From Candidatus Saccharimonadota bacterium (lineage in GTDB: Bacteria; Patescibacteriota; Saccharimonadia; Saccharimonadales; Saccharimonadaceae): a stretch of 64,000 bases of DNA. The first letter of the stretch is position 1, and every line of letters starts with the position of its first letter. The translations under genes and the position numbers were made by a program. Below are positions 1 through 64,000 of this stretch, one piece after another. The DNA lies in contig JAUNNB010000003.1 in NCBI GenBank assembly GCA_030531645.1, positions 1 through 64,000 on the forward strand, given 5' to 3'. The notes beneath the pieces are model-generated. The model did not search any database and was not told the DNA's origin. It saw only the letters and a program-made list of their open reading frames with translations.

Positions 1-78
1 TGATATCCACCCACGTACATCCCGATGCATCAGCCCCAGTAGTATGGCAATACTGTCGAATTGAGCCAAAAAAAATAG

Positions 79-153
79 TGGTGCGAGTGGAGAGAATCGA
101 ACTCTCGTCCCAAGTTTGGAAAACTTGTATACTAACCGTTGTACTACACTCGC
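79..153 (-). tRNA. tRNA-Gly (anticodon UCC)
   Basis: The reverse strand folds into a cloverleaf with acceptor stem GCGAGTG/CACTCGC, a GTTCGATTC T-arm and anticodon loop TTTCCAA, giving anticodon UCC. The 3' CCA is encoded (79-81). It lies 7 nt downstream of tRNA-His and is probably processed from the same transcript. Confidence 0.93.
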
Positions 154-160
154 AACATAC

Positions 161-238
161 TGGGGTGGGATATCGGGATCGAACCGACGACCTTCTGGAC
201 CACAATCAGACGCTCTAACCATCTGAGCTAATCCCACC
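161..238 (-). tRNA. tRNA-His (anticodon GUG)
   Basis: Cloverleaf on the reverse strand with anticodon loop TTGTGGT (GUG). The extra 5' G (position 238) faces C73 (position 164), the identity pair expected for histidine tRNA, and CCA is encoded at 161-163. The anticodon stem has an A31-C39 mismatch, which is unusual. Confidence 0.93.
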
Positions 239-251
239 ATGTCGTTTATTT

Positions 252-280
252 ATTATAACAGACTAGGGGTAAATTCGCAA
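252..280 (-). promoter_or_regulatory. Promoter of the tRNA-His/tRNA-Gly pair
   Basis: Reverse-strand TTGCGA (275-280), 17-nt spacer, TATAAT (252-257), ending 13 nt before the mature 5' end of tRNA-His. Confidence 0.6.
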
Positions 281-282
281 GG

Positions 283-687
283 CTATTTCGCACCGGAGCG
301 GGCAAACTTAGCGCGCACAGCGTCTGCGCGAGACATACTGCCTGAGCCTGAGGTGCGGCCGTAGCTGGTTCTGACGTTCCCTAATGAGCCATCCGGAGCA
401 ACGTTAGCCACGGCACCCTTCCCTCCAGCCGTGCGTGGAGTGATGGATTGTGCCTTGCGGAGAGCATAGGCACTAGCCATGATTTTTGAGTTCTTGTAGC
501 TCTGAATGTATTTACGTTGCTGATCGATAGACTGGCGTTTGGCCACGTCTAACATTTCGGATGGGGAGGCAGCACCCATAGTGCTGCCGTTAGCTTGAGC
601 CTGCGCATAAGCGGAGGTATGCAAAATCTCATCCGTGTTATATTGTTCTGCAGAGTGGTCTCGGACAATCTTGTTTGATAGAATCAT
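283..687 (-). CDS. Hypothetical protein, 134 aa
   Basis: No family recognised. The product is hydrophilic and rich in Ala, Ser, Gly and Lys/Arg, with no membrane segment or signal peptide. The C-terminal half has low complexity (Gly/Ser-rich), which suggests disorder, and ends with a basic tail. The ATG follows the TAA stop of the penicillin-binding protein gene without a gap, and GGAG at the end of that gene serves as its ribosome site, so the two are translationally coupled. That placement hints at an envelope or division role, but this is inference only. Confidence 0.7.
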   Translation of the reverse strand: MILSNKIVRDHSAEQYNTDEILHTSAYAQAQANGSTMGAASPSEMLDVAKRQSIDQQRKYIQSYKNSKIMASAYALRKAQSITPRTAGGKGAVANVAPDGSLGNVRTSYGRTSGSGSMSRADAVRAKFARSGAK

Positions 688-3399
688 TTATTCTCCAGAG
701 GTGTCGGTCACTTCTAAGCTACTGATGGCTTCCACACCATTTTCATCAGTAACCACAATCTTGAAGCTAGTTTCACTACCTGAAGCCGTATAAGACAGAG
801 AGTTCATGCCGACATTTGGTGTGCCGGATTCGGCAGCCTTGCCATTGACATAGAAGGTGTATTTCACAAGCTTGCTACTTCCCTTGACGACCTGGAACTT
901 GAAGGTTGCACCTGGAGTGAGGACGCCATCTTCGAGCATAGATGGGCTGACCGTGGTGAGCGTCACAGAAGGTGAGCTGTACTTACAATCGTCTTTATTG
1001 TCCTTGTCGTACTTGTAGTTCTTATCTGTGAGAGACCAGCTGGTATTGCCGGAAACTGGATCGGTAGTCTTGATGCCGGAAATCTCGACACGGAGAGCTT
1101 CTGGAGTACATTCGGTAGCGAGCTTCTTGTTAGCCTTGTTGAAGGCGAGAGTCTCGGAGCTGGAGTTGGTAGACTTAGAATTATACCAAGAAGGATAAAT
1201 ATCAGTCTTACCATTAATCTTCAAAGTCTGGATGCCCTTTGGACGAACTGGCTTATCGCCATAATTCCACTTGCCTTCTTCGTTATAAATCTTGTGGACG
1301 GCTTCCATGTAAGCACCAACGGCTTCACGGACAGGGTTGTTCAAAATGGATGTGAGACCAGAACCATCGTGGTTACCGTTCCAAACAGTGGTTGCAACGG
1401 CAGTGGAGACAGAAGCGAACCAGAGATCCTTACCGATAGCAGCGTTCTGAGTGGTGGTAGTACCAGTCTTTGATGCGGTCCAGACATTCGGAACGACGAA
1501 GCCGACGCTGCGAGCCTGGAGATAGAAGTAGCGCATACGAGCATCTGCGTCGCTTAAGGTATCGAGGAGCATATAGGCAACCTGTTCGTCGTAAACGCGT
1601 TCTCCTTCTTTGTCTTCCCATTTTTCGATAACTTCACCGTTGGAATTCTTGAGTTCGAGAACGTAAGCGAGTTCCTTATAGACGCCTCCGCGAGCGATGG
1701 ATGCGTAGGCATTAGCATGCTCAACACCCTTAACGCCACAACCAGAACCGATAGCGATGGAAAGACCGCCGGAGTTATCGGAACAGTATGACCAGTCGCC
1801 AAGTCTATGGGCAATATCGAGAGAGTTTTCGATGCCGTTGATGTAGAGAGCTTTCACGGCTGGAATGTTGAGGGAGTTAGCGAGAGATTCGCGAATGGAG
1901 ATAGGGCCAGCGTGTTCACCAGTAGAGTTGGCGAGAGCACATTTTCCAGTGTAGCCAGCACAGTAGATTTTATCGATATTTTCATCGATGAGGATAGAAC
2001 CTGGGCTGTAGTTTACACCATCACGTTGCATGAAGAGTGGGCCGTAATCAAGGACTGGCTTGATGGTAGAACCTGGCTCGAGAAGTGCGGTAGTAGCATT
2101 CACAGAACCATATTCTTCGTTGTTCCAGTCGACAGAACCAACCATAGCGATGACCTGGCCAGTTTCGACATCTACGGATGAGAGGGCGAGGTTATCTGAG
2201 CCGTTGACATAGAAGTATTGTTTACCTTTTTCAATAGCAGCTTCAGCGGCTTCCTGAGCGCGAATATCGAGAGTAGTGGTGATAGTGTAGCCACCAGAAC
2301 GCATGACGGAAATGCCATATTTATCTTCAAGAAGCTGCTTAACCTCGAGGACGAACCATGGAGCCTTGATATTATCATACTGGCTAGATTCTGGTTTGAC
2401 GCGATCGAGGATATCGACAGCTTTCGCTTCATCAGCTTGTTCCTGGGTGATGTAGCCCATTTCAACCATAACATCGAGAACTTTTTGCTGACGGGCAATC
2501 AATGCATCATTTGCATATGTATTATATGGGTTCAAAACAGCAGGGTTGTTTGGAATAGCTGCAAGGAGAGCGGACTCAGCGAGGTCGAGCTCCTTAGCGG
2601 TCTTATTGAAGTAAGTCTGAGCAGCAGATTCTACACCATTACGACGGCCACCGTATGGAGACTCGTTGAGGTACATGGTAATAATCTGTTCCTTGGTATA
2701 CATCTTCTCAACTTCGAGAGCGAGAATCATTTCCTTTACCTTACGTGGGAGACCGGTAACGGTACGGTTAGCAGCTTCGCTGGAGAAGTAGAGCTGTTTG
2801 ATGAGCTGCTGAGTGAGAGTGGAACCACCTTGGACACCACGGCCAGAAAGAGTAGAGAAAGCAGCACGAATGATGCCCCAAACGTCGACGCCTGGGTGAT
2901 TGTAGAAGTTCTTATCCTCGATAGCGACGGTAGCTTGGCGCATATAAGTGGAAATTTCGTCACCATCTACCACGAGACGATAGTCGCCTTCGCCTTTATC
3001 TTCCCATAGGACGTTGCCATTGCGATCTAAGTATGTGTTGACCGTTTCTTGAACTGTCATTTCGTCAAGGCGAATGGACTCAAGGTCGTTCTTGTAATAA
3101 AGGAAGAGGGCGCCAAGACCAATGATGCCAAGCAAAATACAGGCAGCAATAAATTTGCCAATAGCGATAGCACCGCGTTTGCTAAAGATAAACTTAGCGA
3201 CGCGTTTTGGGTGGAGACGAGCGAAGAATCTTGCAACAGGTTGCTTTGGCAAGGTGGCCAAATCTTCTGCACGTTTCCTAGCAGCAGCCTCTTTTTTGGC
3301 GCGCTTTTTGTGCACCAAACTAGAGTAAACATTCATACTCTTATCACCCTTTTTGTGGACAAGAGAACGCTTTGGTTTCTTTACATCTTTTAGTTCCAT
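688..3399 (-). CDS. Bifunctional class A penicillin-binding protein (PBP1A-type)
   Basis: Polymerises and cross-links peptidoglycan outside the membrane. The 903-aa protein has a long Lys/Arg-rich cytoplasmic start (about 1-75), one membrane segment (about 82-102), a GT51 glycosyltransferase domain with EDKNFYNHPG (E161) and GGSTLTQQLIK (191-201), and a transpeptidase domain with SxxK (S444, K447), SLN (509-511) and KTG (644-646). The last ~150 residues look like an Ig/FN3-like Ser/Thr-rich tail. All catalytic motifs are intact. A GGAG sequence sits before the ATG and a TATAAT-like -10 lies further upstream. It heads the two-gene unit with the 134-aa protein. Confidence 0.96.
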   Translation of the reverse strand: MELKDVKKPKRSLVHKKGDKSMNVYSSLVHKKRAKKEAAARKRAEDLATLPKQPVARFFARLHPKRVAKFIFSKRGAIAIGKFIAACILLGIIGLGALFLYYKNDLESIRLDEMTVQETVNTYLDRNGNVLWEDKGEGDYRLVVDGDEISTYMRQATVAIEDKNFYNHPGVDVWGIIRAAFSTLSGRGVQGGSTLTQQLIKQLYFSSEAANRTVTGLPRKVKEMILALEVEKMYTKEQIITMYLNESPYGGRRNGVESAAQTYFNKTAKELDLAESALLAAIPNNPAVLNPYNTYANDALIARQQKVLDVMVEMGYITQEQADEAKAVDILDRVKPESSQYDNIKAPWFVLEVKQLLEDKYGISVMRSGGYTITTTLDIRAQEAAEAAIEKGKQYFYVNGSDNLALSSVDVETGQVIAMVGSVDWNNEEYGSVNATTALLEPGSTIKPVLDYGPLFMQRDGVNYSPGSILIDENIDKIYCAGYTGKCALANSTGEHAGPISIRESLANSLNIPAVKALYINGIENSLDIAHRLGDWSYCSDNSGGLSIAIGSGCGVKGVEHANAYASIARGGVYKELAYVLELKNSNGEVIEKWEDKEGERVYDEQVAYMLLDTLSDADARMRYFYLQARSVGFVVPNVWTASKTGTTTTQNAAIGKDLWFASVSTAVATTVWNGNHDGSGLTSILNNPVREAVGAYMEAVHKIYNEEGKWNYGDKPVRPKGIQTLKINGKTDIYPSWYNSKSTNSSSETLAFNKANKKLATECTPEALRVEISGIKTTDPVSGNTSWSLTDKNYKYDKDNKDDCKYSSPSVTLTTVSPSMLEDGVLTPGATFKFQVVKGSSKLVKYTFYVNGKAAESGTPNVGMNSLSYTASGSETSFKIVVTDENGVEAISSLEVTDTSGE

Positions 3400-3429
3400 T
3401 TTATCTCCACTTTTCTTAATTATATTCTA

Positions 3430-4140
3430 TCATTTTCGACGTTTTTTGTCACGTTTAGCACGAGCAAAAATCATACGGCCGGATGAGGTCTGCATGAAGC
3501 GGACAAACTCGACTTCAATTTCTTTGCCAACAGATTTATTTCCGTTCTCAACCACTACCATAGTGCCGTCCTGGAAATAGCCAATTCCCTGCTTTGGGTT
3601 GGACCCAGTGGACTGAATTTTTACAGTGAATTTTTCGCCTGGCAAAAACTCACTTTTGAGCACACTAGCCAAGGCATTCACATTAATGACATCGATACCT
3701 TCTGCTTCAGCAACTTTTTCGAGATTGAAATCATTAGTAGCAATGATGCCATGATTCTCGTGAGCGAGTTCAATAAGACGTTCGTCCACTGGCGTATGAT
3801 CTAACGCGTCCTGTAAAATTTCAACATTGCAATGAACGGAACGTTCGAGCTCATTGACCTGGGTCATACCGAAACGGGCGCGCGAGCGGCGTTCAGTATC
3901 CTTGCCATCTGCTACGAGTTGCATTTCGCGAATCACACTGCGTGGGATGATTAAGTTGTCTGACATAAAGCCACTTTGAGCAATTTTAACAATGCGTCCA
4001 TCCATCAAAGCACTTGAGTCAACATAGACCTTGCGGCGGCCTGGAGTGAGCCTGGATTTATGTGATTTTAGAGACTTATATACCAAAAAAGAGGTCTCAA
4101 TAAAAATCACCAACAAAATACACAATATAACAATTTCCAT
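3430..4140 (-). CDS. Membrane-anchored PIN-TRAM domain protein (YacL-like)
   Basis: The 236-aa protein has an N-terminal hydrophobic segment (about 2-22), a basic linker, a PIN ribonuclease-fold domain (about 37-150) with acidic residues in YVDSSALMDGRI and in IATNDFNL, and a C-terminal TRAM-like RNA-binding domain (about 165-230). This matches the YacL group of PIN/TRAM proteins, which are thought to act on RNA at the membrane; the substrate is unknown. A TAAAAT hexamer ends 6 nt before the ATG and there is no Shine-Dalgarno, so the mRNA is probably leaderless. Family bacteria usually have several N-terminal membrane helices; here only one is seen. Confidence 0.87.
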   Translation of the reverse strand: MEIVILCILLVIFIETSFLVYKSLKSHKSRLTPGRRKVYVDSSALMDGRIVKIAQSGFMSDNLIIPRSVIREMQLVADGKDTERRSRARFGMTQVNELERSVHCNVEILQDALDHTPVDERLIELAHENHGIIATNDFNLEKVAEAEGIDVINVNALASVLKSEFLPGEKFTVKIQSTGSNPKQGIGYFQDGTMVVVENGNKSVGKEIEVEFVRFMQTSSGRMIFARAKRDKKRRK

Positions 4141-4163
4141 AGATATATTTTACCATATTTCCC

Positions 4164-5489
4164 CTAGAACTTGAAGTCGGTGATGGCACGATGGTCTAGG
4201 CCGTTGGCGACTGAAAAGTCGTGTGATGCGTCCAAAATTGTCTGGTATTTGCGGATGAGATCGGCGCGGCCAAGACGGGTGGCGGCATCGACGGCGAGAT
4301 CGTAGCGAGATGCGTGATTTAGCATCAACATTTCGTATGGAGTAGTAGTGCTTCCCTGCTCTTCGTAGCCGTGAACAGAAAGGCGAGATTTGGGTGCGTA
4401 GTTTTCGAGGACGTTGCGAAGCAAAGCTGGGTAACCATGGAACGAGGCGATGATTGGTGGAACGACTTTGAAAATGCGATCGAAATCAGCTTGAGACAAT
4501 GGATTGTCTATGGTGCCAATTTTGTTTTGGCTGATGGCTGGGATATTAATGAAGCGCATTTTGAGCTTCGGCAGGTCGGTCTTTAGAATCTTCATTGCAT
4601 AGAGCGATTCGCGGGTAGCAATATCGCCGGCAGCTGTGAAGATGAGGTTGAAAGTATCATTGGCGTGCGATTCGAGCGTGATGGAATCACCGTGCGAAGC
4701 GAAGCCAAAAATGCGAGCTGGAGTGATTTCGGAATTGACCGTGGCCGGCTCTACTAATTTAGGGACATAGGAATCTGCATTCTCGAGCCAGATTGGTTCA
4801 TCAGATTTATTGAAAGTACAAAGATTGATGGCGTTGTCGCTGGTCATCATATAGCGGAAATGATTTTCAGCATCCTTGGCATCGACTGGGAATAAGAGAT
4901 TTACCGGTGCGTTCGGAATAGAAAGGAGAGATGACATAAGCAGCGGCGATTGATGGCTGAAGCCATTGTGATCCTGGCGCCAACAAGTACTGGTGCTGAG
5001 GAGATTGACGGATGGATAAGCTTCACGCCACGTGACGTTTTTGGCTTGCTTCAAGAACTTGATGTGCTGAACGATTTGCGATGTGATGATATTGAAGAAT
5101 GATTCGTAGCTTGTCATCATAGCAGGTTCACCGCTGAGAAGATGGCCAATCATAGCCGCAAAGAGAGTGTTTTCGGAAAGAAGTTCCACGATGCGACCGT
5201 CTTCAATTTCTTTCAAATCCCAAGGTTCTTGGCGAAGATTAGACCATGCGCGACCCGAAGCCTCATAAGTGGCATCGAGTTTATTGCTGGTGGTTTCATC
5301 TGGCGAGAAAAGATAGAACTTGGAATTGGTTTGCATCTCGTGTTTTAAGAGCTCACCAAAGGCTTTGGCCGTAGAACCAGTAGCTTGGCCCGGTATGAAA
5401 TCGGATTGGAATCTAGCTTCTTCGAGACGTGCGTATGGATTCTCGAGCGCGTAGTTTTTCTCAGCTTCTTGAATGCGATCTGGTGTCAT
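4164..5489 (-). CDS. xfpB: Phosphoketolase, C-terminal subunit (PYR and C-terminal domains)
   Basis: Second half of xylulose-5-phosphate/fructose-6-phosphate phosphoketolase, which makes acetyl phosphate plus a triose or tetrose phosphate. The 441 aa match the middle and C-terminal parts of the normally single ~790-aa enzyme: SPDETTSNKL (about 63-72), SYESF with QH, STCWRQDHNGFSHQ (the conserved active-site His region) and GYEEQGSTTTPYEM near the C-terminus. The ATG overlaps the TGA of the N-terminal subunit gene as ATGA, and AAGGA lies about 9 nt upstream, so this is a designed two-gene arrangement rather than a simple break. The symbol suffix is mine. Confidence 0.93.
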   Translation of the reverse strand: MTPDRIQEAEKNYALENPYARLEEARFQSDFIPGQATGSTAKAFGELLKHEMQTNSKFYLFSPDETTSNKLDATYEASGRAWSNLRQEPWDLKEIEDGRIVELLSENTLFAAMIGHLLSGEPAMMTSYESFFNIITSQIVQHIKFLKQAKNVTWREAYPSVNLLSTSTCWRQDHNGFSHQSPLLMSSLLSIPNAPVNLLFPVDAKDAENHFRYMMTSDNAINLCTFNKSDEPIWLENADSYVPKLVEPATVNSEITPARIFGFASHGDSITLESHANDTFNLIFTAAGDIATRESLYAMKILKTDLPKLKMRFINIPAISQNKIGTIDNPLSQADFDRIFKVVPPIIASFHGYPALLRNVLENYAPKSRLSVHGYEEQGSTTTPYEMLMLNHASRYDLAVDAATRLGRADLIRKYQTILDASHDFSVANGLDHRAITDFKF

Positions 5490-6508
5490 AGCGTAAATCC
5501 TTGCAATGTATTAAATAGCTCGCTGAAATTATAACTGCTGAGCCAGTTTTCGAGAGCCTCGAGTTCGGTTGGGTCGGTCTTTGCGTTTGGCAATGGAATT
5601 TGGTGAGCGTTCTGTGAGCCAGCAATTTTTTTGCCATTGATTTCTTCTGGACCGGAAGCGCCTTTTTCGGATTTGAGAATAATGAATGGATGTTCGTTCT
5701 TCTCAAAGGCAGCGTCAGCTTTTTCGAGAGCTGTACCAAATGATGTAATGAGAGCCTTGGTATCGCTTGGTTGTTCTAACATATCGTCTTTTGACTTTTT
5801 TGCTTCAACCCAGAGTGGAGTGAAGCCAAAGCCGCGAAGCATCTCGGCGAGCTCGTGTGATGATTTGCGTCCGGAAATAGTTGGGGCGGAGATTTTGTAG
5901 CCGTTGAGATGCAGGATTGGCAAGACTTTGCCGTTCTTGGAACCGGACAGGATTTTATTAAGATTGAGACTAGAAAGAGCGGTAGCGGTTTCGAGTTCAC
6001 CATCGCCAATGAGGACGGCAGTAGTGCGTTCTGGATGACCGAGTGAATAGCCGTAGGCGGTAGCAAGTGCGTAACCGAGTTCACCACCTTCACAAAGAAC
6101 ACCTGGAGTGACTGGGCTAGAGTGAGATGGGAAGCCGTTTGGCCAGGAGAAATTGCGGCAAATATAGGCTATGCCGAGCTCGGTATGAGCAGCATTGTGA
6201 TCTACACGGAAAAGGTCTTTGTCTATGAAAAGGTTGGCTTGGAGGGCCGGGAAACCATGACCTGGGCCCAAAACGAAATGGAAGTTTTTGTCCTTGATAT
6301 AGTATTCGTGGAGGCAGGCGTAGGCAAGGTTGATGCCTGGGCAAGTGCCCCAGTGGCCGAGCAGTCTAGGTTTTATATCGTCGCTCGTGAGTTTGCGGCG
6401 CATCAAAAAGTTATCTTTCAGGAAAAGTTGAGCGACAGTCAAATAATTAGCTGCGCGAACACGTTTTTCGATTTTTTCGACATCGAGGAAACTGCCCATC
6501 CTTAGCAT
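5486..6508 (-). CDS. xfpA: Phosphoketolase, N-terminal subunit (TPP-binding PP domain)
   Basis: 340 aa covering the thiamine-diphosphate PP domain of phosphoketolase: LLGHWGTCPG (about 50-59), GPGHGFPA (about 81-88), PSHSSPVTPG, EGGELGYAL, and the TPP motif starting GDGELET and closing at HLNGYKISAPT. Two differences from the family consensus stand out: the usual His before EGGELGY is Cys, and the segment after GDGELET lacks the usual GPLA..WH pattern. The total of the two subunits (781 aa) equals a normal enzyme. TATAAT ends 6 nt before the ATG, so translation is probably leaderless; it is the promoter-proximal gene of the pair. The second gene follows by a 4-nt overlap. Confidence 0.93.
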   Translation of the reverse strand: MLRMGSFLDVEKIEKRVRAANYLTVAQLFLKDNFLMRRKLTSDDIKPRLLGHWGTCPGINLAYACLHEYYIKDKNFHFVLGPGHGFPALQANLFIDKDLFRVDHNAAHTELGIAYICRNFSWPNGFPSHSSPVTPGVLCEGGELGYALATAYGYSLGHPERTTAVLIGDGELETATALSSLNLNKILSGSKNGKVLPILHLNGYKISAPTISGRKSSHELAEMLRGFGFTPLWVEAKKSKDDMLEQPSDTKALITSFGTALEKADAAFEKNEHPFIILKSEKGASGPEEINGKKIAGSQNAHQIPLPNAKTDPTELEALENWLSSYNFSELFNTLQGFTL

Positions 6509-6520
6509 AAGCTAATTATA

Positions 6521-8056
6521 TCATACTTTGCGCTTAAATTCATATGCGACATGGTGTTGATCGGACACCGAGTGCGCAGGCTCGAAATTCTTGAATTCTT
6601 CTAGGCTGGTAATGGTTTCTGGAAGTTTGTCATCAACATTGAGGAAGACCCAGAATGAGTCATGGTCTTTTAGAAATTCGTCGAGGCTATCAAAAACATT
6701 GTAGCGGATGTTACGAATTGGTTCGAGCGAGCCCCATTGATAATCAGACCAGCCTTCGTAGAAATAAACTGGGTGCTTGTCAGTGGAGTAAGCGACCGTG
6801 TCATAGAAATTCCAATCGTAAGGAACGAGAATTGGCTCGCCCTCAGCGGAGAGTTGCTCCATTGGCTCCATCGTGTATTTGACGAAACCATCTGGCGTGC
6901 GAGTAGTAACATGACTGATGCCACTAATTGCTATGCCAATAAGTAGAGCAGAAGCTATGAAAGCTGGAAGTTTGGCTTTGATTTTTTTAGTGATTTTGGC
7001 AGTTTTTGCGGCCTTATTTTCCCATGCCTTCGCAACGACTAGACCGAGGAAGAGCCAGAGGAAAATGGTGCTATAGGCAATATAGCGCTCAATGAAAACT
7101 GGTGCGAGCGGAGGGAGGCTGAGGATGAGGAGCATTAGTGGTGGGATGGCGACAATCATAGCGATGAGTGCTGGGAGATGAGACTTGAATTTCTGCCAAT
7201 TTTTGACCGTGAAGTAACTAATGAATGCAGTAGCGAGTGCGATAGCCAAAGTGGTGCGTGGGCCCGTATCTTCTGATAGGCAATACACGAGCGCGCGAGT
7301 CACAGTATCCATAATGACCGTGGTGGTAGTTTCTGGAATCCAGAAGCCGCCTTGGACATCGCCAGACTGCTTCAAGACAATTGGAAGCCATGGCGCATAC
7401 ATAATAACGGCTCCGACATAAGTCAGAATGAGCGAAATCCTGAGAGATTTGTTTTTCCAAATGTTTTTGACGCCCTTGAAATGGTAAAGAATGAAGACGA
7501 CGTGAGCGATCCAGGCGAGCGCGCAGAAATAGTGGGTATACATACCTGCCGCGAGCAAGATGGCGTAGACCACCCAGAGCCATTTGGCAGATTTTTTATT
7601 GTCAACACGAGCAATTGCGATGTCTAGAATATAGGTTGCAACCATAACTATGGCAAAGACCATGGTGTACATACGCATTTCTTGGCCATAGCGAACAAAC
7701 ATTGGAGAGAGTGCCATAAAGGCTGTGGCAATGGTGCTGGTTTTTAAGCTAAAATGGCGCTTGAGAAGCTGGAAGGCAAAGATAATGGCGATGAGGCCGA
7801 AGAAGATAGACATGAAACGCATAGCTGGAACGCCGGTGCCGAAAATTAGGCTCCAAATTTTGAGCGCGAAGTAGAAGAGCGGCGGGTGGACGTCCATGGC
7901 AGTCATACCGACGATTTCACCGTAAGAGCCACGCACGAGATAGTGTGAGAAGGCTTCATCAAACCAGATCGATGAATTGAGATTGAGGCAGCATAAAACA
8001 ATGTAAATAATTCCGATAATTACCGGAAGAACGATGCTTAAAAAACGCTTCTTCAT
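6521..8056 (-). CDS. GT-C fold glycosyltransferase, GT39/ArnT-like
   Basis: Multi-pass membrane glycosyltransferase that should use a polyprenyl-phosphate sugar donor on the outer face of the membrane. After an N-terminal membrane helix it has WFDEAFS and MDVHPPLFYF, the acidic and HPPL loops typical of the PMT_2/GT39-GT83 group, then about ten hydrophobic helices and a ~100-residue extracytoplasmic C-terminal domain. The open frame extends upstream, but that would run into dnaK; TATAAT ends 7 nt before the ATG at 8054-8056, which I take as a leaderless start giving 511 aa. Acceptor (wall polymer or surface protein) is unknown. Confidence 0.85.
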   Translation of the reverse strand: MKKRFLSIVLPVIIGIIYIVLCCLNLNSSIWFDEAFSHYLVRGSYGEIVGMTAMDVHPPLFYFALKIWSLIFGTGVPAMRFMSIFFGLIAIIFAFQLLKRHFSLKTSTIATAFMALSPMFVRYGQEMRMYTMVFAIVMVATYILDIAIARVDNKKSAKWLWVVYAILLAAGMYTHYFCALAWIAHVVFILYHFKGVKNIWKNKSLRISLILTYVGAVIMYAPWLPIVLKQSGDVQGGFWIPETTTTVIMDTVTRALVYCLSEDTGPRTTLAIALATAFISYFTVKNWQKFKSHLPALIAMIVAIPPLMLLILSLPPLAPVFIERYIAYSTIFLWLFLGLVVAKAWENKAAKTAKITKKIKAKLPAFIASALLIGIAISGISHVTTRTPDGFVKYTMEPMEQLSAEGEPILVPYDWNFYDTVAYSTDKHPVYFYEGWSDYQWGSLEPIRNIRYNVFDSLDEFLKDHDSFWVFLNVDDKLPETITSLEEFKNFEPAHSVSDQHHVAYEFKRKV

Positions 8057-8073
8057 AAGAAGCATTATAGCAC

Positions 8074-8120
8074 AAAAGTGGCTTACATTCACGGGGTATC
8101 CGGAACGTAAGCCAACTTTT
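8074..8120 (-). terminator. Terminator after dnaK
   Basis: Reverse-strand inverted repeat with arms AAAAGTTGGCTTAC and GTAAGCCACTTTT (one bulge) around a ~20-nt loop, just after the dnaK stop and before the next promoter. The A/T ends of the arms supply the U-run. Confidence 0.65.
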
Positions 8121-8126
8121 GTAATA

Positions 8127-10019
8127 TTACTTGTCGACAACTTCGCCTTCAACAGCGTCGTCTTTGTCGTCTGGTTTATCATCAGATTTGTCGTCAGACT
8201 TGGCGTCTTCGGACTGATTCTGATACATCTTAGCGCCGATTGGCATCAAGACATTGTTGAGAGCCGTGGTAGCGTCTTCAAGTTTTTCCTTGTCAGCGCT
8301 TTCATCTTTCAAGATTTCCTTGGCTTCTTCAACAGCCTTCTTGATAGTTTCCTTTTCGTCGTCGGTGATCTTATCGCCTAAGTCATTAGGAAGTTTTTCG
8401 GCCTGATAAATCGTATTTTCAAGGTGGTTGCGAGCATCGATAGCTTCGCGTTTCTTCTTATCTTCATCAGCGTGAAGATCAGCTTCTTTCTGAGCCTTTT
8501 CGATATCATCTTTGCTCATATTGCCAGAGTTCTGGATGGTGATAGATTGCTCTTTGCCAGTTCCCTTGTCCTTGGCAGTAACATTCAAGATACCGTTAGC
8601 ATCGATATTGAAGGTAACTTCAATCTGAGGCACGCCACGAGGAGCTGGAGCGATACCGTCGAGGATGAAGCGACCAAGAGACTTGTTGTCTGCAGCCATT
8701 TCGCGTTCGCCTTGGAGAACGTGGACTTCAACCTGTGGCTGGTTATCAGCAGCGGTTGAGAAGACTTCGGACTTGGATGTTGGAATGGTAGTGTTGCGAT
8801 CAATGAGTGGAGTACGAACGCCGCCCATAGTTTCGATACCGAGGGTAAGTGGAGTAACATCGAGGAGAAGAATATCCTTCACATCGCCCTGGAGAACACC
8901 GCCCTGAATTGCAGCACCGACGGCCACAACTTCGTCTGGGTTGACACCCTGCATTGGCTCTTTGCCGAAGATTTCTTTGACCTTTTCAACAACGGCTGGC
9001 ATACGAGTCATACCACCAACCATCACGATTTCGTTGATATCCTTAGTGTCGAGCTTAGCATCCTTTAATGCCTTGCGGACTGGATCTTCGAGGCGATCAA
9101 TAAGATCTTTGACGAGTTCTTCCATCTTAGCACGAGTCAAAGTATGCTCGAAATGTTTAGGGCCGTCAGCATCGGCGCTGAGGAATGGAAGGTTGATATC
9201 GGTAGAAGTTGCGCTAGAAAGTTCCTTCTTGGCTTTTTCAGCTTCGTCTTTGACACGCTGCATGGCAGCTGCGTCTTTCTTGATATCAATACCGGATTCT
9301 TTCTTAAACTCATCACACAAGTAATTTACGATGATGTTATCGAAATCTTCACCACCAAGGTGAGTATCACCGTTAGTGGACATAACTTCAAAGACACCGT
9401 CACCTAATTCAAGAATGGAAACATCGAATGTACCACCACCAAGGTCGAAGACCACGATTTTCTCGTCGGCGTTCTTTTCGAGACCGTAAGCGAGAGCGGC
9501 AGCGGTAGGCTCGTTAATAATACGCTTTACTTCGAGGCCAGCGATTTTACCGGCGTCTTTAGTAGCCTGGCGCTGTGAATCGTCGAAGTAAGCTGGGACG
9601 GTAATGATAGCTTCGGTGACTTTTTCGCCAAGGAAAGCTTCGGCATCGGCCTTGATTTTGCTAAGGACCATTGCGGAGATTTCTTCTGGAGTATATTCTT
9701 TGTCGTCCATCTCAACAGCAACACCATGTTTACCCTTAACGATTTTGTAAGGCATGATGTCGAGATCTTTTTTGACCTCTGGGTCATCGTACTTACGACC
9801 GATGAGACGCTTAATGCCGTAGATAGTATTCTTTGGGTTGGTCACACGCTGACGCTGAGCGACTTTACCAACAAGGCGTTCGCCTTTCTTTGTGACAGCA
9901 ACAACGGATGGAGTGGTGCGGTCACCTTCTGTGTTTGTAATCACCTCTGGCTTGCCAGCAACCATGTAAGCGAAGGCGCTGTTAGTGGTGCCGAGGTCAA
10001 TACCAATAATTTTGCTCAT
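8127..10019 (-). CDS. dnaK: Chaperone DnaK (Hsp70)
   Basis: ATP-dependent cytosolic chaperone. The 630-aa protein begins [13 protein letters not shown], contains the phosphate-loop [14 protein letters not shown] (about 187-200), the [10 protein letters not shown] segment, the linker [10 protein letters not shown] and a full substrate-binding domain with an acidic Asp/Lys-rich tail ending EGEVVDK. I start at the ATG 10017-10019, preceded by AAAGGAAAC, rather than at an ATG seven codons upstream that would lie inside the CIRCE operator. grpE and dnaJ are not next to it. Heat-shock control is expected through the operator upstream. Confidence 0.98.
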
Positions 10020-10033
10020 ATTATGTTTCCTTT

Positions 10034-10060
10034 CTAGCACTCGTTAGCGTAGAGTGCTAA
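10034..10060. promoter_or_regulatory. CIRCE operator (HrcA site) of dnaK
   Basis: Arms CTAGCACTC (10034-10042) and GAGTGCTAA (10052-10060) separated by exactly 9 nt match the CIRCE consensus TTAGCACTC-N9-GAGTGCTAA except for one base. It lies between the predicted transcription start and the dnaK ATG, as in other HrcA-regulated genes. HrcA itself is not in this window. Confidence 0.92.
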
Positions 10061-10069
10061 ACTACCTCT

Positions 10070-10098
10070 ATTGTATCAAATTAGCACTCGTATGTCAA
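10070..10098 (-). promoter_or_regulatory. dnaK promoter with a second CIRCE-like half site
   Basis: Reverse-strand TTGACA (10093-10098), 17-nt spacer, TACAAT (10070-10075). The spacer contains a perfect left CIRCE arm TTAGCACTC (10081-10089, plus strand); at N9 spacing the right arm (10099-10107) is degenerate, matching 6 of 9 bases. Confidence 0.85.
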
Positions 10099-10125
10099 GT
10101 CTGCCAATTAAAATTGTCAGACTTG
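10096..10125. repeat. Near-perfect palindrome at the dnaK -35 region
   Basis: 14-bp arms (10096-10109 and 10112-10125) with a single mismatch around AA. One arm contains part of the dnaK -35 box. It could be an operator or a transcript 3' hairpin for mutM; no U-run follows on the mutM side. Confidence 0.7.
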
Positions 10126-10126
10126 T

Positions 10127-10180
10127 CCGGCAGTCGTCGGCGCAACAGAGAGCAAGCTCTCTTGCGCACTCCTATGCCGG
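10127..10180 (-). terminator. Nested hairpin directly after mutM
   Basis: Outer arms CCGGCA (10127-10132) and TGCCGG (10175-10180) enclose an inner hairpin GCGCAA..GAGAG-CAAG-CTCTC..TTGCGC. The outer arm touches the mutM stop codon. No U-tract, so it is probably an RNA 3'-end stabiliser or a Rho-type end rather than a classical terminator. Confidence 0.45.
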
Positions 10181-11032
10181 TCAAAAGCGCTGGCATTCAG
10201 GGCAGATATGCGTGCCACGCCCTGCAACACGAATTTTCTTGATTTCGGTGCCGCAACACGGGCAAGGCTCGCCTTCTCGGCGGAAGACCTGAGCGAATTT
10301 TTCGAGATAATCACCACGTGTGCCATCGGCGCGGACATAAGTAGCCATTGTAGAGCCACCGGAGTTGATAGAGGCATCCATAACTTTGGCGATGTTTGCT
10401 AGGAGGTTTTTGATTTCTGGCTCGGTGAGTGAACCACTTAATCTTTCTGGGTGGATTTTCGTGGCAAAAAGCGCCTCGTCCGCGTAGATATTCCCTACGC
10501 CGGCAATGACGGACTGATCCAGAATTGTAGCCTTGATGCAGGAATTTTTATGGCGATTTAGATTTGTCGTAAATTGTTCTAACGGCATGTCCCAAGGCTC
10601 TGGTGCAAGTTTGGCGATAAACGGATCATCATCGATTTCGGAATTTGGAATTAGTTTCACAAAACCAAATTTGCGTTGATCATTGAAATATAAATGTGTA
10701 CCATCGTTGAACTCGAAAATAACACGAGTCTGCTTGTTCGGAAGTTCGGCAACGAAATTTTCCGAAGGGTGGCCGCCGGCATAACTTTCCTCGCCGCGAT
10801 AAATTAATTGGCCAGTCATACGCAAATGGATCATCATGGTGATACCGTTTGCAAGCTCAATGAGGAGCGCCTTGCCGCGACGGGTGATGCCGACGATTTT
10901 CTGGCCTTCCGTAAGTTCTACTGGACCAACAAAAGATTTCTCGCAGAGAATCTCTGTTTTTACGATAGTTTTTTCGACAATAAATTTAGATAACCCACGT
11001 TTGATTGTCTCTACTTCTGGTAACTCTGGCAT
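10181..11032 (-). CDS. mutM: Formamidopyrimidine-DNA glycosylase (Fpg/MutM)
   Basis: Base-excision repair glycosylase/AP lyase for oxidised purines such as 8-oxoguanine. The 283-aa protein starts MPELPEVETI, so after Met removal Pro is the catalytic N-terminus and Glu follows. The central helix-two-turn-helix segment (GVGNIYADEALF, about 175-186) is present, and the C-terminal zinc finger has two Cys pairs (CPCC and CPEC) in the last 30 residues. Length is usual for the family. A TAAAAT hexamer ends 9 nt upstream of the ATG with no clear Shine-Dalgarno. Confidence 0.97.
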   Translation of the reverse strand: MPELPEVETIKRGLSKFIVEKTIVKTEILCEKSFVGPVELTEGQKIVGITRRGKALLIELANGITMMIHLRMTGQLIYRGEESYAGGHPSENFVAELPNKQTRVIFEFNDGTHLYFNDQRKFGFVKLIPNSEIDDDPFIAKLAPEPWDMPLEQFTTNLNRHKNSCIKATILDQSVIAGVGNIYADEALFATKIHPERLSGSLTEPEIKNLLANIAKVMDASINSGGSTMATYVRADGTRGDYLEKFAQVFRREGEPCPCCGTEIKKIRVAGRGTHICPECQRF

Positions 11033-11050
11033 GATACCTATATTTTACCA

Positions 11051-12508
11051 CTATTTTCTCCTGCGGAAGATTTTGCGAATGAGTTTGATGATGTCTTTAC
11101 GGAATTGATAAATGGCGAAAACTAATCCAACGACCGTTGCGCTCACCACTGCCGTGAGGGCAATGAAAGTTTTGGGGCTGTTTTCGATCTCGCCGAGCTC
11201 CGGAATGTCTAGACTGTGGCTAGCGCCGGTGTTATTTTTAACTTTTACGCAACGATTAGTATCTGGGTTTAACTCGTAGCCGTCTATACAAGTTTTAACT
11301 GTAATATATTCGCCAGTGACCGGATCGTAAGTGACTGTGGTGGTGGAAGTGGAGGATGTCGTAGTGGTGACGAGATTTTTACAACGATTGGTGGCAGGGT
11401 TTAGAAACTGGCCGGTGGGACAGGTCTTGATGGCGGCAGTTTTCGTAGAATTTTTGAGACAGCGATTGGTCTCCGAATTTAGGGTATAGCCATCCACGCA
11501 AGTTTTAACCGTGGTGGTCTCGCCGGTTTCCGGATTGAAAGTGACCGTGGTGATACTCGTGGTAGTTTTGGTGACAGTGACAAGCGTGCGGCAACGATTA
11601 GTTGCTTTGTTTAGAACCTTCCCTTCGGGACAAGTTTTTTCGGGTTTTTCAGCTGGGTTCGCCTGCGAGAGTTCTTCCTTTTCGGCTTCTTCGTCCTGCT
11701 TCTGAGATTCAAAATAAGCCGTGATAATATCGCGTAGTTCCGCATAAGTATCGTCTAAAATATTCGCGACTTTTTCCGTATCAACACCAGTGGAAGATGA
11801 TGTGCTGGGAACAATTTCAAATGGTGCGAGGGCCAAACCGTCTGTAACGAAATGGCCATTTAAGACTGTGGCGGAATCGCTCATAGCCACAAGTTTATCC
11901 GTAGTCCAAGAATCGTAATCTTCTAGGTTTGCAATTTTGCGACAAGAATATTTGCTGGAACTTTCGCGGCTGAGATATTCTTCATCATCGCATTTGGCGT
12001 CTTCTGGAATTAATTTTTTACAAGTGCCAGAATCATACGCATAGCCCGCTTCGCATTTTTCAAATTTGGCATTGTTTGTCACACATTTGCCGGTGGCAAA
12101 ACTAAAGATATATTTGGCGGAGTCTATAATGTCGCATTCAAATTCTTTGCACTTGCCGGTTTCGTCAGCTTTGAAACCATACGGACAGACAATTTTGTCG
12201 CACATATTTTTCTCCGCATTGTAGGCAAAGCCGGTTTTGCAAACTTTAATTTTGTTGCATTTGTGTGTGGTGGGGTTAATATAAGATCCCTCCTCACAAC
12301 CCGTATAGAACTCTTTTGGCGCAACATCTTCTAGCTCAAATTCTGTCGATTCGTTTTGCAACGGAACTGCGCTACCTGCGCCAATGGCATCCTTGATGAT
12401 TTCTCCCGGCGGGCGTTTCACTAGCCCCACCGAGCCAATGATTTGCCCAAAAATTAGCACTATTATATATAGTAATATCGCCCACCTTTTTACGATTTTG
12501 TTTCGCAT
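11051..12508 (-). CDS. Cysteine-repeat surface protein with C-terminal membrane anchor
   Basis: 485-aa exported protein from the ATG at 12506-12508, which has GGAGG four bases upstream. An N-terminal hydrophobic segment (signal or anchor, about 8-30) is followed by about nine short modules of the form CxxGxxxNxxTxxC, for example CPEGKVLNKATNRC and CIDGYELNPDTNRC. Two ~70-residue tandem blocks near the C-terminus each combine two such modules with a Thr-rich, ETGE-type strand. A final membrane helix is followed by a very basic tail. No enzyme signature; a cell-surface stalk or adhesin is the natural guess. Similar Cys pairs suggest disulfides in the mature protein. Confidence 0.82.
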   Translation of the reverse strand: MRNKIVKRWAILLYIIVLIFGQIIGSVGLVKRPPGEIIKDAIGAGSAVPLQNESTEFELEDVAPKEFYTGCEEGSYINPTTHKCNKIKVCKTGFAYNAEKNMCDKIVCPYGFKADETGKCKEFECDIIDSAKYIFSFATGKCVTNNAKFEKCEAGYAYDSGTCKKLIPEDAKCDDEEYLSRESSSKYSCRKIANLEDYDSWTTDKLVAMSDSATVLNGHFVTDGLALAPFEIVPSTSSSTGVDTEKVANILDDTYAELRDIITAYFESQKQDEEAEKEELSQANPAEKPEKTCPEGKVLNKATNRCRTLVTVTKTTTSITTVTFNPETGETTTVKTCVDGYTLNSETNRCLKNSTKTAAIKTCPTGQFLNPATNRCKNLVTTTTSSTSTTTVTYDPVTGEYITVKTCIDGYELNPDTNRCVKVKNNTGASHSLDIPELGEIENSPKTFIALTAVVSATVVGLVFAIYQFRKDIIKLIRKIFRRRK

Positions 12509-12525
12509 GAGGCCTCCTTTTTTAA

Positions 12526-12552
12526 AACACAAAAAGCCCCAAGTAATTGGGG
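12526..12552 (-). terminator. Terminator after exonuclease I (possible attenuator of the next gene)
   Basis: Reverse-strand CCCCAA-TTAC-TTGGGG followed by CTTTTTGTGTTTT. A second hairpin (GCACTTT/AAAGTGC, 12571-12587) lies closer to the upstream gene. A possible promoter (TTGCGC, 17 nt, TATCAT) between them would put the terminator inside the leader of the Cys-repeat protein. Confidence 0.75.
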
Positions 12553-12591
12553 TTACATCTATGATATCGCACTTTTAGAAAGTGCGCAAGA

Positions 12592-14133
12592 TTATTCGTA
12601 ATCACTTGATGCGAGTGACTGATACCAGAGCATTAAGTCTTCTAGGATGCTTTCGTCGACAGCGCGGCCGTCTTTCATTGGCTCGCCGCTTGCAGCAAGA
12701 GCCTGAAGTTTTTCGAGTTCTGAAACGAAGAATTGTTCCTGAGATTTGAGGCGCTCGACACGATATTTTTCCCATTCGGCGAGGTCGGAATCCGAAAGCG
12801 CAGAGCGGAAATTGCGAGCGAGGTAACGTGGGTAAATTTCTTTGAGGCGTTTGTCGGAAAAATTTGGGGTGCAGTTAGCAAAATCACTGGCTTTGGTTTT
12901 TTCGTGAACCTTTATCGATTCTGCACGATCTGCATCACCAGTAAATCCTTCATAAAGTGCACCCTCGGCATATTTTTCAGTGAGACCTTTGAACCGTTCC
13001 TCGCGTTTGGCATTTGCTTCTCTGAGATGCTTAATGAACTCTGGATGCGACTTCAAAATCTCAAGATTTTTTTCGATTTGCTCCTTGGTAAGGCCAATTT
13101 TCTGCCAGCCGGTAGAACCCTTCGGACATGGATTGACCGGGTCGGTTGAATCTTCTTCTGACTCCGCATCAAGCACACCAAGTGGCGAAACGGCTGGGCA
13201 ACGATTGAACGCAAGTTCCTTTACATACGGGCTCCAGCGCCAAGCGGTTTCATATTCGTTGCCATCATTATCGACGCGAGTTTCTGGCTCAAAATTTTTC
13301 TCGGCTTCAAGTAGCTCTTCGAGATTGTAGCGCAAGTCAAAAACGAGAACATTGCCGTTGCGGCCCTCAGTAAGTGGGTAGGCGACGGTGGTATGCATAT
13401 TGCTACTAGGATAACGGCCGGAAGCGTAGACAAATGGCCTGGGACTCGCGAGATTCACCACGGATTTGACGGCGCTCTTATCGCGCATTTTGAAAAGATA
13501 TTCGTAAAGTTTTGGCTGTTTTTCGGAAATTAATTTGGTTACGGAAATGAGGGCCTCAACATCAGAAAGTGCGTCGTGGGCATGCTCGTGAGCGATGCCG
13601 TTTTCTTTTGTGAGAAGCTCAAGACGATTGGTAGGGGTGCCTTTAGCGGAAACCGGCCAAGTAATTCCCTCTGGTCTCAAAGCCCTAGTGAGACGAACGA
13701 CGTCAAGTAGATCCCAGCGGCTGCGGCCGTCGCGCCATTGCCATTCGTATGGATCATAGAAATTGCGCCAGAAAGTATAGCGCATAAATTCATCATCAAA
13801 ACGGACTGAATTATAGCCGACGGCGATAGTGCCTGGAGTAAAGAGTTCATCCATCACGAAACGACAAAATTCAGCTTCCGTGAGACCATCTAACTGGGTA
13901 GATTGCGGGGTGATTTTGGTGACCATAATGGCACCTGGGCTAGGAAGCGTGTCGTCGGTAAGCTTCACAAGGATATTAATAGGGTCGCCAATAGGGTGAA
14001 AATCGAGCGAAGTGCGCTGGCCAGCAAACTGCATAATACGGTCGCTTTTAGGGGAGAGACCGGAAGTTTCGAGGTCGTAGAAAAAGAAAGTTGTATCTGG
14101 AATATCGTCGAAATAGTATTTATCTGGGTCCAT
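12592..14133 (-). CDS. sbcB: Exodeoxyribonuclease I (SbcB/ExoI)
   Basis: 3'-5' single-strand DNA exonuclease of the DnaQ-like DEDD superfamily used in recombination and mismatch repair. The protein shows FFFYDLETSGLSPKSDRI (ExoI motif with D-x-E, about 17-34), GYNSVRFDDEFMRYTFWRN (about 106-124) and the third motif with HDALSDVEA (about 187-195), then the SH3-like and helical ExoI C-terminal domains. 513 aa is slightly longer than the E. coli enzyme. I choose the ATG at 14131-14133 because TATAAT (14140-14145) ends 6 nt before it: a leaderless start. The frame extends 6 codons further upstream through the promoter. Confidence 0.94.
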   Translation of the reverse strand: MDPDKYYFDDIPDTTFFFYDLETSGLSPKSDRIMQFAGQRTSLDFHPIGDPINILVKLTDDTLPSPGAIMVTKITPQSTQLDGLTEAEFCRFVMDELFTPGTIAVGYNSVRFDDEFMRYTFWRNFYDPYEWQWRDGRSRWDLLDVVRLTRALRPEGITWPVSAKGTPTNRLELLTKENGIAHEHAHDALSDVEALISVTKLISEKQPKLYEYLFKMRDKSAVKSVVNLASPRPFVYASGRYPSSNMHTTVAYPLTEGRNGNVLVFDLRYNLEELLEAEKNFEPETRVDNDGNEYETAWRWSPYVKELAFNRCPAVSPLGVLDAESEEDSTDPVNPCPKGSTGWQKIGLTKEQIEKNLEILKSHPEFIKHLREANAKREERFKGLTEKYAEGALYEGFTGDADRAESIKVHEKTKASDFANCTPNFSDKRLKEIYPRYLARNFRSALSDSDLAEWEKYRVERLKSQEQFFVSELEKLQALAASGEPMKDGRAVDESILEDLMLWYQSLASSDYE

Positions 14134-14190
14134 AATTAGATTATAACACATAACAGGGGTGGCACAGGGGTGAAAAAAGCATAAAAACTA

Positions 14191-14249
14191 TTGACTTTTT
14201 AGGGGTTTTGTGGTATAATGGAAGTAATGTGAGGTAATACCGCCTCACA
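14191..14249 (+). promoter_or_regulatory. Promoter and 5' leader hairpin of the 345-aa membrane protein gene
   Basis: TTGACT (14191-14196), 17-nt spacer, TATAAT (14214-14219). The leader opens with hairpin TGTGAGG (14228-14234)/CCTCACA (14243-14249) and ends with GGGGG ahead of the ATG at 14285. The stretch from GCATAAAAA to the -35 region is nearly repeated upstream of the gene at 21351. Confidence 0.85.
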
Positions 14250-14284
14250 GGGAGTATTTATTATCATATAGGGGGTAGAAAAAT

Positions 14285-15322
14285 ATGGTAAAAATAAGTT
14301 CTTTCGCAATTCAATTTAACTGGTGGTTCTTGTTTGCAGCAAGTTTCATCCTGCAGGCATTTATCGTCTGCGCAGTAAGCGTTCTGAAGATTCGGCCGCG
14401 TAACGTTGGTTGGAATCGTAGCGTCTTGGACAACCAAAACAAGATGCAAAACCCGTTTGTGATTTACCACAGAATCGGTGCAACGGCAAAATCGATTATC
14501 GTAACACAGATTGCTACGATATCAGTGATGGCGTTTATCGAGAGCAAACATGGGTTCATGCAGCTCGTTTACAACACGGCCATTGACATGGATTGGAGAG
14601 TTAGAATTTTAATCGTTGCGTTGTCAATTGCGTCGATTTACATCACACTTTGGAAGGAGTTCAAACTCGGCAAAGCTTCCCAGTCTGATGAAGATAACGA
14701 GATTGACCTGGACGAGGTGTCGATGACAAAACTCTTCACGTTCGTGATTATTCCCATCATGATTTTCATGGCGGTAATCCAGCCGGACGAAACGACAACT
14801 TGTTCACTGCTCATCGCATTACTGCTCGCTGGAATAATTTTCAGCAACCACGTGTTTGCACTGATGGCATTCTTGTTCCAACCTATCTGGTATGTGTTTA
14901 TGTTCATGATTGATGTTCCTATCTTGATTGAAACATGCATACACAGAAAAATTGTGAAGGCAAGACAACAGGCAGCAAAACGCAAAGCTCGTCGTGAAGA
15001 ATTCGCAAGGCGCAAAGCTGAGCGTGAACTCGCAGCACAACTCGAGCAGGAAGCTGAAGATCAAAGAGCTCTGGAAATCGTACGCATCGCAAGCGAAGAA
15101 GCTATGGATGAAGAAGAGCTCGGATGTGAAGTAATTCCGTTCGACGCAGACGCAATCGAAAAAAGGCGTAAGCTGATTCAGGATTTCAAGGATAGCCACG
15201 CTCGTGACGACTCCGCTTATTTCCGTCAGGATGATACCGATTATACGGCAAAGCGTATAGACCTCATCGACGAAGATGGCAATCCGAAAGGAACAGCTTC
15301 AACAGGCACCGACCAGAACTAA
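14285..15322 (+). CDS. Unknown membrane protein with charged C-terminal coiled coil
   Basis: No family recognised. 345 aa: about five or six hydrophobic segments in the first ~225 residues (for instance WWFLFAASFILQAFIVCAV, a segment near 105-120, and two close together at about 155-220), then a Lys/Arg/Glu-rich helix of ~50 residues with the EEFARRKAERELAAQLEQ pattern of a coiled coil, and a hydrophilic acidic tail. The topology suggests a membrane domain with a long cytoplasmic coil that binds a partner. It is a single-gene transcription unit with its own leadered promoter and a strong terminator. Confidence 0.75.
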   Translation: MVKISSFAIQFNWWFLFAASFILQAFIVCAVSVLKIRPRNVGWNRSVLDNQNKMQNPFVIYHRIGATAKSIIVTQIATISVMAFIESKHGFMQLVYNTAIDMDWRVRILIVALSIASIYITLWKEFKLGKASQSDEDNEIDLDEVSMTKLFTFVIIPIMIFMAVIQPDETTTCSLLIALLLAGIIFSNHVFALMAFLFQPIWYVFMFMIDVPILIETCIHRKIVKARQQAAKRKARREEFARRKAERELAAQLEQEAEDQRALEIVRIASEEAMDEEELGCEVIPFDADAIEKRRKLIQDFKDSHARDDSAYFRQDDTDYTAKRIDLIDEDGNPKGTASTGTDQN

Positions 15323-15327
15323 AAAAT

Positions 15328-15360
15328 CCCCTCGCAGTTTCATTGCGAGGGGCATTTTTA
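15328..15360 (+). terminator. Intrinsic terminator after the 345-aa membrane protein gene
   Basis: CCCCTCGCA-GTTTCAT-TGCGAGGGG then CATTTTTA. A-rich on the other side, so it can also end the convergent FKBP gene. Confidence 0.92.
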
Positions 15361-15367
15361 TGTCTAA

Positions 15368-16102
15368 TTAATTACTGCTTTGGCTGTAGTAATACATCAT
15401 TGCAGTGTATTGGTATTCAGAATAAAGCTCGTTGTATTCGGTGACTTTTTTCTTGTAATCTTCGTCTGTGTCGATGGCGTAGACGATGTATTTGAGCGGT
15501 GAATTCTCTGCGTTACAAACGGTGGAATTTTCACCATAGGCGAGTTCGCCTGGGATTTCGAGTTTGCGGATACCACCGGCCTTCATACCGACGATACCAT
15601 CACGCCAACCTTGAATGGTGGAGTTGGACTCAGCTTTGTAAGTGCCAATGAATGGGCGCTTCAAAGCAGATGGTTTTTCCCAGTTGTCAAATGAAGAATC
15701 GAAAACTGATTCGTCTGCACACCAACCGATGTAGTAAACAGAATAAACTTCGTCTTCTTTAATTTCGGCGCCAGTACCTTTTACGAGATCCTCTTTTTTG
15801 AGGCCAGCATTATTGGCGGTAGTGGCGTTGAATGACTTGACCTGAGAACGGTATTTGGAAAGAGTGTTGTAAAACTTTTTGGAATACTTTTCGTCGCTAG
15901 AAGCAAGTTCTTCATCCATAGCGGTGAGTTTTTCTTCGTATTCAGCGAGAGTGGCTTCGGCGTCTTGTTCTTTTTTATTAGAATTGTTGCCGTTTAGGAC
16001 GATTAAGGCATAGACTGCAATAGTCGAGATAAGCATAAGACCGGCGATGATACCAATCATCACGCGCTGTTTTGTGGACGTTTTTAGTTCAGATTCGTTC
16101 AT
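15368..16102 (-). CDS. Membrane-anchored FKBP-type peptidyl-prolyl isomerase
   Basis: 244-aa foldase for exported proteins. A short cytoplasmic Lys-containing start precedes a membrane helix (about 13-36), an acidic coiled-coil linker (about 45-90) and an FKBP domain (about 100-215) with YYIGWCADESVFDSSFDN, the WRDGIVGMKAGGIRKLEIPG core and LAYGENS. The domain carries an insertion with Cys residues in CADES and VCNAE that could form a disulfide. GGAGAAGGAAATT precedes the ATG. It follows pheT by 21 nt on the same strand and may be partly co-transcribed. Confidence 0.88.
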   Translation of the reverse strand: MNESELKTSTKQRVMIGIIAGLMLISTIAVYALIVLNGNNSNKKEQDAEATLAEYEEKLTAMDEELASSDEKYSKKFYNTLSKYRSQVKSFNATTANNAGLKKEDLVKGTGAEIKEDEVYSVYYIGWCADESVFDSSFDNWEKPSALKRPFIGTYKAESNSTIQGWRDGIVGMKAGGIRKLEIPGELAYGENSTVCNAENSPLKYIVYAIDTDEDYKKKVTEYNELYSEYQYTAMMYYYSQSSN

Positions 16103-16123
16103 AATTTCCTTCTCCCACCACCG

Positions 16124-18601
16124 TTATTTAATACTTTCTACTTTGCTCATTATATCAGAAATCTCCTCTGATGTCATGGTCTTCTTCGTGTTTGCAAAGG
16201 TGAGACGGAAGCTTAAATTGGCTTTTTTAAGATTCGTTTCAGCTTTGTAGACCGAGACTGGCTCAAGACTATAAACAAGGTCTGGGGCCTCTTCGAGGAT
16301 GCCTTTGATGGCGCATTCGATATCGTAATATGGTTTTTCGGTTTCGATAGTAACATCGCGGGTAGTGGATGGGAATTTGCTGAAATTAAGTGAAATTTTA
16401 TCTGAACGATTGGCTCTCGTGAGCGAGTCGAGGCTGATTTCGAAAACGGAAACGGTATCTTCGAGTTTGAACTTCTTAGCAACGGAACGCTTGATTTCAC
16501 CAATGTAGCCGAGCGGAACAACTTGCATATTGTCTTCGGTGCGGATGAAGACTGCCACATAACGAGAATCTTCGAGATAAGCAGGCTTCTGGAAGCCTTT
16601 GACATCCTTGATGACATTGTTATCGCCAGCGTGATCATACGAAATGAAGAGTTGCTTGATATGAAGAGCCTCGACGAGGTTTTTGAAGTAGGCCATAGCT
16701 TGGTAGAAATCGCCGGTCGTGACAAGTGCGAGGCGGTTTTCGATGGCTGGCGTGCCATGGCTATCGGCGCCTTCTGGTGTCAAAATGTTTTCGAGGCCGA
16801 GAGATTTTTGGCTGGTCTGGTTCATCTCGTAGAGGGTGAAATCGCTGAAGCCAGCCTTCAAATTGTCGTGGACTTTTTCAAGAAGTGATGGCGTGATGCT
16901 CTGGCGGAAGACCTGAAGTTCTGGCGAAATGGAGTTAACGATTTCGTAGGAATCTTCAACGTCTTCGCCGGCTTTTTCCTGAAGAGCCTTGGAAACGAAT
17001 GAATAAGTTAGAGTTTCGTGAGCATTAAGTTCATCGCTAAGGACACCGCGAATTTCGCGTTTCAAATCGAAGAGCTGGTTACGTTCGGCACCAATCATTG
17101 GCTTCAATGGAAGGGTCGGAGTGATATTGTCGTAACCATTCAAGCGACCAACTTCCTCGATGATGTCTTCCTTGATATGAATATCGGTGCGCCAAAGTGG
17201 AGCGGTGACGGTGAATTCGCCATCGACAGTGAAGCCGACATTTTCGAGCGTAGACTTCACGACACTAGCAGAATAATCAGAGCCGAGAAGTGAATTAATA
17301 TCGTCTAGGCTGAGTGTGATTTTTTCAGGCTTAGTATTGAAACCTGGAGCATCGTCTTCGTATGAGCTAACTTCGCCATGAAGTTTTTCGATACAGTATG
17401 CGAGAGCTGGGCGAGTGCCAACAGCAGGCTGACCTTTAGTGAAACGAGTAATAGCTTCGGAGAAGATGCCGTGAGCCATTTGAGTTTTGCGCTCGTTATA
17501 AAGACTGAATGTAGCGGATTCCAAAATCACACGATGGGTATCGGCATCGATTTCGGTAGATTCACCACCCATAGCGCCGGCGAGGGCGACTGGAATGTTG
17601 TTGGATGTGATAATGATATCATCGTGATTCAAATCGATGGTTTTGCCATCAAGAAGTTTCAAGGTTTCTTTGTCTTCGGCAAGGCGGACACCAATTTTTG
17701 GATTCTTGCCACCGCCCACGGCGACGAATTTATCGTAGTCGAAAGCATGAAGTGGTTGGCCAGTCATAAGCATGACAATATTGGTGGCGTCGACGATTTT
17801 TGAAATGGCGCGCATACCGGATTTAGCAAGGAAGATGGCATCGGCTGTGAGATATTTCTCAGCTTCGAGTGCATCTTTCGTTTCAAAAATAGCAGCGGTG
17901 TAGCGGGCGCAAAGTTCGGAATCTGCGATTTCAATGCTGAAGTCGTTGGAAGATTTTTCGAGTGATTTTAACTTGGCATCGAGTTCACTTGAAAAGATTT
18001 CTGGCTCCTCAAATTTGATGCCGAGAATACCAGCGACTTCGCGAGCAAAGCCAATGAGACCGAAGGTATCTGGACGATGAGTCAAAGACTTGTTTTCAAT
18101 ATCGAGAATAACATCGTCGAGGTCGAAAACTTCCTTAAGTGGTGTGCCTGGAGCGATATTCAACTTCGGATCAATCTCGGCAATCTTGGAGTGCTCGGTG
18201 TCGAAACCAAGTTCATCTGGACCAGCAAGCATACCATAGGAATCATAGCCACGAAGTGGGCGCATAGTGATTTCAAAATGTTCGTCATCCCAAGTGGATG
18301 GAACGATGGCGCCTGGTGCAATCCAAACTGCAAACATACCGGCGTGGACATTAGGTGCGCCGCACACGACTTGAACCGGCTCTGATTTACCAGCGTCGAT
18401 CTGGCAAAGATGAAGGTGTGTGCCTTCGATATCTTCAGCAGAAATAACTTTTACAACGAAAATGTTTTCGTAACGCTCGGACCAGTCGATAGTTCCCTCG
18501 ACTTCGACTAGGCGAGAGCCGATAAGTTTGACAAGCTCGTCGGTAGTGATGTCGGCTGGAATTTGAACGAGTTTTTTGATTTCATTTAACGATACTAACA
18601 T
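16124..18601 (-). CDS. pheT: Phenylalanine-tRNA ligase beta subunit
   Basis: Beta chain of the (alpha-beta)2 enzyme that charges tRNA-Phe. 825 aa with the expected order: EMAP-type tRNA-binding domain (about 40-155, VQVVCGAPNV), B3/B4 editing region, B5 domain, catalytic-like core and C-terminal FDX-ACB domain (about 735-825, FSKFPSTTRDVTIE and a final LSFRLTFANTKKTMTSEE). Slightly longer than the usual ~800 aa. Its ATG shares one base with the pheS stop (TAATG), the standard coupled pheST order. Confidence 0.97.
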   Translation of the reverse strand: MLVSLNEIKKLVQIPADITTDELVKLIGSRLVEVEGTIDWSERYENIFVVKVISAEDIEGTHLHLCQIDAGKSEPVQVVCGAPNVHAGMFAVWIAPGAIVPSTWDDEHFEITMRPLRGYDSYGMLAGPDELGFDTEHSKIAEIDPKLNIAPGTPLKEVFDLDDVILDIENKSLTHRPDTFGLIGFAREVAGILGIKFEEPEIFSSELDAKLKSLEKSSNDFSIEIADSELCARYTAAIFETKDALEAEKYLTADAIFLAKSGMRAISKIVDATNIVMLMTGQPLHAFDYDKFVAVGGGKNPKIGVRLAEDKETLKLLDGKTIDLNHDDIIITSNNIPVALAGAMGGESTEIDADTHRVILESATFSLYNERKTQMAHGIFSEAITRFTKGQPAVGTRPALAYCIEKLHGEVSSYEDDAPGFNTKPEKITLSLDDINSLLGSDYSASVVKSTLENVGFTVDGEFTVTAPLWRTDIHIKEDIIEEVGRLNGYDNITPTLPLKPMIGAERNQLFDLKREIRGVLSDELNAHETLTYSFVSKALQEKAGEDVEDSYEIVNSISPELQVFRQSITPSLLEKVHDNLKAGFSDFTLYEMNQTSQKSLGLENILTPEGADSHGTPAIENRLALVTTGDFYQAMAYFKNLVEALHIKQLFISYDHAGDNNVIKDVKGFQKPAYLEDSRYVAVFIRTEDNMQVVPLGYIGEIKRSVAKKFKLEDTVSVFEISLDSLTRANRSDKISLNFSKFPSTTRDVTIETEKPYYDIECAIKGILEEAPDLVYSLEPVSVYKAETNLKKANLSFRLTFANTKKTMTSEEISDIMSKVESIK

Positions 18602-19542
18602 TAGAATTCCTCCAAGAATTTAAGGTTGCCGGATTCGAAATGGCGAACATCAGTGAGGCCATATTTCATCATAGCGAGGCGATCGATACCGCCGCCCCAA
18701 GCGAAGCCTTTGTATTCGTCTGGATTGATGCCAGCGGCTTTCAAGACATTTGGATGAATCATACCACAGCCGAGAAGCTCGAGCCAACCATCACCCTTAC
18801 CACCGAGTGATTTTGGTTTTTCGATAAGAAGTTCAAAGCTCGGCTCGGTGAATGGGAAATAACCTGGCTGAGTTTTGATGCGGAGATCTTGGCCGTAATA
18901 AGTGCTGAAGAAATGTTTGAAGATGCCCAAGAGATTTCCCATAGTAGCATCCTTGGAAACATAGATACCCTCACACTGATAGAAAGTGTGTTCGTGGGTA
19001 GCGTCGACATCCTCATTGCGGAAAACGCGGCCTGGAACAACGACAGCGATAGGGAGACCTTTTTCGAGATTTTCTTTGTATTTGACGAGTGCACGGTTTT
19101 GCATGGTTGAAGTATGAGCAGGCGGGATAAAACCTTCTTTGGTGCGGAAGGTATCGTAGCCATCACGAGCTGGGTGGCCTTTGTGGAAATTGAGAGAGTC
19201 GAACATATGGAACTCATCATCGAGCTGGCGTGGTTCGAGGACAGCAAAGCCCATAGACTGGTAAATATCAACAACGCGGTCGAGTTCGGTCATGAGCGGA
19301 TGCTTGGAACCCTTCTTGAAAGTTGGGATTGGGCTGTTTGGCGCAGCCGGTGCGGAAAGGTCGAGCGGTTCGAGATTATCGGACTCACTAGCAGCTTCCG
19401 CCTCTTCGATTTTCTTTAAAATTGCCTGCTTTTTCTTGTTCATTTCAACGCCAAAATTTTTGCGCTCCTCAGGCGGGAGAGTTTTGATTTTCGCATACTC
19501 GGCGTTGAGAGCTTTAAGCTCCTTCTTCAACTCTTCTAACAT
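18601..19542 (-). CDS. pheS: Phenylalanine-tRNA ligase alpha subunit
   Basis: Catalytic subunit. 313 aa: a short N-terminal helical hairpin (about 1-50, shorter than in E. coli), then class II motifs: motif 1 near HPLMTELDRVVDIYQSMGF, motif 2 with PGRVFRNEDVDATHEHTFYQCEG (given here in two known pieces, about 170-192) and motif 3 GFAWGGGIDRLAMMKYG. The truncated N-terminal coiled coil, normally used for tRNA contacts, and a Pro/Ala-rich linker are notable. TATAAT (19550-19555) ends 7 nt before the ATG with no Shine-Dalgarno, a leaderless start. Confidence 0.97.
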   Translation of the reverse strand: MLEELKKELKALNAEYAKIKTLPPEERKNFGVEMNKKKQAILKKIEEAEAASESDNLEPLDLSAPAAPNSPIPTFKKGSKHPLMTELDRVVDIYQSMGFAVLEPRQLDDEFHMFDSLNFHKGHPARDGYDTFRTKEGFIPPAHTSTMQNRALVKYKENLEKGLPIAVVVPGRVFRNEDVDATHEHTFYQCEGIYVSKDATMGNLLGIFKHFFSTYYGQDLRIKTQPGYFPFTEPSFELLIEKPKSLGGKGDGWLELLGCGMIHPNVLKAAGINPDEYKGFAWGGGIDRLAMMKYGLTDVRHFESGNLKFLEEF

Positions 19543-19624
19543 ATCTGTTATTATAACACACTTTCCCTGATACGAAAAGTTAAGAGTTGTGCTATAATAT
19601 TATCTAATTACGCTAAAAAATAAT

Positions 19625-20179
19625 ATGGCAAAAAAGAAATATTTAAAGTGTGCAAAGTGTGAATTTGAGAATCGCGTGACGGCGAATTATTGTTATAAAT
19701 GCGGTAAAAAATTTACCAAGAAAGAAAAGGAAGAGGCCTACGAAGGAACTCTGACTGGAAAAATCGATACGGCGGACACATTTCTTAATAAACTGGATAT
19801 CCGCAACCATATTTTGTTTAAAATTGCGACGGTTTTAGTAATTCTGGCAAGTGGATTTTGGTATGCCATAGCGTATGGTTTGAAATTTAGAATTCTTGAA
19901 AGCAATATTTATTCGATTCAGTATTATGAACCAGCGCAGGAATATTATCTGCTGACAGATGAGGATGCGATTGATGTGGGGCTTTATATTCCGGGGCGCG
20001 AGCAGTCTGTTAAAGTTGCGCTTGTTAATCAAAACAATGAGTTGATTTCGGAAAAAGAAATCAGCAGCGAGGATAGTGTTAGGCTAAATAGTAATATTGA
20101 AGGACATTATTATATTTTGACGCATGGCGACGAGCAACTCAAAGTGATTGTGGCGAGGGAGGCAAAAGATGGACAATAA
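19625..20179 (+). CDS. Zinc-ribbon membrane protein, 184 aa
   Basis: Unknown function. N-terminal four-Cys zinc ribbon (CAKCEFENRVTANYCYKC, about 9-26) preceded and followed by Lys-rich stretches, one membrane segment (about 63-85, FKIATVLVILASGFWYAIAYG) and a ~95-residue outer domain with beta-strand pattern. The downstream gene has the same plan and overlaps it by 11 nt, so the two proteins probably work together. A TATAAT element lies ~24 nt upstream of the ATG and a divergent leaderless promoter serves pheS. Confidence 0.78.
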   Translation: MAKKKYLKCAKCEFENRVTANYCYKCGKKFTKKEKEEAYEGTLTGKIDTADTFLNKLDIRNHILFKIATVLVILASGFWYAIAYGLKFRILESNIYSIQYYEPAQEYYLLTDEDAIDVGLYIPGREQSVKVALVNQNNELISEKEISSEDSVRLNSNIEGHYYILTHGDEQLKVIVAREAKDGQ

Positions 20180-20972
20180 AACTGAAGTGGTTTATTGCAC
20201 ATATTGCGGCGCGGAAAATGATGCGAGCCGCAAAACTTGCAAAGAATGCGGAAAAGAAATGCTCGGCAAGGATCACCTCGTGCGCAATTTTGCCAAGAAA
20301 AAGGCGTTAGACAAAGCGAGCGATAATTTACTTAGCCATATTTTCGATTTTCTTAGAAACCACTTGTATGGAACTTTGTTGTCATTTTCCGTTGTGGTGA
20401 CTGGCGCAACGATTTTGGCGGTGAACAATGCAGAAGCGGCGAAGGTTGTGAAAGAAAGACCGCAGGTGGTTTACGCAGAAACCGTAGCAGAAACTGATGA
20501 GCCAGATAAAGCTGTTGAATCAGTAGAAAAACCAGAAGAAAAGGAAGATGAACCTGAGGCTGCTACCGATGAGCCATCGATAGATTCAGAACCAAGTCAG
20601 GCTCCCGCATCGACTCCGTCCCAAACGCCAACTCCTACGCCTACGCCAACACCAACTCCAGAACCGACAATCTCGATTCGCGCTGGCGACCAGCCAACTG
20701 GATATTACTATGTGGCATCAACCGTGCGAAACTATCCGTCCCAGCCTTTGGCTTGGAAGCAAGATGGTTTCCATTATGTTTACAACGACAAGAGTGTCTG
20801 TGATGCACAAGAATCGGCGGCTTGGGCGACGAATAGCACTAAGTATGATATTGTGACTGGATTAATTACCACATGTGCTTGCGTGGAAGTGATTAAAGAC
20901 CAGGCGGCGACAACTTCGTATTGGGCTCTGACATTCCAGGATGATTCGGGCAATTTCTATAGGGTAGATTAA
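20169..20972 (+). CDS. Zinc-ribbon membrane protein with Pro-Thr linker
   Basis: 267 aa from the ATG at 20169, which has GAGGGAGG seven bases upstream inside the preceding gene; an in-frame ATG 21 nt earlier lacks this. A four-Cys ribbon (CTYCGAENDASRKTCKEC, about 10-27), a basic linker, one membrane helix (about 70-92), an acidic segment, a (TP)n linker with about eight Thr-Pro pairs, and a ~85-residue C-terminal domain with Cys residues. The outer domain after the stiff linker may bind a surface ligand. Organisation mirrors the upstream gene. Confidence 0.8.
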   Translation: MDNKTEVVYCTYCGAENDASRKTCKECGKEMLGKDHLVRNFAKKKALDKASDNLLSHIFDFLRNHLYGTLLSFSVVVTGATILAVNNAEAAKVVKERPQVVYAETVAETDEPDKAVESVEKPEEKEDEPEAATDEPSIDSEPSQAPASTPSQTPTPTPTPTPTPEPTISIRAGDQPTGYYYVASTVRNYPSQPLAWKQDGFHYVYNDKSVCDAQESAAWATNSTKYDIVTGLITTCACVEVIKDQAATTSYWALTFQDDSGNFYRVD

Positions 20973-20980
20973 ACAAAAAA

Positions 20981-21056
20981 TGGAGCCGTTGACTGGGGTC
21001 GAACCAGCGACCTGCTCGTTACGAATGAGCTGCTCTGCCAACTGAGCTACAACGGC
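20981..21056 (-). tRNA. tRNA-Thr (anticodon CGU)
   Basis: Reverse-strand cloverleaf starting GCCGTTGTAGCTCAG, anticodon loop TTCGTAA (CGU), T-arm GGTTCGACC, encoded CCA. The anticodon stem has an A31-C39 mismatch, as in the tRNA-His of this window. Confidence 0.92.
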
Positions 21057-21067
21057 ATACCAGATAT

Positions 21068-21097
21068 AGTATAACAAAAAACTTGCCCTCGGGCAAG
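21068..21097 (-). terminator. Terminator of tRNA-Asp overlapping the tRNA-Thr promoter
   Basis: Reverse-strand hairpin CTTGCCC-GA-GGGCAAG (21082-21097) followed by a T-run (21076-21081) ends the tRNA-Asp transcript. The same hairpin arm supplies TTGCCC (21091-21096) as a -35 box, 17 nt before TATACT (21068-21073), for tRNA-Thr. Confidence 0.7.
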
Positions 21098-21105
21098 ATT
21101 CTCTG

Positions 21106-21182
21106 TGGCGGATCCGACGAGACTCGAACTCGCGACCTCTGCCGTGACAGGGCAGCGCTCTAACCAACTGAGCTACGAATCC
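21106..21182 (-). tRNA. tRNA-Asp (anticodon GUC)
   Basis: Reverse-strand cloverleaf starting GGATTCGTAGCTCAG, anticodon stem-loop CTGCC-CTGTCAC-GGCAG (GUC), T-arm GAGTTCGAGTCTC, encoded CCA. 77 nt. Confidence 0.95.
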
Positions 21183-21191
21183 ACTCTTTAC

Positions 21192-21220
21192 ATTATAACC
21201 GATATAAACTGATTTGTAAA
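21192..21220 (-). promoter_or_regulatory. Promoter of tRNA-Asp
   Basis: Reverse-strand TTTACA (21215-21220), 17-nt spacer, TATAAT (21192-21197), 9 nt before the tRNA 5' end. Confidence 0.85.
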
Positions 21221-21272
21221 GAGCCCATTTTCCACCCCTGTTCCTTCCCTGTAAAAATAAGCATAAAAAGTA

Positions 21273-21301
21273 TTGACTTTTTGGGCAAAGTGTGCTATAA
21301 T
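21273..21301 (+). promoter_or_regulatory. Promoter of the 148-aa protein gene
   Basis: TTGACT (21273-21278), 17-nt spacer, TATAAT (21296-21301). The preceding GCATAAAAA and the -35 flank match the promoter at 14191. The leader of about 45 nt ends in GGGGG before the ATG. Confidence 0.85.
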
Positions 21302-21350
21302 ATAAGCATAAGCACCTTACAAATAATCTAGCAGTCAAGGGGGTACGCGT

Positions 21351-21797
21351 ATGTGTATGACAGCAAAACAACCAATTAAGCTTAGTAAATATTCTTTATC
21401 AGAGGTCTACGCAAAAGCGCTCAGAACTTATCTGAGTATTTGCGCCGATTACGAAAGGCTCACAAGCCTCAATCCGACGGATGAGGAGCGGGCTATCGTG
21501 ATGAAGGAGAAATCGTTATCTGAACTGATATTGATCTTATCTTGCCCTAGTGGTTCGAACACCGAATTTGCACGGTGGACAAACGATATCAGGCCTTGCC
21601 TGCTTGGGAAGATAGAAGATAGCGCAAAGACGGCTGAATTTCGGGAGTTCTTCCGCAGGAAGATTGAAGATATGTGGGCGAAACACGAACACTACACAAT
21701 CCTGGAGATCTATAATGCCTACAAGCGCGAGCGCAAATCAGAAATCGAACTCGACGACGAGCTTGAGAAACTCATTAAAGAATTAAACTTAGCATAA
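21351..21797 (+). CDS. Hypothetical protein, 148 aa
   Basis: No family recognised. Soluble, charged and mostly alpha-helical by composition, with no membrane segment; the C-terminal third is strongly charged (RKIEDMWAKHEHYTILEI, then KRERKSEIELDDELEKL). The ATG at 21351 has GGGGG about 8 nt upstream; a second in-frame ATG two codons later is possible. It is a monocistronic unit with a leadered promoter and its own terminator, like the genes at 14285, 52056 and 60452. Confidence 0.75.
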   Translation: MCMTAKQPIKLSKYSLSEVYAKALRTYLSICADYERLTSLNPTDEERAIVMKEKSLSELILILSCPSGSNTEFARWTNDIRPCLLGKIEDSAKTAEFREFFRRKIEDMWAKHEHYTILEIYNAYKRERKSEIELDDELEKLIKELNLA

Positions 21798-21825
21798 TTA
21801 CAATTGAATATTCGGCTTTTAGCCA

Positions 21826-21856
21826 AATCACCCCAGCTTGGGGCGATTATTTTTTG
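21826..21856 (+). terminator. Terminator after the 148-aa protein gene
   Basis: AATCACCCCA-GCT-TGGGGCGATT followed by a T-rich run. It overlaps the stop codon of the convergent YgjV-like gene. Confidence 0.85.
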
Positions 21857-22464
21857 CGTTTTTTGGGCGTTGGTTTTTTGGCGGTCGATTTTTTCGTAGA
21901 TTTTTTGCGAGCTTTTAAGCGCTTCTGTTCCTTCAACATACGTTGTTCTTTGCGATAACGATACACACCGGCAAGGCCGCCGAGAAGATCTACGGCATTG
22001 AGCAAAAGACCGACATAGGCGTGTTCGAAAATATCATAAATGATGCCGGAAATACCCGTGAAGATGAGTGCGCCTTTGATCTTATGGACTTTGCTTTGAC
22101 AGATGGCAGCGGAATAAATAAGGACGTTGAGGACCGGCAGGACATCGTAAAAATGATGGACGAACGGAATGTTGGAAACGACTAGGACTGTAGCGAAAAT
22201 AAGGAAGATGCCAAATGGAACTTTGTTTTTATAACGGCTAAAAACGACGTTGCGGAGGATGGCAATGACACAACAAATAATACCCGTGTAGGCGCCGAGC
22301 AAAAGGTATTGCAAGACGCAAAGAGCGTTGGATAGTGCGTTGCAAACTAGGATGTATTTGCGATCTTTTTGGAAGGCGTGGACGATGGCGAGTAGAACGA
22401 CGAAGCCACCTACGATTTGAGCTAGGATGAACGCGGTTTCGCTAGACAAAAATGACCCACTCAT
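21847..22464 (-). CDS. YgjV-family inner membrane protein
   Basis: 205 aa with about six hydrophobic helices from residue 8 to 165 and a pattern typical of the YgjV (Imp-YgjV) family: short cytoplasmic loops, a QYLLLGAYTG motif near 52-61 and a repeat of FGIFLIFATVLVV-type helices. Family function is unknown. The C-terminus is a ~35-residue Lys/Arg tail (KKSTKKSTAKKPTPKKRKK), longer and more basic than usual, which might contact nucleic acid or lipid head groups. Its ATG overlaps the stop of the foldase-like gene (TAATG). Confidence 0.8.
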   Translation of the reverse strand: MSGSFLSSETAFILAQIVGGFVVLLAIVHAFQKDRKYILVCNALSNALCVLQYLLLGAYTGIICCVIAILRNVVFSRYKNKVPFGIFLIFATVLVVSNIPFVHHFYDVLPVLNVLIYSAAICQSKVHKIKGALIFTGISGIIYDIFEHAYVGLLLNAVDLLGGLAGVYRYRKEQRMLKEQKRLKARKKSTKKSTAKKPTPKKRKK

Positions 22465-23501
22465 TATTTTTGCTCTGCTGGATTCTGCTCCAATTCTGTG
22501 TTAGTTTCTTCGACTTCGATTTTTTCTTCGACTTTATTGTCGTTGCGGAGGGCTTGAACGCGGGTATCAAATTCCTTGAACGGAACTTGGATGGAAGTGT
22601 AACTAACTTCGGTATCGGTCTTGTTGCCGAGAGTCACGAAATAATAGCCGGAACCAGAGTTGGATGTGAAACGACCGGAAGTTTTGCCCGGCTCGAGAGT
22701 CCTGGCCACAGTGGCGCGGCCGCCATCGATGTTCATAGCATCCACGAGACCACCCGTCTCCTCGAAGAGAACCTGGGAGCCCATTTCTTTGGCAATATCA
22801 CTCAAAGTTTTGCCAGAAGCAATGCGTTTTTCAACATCTACGGCAGTTGCTAGGGCAACGGAATCGATAACTTCGGAAACTTTCTGCTTGGCAAGAGCTA
22901 GGTAAACCATACGACGATATTCGCTCATAGAAAGGCCAAAGTTTTCCTGCAAGATGCGGCGGAATGTTTCTTCGGAGCGTTCAACACCACCAGCTTTACG
23001 GTGATTATTGATAGCATCGGTAATCTCGTTATCGGAGATAGTGATATGTAATTCCCTCATGAGCTTCAAGGCATAGGTATAATCTTCAGCCTCGGTTAAG
23101 GCTTGGCGTTTGTAGAAGGCGCGCATTGCGTCCATATCGGCGCTAGACGAAAGCAAATCTTCCTGCTGTTCGAGCGGAGTCATGGTAGAGCGATAAATCA
23201 TCAGATAGTCTGAATAGCGAACTGGTTCACCATCAATGGTAGCGACACGAACTGGGAGGACTTGCGTAACGCGATAGATGATATCGCTAGTATCTTGGGC
23301 TTTATAAAGTAAAACATAGCCGAGAGCACCAAGCGACACCAAAGCCAGAACGACAACAATTAAAGTCCAAATAACCACGCGGTGCTTGGCAAACTGCATC
23401 GGGTATTTATATTTACGGCCGTTGGAAAGGACTTCCTCACGGCGTTCTTCAACTTTTTGGCGTTCAGTTTTACGCTGCTCTTTTTTCTTCAAAATAGCCA
23501 T
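22464..23501 (-). CDS. SurA/PrsA-like foldase or parvulin-type isomerase, membrane anchored
   Basis: 345 aa: a Lys/Glu-rich cytoplasmic start (about 1-38), one membrane segment (about 43-68), a SurA-N-like helical chaperone region (about 85-225) and a weak parvulin-like domain (about 225-310) around GKTLSDIAKEMGS, LFEETGGLVDA and GYYFVTLGNK. The catalytic parvulin His pattern is not obvious, so isomerase activity is uncertain and a pure chaperone is possible. TATAAT ends 7 nt before the ATG (leaderless start). It is the promoter-proximal gene, with the YgjV gene overlapping its end. Confidence 0.78.
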   Translation of the reverse strand: MAILKKKEQRKTERQKVEERREEVLSNGRKYKYPMQFAKHRVVIWTLIVVVLALVSLGALGYVLLYKAQDTSDIIYRVTQVLPVRVATIDGEPVRYSDYLMIYRSTMTPLEQQEDLLSSSADMDAMRAFYKRQALTEAEDYTYALKLMRELHITISDNEITDAINNHRKAGGVERSEETFRRILQENFGLSMSEYRRMVYLALAKQKVSEVIDSVALATAVDVEKRIASGKTLSDIAKEMGSQVLFEETGGLVDAMNIDGGRATVARTLEPGKTSGRFTSNSGSGYYFVTLGNKTDTEVSYTSIQVPFKEFDTRVQALRNDNKVEEKIEVEETNTELEQNPAEQK

Positions 23502-23514
23502 TTATAATATTATA

Positions 23515-23997
23515 TCATGAGTTGGCGTTACGGATAGTCTCTTGGATGAGATCATTGATTCTTTCAGGATTTTTGACTTGTGAAATCACAAGATCGCCGA
23601 CTGAAGTTTGGATAAGGACTGTGCCGTAGTGAGAAATACCGGCGAAGAACCCAGGAATTTCATACGAAGTGTTTTGGATTTTGTCGATGCCAAGGTCCAC
23701 AACGGATTTCTTGAAAAAGCCTTTTTGAGAAATTTGGCGAATACGCTCGTTGGTAACGATAAAAATTGAAAAATACCAAAGCATGGTGGCATACATAAAG
23801 CCGATAAAGCCGACCACGAAGGCGATAACAAAAATCCAAAACATAGCGCTGTGGCCACGCCAAATTAACATCGGGCCAACGCCAATGAGGGTGCAAATAA
23901 TCCAAAAGATAATTCCCTTTTTGGCTGTACTGAAATGTCTTCTAAAAATAAATTGGACTTCTTCGTCTTCGTGTTGTCCGTCAAATGTTAAGCTCAT
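23515..23997 (-). CDS. Bacterial PH-domain membrane protein (YdbT/bPH2-like)
   Basis: 160 aa: two adjacent membrane helices (about 28-48 and 52-78) followed by a bacterial pleckstrin-like domain (about 78-158) with FIVTNERIRQISQKGFFKKSV and a VDLGIDKIQNTSYE strand, the usual bPH_2 signature. Cellular role is unknown in this family. TATAAT (24004-24009) ends 6 nt before the ATG, leaderless. Confidence 0.85.
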   Translation of the reverse strand: MSLTFDGQHEDEEVQFIFRRHFSTAKKGIIFWIICTLIGVGPMLIWRGHSAMFWIFVIAFVVGFIGFMYATMLWYFSIFIVTNERIRQISQKGFFKKSVVDLGIDKIQNTSYEIPGFFAGISHYGTVLIQTSVGDLVISQVKNPERINDLIQETIRNANS

Positions 23998-24009
23998 GGT
24001 TATATTATA

Positions 24010-24318
24010 TCAAAAATGGCAGTCCCATTGATATTTTTCGAGGTCGACTTTGTCGTTTACTACTTCGACGCCTTCAACTTCAAGACGGATTTTTTGTTCT
24101 TCACTACCGCCAAAACCGAACTCACAGGCAAGTTCGCCCTTGCTATTCACAACGCGATGGCATGGCACAATTCCCTCGTAAGGATTTCTGTGGAGTGCGT
24201 TGCCGACCGCACGCGAAGCGTTGGGCTTACCAATCAAAAAAGCAAGTTGGCCATAGGTCGCAACTTTGCCTTTTGGAATCTTCTTTGTAATTTCGTAGAC
24301 TTGATCTGAAAATGTCAT
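24010..24318 (-). CDS. MGMT/Ogt-type DNA alkyltransferase domain protein
   Basis: 102 aa, equal to the C-terminal DNA-binding/active-site domain of O6-alkylguanine-DNA alkyltransferase with no N-terminal domain: helix-turn-helix region KIPKGKVATYGQLAFLIGKP, the RAVGNALHRNP arginine-finger segment and the active-site motif PCHRVV. Because the Cys is present this is not a classical alkyltransferase-like (ATL) protein, in which it is replaced. It may remove O6-alkyl groups or act as a damage sensor. The ATG lies only 2 nt after the encoded CCA of tRNA-Gly(CCC), with no Shine-Dalgarno. Confidence 0.88.
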   Translation of the reverse strand: MTFSDQVYEITKKIPKGKVATYGQLAFLIGKPNASRAVGNALHRNPYEGIVPCHRVVNSKGELACEFGFGGSEEQKIRLEVEGVEVVNDKVDLEKYQWDCHF

Positions 24319-24320
24319 AA

Positions 24321-24395
24321 TGGTGCGAGTAGAGGGAGTCGGACCCTCGTCTCATCCTTGGGAAGGATACATAATAGCCGTTATACGATACTCGC
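24321..24395 (-). tRNA. tRNA-Gly (anticodon CCC)
   Basis: Reverse-strand cloverleaf starting GCGAGTATCGTATAACGG, anticodon loop TTCCCAA (CCC), encoded CCA. The next start codon begins 2 nt after the CCA. Confidence 0.92.
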
Positions 24396-24407
24396 AAATA
24401 AAATAAC

Positions 24408-24483
24408 TGGTAGCCCGGGCGGGAGTCGAACCCACAACCTCTTCCTTAGGACGGAATCGCTCTATCCATTGAGCTACCGAGCC
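24408..24483 (-). tRNA. tRNA-Arg (anticodon CCU)
   Basis: Reverse-strand cloverleaf starting GGCTCGGTAGCTCAATGG with anticodon loop GTCCTAA (CCU) and encoded CCA. G32 and wobble pairs in the acceptor stem are slightly unusual. No clear promoter precedes it, so it is likely read through from ndk. Confidence 0.9.
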
Positions 24484-24488
24484 ACAAT

Positions 24489-24504
24489 GGGGGCCGAGGC
24501 CCCC
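24489..24504 (-). other. G/C hairpin between ndk and tRNA-Arg
   Basis: Perfect GGGGGCC-TC-GGCCCCC with no U-run after it, 6 nt before the tRNA. More likely a processing or stability element than a terminator, consistent with an ndk-tRNA-tRNA-alkyltransferase transcript. Confidence 0.6.
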
Positions 24505-24510
24505 GTAATA

Positions 24511-25041
24511 TTATTTCTTAAAGGTCGCCCTTGTGTACTTTTCGTTCAAATCTTCGTAATCGTAAAGTTCAGCTTCGGTGAACCAAAGTGAAACTTCCTG
24601 GACGGCCTCTTCCGGAGAACCAGAAGCGTGAACGAGGTTAGGCACACCGACACCCTTGGAATCAGAGTAGCCGAAGCTCATGTGAGCGAAATCGCCACGA
24701 ATAGTACCCATATCAGCAGCTTTTGGCTCAGTTGGGCCAACAATTTTGCGGACAAGCGGCACAGCCTCAATACCTTCGAGACAAATTGCGATAACTGGAC
24801 CGGTCATCATGTAGTCAAGGTTATATTTGAAAGTCTGTTCACCACGACGAGTGATGAGCTGGCCAATGTCTTCGTAATGCTTTTTGTATAGATCTTGGTC
24901 TGGGCTAACCATCTTCATACCGACGATTTTGAGACCAACGCGCTCAAAGCGTTGCAAAATCTCACCGACGATACCGCGCTGGACAGCGTCAGGTTTACAT
25001 ACAACAAGTGTACGCTGAATAAAATCTTCTTCTTTTGCCAT
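24511..25041 (-). CDS. ndk: Nucleoside diphosphate kinase
   Basis: Transfers the gamma-phosphate of ATP to NDPs through a phospho-His intermediate. 176 aa: TLVVCKPDAVQRG (about 11-23), the RRGEQ/TRRG region, GTIRGDFA (about 112-119) and the active-site NLVHASGS (His about 138). The stretch between GDFA and NLVHAS is ~14 residues longer than in the ~140-aa bacterial enzyme, and the C-terminus is also extended. AAAGGAGAAAAA precedes the ATG, and a TATAAT lies just upstream. Confidence 0.97.
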   Translation of the reverse strand: MAKEEDFIQRTLVVCKPDAVQRGIVGEILQRFERVGLKIVGMKMVSPDQDLYKKHYEDIGQLITRRGEQTFKYNLDYMMTGPVIAICLEGIEAVPLVRKIVGPTEPKAADMGTIRGDFAHMSFGYSDSKGVGVPNLVHASGSPEEAVQEVSLWFTEAELYDYEDLNEKYTRATFKK

Positions 25042-25112
25042 TTTTTCTCCTTTGGGATATTATACCATAAAATCATAGACAAACCCCGAATTTGTGCTAT
25101 ATTAAAGGTATT

Positions 25113-25940
25113 ATGATTACGAAAGCTATTATCCCAGTTGCGGGTTGGGGAACAAGGCGTTTGCCGATTACAAAAGTTATCGAGAAATCCATGCTTCCAG
25201 TCGGGAATCGCCCACTTGTAGACTATTCGGTCCAAGAACTTATTAAGGCAGGCGTTAAAGATATTTATATGGTAATTTCGGATGTTGAACCGTGCCAAGT
25301 AAAGGCATTTTATTCCGAAAACAAGGCTTTGAACGATTACTTGGTTGATCGCGGAAAGGCCGACAGACTAGAGCTTGCAAAAACCTTGCCAAAAGATGTA
25401 AATATTCACTACACCAAGCAGGACCCATCTGGCAAATACGGAACGGCTGTGCCTGTAGCAATGGTGGTCGAAGAATTTAATATTGATGAACCAGTTTTCG
25501 TATTCATGGGCGACGACTTCGTTTGGAATCCTGATGGTAAATCGGCAGCTGAATCATTACTCGAAGCTTATGATGGCCATTCGGCACTACTTGGCGTAGA
25601 AGTCACTGATGAAGAAATGACTAAATATTCTGCAATCACGATTGAAGATGGGCGTATGACGAGCTTGGTTGAAAAACCTGAGCTTGGAACTGCCCCATCA
25701 AATCTAGCAAATGTTTCGAAATACATTATGGAGCCAGAGCTCCTCAAAAAAGTCGTGAAGTATGTCCACGATAATGATTTCGGTCCAAAAGATCAGGAAT
25801 ATATGATTACTGACCCAATTGATGAATTTGTAAAAGAAGGGGGCATTTTCCGAGTAGCACCAACCAACGGCGAATATCTCGATGGTGGTTCTGTCGAAGG
25901 ATGGATTCACGCAAATAATGTAGTAGCTGGAAATAAATAA
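25113..25940 (+). CDS. galU: UTP-glucose-1-phosphate uridylyltransferase
   Basis: Makes UDP-glucose for glycan synthesis. 275 aa from the ATG at 25113 (an earlier in-frame ATG lies before the predicted promoter): nucleotide-binding loop AIIPVAGWGTRRLPITK (about 5-21) with the usual GxGTRxLP pattern, IEKSMLPVGNRPLVDYSV, and VFMGDDF as the metal/UTP motif. Slightly short (typical ~290 aa). TATATT ends 9 nt before the start. Divergent from ndk. It ends in a strong bidirectional terminator. Confidence 0.94.
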   Translation: MITKAIIPVAGWGTRRLPITKVIEKSMLPVGNRPLVDYSVQELIKAGVKDIYMVISDVEPCQVKAFYSENKALNDYLVDRGKADRLELAKTLPKDVNIHYTKQDPSGKYGTAVPVAMVVEEFNIDEPVFVFMGDDFVWNPDGKSAAESLLEAYDGHSALLGVEVTDEEMTKYSAITIEDGRMTSLVEKPELGTAPSNLANVSKYIMEPELLKKVVKYVHDNDFGPKDQEYMITDPIDEFVKEGGIFRVAPTNGEYLDGGSVEGWIHANNVVAGNK

Positions 25941-25968
25941 AAAATAACCCCTTCGGGGGTTATTTTTT
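25941..25968. terminator. Bidirectional terminator between galU and rpsT
   Basis: AAAATAACCCC-TTCG-GGGGTTATTTT, with a UUCG tetraloop and T-runs on both strands. It overlaps the rpsT stop codon by 2 nt. Confidence 0.95.
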
Positions 25969-26221
25969 ATTTGCTTTTCTTACCTGAAGCTTTTGCGATT
26001 TTTGCAAGAGCGGCTTTACGACGAGAAGCTGTGTTTTTCTTCATAAGATCTTTCTTGACAGCCTTGTCGTATTCAGACTGAACCTTGCTAAGATTCTTAG
26101 CAGTAGGTTTCTCCTTGAAAGCTTTGAGCGCAGCCTTGATGTCCTTCTTGATGCGAACATTGTTCTCTGTGCGCTTTTCTGCCTGACGAGCAGCTTTCTT
26201 TGCGGATTTAATAATCGGCAT
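25967..26221 (-). CDS. rpsT: 30S ribosomal protein S20
   Basis: 84-aa basic protein that binds 16S rRNA early in 30S assembly. Begins MPIIKSAKKAARQAEKR, the S20 signature, and continues with the three-helix pattern to a Lys-rich end. AAGGAAAATA precedes the ATG. It has a full consensus promoter and a 42-nt leader. Confidence 0.97.
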   Translation of the reverse strand: MPIIKSAKKAARQAEKRTENNVRIKKDIKAALKAFKEKPTAKNLSKVQSEYDKAVKKDLMKKNTASRRKAALAKIAKASGKKSK

Positions 26222-26263
26222 TATTTTCCTTCTTTTATTAAAACATTAAAAATTACTGGTCTC

Positions 26264-26292
26264 ATTATACCTTAGAGGTGATAAACTGTCAA
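26264..26292 (-). promoter_or_regulatory. Consensus promoter of rpsT
   Basis: Reverse-strand TTGACA (26287-26292), 17-nt spacer, TATAAT (26264-26269): a perfect sigma-70-type promoter. Confidence 0.9.
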
Positions 26293-26299
26293 GGTCTCA

Positions 26300-27085
26300 T
26301 TAAGCAACGCCAAGGATGCCGCGAAGAGCGTAGCCGGTGTCTTCGTGAGAGCGAACGGTGATAGTATCGATTCCCATCTCAACAACTGGATAATCGTTTC
26401 CGCCTGGCTGAGTCATATCGCCAAAATAGAGAATTTCATCTTTAGTGACTTTGAGCTCTTCTAAGAGATGATTCATACCAAAGGCTTTGTTCATGCCTGG
26501 AGTGAAGGCGTTAATGGAAGTAGTACCGCCAATCTCGTAATCAAATTCTGGAGTCTTGGCCTTGGCGATTTTGACGATTTCTTCGCGCTTTTTGCAGTCT
26601 GAATCCCATGCGTATTTGGCTTTGGTACCAGCCTTCTGACCGAGTGCAGAGAAAGTAACTTGCGAGAGGCGATTCTCGATGATTTCATCGCCTTCCATAA
26701 GTTTGTCTTCTTCCCAATAGCCTAATTCCCTAGCGGCAGATTCGAGGGCTTCGGTAATCTTCTTAACATCATCATCGGTGAGTGGGAAATTGTAAACCTG
26801 TGTCCAATTGGATTTGTCGTAAGTATCGCCCTTGGATTCGTATTTATAATACTGTGTCCCCTGTGCTACAAACAAATGAAGATGCTCGATTTGAGCTGGA
26901 GTAGTGCCAGCCGCAAGAAGTGGGTCAACAATCTGAATGAGGAATTGGTCGAACTTTTGGCCGGAAATTGGTGCGATTTCAAAATGGTCGAGACAATTCT
27001 TGAGGAGTTCGGCAATTTCTGGCGGAATTGGAGTTTTCGCAATGTTTAAAGTTTGATCTATATCGAATGATAATACCTTTTTCAT
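26300..27085 (-). CDS. HAD-IIB hydrolase resembling eukaryotic-type phosphomannomutase
   Basis: 261 aa with HAD motif I FDIDQTLN (catalytic Asp pair about 8 and 10), motif II ISGQKFDQF, a cap-domain segment ENRLSQVTFSALGQKA that resembles the ENR..M.NVSP.G of PMM2-type phosphomannomutases, and motif IV FGDMTQPGGNDYPV, which is close to FGDKT..GGNDYE of that family. This suggests mannose-6-P/mannose-1-P interconversion for sugar nucleotide synthesis, but a phosphatase role is possible. TACAAT ends 9 nt before the ATG; no Shine-Dalgarno. Confidence 0.8.
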   Translation of the reverse strand: MKKVLSFDIDQTLNIAKTPIPPEIAELLKNCLDHFEIAPISGQKFDQFLIQIVDPLLAAGTTPAQIEHLHLFVAQGTQYYKYESKGDTYDKSNWTQVYNFPLTDDDVKKITEALESAARELGYWEEDKLMEGDEIIENRLSQVTFSALGQKAGTKAKYAWDSDCKKREEIVKIAKAKTPEFDYEIGGTTSINAFTPGMNKAFGMNHLLEELKVTKDEILYFGDMTQPGGNDYPVVEMGIDTITVRSHEDTGYALRGILGVA

Positions 27086-27112
27086 AATACTCTTATTGTA
27101 TCACGAAATAGG

Positions 27113-28372
27113 CTAGTTTTCTGGGTCGAGATATTTCTGAAGGTCGTAGAAAGTGCCGTCGTTTTTGACTGCTATAGTAGTAGCCCAGGAGTTCTCATCC
27201 TTAGCATCGTGGACGGGTACGACGTCAACCATTACGACGTCTTTAAGGTCGGTGGCGTGAGGCTCAACTTTGCCTTTATCCAAGATTTCTTCCATACGCT
27301 GATAAGCGAGTGTGCCATCTGCGTAGACAATGACAAGGCCTTCCTGGCCGGCGGATTGGCCAACGATGCCAATGATAATTTGGCGGACACGCTTATTGGT
27401 GGTGAATTTATAATCCTTCGTTTGACCTTTGAGGCCGTAGATTTTGTAGGCGGCTTCATCAACTGAAAGGACAAAGTCGCGAGTTGATGGGTCCGATGCA
27501 TCTACTCGTGTAATTTTAAGATAGTCCGAAACTGGAACGTTATTAACTTTGAATGATCTGCGCATGCCCCAGTTTGGTTCAGAATAAACGCGGTCGCTAT
27601 CTTCAAAATTCTTGAATTCATAGACTACCGAGACGGTATCTTTTGGCTTTTCAGTCGTAGTAGCAGGTGTAGCTTCTGGAGCTGGACGAGTCAAAGCAAA
27701 AATAACCGAAGCTACTAATAATATGCCGAGCAAAATAGTGAGCCAAAGCGGCGATCTGAGACCGACGAGTCTAGAAAAAGTCTCTTTTGACTGCCTTTTT
27801 GGCTTTGGAGCTTTTTCAATCTTTTTGGTATCGCCAAGCGGAGCAAAAGTAGGCTCCACAGAGGCAGTATCTAGACTCTTGAAAGCAGGTGTAGCTTTTG
27901 GCTTTTTTGACACTGGTCTAACCATTCCCATTGATTTTGGAGTTGGTTCTGGTGGAAGTTGTCCTGTTTTGCTGAGGTGTGATTGTCTGTAGGCTTCATG
28001 ATTAAGCTGGGCACGCTCCTCAGGTGTGAGCTTAGTGCCAGTAGACTGCTTCTTTGGGCGAGTCGGGTGAGGTTTGGTCGGAGCTTCCAACTGACTAAAC
28101 GAACGAACTTTAATGCGACCAGCTTTAATCTGGCTGGCGGAAAGCTCTGTCTTAGACTTAGTGTCTTTAGGGGATGGGGTCGGAGTTTCTGATTTAATAG
28201 TAGCCTTGGCGGTGGCTTTGTTGGTCTGAACTTTGACCTTAGCTCCCGGGCCACGATGTTTCTTAGATTCAATCGCAATCTTGGAGGAAGCCTTTTCAGG
28301 CGTCAAATCAGCTACGTCTTTAGTTTTTACTGACGTAGAATTATCAACAGAATCAGATTTGGCGTCGGCCAT
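27113..28372 (-). CDS. Unknown membrane protein with long basic cytoplasmic tail
   Basis: 419 aa. The first ~205 residues are hydrophilic, rich in Lys, Ser, Thr and Pro, and probably disordered; one membrane segment (about 208-228, SPLWLTILLGILLVASVIFAL) follows; then a Thr/Pro linker and a ~170-residue outer domain with beta-strand pattern containing NNVPVSDYLKITRVD and VIVYADGTLAYQRM. No family recognised. AAGGAGG precedes the ATG and TATAAT lies ~25 nt upstream. The outer domain may bind wall or a surface partner; inference only. Confidence 0.75.
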   Translation of the reverse strand: MADAKSDSVDNSTSVKTKDVADLTPEKASSKIAIESKKHRGPGAKVKVQTNKATAKATIKSETPTPSPKDTKSKTELSASQIKAGRIKVRSFSQLEAPTKPHPTRPKKQSTGTKLTPEERAQLNHEAYRQSHLSKTGQLPPEPTPKSMGMVRPVSKKPKATPAFKSLDTASVEPTFAPLGDTKKIEKAPKPKRQSKETFSRLVGLRSPLWLTILLGILLVASVIFALTRPAPEATPATTTEKPKDTVSVVYEFKNFEDSDRVYSEPNWGMRRSFKVNNVPVSDYLKITRVDASDPSTRDFVLSVDEAAYKIYGLKGQTKDYKFTTNKRVRQIIIGIVGQSAGQEGLVIVYADGTLAYQRMEEILDKGKVEPHATDLKDVVMVDVVPVHDAKDENSWATTIAVKNDGTFYDLQKYLDPEN

Positions 28373-28407
28373 TATACCTCCTTATGCTTATACAATTATA
28401 GCATAAG

Positions 28408-29220
28408 TTAGACGGTAAATAAAACGTAGATCAAGATTCCAAGTGAAACAATCACGCGATAAATACCAAATGCTTGAAGTGAATTTTTCTTCTTGAGATA
28501 TTTCATCACGATAGTAAGTGCGATGAGACCAGAGGCAAACGCAACGATGTTGGAAAGAGCTAACATGCCGAGATTATCCATAATGTATGCGCGAGATGAG
28601 CTCGAGATGAGTGATTTGCCACAGACTGCGAGCATGATTGGGATGGATGCGAGGAAGGAATAGTCTGCAGATGATTTTGAATCCATGCCGGTGATACGGC
28701 CGGCGATGATAGTAGATCCAGAACGGGAAACGCCTGGGATTAACGCAAAGGTCTGTGCAAGACCGATTGCAAAGGCGCGTGGGTGTGTGAGCTCTTCTTC
28801 TGATTTAATCTTAGAAAGATGTGGGAGCTTGTCGACAAGAATCATCAAAATACCCACAAGCCCCATAGCTGTGCCGATGACGGCTAAGCTAGAAAAGAAT
28901 GGGGCGGATTCAATGAAATCACTGAGGAGTAGGCCAATGAGTCCGGCTGGGACTGAGGTGAGGACGAGGTTAATGGCCATACGCCAGTTGTGATTAATAA
29001 AAATGTCTTTAATGATTTTCCAAATGCGTTTGCGATAGAAAATAAGCAGTGCGAGAAGTGTGCCGAAGTTGATTAATTCGAGGAAGAAGTGAAAATCATC
29101 GGCGCGAGCGCCACCCGCTAGAATGCTTTGTGCTACTTCGAGATGTCCAGATGAGCTCACCGGAATGAACTCTGTGAGGCCCTGAACGAGGCCTAAAGTA
29201 ATAGATTCAAATGGATTCAT
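28408..29220 (-). CDS. uppP: Undecaprenyl-diphosphatase (UppP/BacA)
   Basis: Membrane phosphatase that recycles undecaprenyl pyrophosphate, the lipid carrier of wall synthesis. 270 aa with eight hydrophobic segments; starts NPFESITLGLVQGLTEFIPVSSSGHL, containing the E-rich and SSSGH catalytic motif, and has the second PGVSRSGSTI motif (about 166-175). TAAAAT (29227-29232) ends 6 nt before the ATG, leaderless. It is divergent from the HTH-murA gene with only ~80 nt between the starts, so the two wall genes share a control region. Confidence 0.96.
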   Translation of the reverse strand: MNPFESITLGLVQGLTEFIPVSSSGHLEVAQSILAGGARADDFHFFLELINFGTLLALLIFYRKRIWKIIKDIFINHNWRMAINLVLTSVPAGLIGLLLSDFIESAPFFSSLAVIGTAMGLVGILMILVDKLPHLSKIKSEEELTHPRAFAIGLAQTFALIPGVSRSGSTIIAGRITGMDSKSSADYSFLASIPIMLAVCGKSLISSSSRAYIMDNLGMLALSNIVAFASGLIALTIVMKYLKKKNSLQAFGIYRVIVSLGILIYVLFTV

Positions 29221-29257
29221 AGAACTATTTTATCATAGTTCAAGCACTTTGAAATGC

Positions 29258-29287
29258 TTTACAAAATATATCATGTGGTGATATAAT
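29258..29287 (+). promoter_or_regulatory. Promoter of HTH-murA
   Basis: TTTACA (29258-29263), 18-nt spacer, extended -10 TGATATAAT (TATAAT at 29282-29287). The operator-like palindrome at 29267-29286 fills the spacer and covers most of the -10. Confidence 0.8.
29267..29286. promoter_or_regulatory. Operator-like palindrome, promoter copy
   Basis: TATATCA and TGATATA arms around TGTGG, plus one flanking A: the 20-bp unit recurs in inverted orientation with a single mismatch at 29734-29753. Occupancy here should block the promoter. Confidence 0.65.
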
Positions 29288-29303
29288 TAGCGTGGGAGAA
29301 ATT

Positions 29304-30842
29304 ATGGATTTTCAAACTGAAATAGGCAAAGCTATTGCGCATTTGAGGCGTGAAAAAGGCATGACTCAAGCAGAGCTAGCCGAGAAGATCGGGACTTCAC
29401 AGAGTGCGGTGAATAGCATCGAAAAGGGTGACAGAAATCTCTCACTAGAAATGGTGAGCAAATTCTCAAAGGCACTAGGAACGCAAGTTCTCTCTATAAA
29501 TGATTCTGCTTCACAATCTTTAAAGATCAAGGGCGGGAAAAAACTGCACGGTGAAATCACCATTAACTCCAGCAAAAATGCTGCTGTGGGGTTGCTTTGC
29601 GCTGCCCTTTTGAACGACGGAAAGACTACTTTTCACCATTTAGCACGTATTGAGGAAGTCTACCGAATCATTGAAGTTCTAGAGTCTATTGGCGTGAAAT
29701 GTAAGTGGGTGAACCGCCGAAAAGATTTGGAAATTATATCACCACGTGATATAAAAATAAAGAATTTGAATGTGGCGGCTGCCCGCAGAACTAGGTCCGT
29801 AATTATGTTGATGGGGCCACTTTTGCATAAATTTGAGAGCTTCCAGTTGCCTTACGCTGGTGGTTGTTCCCTAGGCACCAGAACAGTAGATCCACACATG
29901 AAGGCTCTTTCAGTTTTTGGGCTTAAAGTTGATGCCAAGAATAACACTGGCGTTTACGATGTGGCTGTCTCGCAATCAAAGCTTCATGAAGGCACGCCAA
30001 AGAAAATTGTACTCATCGAGCGTGGTGACACCGTAACAGAAAACGCATTATTTGCAGCAGCACTTTATCCAGGCAAGACCACCATCGTGGGTGCATCTTC
30101 CAACTATATGGTGCAGGATGTTTGTTTCTTCTTGCAAAAGCTTGGTGTTAAAATTCGTGGCATTGGCACGACTACACTCGTAGTAGAAGGTCGTTCAAAG
30201 TTCAACAAAGACATTGAATATTGGCCGAGCGAAGATCCAATTGAAGCAATGAGCTTTATCGCAGCTGCGTTAGTGACGAAAAGTGAAATGAAAATTACTC
30301 GCGCACCAATTGAGTTCTTGGAAATGGAGCTTGAAGTCCTGAAGACGATGCATGCGAAAATTGACGTGAGTGAAGAATATCTCGCAATGAACGAAAGGAC
30401 AAGATTGGCAGATTTGACGATTCATGAATCGAAACTTGTGGCGCCAATCGATAAAATTCACCCAATGCCATTCCCTGGTCTCAATATTGACAACTTGCCA
30501 TTCTTTAACGTGATTGCTGCGACAGCAGAAGGCAGAACTTTGATTCATGACTGGGTGTTTGAAAATCGCGCAATTTACGCTGCTGACCTTTCTAAATTAA
30601 ATGCGAAAGTAGAATTGCTTGATGCACATCGCGTATACATCGAGGGGCCGACAAACTGGCATGCGGGCGAACTTGTAGCGCCGCCAGCGTTGAGGCCAGC
30701 CGTTGTGATTTTGATTGCCATGCTTGCTGCACCAGGCACATCAATTCTAAGAAATACTTATTCGATTGATCGTGGCTACCAGGATTTTGCAAGGCGTTTG
30801 AATCATCTAGGTGCTGATATTACTACCCTTGGTGGTGTATAA
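29304..30842 (+). CDS. murA: HTH (Cro/C1-type) domain fused to UDP-GlcNAc enolpyruvyl transferase MurA
   Basis: 512 aa from the ATG at 29304, which has GGGAG six bases upstream; a GTG 12 nt earlier is only 4 nt from the -10. Residues about 5-60 form an XRE/Cro-C1 helix-turn-helix (REKGMTQAELAEKIGTSQSA then VNSIEKGDRN). Residues about 72-512 are MurA, which adds enolpyruvate from PEP to UDP-GlcNAc: SSKNAA (K91, N92), the catalytic-loop GGCSLGTRTVD with Cys188, and GLNIDNLPF carrying the conserved Asp. Normal MurA is ~420 aa without a DNA-binding domain. The combination implies an autoregulating enzyme. It is divergent from uppP; pcrA follows immediately. Confidence 0.95.
   Translation: MDFQTEIGKAIAHLRREKGMTQAELAEKIGTSQSAVNSIEKGDRNLSLEMVSKFSKALGTQVLSINDSASQSLKIKGGKKLHGEITINSSKNAAVGLLCAALLNDGKTTFHHLARIEEVYRIIEVLESIGVKCKWVNRRKDLEIISPRDIKIKNLNVAAARRTRSVIMLMGPLLHKFESFQLPYAGGCSLGTRTVDPHMKALSVFGLKVDAKNNTGVYDVAVSQSKLHEGTPKKIVLIERGDTVTENALFAAALYPGKTTIVGASSNYMVQDVCFFLQKLGVKIRGIGTTTLVVEGRSKFNKDIEYWPSEDPIEAMSFIAAALVTKSEMKITRAPIEFLEMELEVLKTMHAKIDVSEEYLAMNERTRLADLTIHESKLVAPIDKIHPMPFPGLNIDNLPFFNVIAATAEGRTLIHDWVFENRAIYAADLSKLNAKVELLDAHRVYIEGPTNWHAGELVAPPALRPAVVILIAMLAAPGTSILRNTYSIDRGYQDFARRLNHLGADITTLGGV
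29734..29753. promoter_or_regulatory. Operator-like palindrome, copy inside the murA coding sequence
   Basis: Arms TATATCA and TGATATA around CCACG within codons for about residues 144-150. Reverse-complemented, it matches the promoter copy at 19 of 20 bases; centre-to-centre distance is 467 bp. Confidence 0.6.
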
Positions 30843-30849
30843 TATAATA

Positions 30850-32877
30850 ATGGATGTTTTTGAAGGTCTGAATGAACCGCAAAAGGAAGCGGTGGCAACA
30901 CTAAGTGGGCCGCTTTTAGTGCTTGCGGGGGCTGGGTCAGGAAAAACTAAAACTTTGACACATCGCATTGCGAATTTGGTTTTGCACGGTGTGCCACAAA
31001 GAAATATTTTGGCTGTGACATTTACAAACAAAGCTGCCAAAGAAATGCGCGGCAGACTTTGGAACTTATTACAAAAAGCTTCTAGCGAAAATGAATTAGT
31101 CGAGAAAGCAAATCTAGATTCGAGCCTGATGCGAGATTTGGATAACGACGGCTTTTCGGATCCACCACGTGATTTCATGCCTTATATGGGAACGTTCCAC
31201 GGGATTTGTGTGAAGATTTTGCGTATTGAAGCTCATGCGGCGGGACTAAGTAAGAACTTCGTGATTTACGATTCTGATGACCAGCTTTCGCTTATTAAGC
31301 GTGCAATGAAAGAATTGAAACTAACCGACAAAAAAATCAAACCGCGCAACGTGCAGGCTGTGATTTCGAGCAGCAAAAACGAAGGAATTTCGCCGGAAGA
31401 ACTTGAAGAAACTGCTAAATACCCAAACCAAATAGACTCTGCACGTATTTATAAACGTTATGAAAAAATGAAACGCGCGTCTGATGCTTTAGATTTTGAT
31501 GACCTGCTGCTAGAAACCGTAAAACTTTTTGAAAAGAATCTTGAAGTTCGCGAAAAATGGCAGAAGAAATTTCATCATGTTTTGATTGACGAATACCAGG
31601 ATACCAACCGTATTCAATATCGTTTAGTGCGCGCATTGGTAGGTGCCGAGCGAAACATTTGTGTAGTTGGCGATGACTGGCAGTCTATTTACTCGTGGCG
31701 TGGTGCAGATTTCACAAACATTTTGAATTTTGAGGGTGATTTCCCAGGCGCAAAAGTTATCAAATTGGAACAAAATTATCGCAGTACTGGAAACATTTTG
31801 AATGCATCGCAAAAAGTAATTACGGCCAATGAAAAACGAACTGACAAGACATTATTTACGGAAGCTGGCGATGGTGAACCAGTAGATATTGAAGCGTTGC
31901 GTGATGAGAATGCGGAAGCTGAATTCGTGGCATTATCAATCGTGCAGGAACTCGCAAAGAACGACAGAACTTTTTCCGACTTTGCAGTTCTGTATAGAAC
32001 TAACGCGCAATCGTATACATTTGAAAAAGCGTTCCTCGCACATAGTATCCCATATAAAATTGTGGGCGGCGTGCGCTTCTATGATAGGCGCGAGGTAAAA
32101 GATGTGCTCGCAATTTTGAGATTGATTGTTAATCCAAATGATCGTGTAAGTTTGACGCGCGTGGTGCAGAATGTGCTTTCTGGAGTCGGAGCCTCCTCGC
32201 TGGAAAAAATGTTCAGATATGTTGATTTGAATGAAGACGCGACCTTGATGAGTGAGGCGACTCTAAGTGTGTTGCCAAATCGTGGGAAAGTTGCGATGGG
32301 CAAGCTCCAAGAAATCATATATTCTTTGTCTCAGGAATTGCCACCAGCAGAAATTGTGCAACGCGTAATCGAAGATTTTAATTTTGAAGCCACGCTCAAA
32401 ACTGAGCTTGGTGGTGAAGAGCGACTTGAGAACTTGGCAATGATGGTTGGGAATGCAGAAGAGTTTGAGACTTTGAGCGACTTCCTGGCCGAAGCAAGTT
32501 TAATGTCTTCGGCGGATGAAAGTTCTGAAGCAAACTCTGTGACCTTGATGACAATTCACGCTGCAAAAGGTTTGGAATTTCCAGTAGTTTATCTCGTGGG
32601 AATGGAGGAAGGATTGTTCCCGATGCTCCGCGAGTTCGACCAAGCAGAGGTCGAAGAGGAGAGACGTCTCGCCTATGTGGGCATGACTCGTGCAATGGAG
32701 CATCTATTTCTAACATTCGCAAAGGAACGTTTTCTACGTGGACAAAGAAGCTATGCTGAGCCATCTAGGTTCCTAAGAGAAATTGGGTATAAGCCTTACG
32801 GCGTAAACGACTATTACGCGGAAGTTGAAGAATATTTTGATAGTTTTCCAGACGACGACTTGCCAGTTTATGAATAA
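30850..32877 (+). CDS. pcrA: ATP-dependent DNA helicase PcrA/UvrD family
   Basis: SF1A 3'-5' helicase for repair and replication restart. 675 aa with Q motif LNEPQKEAV, Walker A GAGSGKT (about 26-32), motif II DEYQDTNRIQ, VGDDWQSIYSWRGA (motif III), LEQNYRST (motif IV), TIHAAKGLEFPVVYLVGMEE (motif V) and EERRLAYVGMTRA (motif VI). The C-terminal Tudor-like extension of longer PcrA proteins is missing. The ATG at 30850 follows TATAAT (30838-30843) by 6 nt; the -10 overlaps the murA stop codon, so this is a leaderless internal start. In-frame codons upstream lie in murA. Confidence 0.96.
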   Translation: MDVFEGLNEPQKEAVATLSGPLLVLAGAGSGKTKTLTHRIANLVLHGVPQRNILAVTFTNKAAKEMRGRLWNLLQKASSENELVEKANLDSSLMRDLDNDGFSDPPRDFMPYMGTFHGICVKILRIEAHAAGLSKNFVIYDSDDQLSLIKRAMKELKLTDKKIKPRNVQAVISSSKNEGISPEELEETAKYPNQIDSARIYKRYEKMKRASDALDFDDLLLETVKLFEKNLEVREKWQKKFHHVLIDEYQDTNRIQYRLVRALVGAERNICVVGDDWQSIYSWRGADFTNILNFEGDFPGAKVIKLEQNYRSTGNILNASQKVITANEKRTDKTLFTEAGDGEPVDIEALRDENAEAEFVALSIVQELAKNDRTFSDFAVLYRTNAQSYTFEKAFLAHSIPYKIVGGVRFYDRREVKDVLAILRLIVNPNDRVSLTRVVQNVLSGVGASSLEKMFRYVDLNEDATLMSEATLSVLPNRGKVAMGKLQEIIYSLSQELPPAEIVQRVIEDFNFEATLKTELGGEERLENLAMMVGNAEEFETLSDFLAEASLMSSADESSEANSVTLMTIHAAKGLEFPVVYLVGMEEGLFPMLREFDQAEVEEERRLAYVGMTRAMEHLFLTFAKERFLRGQRSYAEPSRFLREIGYKPYGVNDYYAEVEEYFDSFPDDDLPVYE

Positions 32878-32901
32878 GCGTTATATGGTATAATAAAACA
32901 A

Positions 32902-34029
32902 ATGGCATCTGAAGAAACCGTCGATTACGACGAAGAGAAAAAAGCTCAACAAATAGATATGGTTCCGGTGGAAGAAAAGGAACCTTTGACTGGAAGTTCA
33001 GTTTTGATTGACCAAGAAGGTGATCCAAACCCATTGCCAGAATTGCCTGACAATGGATTCCCTGCTGGCTATGGCCCGAATGAACATATCAAGAAACCAG
33101 AGCCGCCAAAGAAACCATCTTTCAAAGAGCGTATGAGTCGTTCAATTGCGAAGATGACCAAGAAGCAAAAAATTATTACGATTACTTCAGTGGTATTAAC
33201 AATTCTAGTTGCAACCGGAATTGGCGTATTCTTAGGTATATCTGGCGCATTTAGAATTGACTACTCGGGTACTTATGAGGCAGCAAGAGAACTCCGCACG
33301 GAAATGCAGCGCATTAAATCAAATGCTAGCTGTGACAAAGTGATAGATTATGTAGACAATGCCTACACGAATGCGCAGGTTTATGGAACATATGTTGATG
33401 ATTGTCGCGAAGTCGGCAAAGGCGTTACAACCGATGTGATTACGGTGCTTGGGCGCACTGAAGGCGTTCTAAAAGACAATGAGATTTTTAGAAAATATGA
33501 AACGTTCAGATTGGCGATGGAATCGGCATCGACTGGTAATAAGAACGTTCAAAAAGTACTAGATTCTTATGTGATTTGGCACAAATGGATTATCACAAAA
33601 CACGGCATTGAAGCCAGGACCACCAAGTGGACTGAGGAAGAGATCGAAAGCACGGCAGCAATTCTCACCGAAAGTAAAGAAGAGAAATTCGTGGAATATG
33701 GCACGAAGTGGGCTGAGCTTAAATTGGCCGCTACAAAGGCTCAAATAGCTTTCGATAAAGCCGTTGATCCATCATCAAACACTGATGCTGAAACAATGAA
33801 GACTTTGCTCGAAGAGCAGAAGAAAGCAGTCGAGGAATACAAAACTTGGGAAGAAGAAAACAAGTTTGTGATTACCAAAGAAATTCCGTTTGAAATGGTT
33901 GATATGGCAGTGGTTTATAATAAGTTCACTGAACTTTATGATTTAATTCGTGAAACTTACCAAAACAATTACAACCGCGAAAAGGGCGGCTGTAAGAACT
34001 TGGTTGATGGCTCAGTAGTCTGCGACTAA
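32902..34029 (+). CDS. Unknown single-pass membrane protein, 375 aa
   Basis: Acidic/Pro-rich cytoplasmic start (about 1-75), short basic stretch, one membrane segment (about 90-113) and a ~260-residue outer domain that is helical and Lys/Glu-rich, with four Cys residues (two around 142-170, two at the extreme C-terminus in GGCKNLVDGSVVCD). No family recognised. TATAAT ends 7 nt before the ATG (leaderless). The stop overlaps the stop of the convergent phosphoesterase gene by 3 nt. Confidence 0.75.
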   Translation: MASEETVDYDEEKKAQQIDMVPVEEKEPLTGSSVLIDQEGDPNPLPELPDNGFPAGYGPNEHIKKPEPPKKPSFKERMSRSIAKMTKKQKIITITSVVLTILVATGIGVFLGISGAFRIDYSGTYEAARELRTEMQRIKSNASCDKVIDYVDNAYTNAQVYGTYVDDCREVGKGVTTDVITVLGRTEGVLKDNEIFRKYETFRLAMESASTGNKNVQKVLDSYVIWHKWIITKHGIEARTTKWTEEEIESTAAILTESKEEKFVEYGTKWAELKLAATKAQIAFDKAVDPSSNTDAETMKTLLEEQKKAVEEYKTWEEENKFVITKEIPFEMVDMAVVYNKFTELYDLIRETYQNNYNREKGGCKNLVDGSVVCD

Positions 34030-34997
34030 AGCTTTGGGCGTAAATATTTGCGTTTGATTTCTGGTATTTTTGAGTTGTTTTTCGAAAATTCTAACATTGC
34101 AGCATAGGTTGGGAAGAAAACATTGAAATGATGCATCCAGCCAGCGCATTCATGCGATGTGGTAAAGGCGCCAACCACGATTGACTTATCGTTTTCGCCT
34201 TTAATAGTGTGGCGAATATTTGGAGGGAAAATATTACGAGTTGGCGAGACAATCCCGCGTGTGCCACGGAAGATTTCGTCGAAAATCGGCGGGACTATAC
34301 CATTGTGCATATGTCCGGAAATATAATAATCAAATTCCTTAAGTTCTTCTTCTACTTCTGAATCATGAAGACAAACTGGCGAATGAATCATTGCGAGCTT
34401 CAATTTGTCTTTTGGAAGATCTTTGGTCAAACTTTTTCTTAGGACTTTTTTGAAGAATTTCTTTGGTTTCAGTTCGCGGATGATGCGAAGAAGTTCGTCC
34501 GTGCGCTCGTTGGTAGGTCTTATAAATGTAGTCTTGTTTTCTCCGCTGGTATTGAAATTGTAGTAGGTGGGAGTCAAGGTTAACCCAAGAACATAGAGCT
34601 TGTCGTCTTCATATATATCGTTATCGAGCAATGTGACGTTACGAATTAAATTCACTTTTTCGTAAAAACTTTTGTTTCTAAAAATGCGCCAATCTTTCCC
34701 TGCTTTTTCATATGAATCATGATTCCCCATGCTGATGAGAACTCGTGCAATGAACCCTAGCTGTTCAAGCCAACCCAGGAGTCTTTCCTCTTCGTCTGGG
34801 TCTTTAATCATATCGTTACTATCGATGAGATCGCCCGGAATGAGAATATAATCAGGCTTCTTTTGCTCGGCAACTTTTAGAAAGCGTTCGAACTTTTCAT
34901 TAGCAACTTGATAGCTAAAATGAATGTCAGAAACTACTAAAATTTTTAGCTTCTGATTGGAGCGAAACTTATAAGTATCAAGACAGATTTCTTTCAT
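34026..34997 (-). CDS. Calcineurin-like metallophosphoesterase
   Basis: 323 aa with the complete binuclear metal set: VVSDIHFS (about 21-28), GDLIDSND (about 54-61), GNHDSY (about 91-96), a His in MIHSPVC, and SGHMHNG (about 231-237). Nearest to YkuE/YpbG-like cytosolic phosphoesterases; no signal peptide, so probably cytoplasmic or peripheral. Substrate unknown. It starts 1 nt after the methyltransferase stop and has no Shine-Dalgarno, so it depends on that transcript. Confidence 0.88.
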   Translation of the reverse strand: MKEICLDTYKFRSNQKLKILVVSDIHFSYQVANEKFERFLKVAEQKKPDYILIPGDLIDSNDMIKDPDEEERLLGWLEQLGFIARVLISMGNHDSYEKAGKDWRIFRNKSFYEKVNLIRNVTLLDNDIYEDDKLYVLGLTLTPTYYNFNTSGENKTTFIRPTNERTDELLRIIRELKPKKFFKKVLRKSLTKDLPKDKLKLAMIHSPVCLHDSEVEEELKEFDYYISGHMHNGIVPPIFDEIFRGTRGIVSPTRNIFPPNIRHTIKGENDKSIVVGAFTTSHECAGWMHHFNVFFPTYAAMLEFSKNNSKIPEIKRKYLRPKL

Positions 34998-34998
34998 A

Positions 34999-35748
34999 TT
35001 ATTTTTTGACTAATTTATAATAAATGCTTGGCGCAAAATTGATTTTAGCAAGTGGTTTCTGAACCTTTTTCTCGAATGCTGCGAGAGTCTTGGCGCTAAA
35101 CATTTTCTTGAGTTTAGGTGAGCGGAAGTTAGAAACTGAAAGTTTCTCTTCAATTTCAAAACCAGATTTTTTAAACAAGTCTTCAACATATTTTGGGTGG
35201 TAATTAAAGAAACCATTGGGACAAATTTCTGTGAAGTTGACCGGCTCGAGACTGAACGGATTTTTGTCGGTCTTTTTGGTCCAGTATTTAACCATACGTG
35301 GAAGGGTTTTCTTATTAGCGACTTCAATCACGGCAACACCTCCAGGTTTCAAAACGCGAGATAATTCGTTAACGACTTTATCCAAATCTTTGAAGTGATG
35401 CGTAGCGCGAATCATCATTAGGACATCCACTTCGCCGTCTTTAAATGGCATATCGTAAATATCGCCCTGGCGAGTTTTGATTTTTTTGCCAAATTCCTCA
35501 CGGGCTTGTTTTAACTCAGTTTCGGAATAATCGAAAATGATAGCTTCTTTGGCACGACCAAGATATTCTTTGGCAAGGCGTCCATAGCCACCGGCAACAT
35601 CAACAAATCTGCCCATTTTTGTTGGCAAGAGACGGCGGATAGCCATACGGTCTGCGAGGTCCTCGTATTCGCGATCTACATCTTCCCAAAAAATTTTCTT
35701 GTAATCATAGCCGTTGTAATCAGAAACGACATTTTTTGCTTTAACCAT
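34999..35748 (-). CDS. Class I SAM-dependent methyltransferase
   Basis: 249 aa, Rossmann-type methyltransferase: motif I FVDVAGGYGRLA (about 48-59), motif II IIFDYSETEL, post-II RQGDIYDMPF and LKPGGVAVIEV (motif post-III), all of the Methyltransf_11 (UbiE-like) type. Substrate is unknown; small-molecule or lipid acceptor is possible. TATAAT (35757-35762) ends 8 nt before the ATG. It is the first gene of a two-gene unit with the phosphoesterase and is divergent from yebC. Confidence 0.88.
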   Translation of the reverse strand: MVKAKNVVSDYNGYDYKKIFWEDVDREYEDLADRMAIRRLLPTKMGRFVDVAGGYGRLAKEYLGRAKEAIIFDYSETELKQAREEFGKKIKTRQGDIYDMPFKDGEVDVLMMIRATHHFKDLDKVVNELSRVLKPGGVAVIEVANKKTLPRMVKYWTKKTDKNPFSLEPVNFTEICPNGFFNYHPKYVEDLFKKSGFEIEEKLSVSNFRSPKLKKMFSAKTLAAFEKKVQKPLAKINFAPSIYYKLVKK

Positions 35749-35834
35749 AATAATATATTATACCACAGATATAGATACATCGCCCGTTTTGTGGTATAAT
35801 ATATAGAGATAAATTATATATTTTAAGGAGTTTT

Positions 35835-36539
35835 ATGTCTGGACATAGTAAATGGGCGACAACAAAACGCCAGAAGGCAGTCGTGGATGCAAAGCGTGGT
35901 GCTTTGTTCACAAAAATCGGCAATCAGATTGCTATTGCGGCACGTTCTGGCCAAGACCCAGCAATGAATCCAAGTCTTGCTATGGTACTTGAGAAAGCTC
36001 GCCATGCAAACATGCCAAAAGTAAACATTGAACGCGCAATTGCTCGCGCTGCTGATAAGAACGCTGCAGCTCTTATCGAGGAAACTTACGAGGCTTATGG
36101 CCCTGGTGGTGTTGGTATTATTATCGAAGTTGCTACTGATAACAAAAACCGCACGATGCCAGAAGTACGCAACACCCTCAGCAAGAATGGTGGCCGTATT
36201 GCCGACCCTGGTTCCGTGATGTTCCAATTTGCTCGTAAGGGTGTGATTGAAATTTCTGAAACTGGTGAAGATGCCTTGATGTCTGCACTTGACGCTGGCG
36301 CCGAGGATGCTTCCGAGGAAGAAGAATACATTGAAATCATCACAGCCCCAACTGAATTGATGGCTGTTCGTGAAAAATTGGTTGCAGCTGGATTAACCGT
36401 AACTTCCGCTGAACTCAAGTATGTTCCAAACACTTACATTGCTCTATCTGACCCAGCAGATGAAGAAAAACTCGAAAAACTCCTTGATGCAGTTGATGAT
36501 CTTGACGATGTAGTAAACGTATTTACAAACGCGGAGTAG
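35835..36539 (+). CDS. yebC: YebC/PmpR-family protein
   Basis: 234 aa, full length, beginning SGHSKWATTKRQKAVVDAKRG and containing the GPGGVGIIIE signature (about 91-100) and a conserved TEL..VREKL segment. The family has been linked to transcription control and more recently to relief of ribosome stalling on proline-rich stretches. TATAAT at 35795-35800 and AAGGAG before the ATG. The TetR-like gene starts 3 nt after its stop, so the two are co-expressed. Confidence 0.96.
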   Translation: MSGHSKWATTKRQKAVVDAKRGALFTKIGNQIAIAARSGQDPAMNPSLAMVLEKARHANMPKVNIERAIARAADKNAAALIEETYEAYGPGGVGIIIEVATDNKNRTMPEVRNTLSKNGGRIADPGSVMFQFARKGVIEISETGEDALMSALDAGAEDASEEEEYIEIITAPTELMAVREKLVAAGLTVTSAELKYVPNTYIALSDPADEEKLEKLLDAVDDLDDVVNVFTNAE

Positions 36540-36542
36540 TAG

Positions 36543-37091
36543 ATGGGCAAAAGGACCGAGCGGATTCGGACTTACATACGCTTTGACAAGAAAATTGTTT
36601 CAGCTGTGAGAAGGTTAGCTAAAAAGGGTGGGCGTTTTTATACCCGCTCGATTGTGCGTGAAGCCGAAATTAATGAAAAAACTTTTTATAACCACTATAA
36701 ATCCTACGACGATTTCTTCGAGAAAAAAGGCGAGGAAGTCAGAAAAGCGGTTCGCGAAGCTGACACAGATACGCCGGTGAACGCACCGTTGAATGTCTAT
36801 TTTGAAAATGTGCTGGATAGACTTTATGAGGTGCGTGGGGTGCTTGATATATTCATCATTCTAAATAATACGAAGTTGGTGGATCCAATTTTGAAAGCAA
36901 TTCGATTCAGAGTGTATAGGACTTGGAGAGAAAAAGATGACGCAAGTTACAGGATTTTCACTGCGCTTTCTATAGACGAGTTCCTAAAATGGCGGAACGA
37001 GGCCTACAGCAAAGAAAAGATTGCTGAACACGCTAAGAATATTGCTTGGTTTGCAGATCACGCAAAAGACATCAAGAATCACAGAGTTTAA
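36543..37091 (+). CDS. TetR-like helix-turn-helix protein
   Basis: 182 aa. Residues about 15-65 resemble a TetR N-terminal DNA-binding domain (SIVREAEINEKTFYNHYKS and then YDDFFEKKGEEV), where TFYNHYKSYDDFF is the recognition-helix hallmark. The preceding helix is unusually basic. The C-terminal ~110 residues are helical as in TetR ligand domains, but shorter. It begins 3 nt after yebC with no clear own promoter and ends in a strong terminator. Target unknown. Confidence 0.72.
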   Translation: MGKRTERIRTYIRFDKKIVSAVRRLAKKGGRFYTRSIVREAEINEKTFYNHYKSYDDFFEKKGEEVRKAVREADTDTPVNAPLNVYFENVLDRLYEVRGVLDIFIILNNTKLVDPILKAIRFRVYRTWREKDDASYRIFTALSIDEFLKWRNEAYSKEKIAEHAKNIAWFADHAKDIKNHRV

Positions 37092-37118
37092 AAAACGCAC
37101 CTCGATGAGGTGCGTTTT
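37092..37118. terminator. Bidirectional terminator, TetR-like gene/rplS
   Basis: AAAACGCACCTC-GAT-GAGGTGCGTTTT with 12-bp stem, placed between convergent genes. Confidence 0.93.
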
Positions 37119-37128
37119 GTTTCCTAAA

Positions 37129-37596
37129 TTAAGCTTCAACTTTTTCTTCTTTTGGTTCTTCAGTTGCAGGTTCTGCTGGAGCGGCTTCTTCTTTTGGAGC
37201 TTCAGCTGGTTCTTCAACAGGAAGAGTGTTGACAGCTGCACGATCGAAGTCTTTAGCAGAAAGGCGAGCTGATTTACCAGAGCGCTCACGGAGATAACTC
37301 AAGTTCTTGCGGCGAACCTTAGCACGACGAACGATTTCGATTTTCTCTACGAGTGGGCTGTGAATAAGGAAAGATTTCTCGACGCCGATACCGGAAGCGA
37401 TTTTGCGAACGGTGATACGAGCAGTATGAGAATCTTTACGATCAGTGCGGATAACCACACCTTCGAAAACCTGAAGACGGAATTTTTCACCTTCCTTAAT
37501 CTTCTGGGTGACTTTTACTGTGTCGCCAGAACGAACGTCGACGACAGCCGACTTTTTCTGAGCATCACTAATTTGTTTTAGAATAGAAAAACTCAT
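37129..37596 (-). CDS. rplS: 50S ribosomal protein L19
   Basis: 155 aa. The first ~115 residues are L19 (VRSGDTVKVTQKIKEGEKFR, FEGVVIRTDRK, FLIHSPLVEKIEIVRRAKVR, LSYLRERSGKSARL), which sits at the 30S-50S interface. The last ~35 residues are an Ala/Pro/Glu-rich tail not present in the ~115-aa standard protein; it is acidic and probably disordered. AAAGG lies upstream of the ATG. Confidence 0.96.
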   Translation of the reverse strand: MSFSILKQISDAQKKSAVVDVRSGDTVKVTQKIKEGEKFRLQVFEGVVIRTDRKDSHTARITVRKIASGIGVEKSFLIHSPLVEKIEIVRRAKVRRKNLSYLRERSGKSARLSAKDFDRAAVNTLPVEEPAEAPKEEAAPAEPATEEPKEEKVEA

Positions 37597-37628
37597 AAAT
37601 TTACCTTTTATATTAACACTTATCGTCT

Positions 37629-37657
37629 ATTTTACCATAACTTTTGGAATTTTACAA
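37629..37657 (-). promoter_or_regulatory. Promoter of rplS
   Basis: Reverse-strand TTGTAA (37652-37657), 17-nt spacer, TAAAAT (37629-37634), giving a ~25-nt leader. Confidence 0.75.
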
Positions 37658-37677
37658 GGGGTATTTTAGAGATAGTA

Positions 37678-37737
37678 AAGGCCCCGATGAAGCTGGGGCC
37701 TTACCATGTACAACAAGTCTTTGAAAGGAGAAGACTT
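37678..37737 (-). terminator. Two hairpins after upp
   Basis: AAGTCTT/AAGACTT (37715-37737) next to the upp stop, then AAGGCCCC/GGGGCCTT (37678-37702), followed on the reverse strand by TTTACT, a weak U-run. The second is the likely terminator. Confidence 0.65.
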
Positions 37738-37740
37738 TGT

Positions 37741-38553
37741 CTATTTGGTGCCGAAAATTCGGTCACCTGCATCACCAAGGCCCGGAACGATATAGAAGTC
37801 CTCGTTCAGACCACAGTCTAATGCGCCGATGTAGAGATCCACGTCGGGATGAAGTTTCCGCATCACGCGTACGCCCTCAGGAGCAGCTACCATACAGATG
37901 AAGTGTATATGTTTACAGCCGTATTCTTTCAGCTGGAACACCGCGTCTGAGGCAGAACCGCCAGTTGCAAGCATTGGGTCTGTGACAAATACTTCCCTTT
38001 TTGCGCAATCGTGCGGAAGCTTGCAGAAGTACTCAACGGGCTGAGCCGTCTTTTCATCCCTGTAGAGACCAATGTGGCCGACTTTGGCAGCGGGGATCAT
38101 AGTAAGCATCCCATCTTGCAGACCGAGACCTGCACGCAGAATCGGCACAATGGCCAACTTCTTGCCACCAAGTTGCCGAGCAACAGTCTCACAGAGAGGA
38201 GTCTCAATCACTTTCTCCTTGAGTGGTAGATAGCGAGTAGCTTCATAGCACTCAAGCATCGCGATTTCCTTGGTCAGCTCACGAAATTCTTTGGTGCCAG
38301 TCTTTACCTTGCGCGCCTGTGTAATCTTATGCTCGATCAGCGCGTGGTCGATGAAATGGACCATCTTGGGGTCAAACTCTGATTGGCGCTTCAAGATTGC
38401 TTCCTGACTCATGTCCACCACCAAGTCGGGCGTAGGGACAACTTCAATCCTTGGATACTCTTTCTGCTCGGGCTTCTTCGCCTTTGGGGTTGTTTCAGCC
38501 TTTTTAGGCTTCTTAACCTTGTCGGATTTCTTAGACTCTTTGGATTTGGGCAT
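37741..38553 (-). CDS. upp: Uracil phosphoribosyltransferase with Lys-rich N-terminal extension
   Basis: Salvage of uracil to UMP using PRPP. 270 aa; the catalytic core (from about residue 60, [18 protein letters not shown]) is normal, with the PRPP loop [14 protein letters not shown] (about 193-206), CMVAAPEGV and the C-terminal uracil-binding [10 protein letters not shown]. The first ~35 residues are a Lys/Pro-rich tail, and ~25 more precede the core; standard enzymes are ~209 aa. AAGGAGGG nine bases before the first ATG supports this start. Salvage fits an organism without de novo pyrimidine synthesis. Confidence 0.95.
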
Positions 38554-38601
38554 AAATTTTTCCCTCCTTATAAAAAATTTTGCCAGTCAATAGCAAAGGA
38601 C

Positions 38602-38654
38602 GTGCTAGAGATTAGCACTACCTTTATTATATCATACATTGCTATAAAAGTCAA
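38602..38654 (-). promoter_or_regulatory. Promoter and leader hairpin of upp
   Basis: Reverse-strand TTGACT (38649-38654), 17-nt spacer, TATAAT (38626-38631); the leader opens with hairpin GTGCTA-ATCTC-TAGCAC (38602-38618). Confidence 0.82.
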
Positions 38655-38667
38655 TTTGTGGTAGAAT
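38639..38667 (+). promoter_or_regulatory. Promoter of the 29-aa protein/rnhB unit
   Basis: TTGCTA (38639-38644), 17-nt spacer, TAGAAT (38662-38667), interleaved with the divergent upp promoter. Confidence 0.6.
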
Positions 38668-38676
38668 ACTGGTATT

Positions 38677-38766
38677 ATGGCAATCAAGAAGAAAAAGATT
38701 GTTGTTGCTAAACTCAACCGCAATAACAATCATAAGCATAGCGAAAAGCGCAAACACAACGGTTAA
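38677..38766 (+). CDS. Very small basic protein, 29 aa
   Basis: ATG to TAA reading MAIKKKKIVVAKLNRN then NNNHKHSEKRKHNG: about one third Lys/Arg and four His/Asn clusters, so likely nucleic-acid binding. It starts 9 nt after a TAGAAT -10 and its stop is directly followed by the rnhB ATG, so it would open that operon and couple its translation. It resembles small ribosome-associated proteins in composition only. No family recognised; it could also be a leader peptide. Confidence 0.6.
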   Translation: MAIKKKKIVVAKLNRNNNHKHSEKRKHNG

Positions 38767-39768
38767 ATGCATCTGATTCTCGGTATAGACGAAGTTGGAC
38801 GCGGACCGTGGGCGGGGCCGCTCGTAATGGGCGGCGTTATTTTGTCTGAACACACTGATGGTGAATGCACTTGGATTGACCAATTGACTGATTCGAAAAA
38901 ATTGACGGCAAAGAAACGAGCCGAACTCTACGATATAATCAAGCGAGAGGCTTTGGCGGCGGAAACTGGATGGGTTTCTGCAACAGAGCTGAATAAAGTG
39001 GGGCTAGCCAAAGGTCTAAGAATTTGTTGCCAAAGGGTGGTGGCGAAGATCCAAAAGTCCGGCGTAAAATTTAATGAGATTATCATCGACGGACCGATAA
39101 ACTTTTTGGAAAAAACGCCGGCTGAGCCCTTTGTGACAAATTTAAACAAAGCGGATCTTTTAATCAAGGAAGTTTCTGCAGCAAGTATTATCGCAAAAGT
39201 TGAACGCGACAATTATATGATTGAACTTGGCACGAAGTTCCCTGGCTATGGTTTTGAAAATCATGTTGGGTATGGCACGGCTAAGCATATTGCTGCGATT
39301 GATGAGTTGGGGTTAACGCCAGAACACAGGCTTTTTATAAAACCACTTAGGGATAAGATTGGGGACAGAAAGTTAGGTCTGCCGGCCGAGGGACCTAGGG
39401 TTATAGCGGAAGCAAAAAAGAAAAATACGACAAAGGTCGGAAACAAAGCTGAGGAGGTTGTGGCTAATTTTCTATCGCAGAATGGCCATGAGATTTTGGC
39501 GAGAAATTTCAAGACTAAAACTTGTGAAATTGATATCGTGTCTAGGAAAGAATCTGTGGTTTATTTTACTGAGGTGAAGTATCGCAAAAATGATGTGCAT
39601 GGAAGCGGACTTGATGCTATCACGGATAAAAAACAGCGACAAATGGCTTTTGCGGCGGAGGTTTTTCTGAAAAGGCAAGGCGCAAAACTAGATAACTACA
39701 AGTGTAGGCTAGCCGGGGCGGACGTCTCTGGTGAAGATTTTCATATAAATAAGTGGGTTGAGGTGTAA
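38767..39768 (+). CDS. rnhB: Ribonuclease HII fused to a YraN (UPF0102) nuclease-like domain
   Basis: 333 aa. Residues 1-~200 are RNase HII, which removes ribonucleotides and RNA primers: GIDEVGRGPWAGPLV (D8, E9), IIIDG (D108) and ASIIAKVERD (D148) form the catalytic set. Residues ~222-333 match YraN, a restriction-endonuclease-like fold: GNKAEEVVANFL, CEIDIV (E254, D256) and FTEVKYR (E269, K271) give the PD-(D/E)xK pattern. The two genes are neighbours in many bacteria but separate; here they are one frame with a ~20-residue basic linker. Confidence 0.94.
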   Translation: MHLILGIDEVGRGPWAGPLVMGGVILSEHTDGECTWIDQLTDSKKLTAKKRAELYDIIKREALAAETGWVSATELNKVGLAKGLRICCQRVVAKIQKSGVKFNEIIIDGPINFLEKTPAEPFVTNLNKADLLIKEVSAASIIAKVERDNYMIELGTKFPGYGFENHVGYGTAKHIAAIDELGLTPEHRLFIKPLRDKIGDRKLGLPAEGPRVIAEAKKKNTTKVGNKAEEVVANFLSQNGHEILARNFKTKTCEIDIVSRKESVVYFTEVKYRKNDVHGSGLDAITDKKQRQMAFAAEVFLKRQGAKLDNYKCRLAGADVSGEDFHINKWVEV

Positions 39769-39798
39769 TTTTATTCCACTTATGGTATAATGGGGTGT

Positions 39799-40575
39799 AT
39801 GAAAACCTTTGTCGTGGGCAATTGGAAGATGAATTTAACGGTGGGTGAATCATCACTGTTTTTGCAAAAGCTCCAGAAAAAAATTAAACCAGCCAAAAAT
39901 CTTGAGGTAGTGGTCGCGCCGAGTGCGATTGCATTGCAGACATTGAGCTTGCAGCTCGAGAGAAATAAGTCGAAGATTAAACTCGCGGCACAAAATTTTC
40001 ACTACCGCGATTATGGTGCATTTACGGGTGAGATTTCTGTTTCTCAATTACACGGAATCATAAAATACGCCATTGTAGGGCATTCAGAAAGACGTCATAT
40101 CTTTGGAGAAACTAACCGTGAAGTAAAGATGAAGGTTGCAGCAGCAATCCGCAATAATATTCGTCCGATTATTTGTATTGGTGAAACTGAAGGTGAACGC
40201 GCTAGCGGCGAAACCGCGGATGTGATTCGCGATCAATTGCTTTCCTCCCTATCTGAGATTGATGTTGAAGATTTTAAGAAGGTAATTATCGCTTATGAAC
40301 CTGTTTGGGCAATTTCTGGCGGCAAATCTTCTCGCGCCGCAGCACCAGATGAAGTGATAGATGTAATTCGTTTGATTCATACGACTTTGGCCGACACTTA
40401 CGGCAAAGAAATTGAAGAAAATATTCCGGTTTTGTATGGCGGTTCCGTGAACGCGGATAATGCCGGTGCGTATTTAACGATGAAGGGTGTAAATGGCTTG
40501 CTGATTGGGGGTGCAAGTTTGATGTCAGAGCCGTTTTGTGATATAGTTGAAACAGCTAAAAGGGTCATAGCGTAA
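39799..40575 (+). CDS. tpiA: Triosephosphate isomerase
   Basis: Glycolytic interconversion of DHAP and glyceraldehyde-3-phosphate. 258 aa: VGNWKMN (catalytic Lys about 10), GHSERR (catalytic His about 94), AYEPVWAISGGK (catalytic Glu about 167) and YGGSVN...LIGGASL phosphate loops. The ATG at 39799 lies 7 nt after TATAAT (39786-39791); the ATG three codons upstream overlaps the -10. Leaderless start. The next gene overlaps its stop (TAATG). Confidence 0.97.
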   Translation: MKTFVVGNWKMNLTVGESSLFLQKLQKKIKPAKNLEVVVAPSAIALQTLSLQLERNKSKIKLAAQNFHYRDYGAFTGEISVSQLHGIIKYAIVGHSERRHIFGETNREVKMKVAAAIRNNIRPIICIGETEGERASGETADVIRDQLLSSLSEIDVEDFKKVIIAYEPVWAISGGKSSRAAAPDEVIDVIRLIHTTLADTYGKEIEENIPVLYGGSVNADNAGAYLTMKGVNGLLIGGASLMSEPFCDIVETAKRVIA

Positions 40576-42149
40576 TGAAAGAAGAGAGTCAAAAAGTTGC
40601 TGTAAAAAGAACTGCCTCATCTAAGAGTGGTGTGCGCAGAATGGATTTTGCGCCAGCCCACAAGCGAGGTGTTCCAAGCGTCAAAAGAGCAGAGACCGAA
40701 GAAGATCGCGAGCGCCACGAAATCTCACGCGAACAGATGCGTCGCCGTGAAATGATTCAGAAGCAGATTGAAGAAGATAACAAACGCGAATCTGAGCAGA
40801 AACGCAAAGCCGACAAAGCTCGTCGCGAATTAGCACTCAAGAGAGCAGCCGAAGAAGAGGCCGAGCGAGCTCGCGCAGAAAAAGAGGCGATGGTCGCAAG
40901 ACAACGCCGTAAAGAGCATCTTTTGGAGCAGCGTGCAATTCATGAGCAGAGCATTTTGGCAGCCCGCAGAGCTGAAGAGTTAGCAAAGCGCCGCGCTGAA
41001 CAGGCTAAGAAAGAGTTACAGGAACGCCAGTCTTCATATCTTAAAGAGCGCCAGAAGAAACAGAAAGTTGAACATCTTGAAGACAGTATGGACCCGCTCG
41101 CAAAGAGTCCTAGGGCGACCAAAAAGAAAGCTCCAAGGATTGACCTTGACCTTTCTCATAGCAAAGGTCTGTCCGTGTCTGGTGATTTAGACCTAGAAGA
41201 AAGCATTACTAAAGCTCGTGCTGTGTCGGTCAGAGCAGACGAAGCCCGTCGTAGGATGTATGGCAAAGTTCCTCTTCGCATGGGCTTTGAAGAGCCTCTC
41301 AAGGACGATGTTGAAGATGCGCTCGAGAGCTTTGGCGAGTTGGAAGATGAGAAGTACGAATCTCCAATTAAATTAGATCCGCCAAAATATGGTTCTACAT
41401 CTCCAAAGACTGGCCGCGTAGTGACGCGTGCTGAAGAAGAATACAAGGCACTTCATCCAGAAGTGATGGGCGATGTGGATATGTTTGCTTCGGAAGTTGA
41501 ACTCGCTCTTGATGAACAACCTGAAGCTAAGAAAGTTCCGACTATTGAAGAAAGTCACTCGACTTATGTGCCTGGTGATCGTTCTGCATTTATTAATATC
41601 GATAATGTCGAAAAACGCGCTTTGGGCGATGAAGCAGATACTGCTGGGGTTGAACAACTTAAAAGCCCTGGCCACAGACTTAGTGGCAAGCCATTACTCG
41701 GTGGTCCTGGCCACGATACATATGTTTCTCCGGCTGAATATCCTTCTGCACATCTAAGTTCATCTAGATTTGAGAGCTTTGATTTGACCGAGGATGAGGA
41801 CGGTGACATTGTAGATACAAGGTCGCACAAACATGCTCGCACTTCAGATACATTTGAGTCTCCAGTGAAGAGCTTTGCCGCTTTCGACGAAGATCTCGAG
41901 CCACGCAGAGTTGACACTAAACCAAAGAAAGCGACTGGTCGCTATGTTCCATACGAAGAACCAATTCCACACAAGAATCTCTATGCTCGCAAAGTCGAGG
42001 CCTCAAAACATGAGCGTGAAGAAATGCCTACTATGGTAGTAGCAGACAAAGAAAAGGGTTCTACTGGTGCATTAATTGCAGTAGTTATTCTAACAATTAT
42101 TCTCGGCATCGCAATCGGCGTGGTAGCATACCTCGCATTCTTCCAGTAA
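40575..42149 (+). CDS. Unknown coiled-coil protein with C-terminal membrane anchor
   Basis: 524 aa. Residues about 30-160 are a Glu/Arg/Lys/Ala-rich coiled coil; residues ~160-480 are hydrophilic and acidic with low-complexity stretches and no Cys; the C-terminus is a single membrane helix (about 500-521, ALIAVVILTIILGIAIGVV) with only a few residues beyond, the plan of a tail-anchored protein. Cytoplasmic scaffold or a division/polarity factor are possible. It starts inside the tpiA stop (TAATG) and ends at a terminator. Confidence 0.75.
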   Translation: MKEESQKVAVKRTASSKSGVRRMDFAPAHKRGVPSVKRAETEEDRERHEISREQMRRREMIQKQIEEDNKRESEQKRKADKARRELALKRAAEEEAERARAEKEAMVARQRRKEHLLEQRAIHEQSILAARRAEELAKRRAEQAKKELQERQSSYLKERQKKQKVEHLEDSMDPLAKSPRATKKKAPRIDLDLSHSKGLSVSGDLDLEESITKARAVSVRADEARRRMYGKVPLRMGFEEPLKDDVEDALESFGELEDEKYESPIKLDPPKYGSTSPKTGRVVTRAEEEYKALHPEVMGDVDMFASEVELALDEQPEAKKVPTIEESHSTYVPGDRSAFINIDNVEKRALGDEADTAGVEQLKSPGHRLSGKPLLGGPGHDTYVSPAEYPSAHLSSSRFESFDLTEDEDGDIVDTRSHKHARTSDTFESPVKSFAAFDEDLEPRRVDTKPKKATGRYVPYEEPIPHKNLYARKVEASKHEREEMPTMVVADKEKGSTGALIAVVILTIILGIAIGVVAYLAFFQ

Positions 42150-42153
42150 ATAG

Positions 42154-42178
42154 AGTAGGGTTAATCCCCTACTTTTTT
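42154..42178 (+). terminator. Terminator after the coiled-coil gene
   Basis: AGTAGGG-TTAATC-CCCTACT then TTTTT. It abuts the stop codon of the convergent polymerase gene. Confidence 0.9.
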
Positions 42179-43478
42179 ATTTACCAAAATATTTGGTTGA
42201 GCCAAATGGTATTTTGCAACGAACTTCTTCAGATCCTGTGGTGAGTGCGGAATGAATCGTGCGAGGTCCGAAGCGATTATTGATATTGTCGGTAAGCTCA
42301 GCGATTTTTTGTTGATGCTTTAAATCGTCTTCGAACACGGAAAGCTGATTGGCTGGGCCTGGTTGCAATTTATATAAGGTAACCATTAGAATGCGCCCGG
42401 TTTTTGGAAGTTTTTCATATAGCTTGAGCGCATGATCTATGATTTCAATGTCTGAATTAAATGGGACCTCGTAAAGCTGTGTGATTTTTTGTCTGCTCTT
42501 TGGAGATTCGTTATCTAAGAAACCGTGGTCATTGACCCGGGCGATTTGAAGACCCCTAGCAAATAACTTGTGTGAACGAAGACGAGCACCCACATCCTCA
42601 CATAAATGGGCAAGATAAATTTCTATGGTTTTTTCGTCCGTTTCGGGTGGGATGACAAATTGGCGCCCGACAGTTTTAGTTGCATCGCTATAGTCGTCCA
42701 CTTCTTTGCCTCGGAGTTTTTCATACCACTGTTTGCCAACGATGCTTCTAAAAACAAGTTTTTCTAATGTATCGCTTTCTGCATCCAAAAGCTCAAGTGG
42801 AGTAAAAATTTGAAAAGAATTTAAACGGTGCTCCATGCGTTTGTTAATACCTGGAAGATTGGTGAGTTGTAAATTTTTCATGACTTCTCGGCTGTTTTCT
42901 TCAATAATTACGTCGGCACCATCTGGTTTGTGGAGCTCGGCGGCAAGTTTGCCATAAAAACGATTTTTGCCGAATCCGATATTGCAACGCATATAACTAC
43001 CAATTTCTTCACGAATACGAGTTTTAATCTCATTTGCGAGTTCCGCGATTGGCTTGTCTATGACTTCGGCTGGTGAATCGTGGAGATCGATAAGTCCCTC
43101 ATCTATGGATTTCATAACAATGTTAGAGGAGTAGTCGGACAAAATATTTTTGAGTAATTTATGAACATAAATGTATTTGTCCGGCTCGGTTTCAGCAGCA
43201 ATAATACCTGGGCAAATAGTTTCGGCCTCTTCGATACGCATGCCGACTTTGACGCCTTGTGCTTTAGCCTCAACGCTGGCAGCAATAATAGTCGAATGTT
43301 CAACAAGACGGTTAGTGATAGCAACTGGATGGTTGCGCAGCTTAGGCCGAGCTTGTTGTTCGACGCTAGCGAAACAAGAATTTAAATCTACATATAATAT
43401 ATATGTTTCCAGCTCGCGGACCGAGGACTTACCATATGTTTCGAAAGTATTAGGAGTGGTAGCCGAGATTTTAGACAT
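42177..43478 (-). CDS. Y-family DNA polymerase (DinB/UmuC type)
   Basis: Translesion polymerase. 433 aa from the ATG at 43476-43478, with GGAAGG upstream; the frame continues into the preceding gene. Palm motifs LYVDLNSCFASVEQ (catalytic Asp about 31) and KSIDEGLIDL (D-E pair), finger and thumb segments with GFGKNRFYGKLAAELHKPDG, the helix-hairpin-helix LPGINKRMEHRL and a little-finger domain. It ends at TKYFGK with no clear clamp motif; QLSVFED near 390 could serve. The ATG overlaps the end of the 93-aa gene by 8 nt. Confidence 0.92.
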   Translation of the reverse strand: MSKISATTPNTFETYGKSSVRELETYILYVDLNSCFASVEQQARPKLRNHPVAITNRLVEHSTIIAASVEAKAQGVKVGMRIEEAETICPGIIAAETEPDKYIYVHKLLKNILSDYSSNIVMKSIDEGLIDLHDSPAEVIDKPIAELANEIKTRIREEIGSYMRCNIGFGKNRFYGKLAAELHKPDGADVIIEENSREVMKNLQLTNLPGINKRMEHRLNSFQIFTPLELLDAESDTLEKLVFRSIVGKQWYEKLRGKEVDDYSDATKTVGRQFVIPPETDEKTIEIYLAHLCEDVGARLRSHKLFARGLQIARVNDHGFLDNESPKSRQKITQLYEVPFNSDIEIIDHALKLYEKLPKTGRILMVTLYKLQPGPANQLSVFEDDLKHQQKIAELTDNINNRFGPRTIHSALTTGSEEVRCKIPFGSTKYFGK

Positions 43479-43752
43479 CGCTGTCGCCTTCCCATTCGAG
43501 GAACCATTCGAGAGTTTCCGTATCGAAGCTAATTCGATAATCGTTAACGTCATCAGTAACGTCAAAAAGGAAGTGAGTTTTTAGCCCATCGAAACGAGGA
43601 TGGATGAGGCCGATTTCAGTAATAAAAACTTCTCGGCCGTTAGATAGTTTAAAACTTTTAGGGATGCAACGAGGAGATTTTTGCTTGGTTTTTTTTGGAA
43701 TTGGAAAAAAGTCGGCGGTAACAGTAATTGGCTCGTGTAGATTATTCTCCAT
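43471..43752 (-). CDS. Hypothetical protein, 93 aa, coupled to the Y-family polymerase
   Basis: No family recognised. Starts MENNLHEPITVTADFFP, contains a Lys/Pro segment and ends EWFLEWEGDSDV; mostly beta by composition, and the pattern FKLSNGREVFITEIGL then PRFDGLKTHFLFDV is consistent with a small barrel. Its ATG lies 11 nt inside the end of the cysteine desulfurase gene, and TATAAT ends 7 nt before it. The polymerase gene overlaps its end by 8 nt. The overlap suggests a polymerase accessory protein. Confidence 0.72.
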   Translation of the reverse strand: MENNLHEPITVTADFFPIPKKTKQKSPRCIPKSFKLSNGREVFITEIGLIHPRFDGLKTHFLFDVTDDVNDYRISFDTETLEWFLEWEGDSDV

Positions 43753-44932
43753 GAATACGATTATACTCGGACTCGACAGCTTCGACAATCTTACGAGCTG
43801 CTGTACGAATTTGTTGAGCATCGTTGGTAGGACCAAATGAAATGCGGAGTGAACCGGCAATCTCATCGTCTTTTAGGCCCATAGCCTGGAGAGTGCGCGA
43901 CTTTTGGCCTTTGCTAGCAGCACAAGCTGCGCCGGTGCTGAGATAGATTTCTTGATCTTCTAGCATATAAATAATACGTTCAGCGTCGATACCTGGGAAG
44001 CTCACTGAGCAGAAATTAGCGAGTTTTTTGCGGCCACTAAGGAAGATTGGTTTAACTTTGCAATCGCGAAGAATCTCGCGGAACATTTCACAATAGTCTG
44101 TATATTTGCGACGATTGGTAGCTGCGTGGTTTTTTGCAAGTTCAGCGGCTTTAGCGAAGCCTATAACTCCCGGAACATTTTCAGTGCCAGCCCTTAGACC
44201 ATTTTCTTGGCCGCCGCCGGAAACAATTGGCTTCAAGAAACTTAATACATCATGAGAAACATACAACGCACCCACACCCTTTGGACCACAGATTTTGGCA
44301 GAGTTGATTGTCATCATATCTACGCCTAAACGTGCAACGGAGATATCAATAAGGCTAAGTGCCTGAGAAGCGTCTGAATGAAGAAAAATTGGAACGTTGC
44401 TGCCGCGCTTGAGACGCTTTTCGCGAGTATTTTTGATGATGGCGGCAATTTCAGAAAGTGGTTGAACAACACCGGTTTCATTGTTGGCGAGAGCCACTGA
44501 AACGAGCACTGTTTCAGAATGGATTTTACGTTCAAGATCTTTCAGAACAATGCGGCCGTTATTATCGACTTTGATAAAATCGACATCGCAAACATCTGGA
44601 CTAAGCCCACGAACGGAATCATGTTCAGTTGCGAGAACCGCAATACGAGGATACTTTTTGAGGTTAGTATTGCGAATGGCAATTCCCTCATAGTCGAGAT
44701 TAAAAGCGAGATTATTAGCTTCAGTAGCACCAGCAGTAATAACGATATCATTGCCCTTGGCACCAATGGTATGAGCGATGCGATTTTTGGCATCTTCATA
44801 GGCCTCTTTGACCTTCTTTGCTGGAAGATACGGAGACGATGGGTTAAAGAATTGATCCGCTAAAAACGGCTCCATCGCGTTTTTGACGCGTGAATCTAGA
44901 GGTGTAGCCGCAGCGTGATCAAGATATATCAT
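43742..44932 (-). CDS. Cysteine desulfurase (NifS/IscS family)
   Basis: PLP enzyme that moves sulfur from cysteine for Fe-S clusters or tRNA thiolation. 396 aa from MIYLDHAAATPLD: ATEHDSV with the conserved His, the ETGVVQP segment, the PLP lysine in SAKICGPKG (the usual His just before this Lys is Ala), RAGTENVPG and the sulfur-carrying Cys in STGAACAASKG. TATCAT ends 6 nt before the ATG (leaderless). The longer frame upstream overlaps the promoter. No IscU-like scaffold is nearby, so tRNA modification is plausible. Confidence 0.93.
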   Translation of the reverse strand: MIYLDHAAATPLDSRVKNAMEPFLADQFFNPSSPYLPAKKVKEAYEDAKNRIAHTIGAKGNDIVITAGATEANNLAFNLDYEGIAIRNTNLKKYPRIAVLATEHDSVRGLSPDVCDVDFIKVDNNGRIVLKDLERKIHSETVLVSVALANNETGVVQPLSEIAAIIKNTREKRLKRGSNVPIFLHSDASQALSLIDISVARLGVDMMTINSAKICGPKGVGALYVSHDVLSFLKPIVSGGGQENGLRAGTENVPGVIGFAKAAELAKNHAATNRRKYTDYCEMFREILRDCKVKPIFLSGRKKLANFCSVSFPGIDAERIIYMLEDQEIYLSTGAACAASKGQKSRTLQAMGLKDDEIAGSLRISFGPTNDAQQIRTAARKIVEAVESEYNRIHGE

Positions 44933-44984
44933 ACATATATGATACCATATTTGTCTGTTTTTAGCAAGTCCTACCTCTGGAGGA

Positions 44985-47456
44985 TTAGCCTTTTTGGCTT
45001 TCGAGCTCGGCAGAGATGTCTTCTGCCGTAATAGTAAGTTCGGCGCCAGTTTCTGCTGAGCCAGCAAGAATTGCCTTTGCGACTAGGTTTTCAATAGTTT
45101 TTTGAATGATGCGGCGCATTGGGCGAGCACCAAGTAGAGGGTCATAGCCGACTTCTACTAAGAGCTTCTTAGCTTCTTCGTTTAGTGACACGGAAATTTT
45201 CTGTGGAGCCAAAGTCTTGTTCACACCTTTTAGTAATAGCTCAACAATCTTGAGGAGATTTTCTGGGCTGAGTGGCGTGAAGATACACACTTCATCGAAA
45301 CGGTTGAGGAATTCTGGTTTGAATTCACCATTTGAGATAAGTTGATCCATAAGCTTGTCTTTGACGGTCGGCAAATCAACGCCCTGAGAAATATATTCGC
45401 GAATCAAATCGGCGCCAGCGTTAGATGTGGCAATGATGATAGTATCACGGAAGCTGATTTCACGGTTTTTGACATCACGAAGGACACCTTCATCGAGAAC
45501 TTGCAACAAAGTGGTTAAGACTTGTGGATGAGCCTTTTCGATTTCATCGAGAAGAACAACGGAAAATGGGCGTTTAGAAACCTGAGCCGTGAGGCTGTGT
45601 TCGTCAACGGCACCATCGGCAATGAGGCGTGATACATCGTTTGCATTCACGAACTCGTTCAAATCTAGACGAGCAATCTCCTTCTCACCGTTGAAATAAA
45701 CTTCGGAAATAGCTTTAGCAAGCTCAGTTTTACCGACGCCAGTTGGACCGAGGAAGAGGAATGTGCCAATTGGGCGGTTCTCGTTGCGAACACCGGCGGC
45801 AGCACGACGAAGAGCTGAGCTAACTGTCTTAACGGCGGCTACTTGATCTACCATGCGTTCGTGGATGTGTTGCTCCATATTGAGCAAGCGCTCACGCTCA
45901 TCCGAGTTATCTGCAACTTTGACTTTGACGCCAAGGGTTTTCTCGACGGCGGAAGAAATTGAATTAGCTGTGACAATGCCATTCTCAGCATAGGCTGCAG
46001 AAATTTCGAGAAGGCGCAAGGCACGACCTGGCTGTGCACGGTCGGTAACATAACGATCGCCAAGACGATAGGCTTCCTTCAACGCACGATAATCATACAT
46101 AACATTGAAGCGAGCTTCAAAGGATGGAACTTGGTCTTCCATTGTATGCATAGTGTCGGCTTGGTTAGTCGGGACGATGTTGACTCGATTGAATTGGTTT
46201 GCAATGCCTGCTGCGCGAGAAGATAACTCGAGAAATTCCTGCTCTTCAATAGAAAGGATGATGCGCAAATTGCCGGCGTCAATGATTGGCATAATCAAAT
46301 TTGTGAGATCAACCGAGCCTGTGCCTTCCTTAAAGAAGAGCTGTGCGTCATTAAGATAGATAATAATATTCTTAGCGGCGTAAGCTTCATTAAATACCTT
46401 AGTGAGAAGACGTTCAATATTGCCACGCTCATTCCCTGCTGCAGCAAGCAAAGCGGAAGCCTCCAACTGGAACACTTGGCGGTAGCGAAGATTGGTTGGA
46501 AGTTTGCTGTCTTCGTCAAGCAAGGCTTCGGCGAAGGCCTTAACAATAATGGAACGGCCAGAGCCTTCTGGGCCAATCAAAGCCACATTCTGCTTCATAT
46601 TGCCAGAAAAGATTTGAATCATTTTATCGAGAGCTTCACCACGCTTTGTGTAGTGGATTTGGCTACGTGCAGAATGGCTAAGCGATGTAGAAAGATTTCT
46701 GCCGAATTGCTGAAGAGTTGGAATATAACCAAAGTTAAGATCGCGTGCAATACCGCCGGAATGTAGTGGTTTCTTTTCAATCTTAGTGAGGTTATAAAGA
46801 TAATTGAACCAAGTCATACCGGCATAGAGGTCTTCTGGGTCGAGATTGTATCGCTTTAGAATGATGTCGTAATCCATGCAACTTTCGATGATTGCAATTA
46901 ATAAATCACCGCCGCCAATTTGGCGCGATTCATCCTTTGCACGCACATTACGAGCAGAAGCAAAGACTTCTTCGAGACTGGCGAAGTGATTGGCGTTGTC
47001 TTTATGCTCCTCGTGCATAGCGTTGACATGAGTTGAGAAAAGCTCAATGAAGAACTCGTTAGAAAGACCGAAGCGATTAAATAAGAAGCGACCGGACTTA
47101 GTATGATCTATAATTCCGGAAACTAAATTCGGAATGATTTCTTCTGGATCTGTTTTGCCGATGATACCACATAGAATGGTCATGACATCGCCAGAAAGAA
47201 TGTCGTTGATATCGTCAGTCTTGCCAAGCGGAATATGCTTTAGCTCGTTGTGCATCCATAGAACGAGCATAAGAATCCAAGGCACAAATGCGATTGGAAG
47301 CCAGCCAAATGCCGTATGGGCAAATGTTAGCAAACATACACCGACGATGGCGAGAAGTGCAATAACGATAATAAGTGGGAACTCGAGTTTCTCGAATTTC
47401 TTGCGGAAGGCAGCTTCGCGAGCACGATGTGATTTGGGGTTGAATGAATTGTTCAT
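44985..47456 (-). CDS. Membrane-anchored Clp/Hsp100 ATPase with degenerate first AAA domain
   Basis: 823 aa. Two hydrophobic segments near the N-terminus (about 27-47 and 50-68), a ClpN-like helical region (about 85-225), AAA-1 with a degraded Walker A GPEGSGRS (the Lys is Arg301) and Walker B ending YLND instead of DE, and an intact AAA-2: FLGPTGVGKTELAK (K576), VVLLDEIEKAHP (637-638), sensor FRDTIIIATSNAG and a full C-terminal domain with GYDPLLGARPMRR. Only the second ring should hydrolyse ATP. The membrane anchor is unlike ClpB/ClpC. The ATG overlaps the stop of the 124-aa membrane gene (ATGA). Confidence 0.9.
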   Translation of the reverse strand: MNNSFNPKSHRAREAAFRKKFEKLEFPLIIVIALLAIVGVCLLTFAHTAFGWLPIAFVPWILMLVLWMHNELKHIPLGKTDDINDILSGDVMTILCGIIGKTDPEEIIPNLVSGIIDHTKSGRFLFNRFGLSNEFFIELFSTHVNAMHEEHKDNANHFASLEEVFASARNVRAKDESRQIGGGDLLIAIIESCMDYDIILKRYNLDPEDLYAGMTWFNYLYNLTKIEKKPLHSGGIARDLNFGYIPTLQQFGRNLSTSLSHSARSQIHYTKRGEALDKMIQIFSGNMKQNVALIGPEGSGRSIIVKAFAEALLDEDSKLPTNLRYRQVFQLEASALLAAAGNERGNIERLLTKVFNEAYAAKNIIIYLNDAQLFFKEGTGSVDLTNLIMPIIDAGNLRIILSIEEQEFLELSSRAAGIANQFNRVNIVPTNQADTMHTMEDQVPSFEARFNVMYDYRALKEAYRLGDRYVTDRAQPGRALRLLEISAAYAENGIVTANSISSAVEKTLGVKVKVADNSDERERLLNMEQHIHERMVDQVAAVKTVSSALRRAAAGVRNENRPIGTFLFLGPTGVGKTELAKAISEVYFNGEKEIARLDLNEFVNANDVSRLIADGAVDEHSLTAQVSKRPFSVVLLDEIEKAHPQVLTTLLQVLDEGVLRDVKNREISFRDTIIIATSNAGADLIREYISQGVDLPTVKDKLMDQLISNGEFKPEFLNRFDEVCIFTPLSPENLLKIVELLLKGVNKTLAPQKISVSLNEEAKKLLVEVGYDPLLGARPMRRIIQKTIENLVAKAILAGSAETGAELTITAEDISAELESQKG

Positions 47457-47827
47457 AGTTTAACCCCCACGGCAATTAGAATAATACATAGGATTGGAAG
47501 AGTTGGAAGGATTAGCCAGAAAGCCGTTAGCACTACACTAATAGCAACTTCGAGAATAAAGGCTATGAGACCAGCTATCATAAGAAAAATACGCACGACG
47601 GCACCGATACAACGCGAGACTAGACGATCGCCCCAGGCGTGAAAACGGTCCTGTAAAGAATTGCCACTTTCGCCCGCAGAAATCTGACGAAACGGCGCGA
47701 ATAAGGTGCGAATCAACGACCCAATGGAGAAAAAGCTTAGCAAGTCTTTCGCTTTTTCTATAAGTTTCAAGACAAATTGTGAGAGGCCTCGGGTATACCA
47801 CCAGATGAGGACATCAGAAATAATCAT
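47453..47827 (-). CDS. Small membrane protein coupled to the Clp ATPase
   Basis: 124 aa: an amphipathic N-terminal half with IRTLFAPFRQISAG (about 40-53) and two hydrophobic helices in the second half (about 75-95 and 97-122). No family recognised. TATAAT ends 6 nt before the ATG (leaderless), and its stop overlaps the Clp start by 4 nt, so a membrane partner of the anchored ATPase is a reasonable inference. Confidence 0.78.
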   Translation of the reverse strand: MIISDVLIWWYTRGLSQFVLKLIEKAKDLLSFFSIGSLIRTLFAPFRQISAGESGNSLQDRFHAWGDRLVSRCIGAVVRIFLMIAGLIAFILEVAISVVLTAFWLILPTLPILCIILIAVGVKL

Positions 47828-47859
47828 AAGAATATTATATCTTATATCGCTTCCAAAAT

Positions 47860-48051
47860 CTAGTGGCAGAAGATTGCCTGGAAGGCGAGGACTGAGAGGA
47901 CACCTAGGCCGAATACGACGAGCCAGAATGGGAGGGCAAGTGCACCGATTTTGATGCTACCTGCCTCCTTGTCGTATGCCACCTTAAAGATGACGCATTC
48001 TTTTTTGGTTTTTGTATCGGGTGTTTTCTTAGCTTCTTCGGCTTTGGCCAT
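47860..48051 (-). CDS. Small single-helix membrane protein, 63 aa
   Basis: 63 aa from the ATG at 48049-48051, which has AGGAGG upstream; an in-frame ATG 57 nt earlier lacks a ribosome site. Hydrophilic start rich in Lys, Glu and Thr, two short Cys positions (C18 and the penultimate C62), one membrane helix (about 38-61, LPFWLVVFGLGVLSVLAFQAI). No family recognised. Lies between the ABC transporter gene and the Clp pair. Confidence 0.7.
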   Translation of the reverse strand: MAKAEEAKKTPDTKTKKECVIFKVAYDKEAGSIKIGALALPFWLVVFGLGVLSVLAFQAIFCH

Positions 48052-48111
48052 AATGAGTACCTCCTGTGTACCCCACCCATTAATAATATCTAATATATAT
48101 CTTAGCATGTT

Positions 48112-50553
48112 TTATTCTGTGCGCAAGGCATCTACTGGATCCTTCTTGCTTGCCATGCGAGATGGAATAAGGCCAGCGATGGTGGTAAGGACGACGCTAA
48201 TAATGATAAGTGCAATAGCACCAACAACTGGTAGTGATGAGATGTTTGGAGTCTTAGTCACCGATTCGATGATGATATTCGCTGGGATATTGAGTAGGAT
48301 TGTTGCAAGAATACCAAAGACGCCAGCCACGAATCCTTCGATAATAGTCTCAGCCTTAAAGACGCGAGAGATATCCTTCTTGGAAGCGCCAATAGCGCGG
48401 AGAATACCGATTTCTTTAGTGCGTTCAAGAACTGAGATGTAAGTAATAATCGCAATCATGATAGAGCTGACCACGAGCGAGATTGCAACGAAAGCAATAA
48501 GCACTGCGGTAATAACATCGATGATGGTAGAAATACCAGTCATAAGCATGCTGACATAATCAACATAAGTAATTTTGTCTTCTTCGAGTTCTTTGCTGTC
48601 GTTGTACTTTTTGATGATTTCGATGACACGGTCCTTTGCGTCGTAATCCTTTGGATAAATATTGATGGACTTTGGCTCGGCAAGATTCAAGAGCTTATCA
48701 TCGTTAAGAGACTTGATAACATGCTCGGTGAGGGCGTGAGTATAGCCAAAGAACAAGCCAGAATAGAGCGAGTCAGATTTGGTTTTTACAACACCAACAA
48801 CTTTAATATCAAAGCCGTTTTCGTAATACTTATCAAGGTTGGCATACATCTTGGCTAGGACAGATTCTGGAGTAAGCTGGGTGACCTTGGTGCCATAAAG
48901 AGACTTTTCAAGCGAAACACGCAGAGTCTTACCAATGAGTTCATCGTATTCGAGATTGACATGTTCTTTATCAACTTTCTCGCCACTGGAAATTCTCTTC
49001 AAAAGATCTGGTAGTTTCAAGCGGTCTTTCATACCGAGGAGGTAGAGAGTTGAAAGCGAGAAGCGGCCTTGGTCGTCAGTAATGAGAACGATTTCATCAT
49101 ATTTCTCTGGCATATGGCCGGAAAGAACATCAAACTGAGTTTCTAAGAAACTTTCGTTTGAGATAAGTTCTGAGAATGCGCCGGACATAGCAGTGCCGCC
49201 AAGGCTCATACTAGAAGTGCCGCCAGTAGCTTCACCCATTACATCCATTTCAGCATTTTCAGTTTGGAGCAAAGCGCCCATCTTGCCACCATGAGTATAA
49301 ATAAAGTCGAACATATCATTTGGGTTAGACTGAACAACTTTACCACTCTCGGTTTTACTGTAAATTGGAAGGTCGAGGTCATAGACATATTGAATATCAA
49401 GAACTTCCTTTTCGATATCTTCATAATTCTCATCGAGAGCTTTCTTCAAAGCAGCAGTATTATTTTCTTTAATCATTGTTGGAATGCTAAAGATTGGGTT
49501 ACCTGCGATATCGTCGATGGTACAAATCCTGTTTTCTTCACAAGTGGCATCTGCATCACTTACCATACTAGACATATTAGACATAGTAGTGCTCATAGAG
49601 CTCATGTCTACAGATTGTTTAGAAATGGTGAGAGGATACTGAGCCATAGTCTCGCGTTCAGTCTTGATAATATAGTCGTGCATACCAGAGCTAAGACTGA
49701 GAATCAAAGCGATACCAATGATACCAATAGAGCCTGCAAAAGCAGTGAGGATGGTCCTTCCCTTTTTGGTCATAAGGTTGTTAAGGCTGAGGCCTAAAGC
49801 AGTCCTCATGCTCATGGAAGTTTTCTTGGACTTTCTCTTTTCAATTTCGAGAGATTCTTTAGTGTCAACTTTGCCGTTGTACTCCTTGGAATCGTCGATG
49901 ATTTCGCCATCCTGAATCTTGATGATGCGAGTAGAATATTTCTTGGCAAGATCAGGGTTATGGGTAACCATGATAACGAGTTTCTCGGACGCAACTTTCT
50001 TCAAGAGCTTCATAATTTGCTCGGAAGTTGTGGTATCAAGCGCGCCGGTTGGCTCATCAGCAAGGACAATATCTGGGTCATTAACAAGTGCACGAGCAAT
50101 AGCAACGCGCTGCATTTGGCCACCCGAAAGCTGGTTTGGACGCTTATTCATGTGGTCCTTTAGGCCAACTTCTGTGAGAGCTTTTTTAGCGCGTTTTTTG
50201 CGTTCCTTTTTGGAAATGCCACTGAGAGTCAAGGCAAGTTCTACGTTGGAAAGGACAGACTGGTGGGAAATGAGATTGTAGCTTTGGAACACGAAACCGA
50301 CACGGTGGTTGCGATAAGAATCCCAGTCGCGGTCTTTAAAATCTTCAGTGCTGACCTCGTTAATAATGAGGTTGCCGGAATCGTATTTATCAAGACCACC
50401 AATAATATTTAGAAGTGTGGTCTTGCCCGAACCGGACGGGCCGAGAATTGAAACAAATTCATTCTCGCGGAAATTAATTGAAACTTTATTTAAAGCGGTC
50501 TGCTTCAAATCAGCAGTCTCGTAAATCTTAGTAATATTCTTTAACTCAAGCAT
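48112..50553 (-). CDS. MacB-type ABC transporter, ATPase fused to FtsX-like permease
   Basis: 813 aa. ATPase domain (about 1-230) of the LolD/MacB class: GPSGSGKTTLL (Walker A), FVFQSYNLI (Q loop), LSGGQMQRVAIARAL (signature), DIVLADEPTGALD (Walker B) and the H loop in MVTHNPDLA. The permease has one membrane helix (about 267-290), a ~370-residue extracytoplasmic domain with Met/Ser-rich repeats, then three helices typical of FtsX/MacB (about 660-805). Such transporters move peptides or lipoproteins by mechanotransmission; substrate unknown. TATAAT ends 6 nt before the ATG. Confidence 0.92.
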   Translation of the reverse strand: MLELKNITKIYETADLKQTALNKVSINFRENEFVSILGPSGSGKTTLLNIIGGLDKYDSGNLIINEVSTEDFKDRDWDSYRNHRVGFVFQSYNLISHQSVLSNVELALTLSGISKKERKKRAKKALTEVGLKDHMNKRPNQLSGGQMQRVAIARALVNDPDIVLADEPTGALDTTTSEQIMKLLKKVASEKLVIMVTHNPDLAKKYSTRIIKIQDGEIIDDSKEYNGKVDTKESLEIEKRKSKKTSMSMRTALGLSLNNLMTKKGRTILTAFAGSIGIIGIALILSLSSGMHDYIIKTERETMAQYPLTISKQSVDMSSMSTTMSNMSSMVSDADATCEENRICTIDDIAGNPIFSIPTMIKENNTAALKKALDENYEDIEKEVLDIQYVYDLDLPIYSKTESGKVVQSNPNDMFDFIYTHGGKMGALLQTENAEMDVMGEATGGTSSMSLGGTAMSGAFSELISNESFLETQFDVLSGHMPEKYDEIVLITDDQGRFSLSTLYLLGMKDRLKLPDLLKRISSGEKVDKEHVNLEYDELIGKTLRVSLEKSLYGTKVTQLTPESVLAKMYANLDKYYENGFDIKVVGVVKTKSDSLYSGLFFGYTHALTEHVIKSLNDDKLLNLAEPKSINIYPKDYDAKDRVIEIIKKYNDSKELEEDKITYVDYVSMLMTGISTIIDVITAVLIAFVAISLVVSSIMIAIITYISVLERTKEIGILRAIGASKKDISRVFKAETIIEGFVAGVFGILATILLNIPANIIIESVTKTPNISSLPVVGAIALIIISVVLTTIAGLIPSRMASKKDPVDALRTE

Positions 50554-50570
50554 ATGAATATTATATCATA

Positions 50571-51389
50571 TCAGAGGAAAAGCGTCTTGAAGTTCTCTTC
50601 GATTTGGCGCTCAACTTCATCTAGAGAAACTTGGTGTTGCTCGGCAATCCACTCGGCAATATTTTTGATGTAACTTGGTTCGTTGATTTCGCGACGATGT
50701 GGGACTGGAGCGAGATATGGAGCATCAGTTTCGGTGAGAATGCGGTCGAGTGGAGGAAGTGGCAAAGTCGAATAAGTTGCAATGCCATTTACGCCAACAT
50801 AGAACCCAGCATCCAGAACGCGTTTCAAATTTTTCTTGTTGTCCGTAAATGAATGAATTACGCCACGGACTGCCCCGAAATTATTAATGACACCAAAGAA
50901 ATCGTCGAAGGCTTCGCGGATATGGAAGCTGACTGGTAAATTGTTTTTTGTTGCGAGGTCGAGCATTTCTTCAAGCAATTTAATTTGCTCCGTGCGAATT
51001 TCGTCAAAGGTTAGATTTTTTCCGGCAAAAGGGCCCGTGTCGGTGACATAGAATTCTGGACCGTAGTGATAATCAAGACCAACTTCGCCGATTGCGATTG
51101 GCTTATGTTCGGAAAAATCAGGAATCTCGCGGGGTTTTTCAAGTTCATTAGGATGCACACCATAAGTCCAAAAAATCTGACATTTATCGGAATTAAATTT
51201 CAAAGTAAAATCGCGGGCACGCATGGAGTCTTCATAGGAAGTGCCGATAGTAACAATTTTAGTAACATTATTGTCTACGGCGCGGTTAATTAAATCTTTT
51301 GTGGTGGATGAGCCAAAATGGTCAAAGTCGTTTTGGTCACCAGCTGGGTTAGCGGAACCGTGAATGTGAGAATGTGAATCGATTAACAT
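50571..51389 (-). CDS. tatD: TatD-family metal-dependent hydrolase
   Basis: 272 aa, TIM-barrel metallohydrolase: LIDSHSHIHG metal site (about 2-11), GEVGLDYHYG (Glu about 100), FHIREAFDDF (His about 156), IHSFTD (His about 184) and TETDAPYLAP (catalytic Asp). Family members include 3'-5' DNA exonucleases, with a proposed quality-control role. TATAAT ends 6 nt before the ATG, leaderless, although the DUF name is variable. No methionyl-tRNA synthetase nearby, the usual neighbour. Confidence 0.93.
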   Translation of the reverse strand: MLIDSHSHIHGSANPAGDQNDFDHFGSSTTKDLINRAVDNNVTKIVTIGTSYEDSMRARDFTLKFNSDKCQIFWTYGVHPNELEKPREIPDFSEHKPIAIGEVGLDYHYGPEFYVTDTGPFAGKNLTFDEIRTEQIKLLEEMLDLATKNNLPVSFHIREAFDDFFGVINNFGAVRGVIHSFTDNKKNLKRVLDAGFYVGVNGIATYSTLPLPPLDRILTETDAPYLAPVPHRREINEPSYIKNIAEWIAEQHQVSLDEVERQIEENFKTLFL

Positions 51390-51403
51390 AAAATCATTAT
51401 ACC

Positions 51404-51910
51404 TTATTTTGAAACTTTACATTTGCCACTTAGGACATCACATTTTAGCCATTTACCATCTTTTTGAAAATCCGAAATCGCGACATTGTTTTTGTAAAGT
51501 TTGTCTTGTTTTTTGATGAGATCCTTCGCGACATTTTTACCGGCTTCGGAATTGCGCAGAAAAGAAAGTTCCGTTTTGCATGGAAAGCTTTTTATCTCAA
51601 CATCTTCTGGATTGACGGAAAGTTCTGCAAAAATATCTACATAGCGTTGGATGTAATGGGGCTCAAGATTTGTGTTATCGATAATGAGATTATGGTCACG
51701 GTAAATATGCGCCGCAATCTCGTTCTTTTCAATCATTGAAATGTAGTTCTCAAAATTTTCATCTTGGCCACTCGCAAAGTATTCATTAAGATCAAAGAAG
51801 CGCGAGCGAATTTCATCACGCGAAACAACGAAAAAGCCATCCTGCTTTTTCTGGTCGGCCCAGGTGCTTTTCCCTGCTCCGGAAATTCCACGCGTTAATA
51901 TAATTTTCAT
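51404..51910 (-). CDS. P-loop kinase, polynucleotide-kinase-like (AAA_33)
   Basis: 168 aa with Walker A TRGISGAGKST (about 6-16), VVSRDEIRSRFF (the substrate-binding RDE of T4 PNK-like kinases), NLIIDNTNL and two C-terminal Cys near the end (CDVLSGKC). Compatible with phosphorylation of a nucleic-acid or small-molecule end; the substrate is unknown. TATAAT (51918-51923) ends 7 nt before the ATG (leaderless). Divergent from the 156-aa gene. Confidence 0.85.
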   Translation of the reverse strand: MKIILTRGISGAGKSTWADQKKQDGFFVVSRDEIRSRFFDLNEYFASGQDENFENYISMIEKNEIAAHIYRDHNLIIDNTNLEPHYIQRYVDIFAELSVNPEDVEIKSFPCKTELSFLRNSEAGKNVAKDLIKKQDKLYKNNVAISDFQKDGKWLKCDVLSGKCKVSK

Positions 51911-51933
51911 TGTTTCTATTATACCACCTATCC

Positions 51934-52055
51934 TTGACGGTTCAAAGAATTTATGCTAAAATAGTAATGTAAGTTGGGGGCGAACTTCGCAGCTTACATC
52001 AGGGCGTGAGGAAAACCTCTTAAATTTTAAGGCGCTCTTACAGAAAGGTTGTTTT
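51934..52055 (+). promoter_or_regulatory. Promoter and structured 5' leader of the 156-aa gene
   Basis: TTGACG (51934-51939), 17-nt spacer, TAAAAT (51957-51962). The ~90-nt leader has stems ATGTAAG (51967-51973)/CTTACAT (51993-51999), GAGG-AAAA-CCTC (52008-52019) and CTTAA/TTAAG (52019-52031), then AAAGG before the ATG. Confidence 0.75.
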
Positions 52056-52526
52056 ATGCAGGTGTTTGTAAAAAGAAACGGAAAAACGGAATTTTTCCAG
52101 GCGATGCTGACAACGGATGCTGTGCCGTCAATTCTCGCGAAGCTCAATGCGACATTTCGTGATGAACATGGCAAAGGTGTCTGGTATCTGCCTAAGGTAG
52201 GCAAGGTCCAATCCGGTGAGATGGGAAAAAGTATGTGGCTGATTCCGGCACAAGTGGACGCGAAAGGAACTCTTGTTCCGATTACCCAGAGAGTTGAAAA
52301 TTTGAGTGCGGTAGAGCTCATTACTCCGGGTAACGAGGAATATCTCCTTGTAACTCCTACCGGCCAGACTATCTGTTGGCTTAAAGACGACAATCGCCAG
52401 TTGATTGAAGGTGTTGATCTCGACAAAGATGAATTCGAAGAGTTTTCAAACTTGTCGCCGGAAGGCATTGAATATTTGAAATCACAGGTATTGCCCGTTT
52501 TTCAGCAGCTTGCAGCGGCGAATTAA
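52056..52526 (+). CDS. Hypothetical protein, 156 aa
   Basis: No family recognised. Soluble, no membrane segment, starting MQVFVKRNGKTEFFQAM, beta-rich first two thirds with WYLPKVGKVQSGEMGKSMWL, and an acidic helical end (SPEGIEYLKSQVLPVFQQL). It has a leadered promoter and its own terminator, like the unknown genes at 14285 and 21351. A structured leader hints at post-transcriptional control, target unknown. Confidence 0.74.
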   Translation: MQVFVKRNGKTEFFQAMLTTDAVPSILAKLNATFRDEHGKGVWYLPKVGKVQSGEMGKSMWLIPAQVDAKGTLVPITQRVENLSAVELITPGNEEYLLVTPTGQTICWLKDDNRQLIEGVDLDKDEFEEFSNLSPEGIEYLKSQVLPVFQQLAAAN

Positions 52527-52545
52527 AGTAACCGAACAACAACTA

Positions 52546-52580
52546 GCCACCTCGGGTCCATTGAGGTGGCATTTTTTATT
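52546..52580 (+). terminator. Terminator after the 156-aa gene
   Basis: GCCACCTC-GGGTCCATT-GAGGTGGC followed by ATTTTTTATT. Confidence 0.95.
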
Positions 52581-52637
52581 CCCTTCGTTTATTTCAAACA
52601 CCGCTTATGCTATAATTAAGCAAAAGGAGTATTTGCT

Positions 52638-53555
52638 ATGTCTAATAAAGTTATGATTATTGGCACTGGGAATGTGGGTGCGTCGATTGGGTTTTCGCTC
52701 GTTTCACAACGCACGGCCGTAAACGAACTTGTGCTGACAGATATTAATATGGAAGATGCTGAAGGCGAAGCAATGGATCTTCGTGATACTTTGGCAGTTG
52801 CTCCAACCCAAATGAAAATTCATTCTGGGACTTATGAGTCCGATGCGGGCGATTGCGACATCATTATTATTACCGCCGGCGTTCCACAGAAACCTGGCGA
52901 AACTAGAATGGAATTACTAGCAAAAAACTCCGCAATTATGAAATCAATGATTGAGCCAATTATGGCAGCCGGTTTCAATGGAATTTTCCTTGTAGTTTCA
53001 AATCCAATGGATGTGATGACTTATCTCACAAAGAGATATTCTGGTCTCCCAGACGAGCAAGTGCTTGGCTCCGGTACTGTGCTCGACTCAGCAAGGCTCC
53101 GTTATAAAATCGCTGAAAAATTGGACGTTTCCCCACGTTCAGTTCATGCATACCAAATTGGCGAACATGGCGATAGCGAATTTGCATTATGGTCTGAAGC
53201 TGACGTCGGTAGACAAAGTTTGGAAAAACTTTTGAGTTCTGAGCAACGTGCAGAAGTTGAAGAATTTGCTAGACACGAAGCATATGACATCATTAATAAA
53301 AAAGGTGCAACTTATTATGGCATCGGTGCATGTGTGACAAAAATTGTAAATGCAATCCTTGAAGATACCAAGGAAGTTTTGCCGGTTTCGACTTATGATC
53401 ACTATTCAGATTCATACTTTGGCTGGCCAAGCGTGATTGGTAGAAAAGGTGTGATTAGGCGCTGCGATATTGATTTGACCGAAGAAGAAAGTGTGAAGCT
53501 TCAGAAATCGATCAATGCAATCAAAGAAGCTATTGCCGAGTGTCCGGAGGACTAA
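52638..53555 (+). CDS. ldh: L-lactate dehydrogenase
   Basis: Reduces pyruvate to lactate and regenerates NAD+. 305 aa: NAD loop IIGTGNVGASIGF (about 7-19), GVPQKPGETR with Gln84 at the position that selects lactate rather than malate (Arg in malate dehydrogenase), the substrate Arg in SARLR (about 153) and catalytic His177 in GEHGDSE. TATAAT at 52611-52616 and AAAGGAG before the ATG. Together with phosphoketolase it would give acetate plus lactate. The next gene is in the same frame, separated only by the TAA stop. Confidence 0.94.
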   Translation: MSNKVMIIGTGNVGASIGFSLVSQRTAVNELVLTDINMEDAEGEAMDLRDTLAVAPTQMKIHSGTYESDAGDCDIIIITAGVPQKPGETRMELLAKNSAIMKSMIEPIMAAGFNGIFLVVSNPMDVMTYLTKRYSGLPDEQVLGSGTVLDSARLRYKIAEKLDVSPRSVHAYQIGEHGDSEFALWSEADVGRQSLEKLLSSEQRAEVEEFARHEAYDIINKKGATYYGIGACVTKIVNAILEDTKEVLPVSTYDHYSDSYFGWPSVIGRKGVIRRCDIDLTEEESVKLQKSINAIKEAIAECPED

Positions 53556-54863
53556 GTGCAGCTAACTGGCGAAGTTGGTTTAAACTCCCGAAACGTAATC
53601 GTTGTAAATCTCGATGGCGGCGATGTGCTTTTTGAGCAGGACGCTGACGAGCAAGTTGAGGTGGCAAGCCTCACCAAAATTATGACCGTATATTTGGCCG
53701 CTGAAGCAGTTGAATCCGGCAAAATTAAGTTGGAAGATGAAATTACAATCACGGCTGAGATGATAAAAGTGGACCCAGAATTTGTGAAGGCTGGATTATA
53801 TGTTGGGCAGAAAATTACTTTCGAGGATTTAATGTATCTGACGCTTTTGCCGTCTAACGCCGATGCGGCGCAAGCACTGGCCGTGACAGTTGGTGGGTCG
53901 ATAAAAGATTTCATAGCGACCATGAACGAAACAGCGTGGAATTGGAAAATGGAAAGCACCCATTTTTCTAATGTGGTTGGGTATGATATGGCAGACGAGG
54001 ATGGCTACATTTTGGCCGATGGTGAAAAGAATTATTCGACTGCACGAGACGTAGCAAACATGGTAAAACATGCGATAGAAAATCCAACATTTGAAAAAGT
54101 TTTTGGAACGCGTGAATATACAACAGAGGCTGGAGCTAAGCTTGAATCTACCACACAAACAACTTCAAAAAGATTTGGACTCGATACAGAAATGATAACT
54201 GGCGTAAAAACTGGGTTCACCGGTGCAGCAGGCAGATGTCTCGCAAGCACGGCAGAGTTTGAATCTAAAAATGATTTGGGTAAGTCTGGCTTAAAACCAA
54301 GGCTGATTGCTGTAACGCTAGGCGCGGAAACGAGCGATGGACATGTGCGTGATACCGTAAATATGTATGACTATTTTGCGGATAATTATAGTTATAGATT
54401 GGCAAGCGAAGCGATTTTGACTGAAACAAAACCTTTGATGGCATACATTGGTTTTGAGAATGCGTCCGTAGAAACAGTGAATATATATGAATTGGGCGAT
54501 TCGACATATTATTTCCTAAATAATAACGCCGAGACAAAAACACAGTTCATCGCTGGTGAAAATATCACGCTCGTGGAAGAAGCGGAAGTTCCGGTTTATA
54601 GATATAATTTTGATGGCAATTTTGGGTTTAATTTCGCAAAAACTATTCCGGCGAGTGAGCGAGTCGGGACTGTTAAATATACCGCTGACGAAAAGATTTT
54701 GAATGAAATAGATGTGACGTTGGGCCAGGATGTAACAATATATAATTATCCAATGATTTTTGGCACAATTGTTACTAGTGCAGCAGCTATAGCTCTAGCG
54801 ATTGGTTTATTTGTGAAGTTCAAGATCCTGGGGCATAGGCAGCAACCAAAGCCTAGGTGGTAA
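53556..54863 (+). CDS. dacA: D-alanyl-D-alanine carboxypeptidase (PBP5/DacA-like), no signal peptide
   Basis: 435 aa; serine DD-peptidase motifs SLTK (S38, K41), SNA (100-102) and KTG (218-220) are all present, and the domain order fits PBP5-type enzymes that trim wall pentapeptides. The N-terminus starts directly at the first strand of the fold, so there is no signal sequence or N-terminal membrane helix, yet one membrane segment lies at the C-terminus (about 402-424) with a basic tail. The GTG start directly follows the ldh TAA and has GGAGG in the ldh end; ldh occupies the same frame upstream, so no longer form exists. Confidence 0.9.
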   Translation: MQLTGEVGLNSRNVIVVNLDGGDVLFEQDADEQVEVASLTKIMTVYLAAEAVESGKIKLEDEITITAEMIKVDPEFVKAGLYVGQKITFEDLMYLTLLPSNADAAQALAVTVGGSIKDFIATMNETAWNWKMESTHFSNVVGYDMADEDGYILADGEKNYSTARDVANMVKHAIENPTFEKVFGTREYTTEAGAKLESTTQTTSKRFGLDTEMITGVKTGFTGAAGRCLASTAEFESKNDLGKSGLKPRLIAVTLGAETSDGHVRDTVNMYDYFADNYSYRLASEAILTETKPLMAYIGFENASVETVNIYELGDSTYYFLNNNAETKTQFIAGENITLVEEAEVPVYRYNFDGNFGFNFAKTIPASERVGTVKYTADEKILNEIDVTLGQDVTIYNYPMIFGTIVTSAAAIALAIGLFVKFKILGHRQQPKPRW

Positions 54864-54878
54864 CAAAACGCTTATCCC

Positions 54879-54907
54879 TTGATTTTTTAGGCAATCTGTG
54901 ATATAAT
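54879..54907 (+). promoter_or_regulatory. Promoter of typA
   Basis: TTGATT (54879-54884), 17-nt spacer, TATAAT (54902-54907); ~25-nt leader with a weak AAGGG. Confidence 0.82.
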
Positions 54908-54932
54908 AAGAAGATAAGGGCAATTTTTTATT

Positions 54933-56774
54933 ATGCAAAATAAAGAGAAGATTAGGAACGTCGCGATTATTGCGCACGTCGACCATGGCAAAACGACTTT
55001 AGTCGATGGTCTTTTGAAGCAATCAAATACTTTTCGTGATAACCAAGCTGAAATGAGCCAAACTCTCATTATGGATAGCATGGATCAGGAGCACGAGCGC
55101 GGTATCACAATTACTGCAAAACAGACTTCTGTGTTTTACGATGGTTATAAAATTAATATTATCGATACGCCAGGCCACGCCGATTTCTCAGGTGAAGTTG
55201 AACGCACTTTGAATATGGCGGATGGTGTGATTTTGATTGTGGACGCCCAAGAAGGTCCAATGCCACAAACGAAATTCGTGCTTTCAAAAGCACTCGCATT
55301 AAAGCTTCGTCCAGTAGTGGTAATTAATAAAATCGATAAGCCTGCTGCTCGTATCGCAGAGGTTGAGAGCGAAATTGCCGACTTATTCTTGGAGCTCGCA
55401 AGTGATGAATCACAGCTAAATTACCCGATTTATTATGCTATTGCACGCGAAGGCAAAGCCGGAAAAACAACTGAGCTCGATAATGATTTACATGTAATTT
55501 TCGATTCAATCATTAACGACATTCCTGCCCCAAAAATCGATGAAAATGAGGGCAAGGGTGCACAACTTCTAGTGGCGGCGCTTGCAGCCGATAACTACCT
55601 TGGTAAATATGCAATTGGTAAGATTGTGCGTGGCAAATTGAAACACGGCGAAACCGTGAAAGTTATGAAGACTACTTTTGAAAACGGCGAGCCACATATC
55701 GAATCAAAGTCCGCAAAGATCGACCGAATTTTCACTTATCGTGGTCTTGGCAAGGAGGAAACTCAGGAAGCTTATGCTGGCGACATCGTGGCAATTACTG
55801 GTGTTGCTGATGCAAATATTGGCGACACTATTGCAACTGGTGATGCCCCGGAAGCTCTCCCTACTATCGAGCTCGAGCCACCAACCCTTAGTATTTATAT
55901 TGGCCCAAATACTTCCCCGCTCAAAGGCAAGGAGGGTGAATTTACTACTTCACGCCAGATTGCTGAGCGTCTAGAAAAAGAGCTTGAAACCAACATCGCT
56001 CTCAAAATCCAGCCGGATGGTCTTGGCTATAAAGTTTCTGGTCGTGGCGAGCTACATCTTTCCGTCTTGATTGAAACTATGCGCCGTGAAGGTTATGAAC
56101 TAGAAGCTGGTCGTCCAGAAGTGGTCTACAAAGAAATTGATGGGCAAAAAATGGAGCCGATTGAAGAGCTTACTGTTGAAGTGGATTCTGAATTTGTGGG
56201 TGCCGTAAGCCAAGAACTTGGTATCCGCAAAGCCGAACTTATTTCCCAAGATCTGACATCATCTGGCTCTACTCGTTTTACCTATGAAATTACGACCGCT
56301 GCGTTGATTGGTCTTCGTAATAATCTTCTAACAGAAACTAAAGGCACTGTGATTATGTCTTCCCTTCCTAAGGGTTACAAGCCAGTCGAAACTAAGTATA
56401 AGCCAGAGCGCAACGGTGCATTGATTAGCTTTGAATCTGGCGTCTCTACTGCTTATGCACTCGATGCAGCACAGGCACGCGGCGTATTATATATTCCGCC
56501 ACAGGCTGCAGTATATCAAGGTATGATTGTGGGTCTTTCAAACAAAAAGGAAGATATCGATATCAATATCTGCCGCGAAAAACAGCTTACAAATATGCGT
56601 ACCCATGCTTCTGATGGTGCAATCCAACTCACGCCATATACTCAGCTCAGCCTAGAACAGTGTTTGGACTTCTTGCTCGAAGATGAGCTCCTAGAAGTTA
56701 CGCCAAAAAATTTGCGTCTCAGGAAGCGCCAACTTGATCCAATTAAGCGAAAACGCGAAAATCGCGAAAACTAA
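54933..56774 (+). CDS. typA: GTPase TypA/BipA
   Basis: Ribosome-binding translational GTPase used in stress and 50S assembly. 613 aa: IIAHVDHGKTTL (G1), RGITITAK (switch 1), DTPGHADF (G3), NKIDKPAAR (G4), domain II and EF-G-like domains III and V, then the BipA-specific C-terminal domain ending in a run of basic residues (LRLRKRQLDPIKRKRENREN). Length is normal. Ends in a strong terminator. Confidence 0.98.
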   Translation: MQNKEKIRNVAIIAHVDHGKTTLVDGLLKQSNTFRDNQAEMSQTLIMDSMDQEHERGITITAKQTSVFYDGYKINIIDTPGHADFSGEVERTLNMADGVILIVDAQEGPMPQTKFVLSKALALKLRPVVVINKIDKPAARIAEVESEIADLFLELASDESQLNYPIYYAIAREGKAGKTTELDNDLHVIFDSIINDIPAPKIDENEGKGAQLLVAALAADNYLGKYAIGKIVRGKLKHGETVKVMKTTFENGEPHIESKSAKIDRIFTYRGLGKEETQEAYAGDIVAITGVADANIGDTIATGDAPEALPTIELEPPTLSIYIGPNTSPLKGKEGEFTTSRQIAERLEKELETNIALKIQPDGLGYKVSGRGELHLSVLIETMRREGYELEAGRPEVVYKEIDGQKMEPIEELTVEVDSEFVGAVSQELGIRKAELISQDLTSSGSTRFTYEITTAALIGLRNNLLTETKGTVIMSSLPKGYKPVETKYKPERNGALISFESGVSTAYALDAAQARGVLYIPPQAAVYQGMIVGLSNKKEDIDINICREKQLTNMRTHASDGAIQLTPYTQLSLEQCLDFLLEDELLEVTPKNLRLRKRQLDPIKRKRENREN

Positions 56775-56806
56775 AATAAGACCCCCTAGTAAAGGGGGTC
56801 TTATTT
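56774..56806. terminator. Bidirectional terminator after typA
   Basis: AAATAAGACCCCCT-AGTAA-AGGGGGTCTTATTT, serving typA and the convergent Yip1-like gene. Confidence 0.93.
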
Positions 56807-56821
56807 ATGTGCTTTTTGAAA

Positions 56822-57646
56822 TTAATAATTCATATATTTCATAAGATCATCAAGACTATAGGAATCGTAGTCACCATAGCTACCACCGCTAGTTTGGCTC
56901 TTAACATAAATATACTCAGCAGTATAGTTAATAATAAGAAGTGCCATGAGTGTGAAGAAGAAGGCGAAAACTTTTGCATCTCCTTCGAAACCAAAGACTT
57001 CGGTCATAATCTGAATGAATACGATATACATGAGATATTCGCCAGCTAAACGAGCGAAGTAGGCGCCGGTTGACCAGAAGATGCCTAGAAGTGGCGCGAT
57101 AATGAAATATCCGAGAATATATGGTATCGCGGCGGAAGCGGTTACGCTAAGCGCTAATTGATACGAAATATCTTTCTTAAGAATCTTACCTACGATAAAG
57201 AAGCCAAGTGCAACGGCAGCGACAATCGCAGCATAGCGAATAAGTGGAATGATTGTATGGTTCACCCAATTAAAGCGTTTGTCGTCGAGGTTTTCCCACA
57301 CAACCTTAGTTGTTTCATGCTTTTTATAATTGTCATCGTATTCATATCCTTTAACGACGATGGCATTGGCAATAGAGTTAACGAGACTAAGAATGGTCAT
57401 AGCTGCTACTACTATGACACCAAGGATTAATGAATTTTTGGTGCTACCGAGTTTTTTGCGCTCTAATCTAAAAGTCTTAATTGGATGAATTAGAACTGAG
57501 ATGATAAATGAGAAAAAGTTAAGCGTAGTATTATCAACGTCAGCAGATGCACTATTGGCTACTGTTGGTTGCGGTGTTGGGGCACTAGGTGCCGGGTTAG
57601 GTGCTGAAGCTGCTGGAGCTTCTGGGGTTGGAGTGGTTGGTTCCAT
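56822..57646 (-). CDS. Yip1-like multi-pass membrane protein
   Basis: 274 aa: a Pro/Ala-rich cytoplasmic start (about 1-40), then about five hydrophobic segments (about 73-95, 135-155, 165-185, 195-220, 230-250) and a short Ser/Gly/Tyr-rich end. The layout and the YFIIAPLLGIFWSTGAYF pattern resemble Yip1-domain proteins. It overlaps the stop of the zinc-ribbon gene (TAATG) and is the last gene of the SPFH unit. Confidence 0.75.
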   Translation of the reverse strand: MEPTTPTPEAPAASAPNPAPSAPTPQPTVANSASADVDNTTLNFFSFIISVLIHPIKTFRLERKKLGSTKNSLILGVIVVAAMTILSLVNSIANAIVVKGYEYDDNYKKHETTKVVWENLDDKRFNWVNHTIIPLIRYAAIVAAVALGFFIVGKILKKDISYQLALSVTASAAIPYILGYFIIAPLLGIFWSTGAYFARLAGEYLMYIVFIQIMTEVFGFEGDAKVFAFFFTLMALLIINYTAEYIYVKSQTSGGSYGDYDSYSLDDLMKYMNY

Positions 57647-59115
57647 TAAATATTACCTCCTTTATTATTAAATTTATCGATTTGGTTAAAAACTTGTCCA
57701 TTCATGAAATTGGTCGTTAGCTTTGAAATAGCATCATTAGAGCGACTTGAGACGGCTGTATTGTTATATCCGCTAACAACTGGTGAGCGGAGTTTTTTGC
57801 GTTTTTCAATAAACTTATCAACTTTTTTCAGATTTTTAACTTCTTTCTTAGTTTCAGTCTCATGACAATGACGGGCATTAATATTGCGATAGCGCAGATA
57901 CATAATGAAGTAGAAAAGTGGGCCGACAAGCAAGAACACCAGTGTTCCCTCAGAGCTCTTAGAAGGTCGGAAACCGAAGATGGCGAGAGCACCTAGAATC
58001 TCAATGAGTGCCGATATAAGCAGTAGCTTCGGCTGATGAATCGGGACTGAACCCATTACTTCCTTAGTGCGAGCGTTTACGGCAACATAGTGGAGTAAGG
58101 ATTCTTCTCCTTTTTTCTGCTGGTAGCTATAAAGCCAAACTGGAAGATAGGCAGATTGCCACTGCTGACCATGAGCCTCGAATTTCTGAGTGTTCCATGC
58201 CACGCCGCGATCATAATGAGCGAGTGATTCATTGGCGGCAAAGCGTGCAACATCAGTAGCTTCGTTCCTAGCGATTTCTTTCAAATCGTCGATATTAGTA
58301 TCGCGTTTTTCGGAGGTGAAACCGCGTAGATAGTTTGCATTAAAGCAAACACAGTTTTCTGTATCAAAAGGCATAATTGCATTGATGACGTTATTAGTAG
58401 AATCTTTGCTATTGTGTAATTTATCGGCACTTGATTCAAGGGAAAGTCCATGAATTAGAATATCGAAATCGCGCTCGACGTGATAAGCGTCTGCGTCGTA
58501 ATAATGTTTCTTATTATTCCCTGATCCAACCGTATAACTACGGGTTTGATGTTCGCCAGTGCCAGAGAAACTAGCGTGCCCGTTAACATCAATCAACATA
58601 TACGGGAAGTAGACGCCGCAAATATTCTCGGTGGTAAATTCGGCTTTAAACTTTGGATGCGCAAAGAATTTTCGTTTTTCGACAAATTTCCTAATTTCCG
58701 CCTCGGCGTCAGCTTTAGTAACGCCAAACGGTAAGACAACATCTGGAATAGCGCCGTTAGGAAGCTGGTTATTAATACTCAATGTATTACGGCACCAGTG
58801 GCAGCGAGCTTGCGTGGTTTCATCTGCTTCGATGACAACTTCTGCGCCGCAAGATTCGCATTTCAAAGTCACCATTAGTTTGGAATCTGCGGACTTTGAG
58901 ATATCGCTTGCACCAGAACCAATAACTTCACCTTTAAGCTCTTCGAGATTCTCGACCATTCCCTTAACTTTGTCGAGATTAAATTCGAAACGACAAAAAT
59001 TACAGCGAAGTTTGCCGGTTTTTAAATTAGTTGAGATATCAGTGGCACCACAGGATGGGCATTTGACTTGCCCATCCTTGTTGTCTGTATCGGTTTGAAC
59101 AACTTTGCGTGCCAT
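57646..59115 (-). CDS. TFIIB-type zinc-ribbon membrane protein (YdjG-like)
   Basis: 489 aa. An N-terminal TFIIB-type ribbon (CPSCGATDISTNLKTGKLRC then C, about 19-41), a second Cys-pair ribbon (CESCG...CHWC, about 86-107), a ~200-residue hydrophilic domain with a TYP/AYxVERDFDI pattern, and two membrane helices near residue 370-400. This is the domain order of B. subtilis YdjG, which in that organism works with YdjH and YdjI in PspA recruitment. AAGG-like site is weak; it follows the SPFH gene by 8 nt. Confidence 0.83.
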   Translation of the reverse strand: MARKVVQTDTDNKDGQVKCPSCGATDISTNLKTGKLRCNFCRFEFNLDKVKGMVENLEELKGEVIGSGASDISKSADSKLMVTLKCESCGAEVVIEADETTQARCHWCRNTLSINNQLPNGAIPDVVLPFGVTKADAEAEIRKFVEKRKFFAHPKFKAEFTTENICGVYFPYMLIDVNGHASFSGTGEHQTRSYTVGSGNNKKHYYDADAYHVERDFDILIHGLSLESSADKLHNSKDSTNNVINAIMPFDTENCVCFNANYLRGFTSEKRDTNIDDLKEIARNEATDVARFAANESLAHYDRGVAWNTQKFEAHGQQWQSAYLPVWLYSYQQKKGEESLLHYVAVNARTKEVMGSVPIHQPKLLLISALIEILGALAIFGFRPSKSSEGTLVFLLVGPLFYFIMYLRYRNINARHCHETETKKEVKNLKKVDKFIEKRKKLRSPVVSGYNNTAVSSRSNDAISKLTTNFMNGQVFNQIDKFNNKGGNI

Positions 59116-59123
59116 TAGTAGCC

Positions 59124-60251
59124 TTATTGTTCTGCTGGAGTTTCTGGTTCAGCAGGTGTTTCAGGAGCGGCTGGAGCTTCTGGAGCGGCACCAAAACCTG
59201 GCTGGTAGCTAGGTGGAGTGTTTGGCTGTTGCATAGTGCCCATCATGCCACCAGCAGCGTTCATGCCCATGCCCATGAAGGCCATGCCAGCACCACCACC
59301 ATTTTCACCGGCAGCTTGCATACCACGGGCAGCAGCTTGTTGCATAAAGGCGTTGCCACGAGCGCCTGAGAGAGCGTCAGCTTTCTTGACGTCTTTCATG
59401 AGTTCCTTGGTATCGGCATCATACTCGATAGAAAGGATTGCGGTTTTAACAATTTCGAGACCGCGATCAGATTTCCATTGATAACCTGCTTCAACAGCAG
59501 CTGAGAGAGATTGAGCAAAACCAACTTGGTCGCCCTGAATCTTGGCCATACGATTGCCCTTAGAAGGATCGTTGGTATAGTTAGACAAAGCTGAGCCAAG
59601 TGAGCCAACAACTTCATTGAAGAGCTGGGTTGCAGCGTCGTTGTCCATATCTGCGAAGTCGAAGATTGGAGCATCAGCAGAAATATACTTAGCTGGAACA
59701 AAGTTCTTGATGAAGAGAAGTGGATCGACAATCTTCAAGGTGTAGGTACCACGAGTGATAGCGCCAACCTGAGTGCCAAAGTAAGCATCATCCCAGTAGA
59801 TTTCAGACTGAGTGCCGAACTTGTTGTTTGGGATTTCCTTGAGATTGACATAGAAAGCGAGTTGCTGAGAACCTGGCTGACCACCAAATTTAATACGTTC
59901 CCAAGTTTGTTTAATGACAGGACCAACTACACCATCACCAGCAAAGATGGATTGTGAATTTGGGTCGTTAGAACGAAATTCGAAACCACCTGGTTCGGAA
60001 ACGATACCGGTAATCTGACCATCCTGAACTGTGATAAGAGCAGTTCCTTCTGGAACAATAATCTTTGAACCATCACTAATGATATTCTCTGAACCCTTTG
60101 TGTTTTCACCACGGCCAGCGTTTTCACCGGATGGAACAGCTTGAAAAATGGCTGCAGTGCCTGGAACATCTGGACGAGGAGCATAAAAATCCTTCCACTG
60201 ATCAGCGAATGTGCCACCGAGTGCGCCAGAAAATGCTTTGATAAAACCCAT
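59124..60251 (-). CDS. SPFH-domain protein (YdjI/virion-core-like)
   Basis: 375 aa. The SPFH fold (about 50-270) includes TALITVQDGQITG, EPGGFEFRSNDP and FGTQVGAITRGTYTLKIVDP, then VEAGYQWKSDRGLEIVKTAIL. The tail is Ala/Gly/Met-rich (MGMGMNAAGGMMGTMQQ) and Pro/Glu-rich, as in the virion-core-like group. No N-terminal membrane helix. AAGGAAAATA precedes the ATG and a TATAAT lies ~45 nt upstream. It heads the SPFH, zinc-ribbon and Yip1-like operon, probably a membrane-stress module; no PspA gene is in the window. Confidence 0.88.
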   Translation of the reverse strand: MGFIKAFSGALGGTFADQWKDFYAPRPDVPGTAAIFQAVPSGENAGRGENTKGSENIISDGSKIIVPEGTALITVQDGQITGIVSEPGGFEFRSNDPNSQSIFAGDGVVGPVIKQTWERIKFGGQPGSQQLAFYVNLKEIPNNKFGTQSEIYWDDAYFGTQVGAITRGTYTLKIVDPLLFIKNFVPAKYISADAPIFDFADMDNDAATQLFNEVVGSLGSALSNYTNDPSKGNRMAKIQGDQVGFAQSLSAAVEAGYQWKSDRGLEIVKTAILSIEYDADTKELMKDVKKADALSGARGNAFMQQAAARGMQAAGENGGGAGMAFMGMGMNAAGGMMGTMQQPNTPPSYQPGFGAAPEAPAAPETPAEPETPAEQ

Positions 60252-60333
60252 TATTTTCCTTATCTGTCGACAACGACTTTTATTTAGCTTATATATTTAT
60301 TATATCATACGTGTTTTGATAAACCTCTTATGT

Positions 60334-60451
60334 TTGGAAATAGGGGTAGAAAATGGTATAATAGAGGCTGAGAAAAATTATCATGTTGTTTGTGTTAGGT
60401 GGGAGCACACTAGCACTGTAGTTAATCTGGATCTTTAGAAAAGGAGGATTT
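60334..60451 (+). promoter_or_regulatory. Promoter and leader of the lipoprotein gene
   Basis: TTGGAA (60334-60339), 17-nt spacer, TATAAT (60357-60362). The ~85-nt leader has a hairpin GTGTTAG (60392-60398)/CTAGCAC (60410-60416) and AAGGAGG just before the ATG. The divergent SPFH promoter lies on the other strand at about 60299-60304. Confidence 0.75.
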
Positions 60452-61924
60452 ATGATGGAAAGAGTATTATTCCCAAGAACTCGTAAGCCCTTGGCGATGC
60501 TCCTGACGTTGATACTGGCCTTTACTTTTACGGCCTGCGGAAGCTCGGAGCAAACAACTGCCACAACAGAATCTCAGCAACCCGTAATCGAAGTCGAGAC
60601 TACACAGCAGCCCGAAACTCCGGAGCCTACAGAGGAACCGGAAGTCAAAGTTGAAGCCGTGAAGGAACCGACCGAGCCATCTGCTACAAGAGGAGAGATT
60701 ATCGAAGCTCTGTTTGAGTACGCAGGTGAGCCTGTCGTTGATATTGCGCCATTCATGGAGTACGAAGACTTCCCTAGATATAAGTTTACTGATATCGAGG
60801 AAGGAACACCTCTCGCACTTTGGTATGGCTATGCAATACATGCGGCTGGTGCCGACGAAAATGCAGATGGCACCTATACTTACGATGCAGATGCACCGGT
60901 GACCCGAATGTTTCTCGCAAGTGTTTTAATCGAAGACATGGCAAATCGAGCATTCCCGTTTACGGATGTTTGCCAGAGTTCGGAACCCGTAACTGACGTA
61001 GAGTATGGAACTGACTTTTATCATCGCAACATCGCCTATTTGATGCAGTGTGGAGTCATAACTCCAGCATCGAATGCTGCAAATGTGAACCCGGAAGCTG
61101 TTTCGGATACAGATTTGTGCCCGGATGCAGAAGTAACAAAAGATGAAGCAATGGCTTCGATTGCAGCATACAAGAGCACTCTGGAAGAAGTTGGAGTTTC
61201 CGGCGTAATTGCTACGCAATACAATGTAACTCGTGATGGTAAATTTGCATCGGCTTTGAATTTGACTGATGAGAAGCCGACACAGGTGGCTCAGCAGCCG
61301 ACAGAAACAGCACCGTCTACTACTGAGAAACCAGCCGATCAGCCGGCAAACACGGAGACAAGTACGCCGCCGACAGCTGCCACTGGAGTAGAGACAAATG
61401 CTCCTGGAATTAGCGGATATGGATTTTCGCCAAATGTTACACTAAATACCCCGTATCCTATTACCACGATCTGCAAAAATGATAGCAGTAGAACTGCAAG
61501 CGGGACTGTGACTTTTACAGGATACTCCAGAAGATCTCTTGGCAATGGATACGATGAAATCACTGTGACGATTTTCGAGACATACCCCGACCAAAACGCC
61601 GTTGCTTATGGCATTAGAACACTGTTTAGTGTTACAGACTATTATCTGTATGAGGAAGGGACTATAAACGAAGATTTTCTTGACGGTAGGCATGGGACTT
61701 TTTCTCTCACATACAATGGAAAAGTCTATGACAAATGCAGTGTGAGTGATGGAGGAGCCCAGGAGCTTGATGGCTCAGGAACAGCTGTTAATGATAATAT
61801 TTACATCACCGTTAAGGTTCCTTCTGGCTATGACGGAATTGTTGTGTGGGTGGCTCAGCATCCTGGAACTGCAATAGGAACTTTGTCAAAACTTTCAAAT
61901 GTAATGATCTTCCGTTGTAATTAA
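60452..61924 (+). CDS. Surface lipoprotein with an SLH-like region
   Basis: 490 aa. A Type II signal peptide with a hydrophobic core and FTAC lipobox (Cys about 29), then a Thr/Glu/Pro-rich acidic linker (about 33-75), a region with S-layer-homology-like features (about 78-230: TRGEIIEALFEYAG, a FTDI-type strand, PVTRMFLASVLIEDM and VTKDEAMASIAAY), a second Thr/Pro-rich linker (about 265-315) and a C-terminal beta-rich domain (about 320-490). SLH similarity is weak. Two adjacent ATG codons are possible starts; AAGGAGG favours the first. It ends in a strong terminator. Confidence 0.8.
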   Translation: MMERVLFPRTRKPLAMLLTLILAFTFTACGSSEQTTATTESQQPVIEVETTQQPETPEPTEEPEVKVEAVKEPTEPSATRGEIIEALFEYAGEPVVDIAPFMEYEDFPRYKFTDIEEGTPLALWYGYAIHAAGADENADGTYTYDADAPVTRMFLASVLIEDMANRAFPFTDVCQSSEPVTDVEYGTDFYHRNIAYLMQCGVITPASNAANVNPEAVSDTDLCPDAEVTKDEAMASIAAYKSTLEEVGVSGVIATQYNVTRDGKFASALNLTDEKPTQVAQQPTETAPSTTEKPADQPANTETSTPPTAATGVETNAPGISGYGFSPNVTLNTPYPITTICKNDSSRTASGTVTFTGYSRRSLGNGYDEITVTIFETYPDQNAVAYGIRTLFSVTDYYLYEEGTINEDFLDGRHGTFSLTYNGKVYDKCSVSDGGAQELDGSGTAVNDNIYITVKVPSGYDGIVVWVAQHPGTAIGTLSKLSNVMIFRCN

Positions 61925-61932
61925 TTCCCTTG

Positions 61933-61968
61933 ATGGCTAGCTCAGATGAGCTAGCCATTTTATTTTTG
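61933..61968 (+). terminator. Terminator after the lipoprotein gene
   Basis: ATGGCTAGCTC-AGAT-GAGCTAGCCAT followed by TTTATTTTT. Confidence 0.95.
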
Positions 61969-62024
61969 CAAAATTTCCTAAAACGCTATTGGTTTTTTAG
62001 AATCCATGATATAATTGCCTTACG

Positions 62025-62696
62025 ATGGGTCTAAAGAAAAGTAATAAGGTCGATGTTTCTAATGTCGACAAAAGTAATGAACGAAAACCAAAAATTGACA
62101 AAGTTGTGATTCTTGCAATTGCGGGTGTTGCAGTATTAGTAATAACATTTGTAGTGTTGCTTTGCGTATTCATAGCAACAAGAAATAATGAAACTTCCGA
62201 TTCTGATGAAAACCGAGAAGGTATCATCAAGACTGAGGACGGTTATTATATAGAACCGGGCGAGGAAGTGAAGATTGATAGCAGTATCGATTTAAACGAA
62301 GCCACTGGTAATCTAGCATATTTATACGTTCGAAAGGTCTTACTCCAAGACAATAATATGTACGATGGAGTTCTTGACGAGGACCAAGACGAAGAAAAAA
62401 TCCGCAAAACTATGGCCAATATCGATCAGATTATTAGCGACAACAATTTCTCAGACCAAAATCTCTTAGACATCATCTCGACCGAAAAAGCAAAAGTATA
62501 TATTAATTTCAATGATACTGAAGGTGGTTGGAATATATTAAAGACTCTCGTAGAAAAAGAAGGAACAATGCCTAACAGTGTAAAGTATTGTTTCTATTAT
62601 GCTATGATGGCTTATCATCGTGCAAATGGCAACGATAGCGAAGTAAAAGTAATGCAGGAAAAGATTGATGCTCTTCCTGAGAGTTCATGGAGCTAA
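62025..62696 (+). CDS. Unknown single-pass membrane protein, 223 aa
   Basis: Basic start (about 1-25), one membrane helix (about 27-51, VVILAIAGVAVLVITFVVLLCVF in two parts), then a hydrophilic acidic domain of ~165 residues, probably helical with TPR-like spacing (EGGWNILKTLVEKEG, YYAMMAYHRANG). No family recognised. TATAAT ends 9 nt before the ATG. The surface-protein gene starts 3 nt after its stop, so the pair may be secreted or anchored together. Confidence 0.74.
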   Translation: MGLKKSNKVDVSNVDKSNERKPKIDKVVILAIAGVAVLVITFVVLLCVFIATRNNETSDSDENREGIIKTEDGYYIEPGEEVKIDSSIDLNEATGNLAYLYVRKVLLQDNNMYDGVLDEDQDEEKIRKTMANIDQIISDNNFSDQNLLDIISTEKAKVYINFNDTEGGWNILKTLVEKEGTMPNSVKYCFYYAMMAYHRANGNDSEVKVMQEKIDALPESSWS

Positions 62697-62699
62697 TTT

Positions 62700-64000
62700 A
62701 TGAAAAATTTATTTAGGCGCAAAATCACATTAGACAAAGCTCCGAGAAGGAAGCGTAATTACTTTGAACGAAAAACTGTGGCTATAGCTAGCATTTTCGT
62801 TGGTATTGCATTATTGGTTGGCTCCGTTTGTACTTTCTCCATTATGAAGAATACCGGTGTATTTGGTGCTGGCGAACACAGTAACTACGACCCAGACTGT
62901 ACTGGATCTGGTTGTGATTCTGATACAGACGTGAAGTACACCACATGTAGCGGTACTCCTGGACGTATTTGTTATACAGATTCCAAGGCGGTTTCTGGCT
63001 TCTCATGGATTTTCATTCCGATTTCTGCACATGGCGGAACGTTTGCCTATAGCAGTCTTCCTGCCATCCTGGTGAAGCTTACAGCACCTGGTGTACCGGC
63101 ACAGGTAAGTGGTTGTGAGGGTGCAAACGGTGTTTATCTCTTTGCTCGCAACCTCTATAGGGTAGGTGATAAATCAAAGGGCGTCGCAGATGCTCCTTAT
63201 CCATATCTAGCTGGTCCAGAAAGTACAAGAAATTACAACGGTAACTACCAGAATTTCGGCTACAGCTGGTCTGATGGTTCTTATGAAGTTGACGAAAGCG
63301 AGGCAAAAGAAGCATACGAGGCCGCAAAACAATCCGGCAAACTTGGTTCTGCTTATTCATGGGATAACCTTTCTTGGTTCTGTGCTTGGGGTGAAACTCC
63401 TCCACCACATACTAACGATCCATTTGATTGTTCTGATATCGTAGGTCTTGACAATGGTACACCAAACTATGGTAACACTTGGGGTGATGCCTATGTAAAG
63501 AACCTCACTGCTACTGACACTATGAATAGATACTCCTCAAACGAAGGTGGTGGACGCCTCAGCAACGGTTGGCTTGACAATTACACGTTTGCTAAGCAGG
63601 GCGATAGTATCCAGTTTAGGGAGAGGTTATGTTCTGCGGCCATGAAGGTCTCGGGGACAGGAATAACATCATTGTATGAAAACCGAGATAATGATGATGG
63701 TATTGGTATTTGGGGTGGTGGTTCCGCAAAAGCCTTCGGCCAGCACAATGCTGGTGCAGTGAATGTTCACTTTGCCCTTTCTGCTCAGCCTGGTACCGGC
63801 GGAATCAGTAAATTCCTCTTTGATACCAATGCTCCACACTATGGCGTGGAGTCTACACCTCCGACTTGGTATTCAGCTAACCAGAACGCCCAGAAGGGCT
63901 TCGATCAGGTTCTAACTGATTTGCCTAGCAAAGATAGGCATAGTTGGGGCTTCCAAATCTTCTCTCCTTCTGAAGCTGCTGGTACCGAATATAAATGTGA
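62700..64000 (+). CDS. Large Cys-rich surface protein, C-terminus beyond the window
   Basis: An uninterrupted frame runs from the ATG at 62700 to the window end (at least 433 aa), with GGAG in the end of the preceding gene. A basic start, one membrane helix (about 28-50, TVAIASIFVGIALLVGSVC), then an extracytoplasmic region rich in Gly, Ser, Tyr, Trp and Asn with many Cys (for example CTGSGCDSD, CSGTPGRIC). The composition resembles long secreted surface proteins. No domain recognised and the end is cut off. Confidence 0.8.
   Translation, partial: MKNLFRRKITLDKAPRRKRNYFERKTVAIASIFVGIALLVGSVCTFSIMKNTGVFGAGEHSNYDPDCTGSGCDSDTDVKYTTCSGTPGRICYTDSKAVSGFSWIFIPISAHGGTFAYSSLPAILVKLTAPGVPAQVSGCEGANGVYLFARNLYRVGDKSKGVADAPYPYLAGPESTRNYNGNYQNFGYSWSDGSYEVDESEAKEAYEAAKQSGKLGSAYSWDNLSWFCAWGETPPPHTNDPFDCSDIVGLDNGTPNYGNTWGDAYVKNLTATDTMNRYSSNEGGGRLSNGWLDNYTFAKQGDSIQFRERLCSAAMKVSGTGITSLYENRDNDDGIGIWGGGSAKAFGQHNAGAVNVHFALSAQPGTGGISKFLFDTNAPHYGVESTPPTWYSANQNAQKGFDQVLTDLPSKDRHSWGFQIFSPSEAAGTEYKC

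Follow-up and report, generated by a model that had tools for sequence, protein, structure and literature searches.

Why does the murA gene of a Saccharibacterium carry almost the same palindrome twice, once in its promoter and once, inverted, within its coding sequence, and what might bind to such a pair of sites? The host genome (Candidatus Saccharibacteria, 771 kb, 12 contigs) is 99% complete, and the locus lies in a stretch of 64,000 nucleotides, here called the window, in which the following features bear on the question.

29258 to 29287, plus strand: murA promoter, with a -35-like TTTACA (29258-29263), an 18-bp spacer and an extended -10, TGATATAAT (29279-29287)
29267 to 29285, plus strand: predicted promoter operator, TATATCAT-GTG-GTGATATA, its right arm overlapping the extended -10
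29304 to 30842, plus strand: HTH-murA coding sequence, with an ATG start and an alternative GTG at 29292
29337 to 29483, plus strand: XRE-type HTH domain (residues 12-60; Pfam HTH_3, E = 4.9e-16), its helices seen in the structure model
29400 to 29423, plus strand: recognition helix (residues 33-40), QSAVNSIE in the window genome and QSAIHRIE in the genus
29735 to 29753, minus strand: predicted coding operator within murA (codons 144-150), the promoter-copy motif inverted and under synonymous constraint
29733 to 29741, minus strand: antisense extended -10, TGATATAAT, inside the coding operator, as read from the sequence

The sequence of 29267-29285 is TATATCATGTGGTGATATA and the reverse complement of 29735-29753 is TATATCACGTGGTGATATA. 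The two are identical at 18 of 19 bases, with the match continuing through ATAATT, and both have arms TATATCAY and GTGATATA separated by three bases. The original prediction, of twin near-identical palindromes agreeing at 19 of 20 bases with a centre distance of 467 bp, is therefore confirmed, the distance now being measured as 467-468 bp. It had also placed a -10 over the promoter copy, which is correct, but its statement that the coding copy has no such reason for its sequence does not hold, as a complete minus-strand extended -10, TGATATAAT, runs from 29741 down to 29733.

Within the window, a search allowing up to three mismatches returns only the two murA positions (shuffled sequences give 0.02), and the whole 771-kb genome contains just four sites with up to two mismatches and none for a reversed control pattern, so that the genome-wide count proposed with the original prediction refutes a random frequency. 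In 40 genomes, WTCAYNNNRTGATATAAT has 40 matches, and shuffling its left arm with the -10 left intact reduces the count to 2, so that the motif is not a plain extended -10. Together, the window shuffles, genome count and shuffled-arm control rule out a chance origin of the twin sites. The murA site is also not a known RNA element, having no match in Rfam.

The gene itself encodes a 512-amino acid protein in which an XRE-type HTH (Pfam HTH_3, residues 12-60), with relatives in the PDB such as C.BclI, SinR and HipB, is joined to a complete MurA domain (residues 76-499). A single-chain structure prediction has a mean pLDDT of 88.8, a MurA fold and a low-confidence linker at residues 64-69. HTH-murA is the sole MurA or EPSP_synthase-family gene found in the window genome, and as residues K91, N92, C188 and R193 do not vary among 30 sequences, the MurA domain is probably enzymatically active. 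The neighbouring uppP (undecaprenyl-diphosphatase, 28408-29220) is divergent from murA and shares with it the intergenic region that holds the operator, but uppP was found next to murA in none of 80 relatives and was rejected as a shared operator target.

The promoter operator and the fusion among relatives

The window murA and 80 related murA genes, with protein identities of 70-78%, make up the genus set, and in all 81 the operator is present at the murA or operon promoter with a score of at least 18/20 for the genus form. In shuffled upstream regions the best score was 17, reached once. The consensus of the promoter copy in the 80 related genes is WATTCRY-NNN-RTGATATAAT, in which the right arm is the extended -10, and a TTTACA-like box is present upstream of murA in many of the relatives. 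Three genes that could have been taken to lack the promoter operator do have it: in L035 and L040, murA follows a galU-like gene whose promoter carries the operator (1106 and 1100, respectively), and in L064 the operator is present but inverted. L035 and L040 have a further 19/20 site (4191 and 4187, respectively) inside a downstream pcrA-like helicase gene. In most of the 80 related genes the murA start codon is within ~6 nt after the -10, and more generally the upstream regions of murA, murD and tsaD in the genus often have TGNTATAAT followed by ~6 nt and then the start codon, a pattern that suggests leaderless mRNAs.

A phylum-wide search identified HTH-MurA proteins in many families and related MurA proteins without an HTH in others. 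Outside the genus, 28 of 34 fused murA genes have TATATCAT-N2-ATGATATA over the -10, whereas this form is present in none of 17 unfused murA genes (Fisher p = 7e-9). The threshold for this distant form was a score of at least 13/16, reached by 9 of 660 shuffles, and two of the 34 fused genes, L144 and L145, belong to the genus type and have low scores for the distant form. Of 149 genomes of the order, 11 have exact palindromes, one in each; in ten of these the palindrome is directly upstream of HTH-murA and in the eleventh it is on a sequence piece without murA.

Codon choice and joint change in the coding copy

Throughout the genus, the coding copy is at fixed codons 144-150, with the sequence ATT ATA TCA CCN CGY GAA TTR, and synonymous information along murA peaks at these positions. 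At all seven codons the operator spelling is more biased than any other column for the same amino acid in the gene:

ATT: 81/81, other Ile columns at most 80%
ATA: 78/81, other columns at most 60%
TCA: 70/70, other columns at most 40%
CCA: 52/81, other columns at most 60%
CGY: 65/65, other columns at most 91%
GAA: 78/78, other columns at most 85%
TTR: 80/80, other columns at most 78%

Shared descent would affect the comparison columns, which have the same tree, just as much and therefore does not account for this bias. In 80 of the 81 genes the coding operator also scores above 99% of random synonymous recodings. Conservation at synonymous sites in relatives with the fusion, named at the outset as a check, is thus strong, and the recoding and codon-column tests rule out amino acid conservation alone as the cause of the coding copy. 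murA would be a clean natural example of a regulatory site that dictates codon choice within an essential enzyme. Synonymous constraint also clusters at codons 62-65 (29487-29498; CTC TCT ATA), in the HTH-MurA linker and outside the operator motif, with CTC used for 67 of 80 Leu residues and TCT for 73 of 81 Ser residues.

A coincidence, in which a common extended -10 in the promoter happens to resemble a stretch encoding conserved amino acids, would fit the overlap of half of the promoter copy with a -10, the conservation of the residues E-I-I-S/P-P-x-E-L in their own right and the presence of a similar coding stretch in G206, which is not the closest genus. It is contradicted by the synonymous tests, the genome-wide rarity of the motif, the dependence on the fusion and the shuffled-arm control, and is barely credible. 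The G206 gene (L156, from another genus of the family) has the genus-type stretch ATT ATA CCA CCA AGT GAA TTG together with a promoter operator of the other, non-genus type, and a closer genus is without such a coding stretch; coincidence, transfer or an antisense -10 may account for it. Confined as it is to one genus, the coding copy is, judged by this distribution, an addition and no basic part of the system.

The recognition helix and the left arms change together. In the genus the helix is S-Q-S-A-I-H-R-I-E, with I-Y-R in a few cases; the promoter copy has TATTC or TATGC as its left arm, and the coding copy has AATTC. Only the window genome, within the genus, has S-Q-S-A-V-N-S-I-E (IHR to VNS), and it also has a TATATC arm in both copies, which in the coding copy required E-L to become D-I; here, the predicted operator would dictate even amino acids of the enzyme. 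Operators of the TATATC type are also present in distant lineages whose helix has N or A at that position. This co-variation, one event within the genus and one between groups, links the protein to both sites.

Possible roles of the two sites

With the fusion and the site occurring together, the codons under synonymous constraint and the helix and arms changing jointly, binding at both sites is strongly supported, and we consider both very probably bound by HTH-MurA. Because the operator covers the -10, repression can reasonably be inferred, and negative autoregulation of murA by HTH-MurA is likely. The overall explanation that we favour, with moderate confidence, is a self-repressing HTH-MurA with a promoter operator and an auxiliary operator in the coding sequence. 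Both palindromes would be operators of the product of their own gene, the XRE-type HTH fused to MurA, and a dimer on the promoter copy would cover the -10 and block RNA polymerase, so that the enzyme would limit its own production. The coding copy would be an auxiliary operator, maintained by codon choice, that strengthens repression by bridging to or cooperating with the promoter site ~470 bp away, as does lac O2 inside lacZ. As with trigger enzymes, occupancy of the sites may depend on MurA substrates, although this we can only surmise.

Whether bridging is the role of the coding site is evenly balanced. The centres of the two sites are 470-471 bp apart in 58 genes of the genus and 479-482, 492, 501 or 511-512 bp apart in others; these other distances are about whole helical turns away, a weak signal (p ~0.01) from 11 distinct, non-independent distances. 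In two genomes the sites are separated by 1.3 kb, which speaks against a fixed loop. Of the original proposal, a dimeric HTH protein at two sites is thus borne out by the comparative evidence of co-occurrence, constraint and co-variation; repression is a reasonable reading of the position of the operator, and the looping that it envisaged, for which there is the weak phase signal, competes with an antisense promoter in the coding copy. The coding copy could, instead, be a roadblock at which bound HTH-MurA halts elongating RNA polymerase within murA, with the promoter site not involved. Its conservation in the two genomes with the promoter operator 1.3 kb away, and the internal sites in murD of part of the genus, would agree with this, but approximate helical phasing would not be expected, and from the sequences we regard a roadblock as unlikely.

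The favoured explanation also has to accommodate the full -10 hexamer that the coding copy retains, which a pure operator does not need and which counts against it. This hexamer would be accounted for if the coding copy repeated the core of the murA promoter (operator and extended -10), directed at the 5′ half of murA and acting as an antisense promoter that can be repressed. HTH-MurA would then control sense transcription as well as an interfering antisense transcript. The minus-strand TGNTATAAT is kept in 78 of 81 genes, even where TCA has become CCA, and the invariant ATT at codon 144 preserves the end of TATAAT; distant operators manage without AAT, and many promoters in the genus display just an extended -10. 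The left arm, however, is needed by no -10 and yet is equally constrained (GAA 78/78, TTR 80/80), and in the window genome it changed along with the promoter arm. There is also no -35-like constraint upstream of the coding copy, and searches there for a reading frame or an Rfam RNA gave nothing. On balance, an antisense promoter seems unlikely, and the auxiliary operator remains our preferred reading.

Related systems and further candidate targets

Transcription control in Patescibacteria is little known, and the results provide this group with a concrete predicted regulator, DNA site and target gene drawn from many genomes, in a form that lends itself to in vitro tests on short DNA fragments and a short protein. 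If the prediction is true, the enzyme of the first committed step in saccharibacterial peptidoglycan synthesis represses itself. We know of no earlier peptidoglycan enzyme that acts as its own transcription factor, and HTH-MurA would be the first. No description of an HTH-MurA fusion was found in the literature searched, which covers few subscription journals.

NadR, too, joins an HTH to an enzyme domain. BirA, NadR, PutA, PepA and PyrH of E. coli are trigger enzymes or enzyme-transcription factor fusions (PMC8249747), and HTH-MurA, with a full MurA domain joined to a DNA-binding domain and a predicted control of genes, resembles these as a metabolic enzyme. It differs from them in being a MurA from a Saccharibacterium, with its own gene as the predicted target and a second site in the coding sequence. 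The arrangement of the sites, with the promoter operator at 29267-29285 and the coding operator at 29735-29753 both conserved in the genus, is that of lac, in which O2 lies 401 bp downstream of O1, inside lacZ (PMC1762422). In both, a main promoter operator is accompanied by an auxiliary one ~400-470 bp downstream in a coding region, but at murA the regulator is encoded by the gene itself and the internal site is inverted and contains a -10. XRE-family autoregulators with palindromic operators have been surveyed (PMC12565409), and HTH-MurA shares with these the HTH_3 fold, an expected dimer and a palindrome in its own promoter (81/81 in the genus, 28/34 in distant fused genes and 0/17 in unfused genes), but differs in its fusion to a full-length enzyme and in the second site within the coding region. 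Fused enzymes are not mentioned in the main text of that survey, nor does it contain the strings GATATA and TATC.

The regulon was sampled by pattern searches, in which murA, an internal site in murD and the tsaD promoter were the recurrent locations. Among 50 murD genes of the genus (L195-L244), about one in three has the motif TAT TCA nnn TAT GAT ATA ATT near codon 42-48, although it is absent from murD in the window genome, and 9 of 30 tsaD promoters (L256-L285) have the operator motif at 18/20 or better, mostly over the -10. A fuller account, in which HTH-MurA is its own repressor, the operator is encoded twice, the coding one serves either to anchor a loop or as an antisense promoter under self-repression, and control extends to murD and tsaD in parts of the genus, has in our estimate an even chance of being correct.

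In the window genome, the two remaining sites with up to two mismatches are inside argS (C7:54037) and in front of a MazG/ROK pair (C4:6448). The argS copy is the exact promoter 19-mer and results from a 12-nt insertion that is unique to this genome among 30 compared; it was therefore rejected as a conserved site, although the half-site AAT ATA TCA is common in relatives. The second, at C4:6448-6466, is a near-perfect symmetric operator, ATTATATCA-CCGTA-TGATATAAT, preceding genes for a MazG pyrophosphohydrolase and a ROK kinase, and has an extended -10 on both strands.
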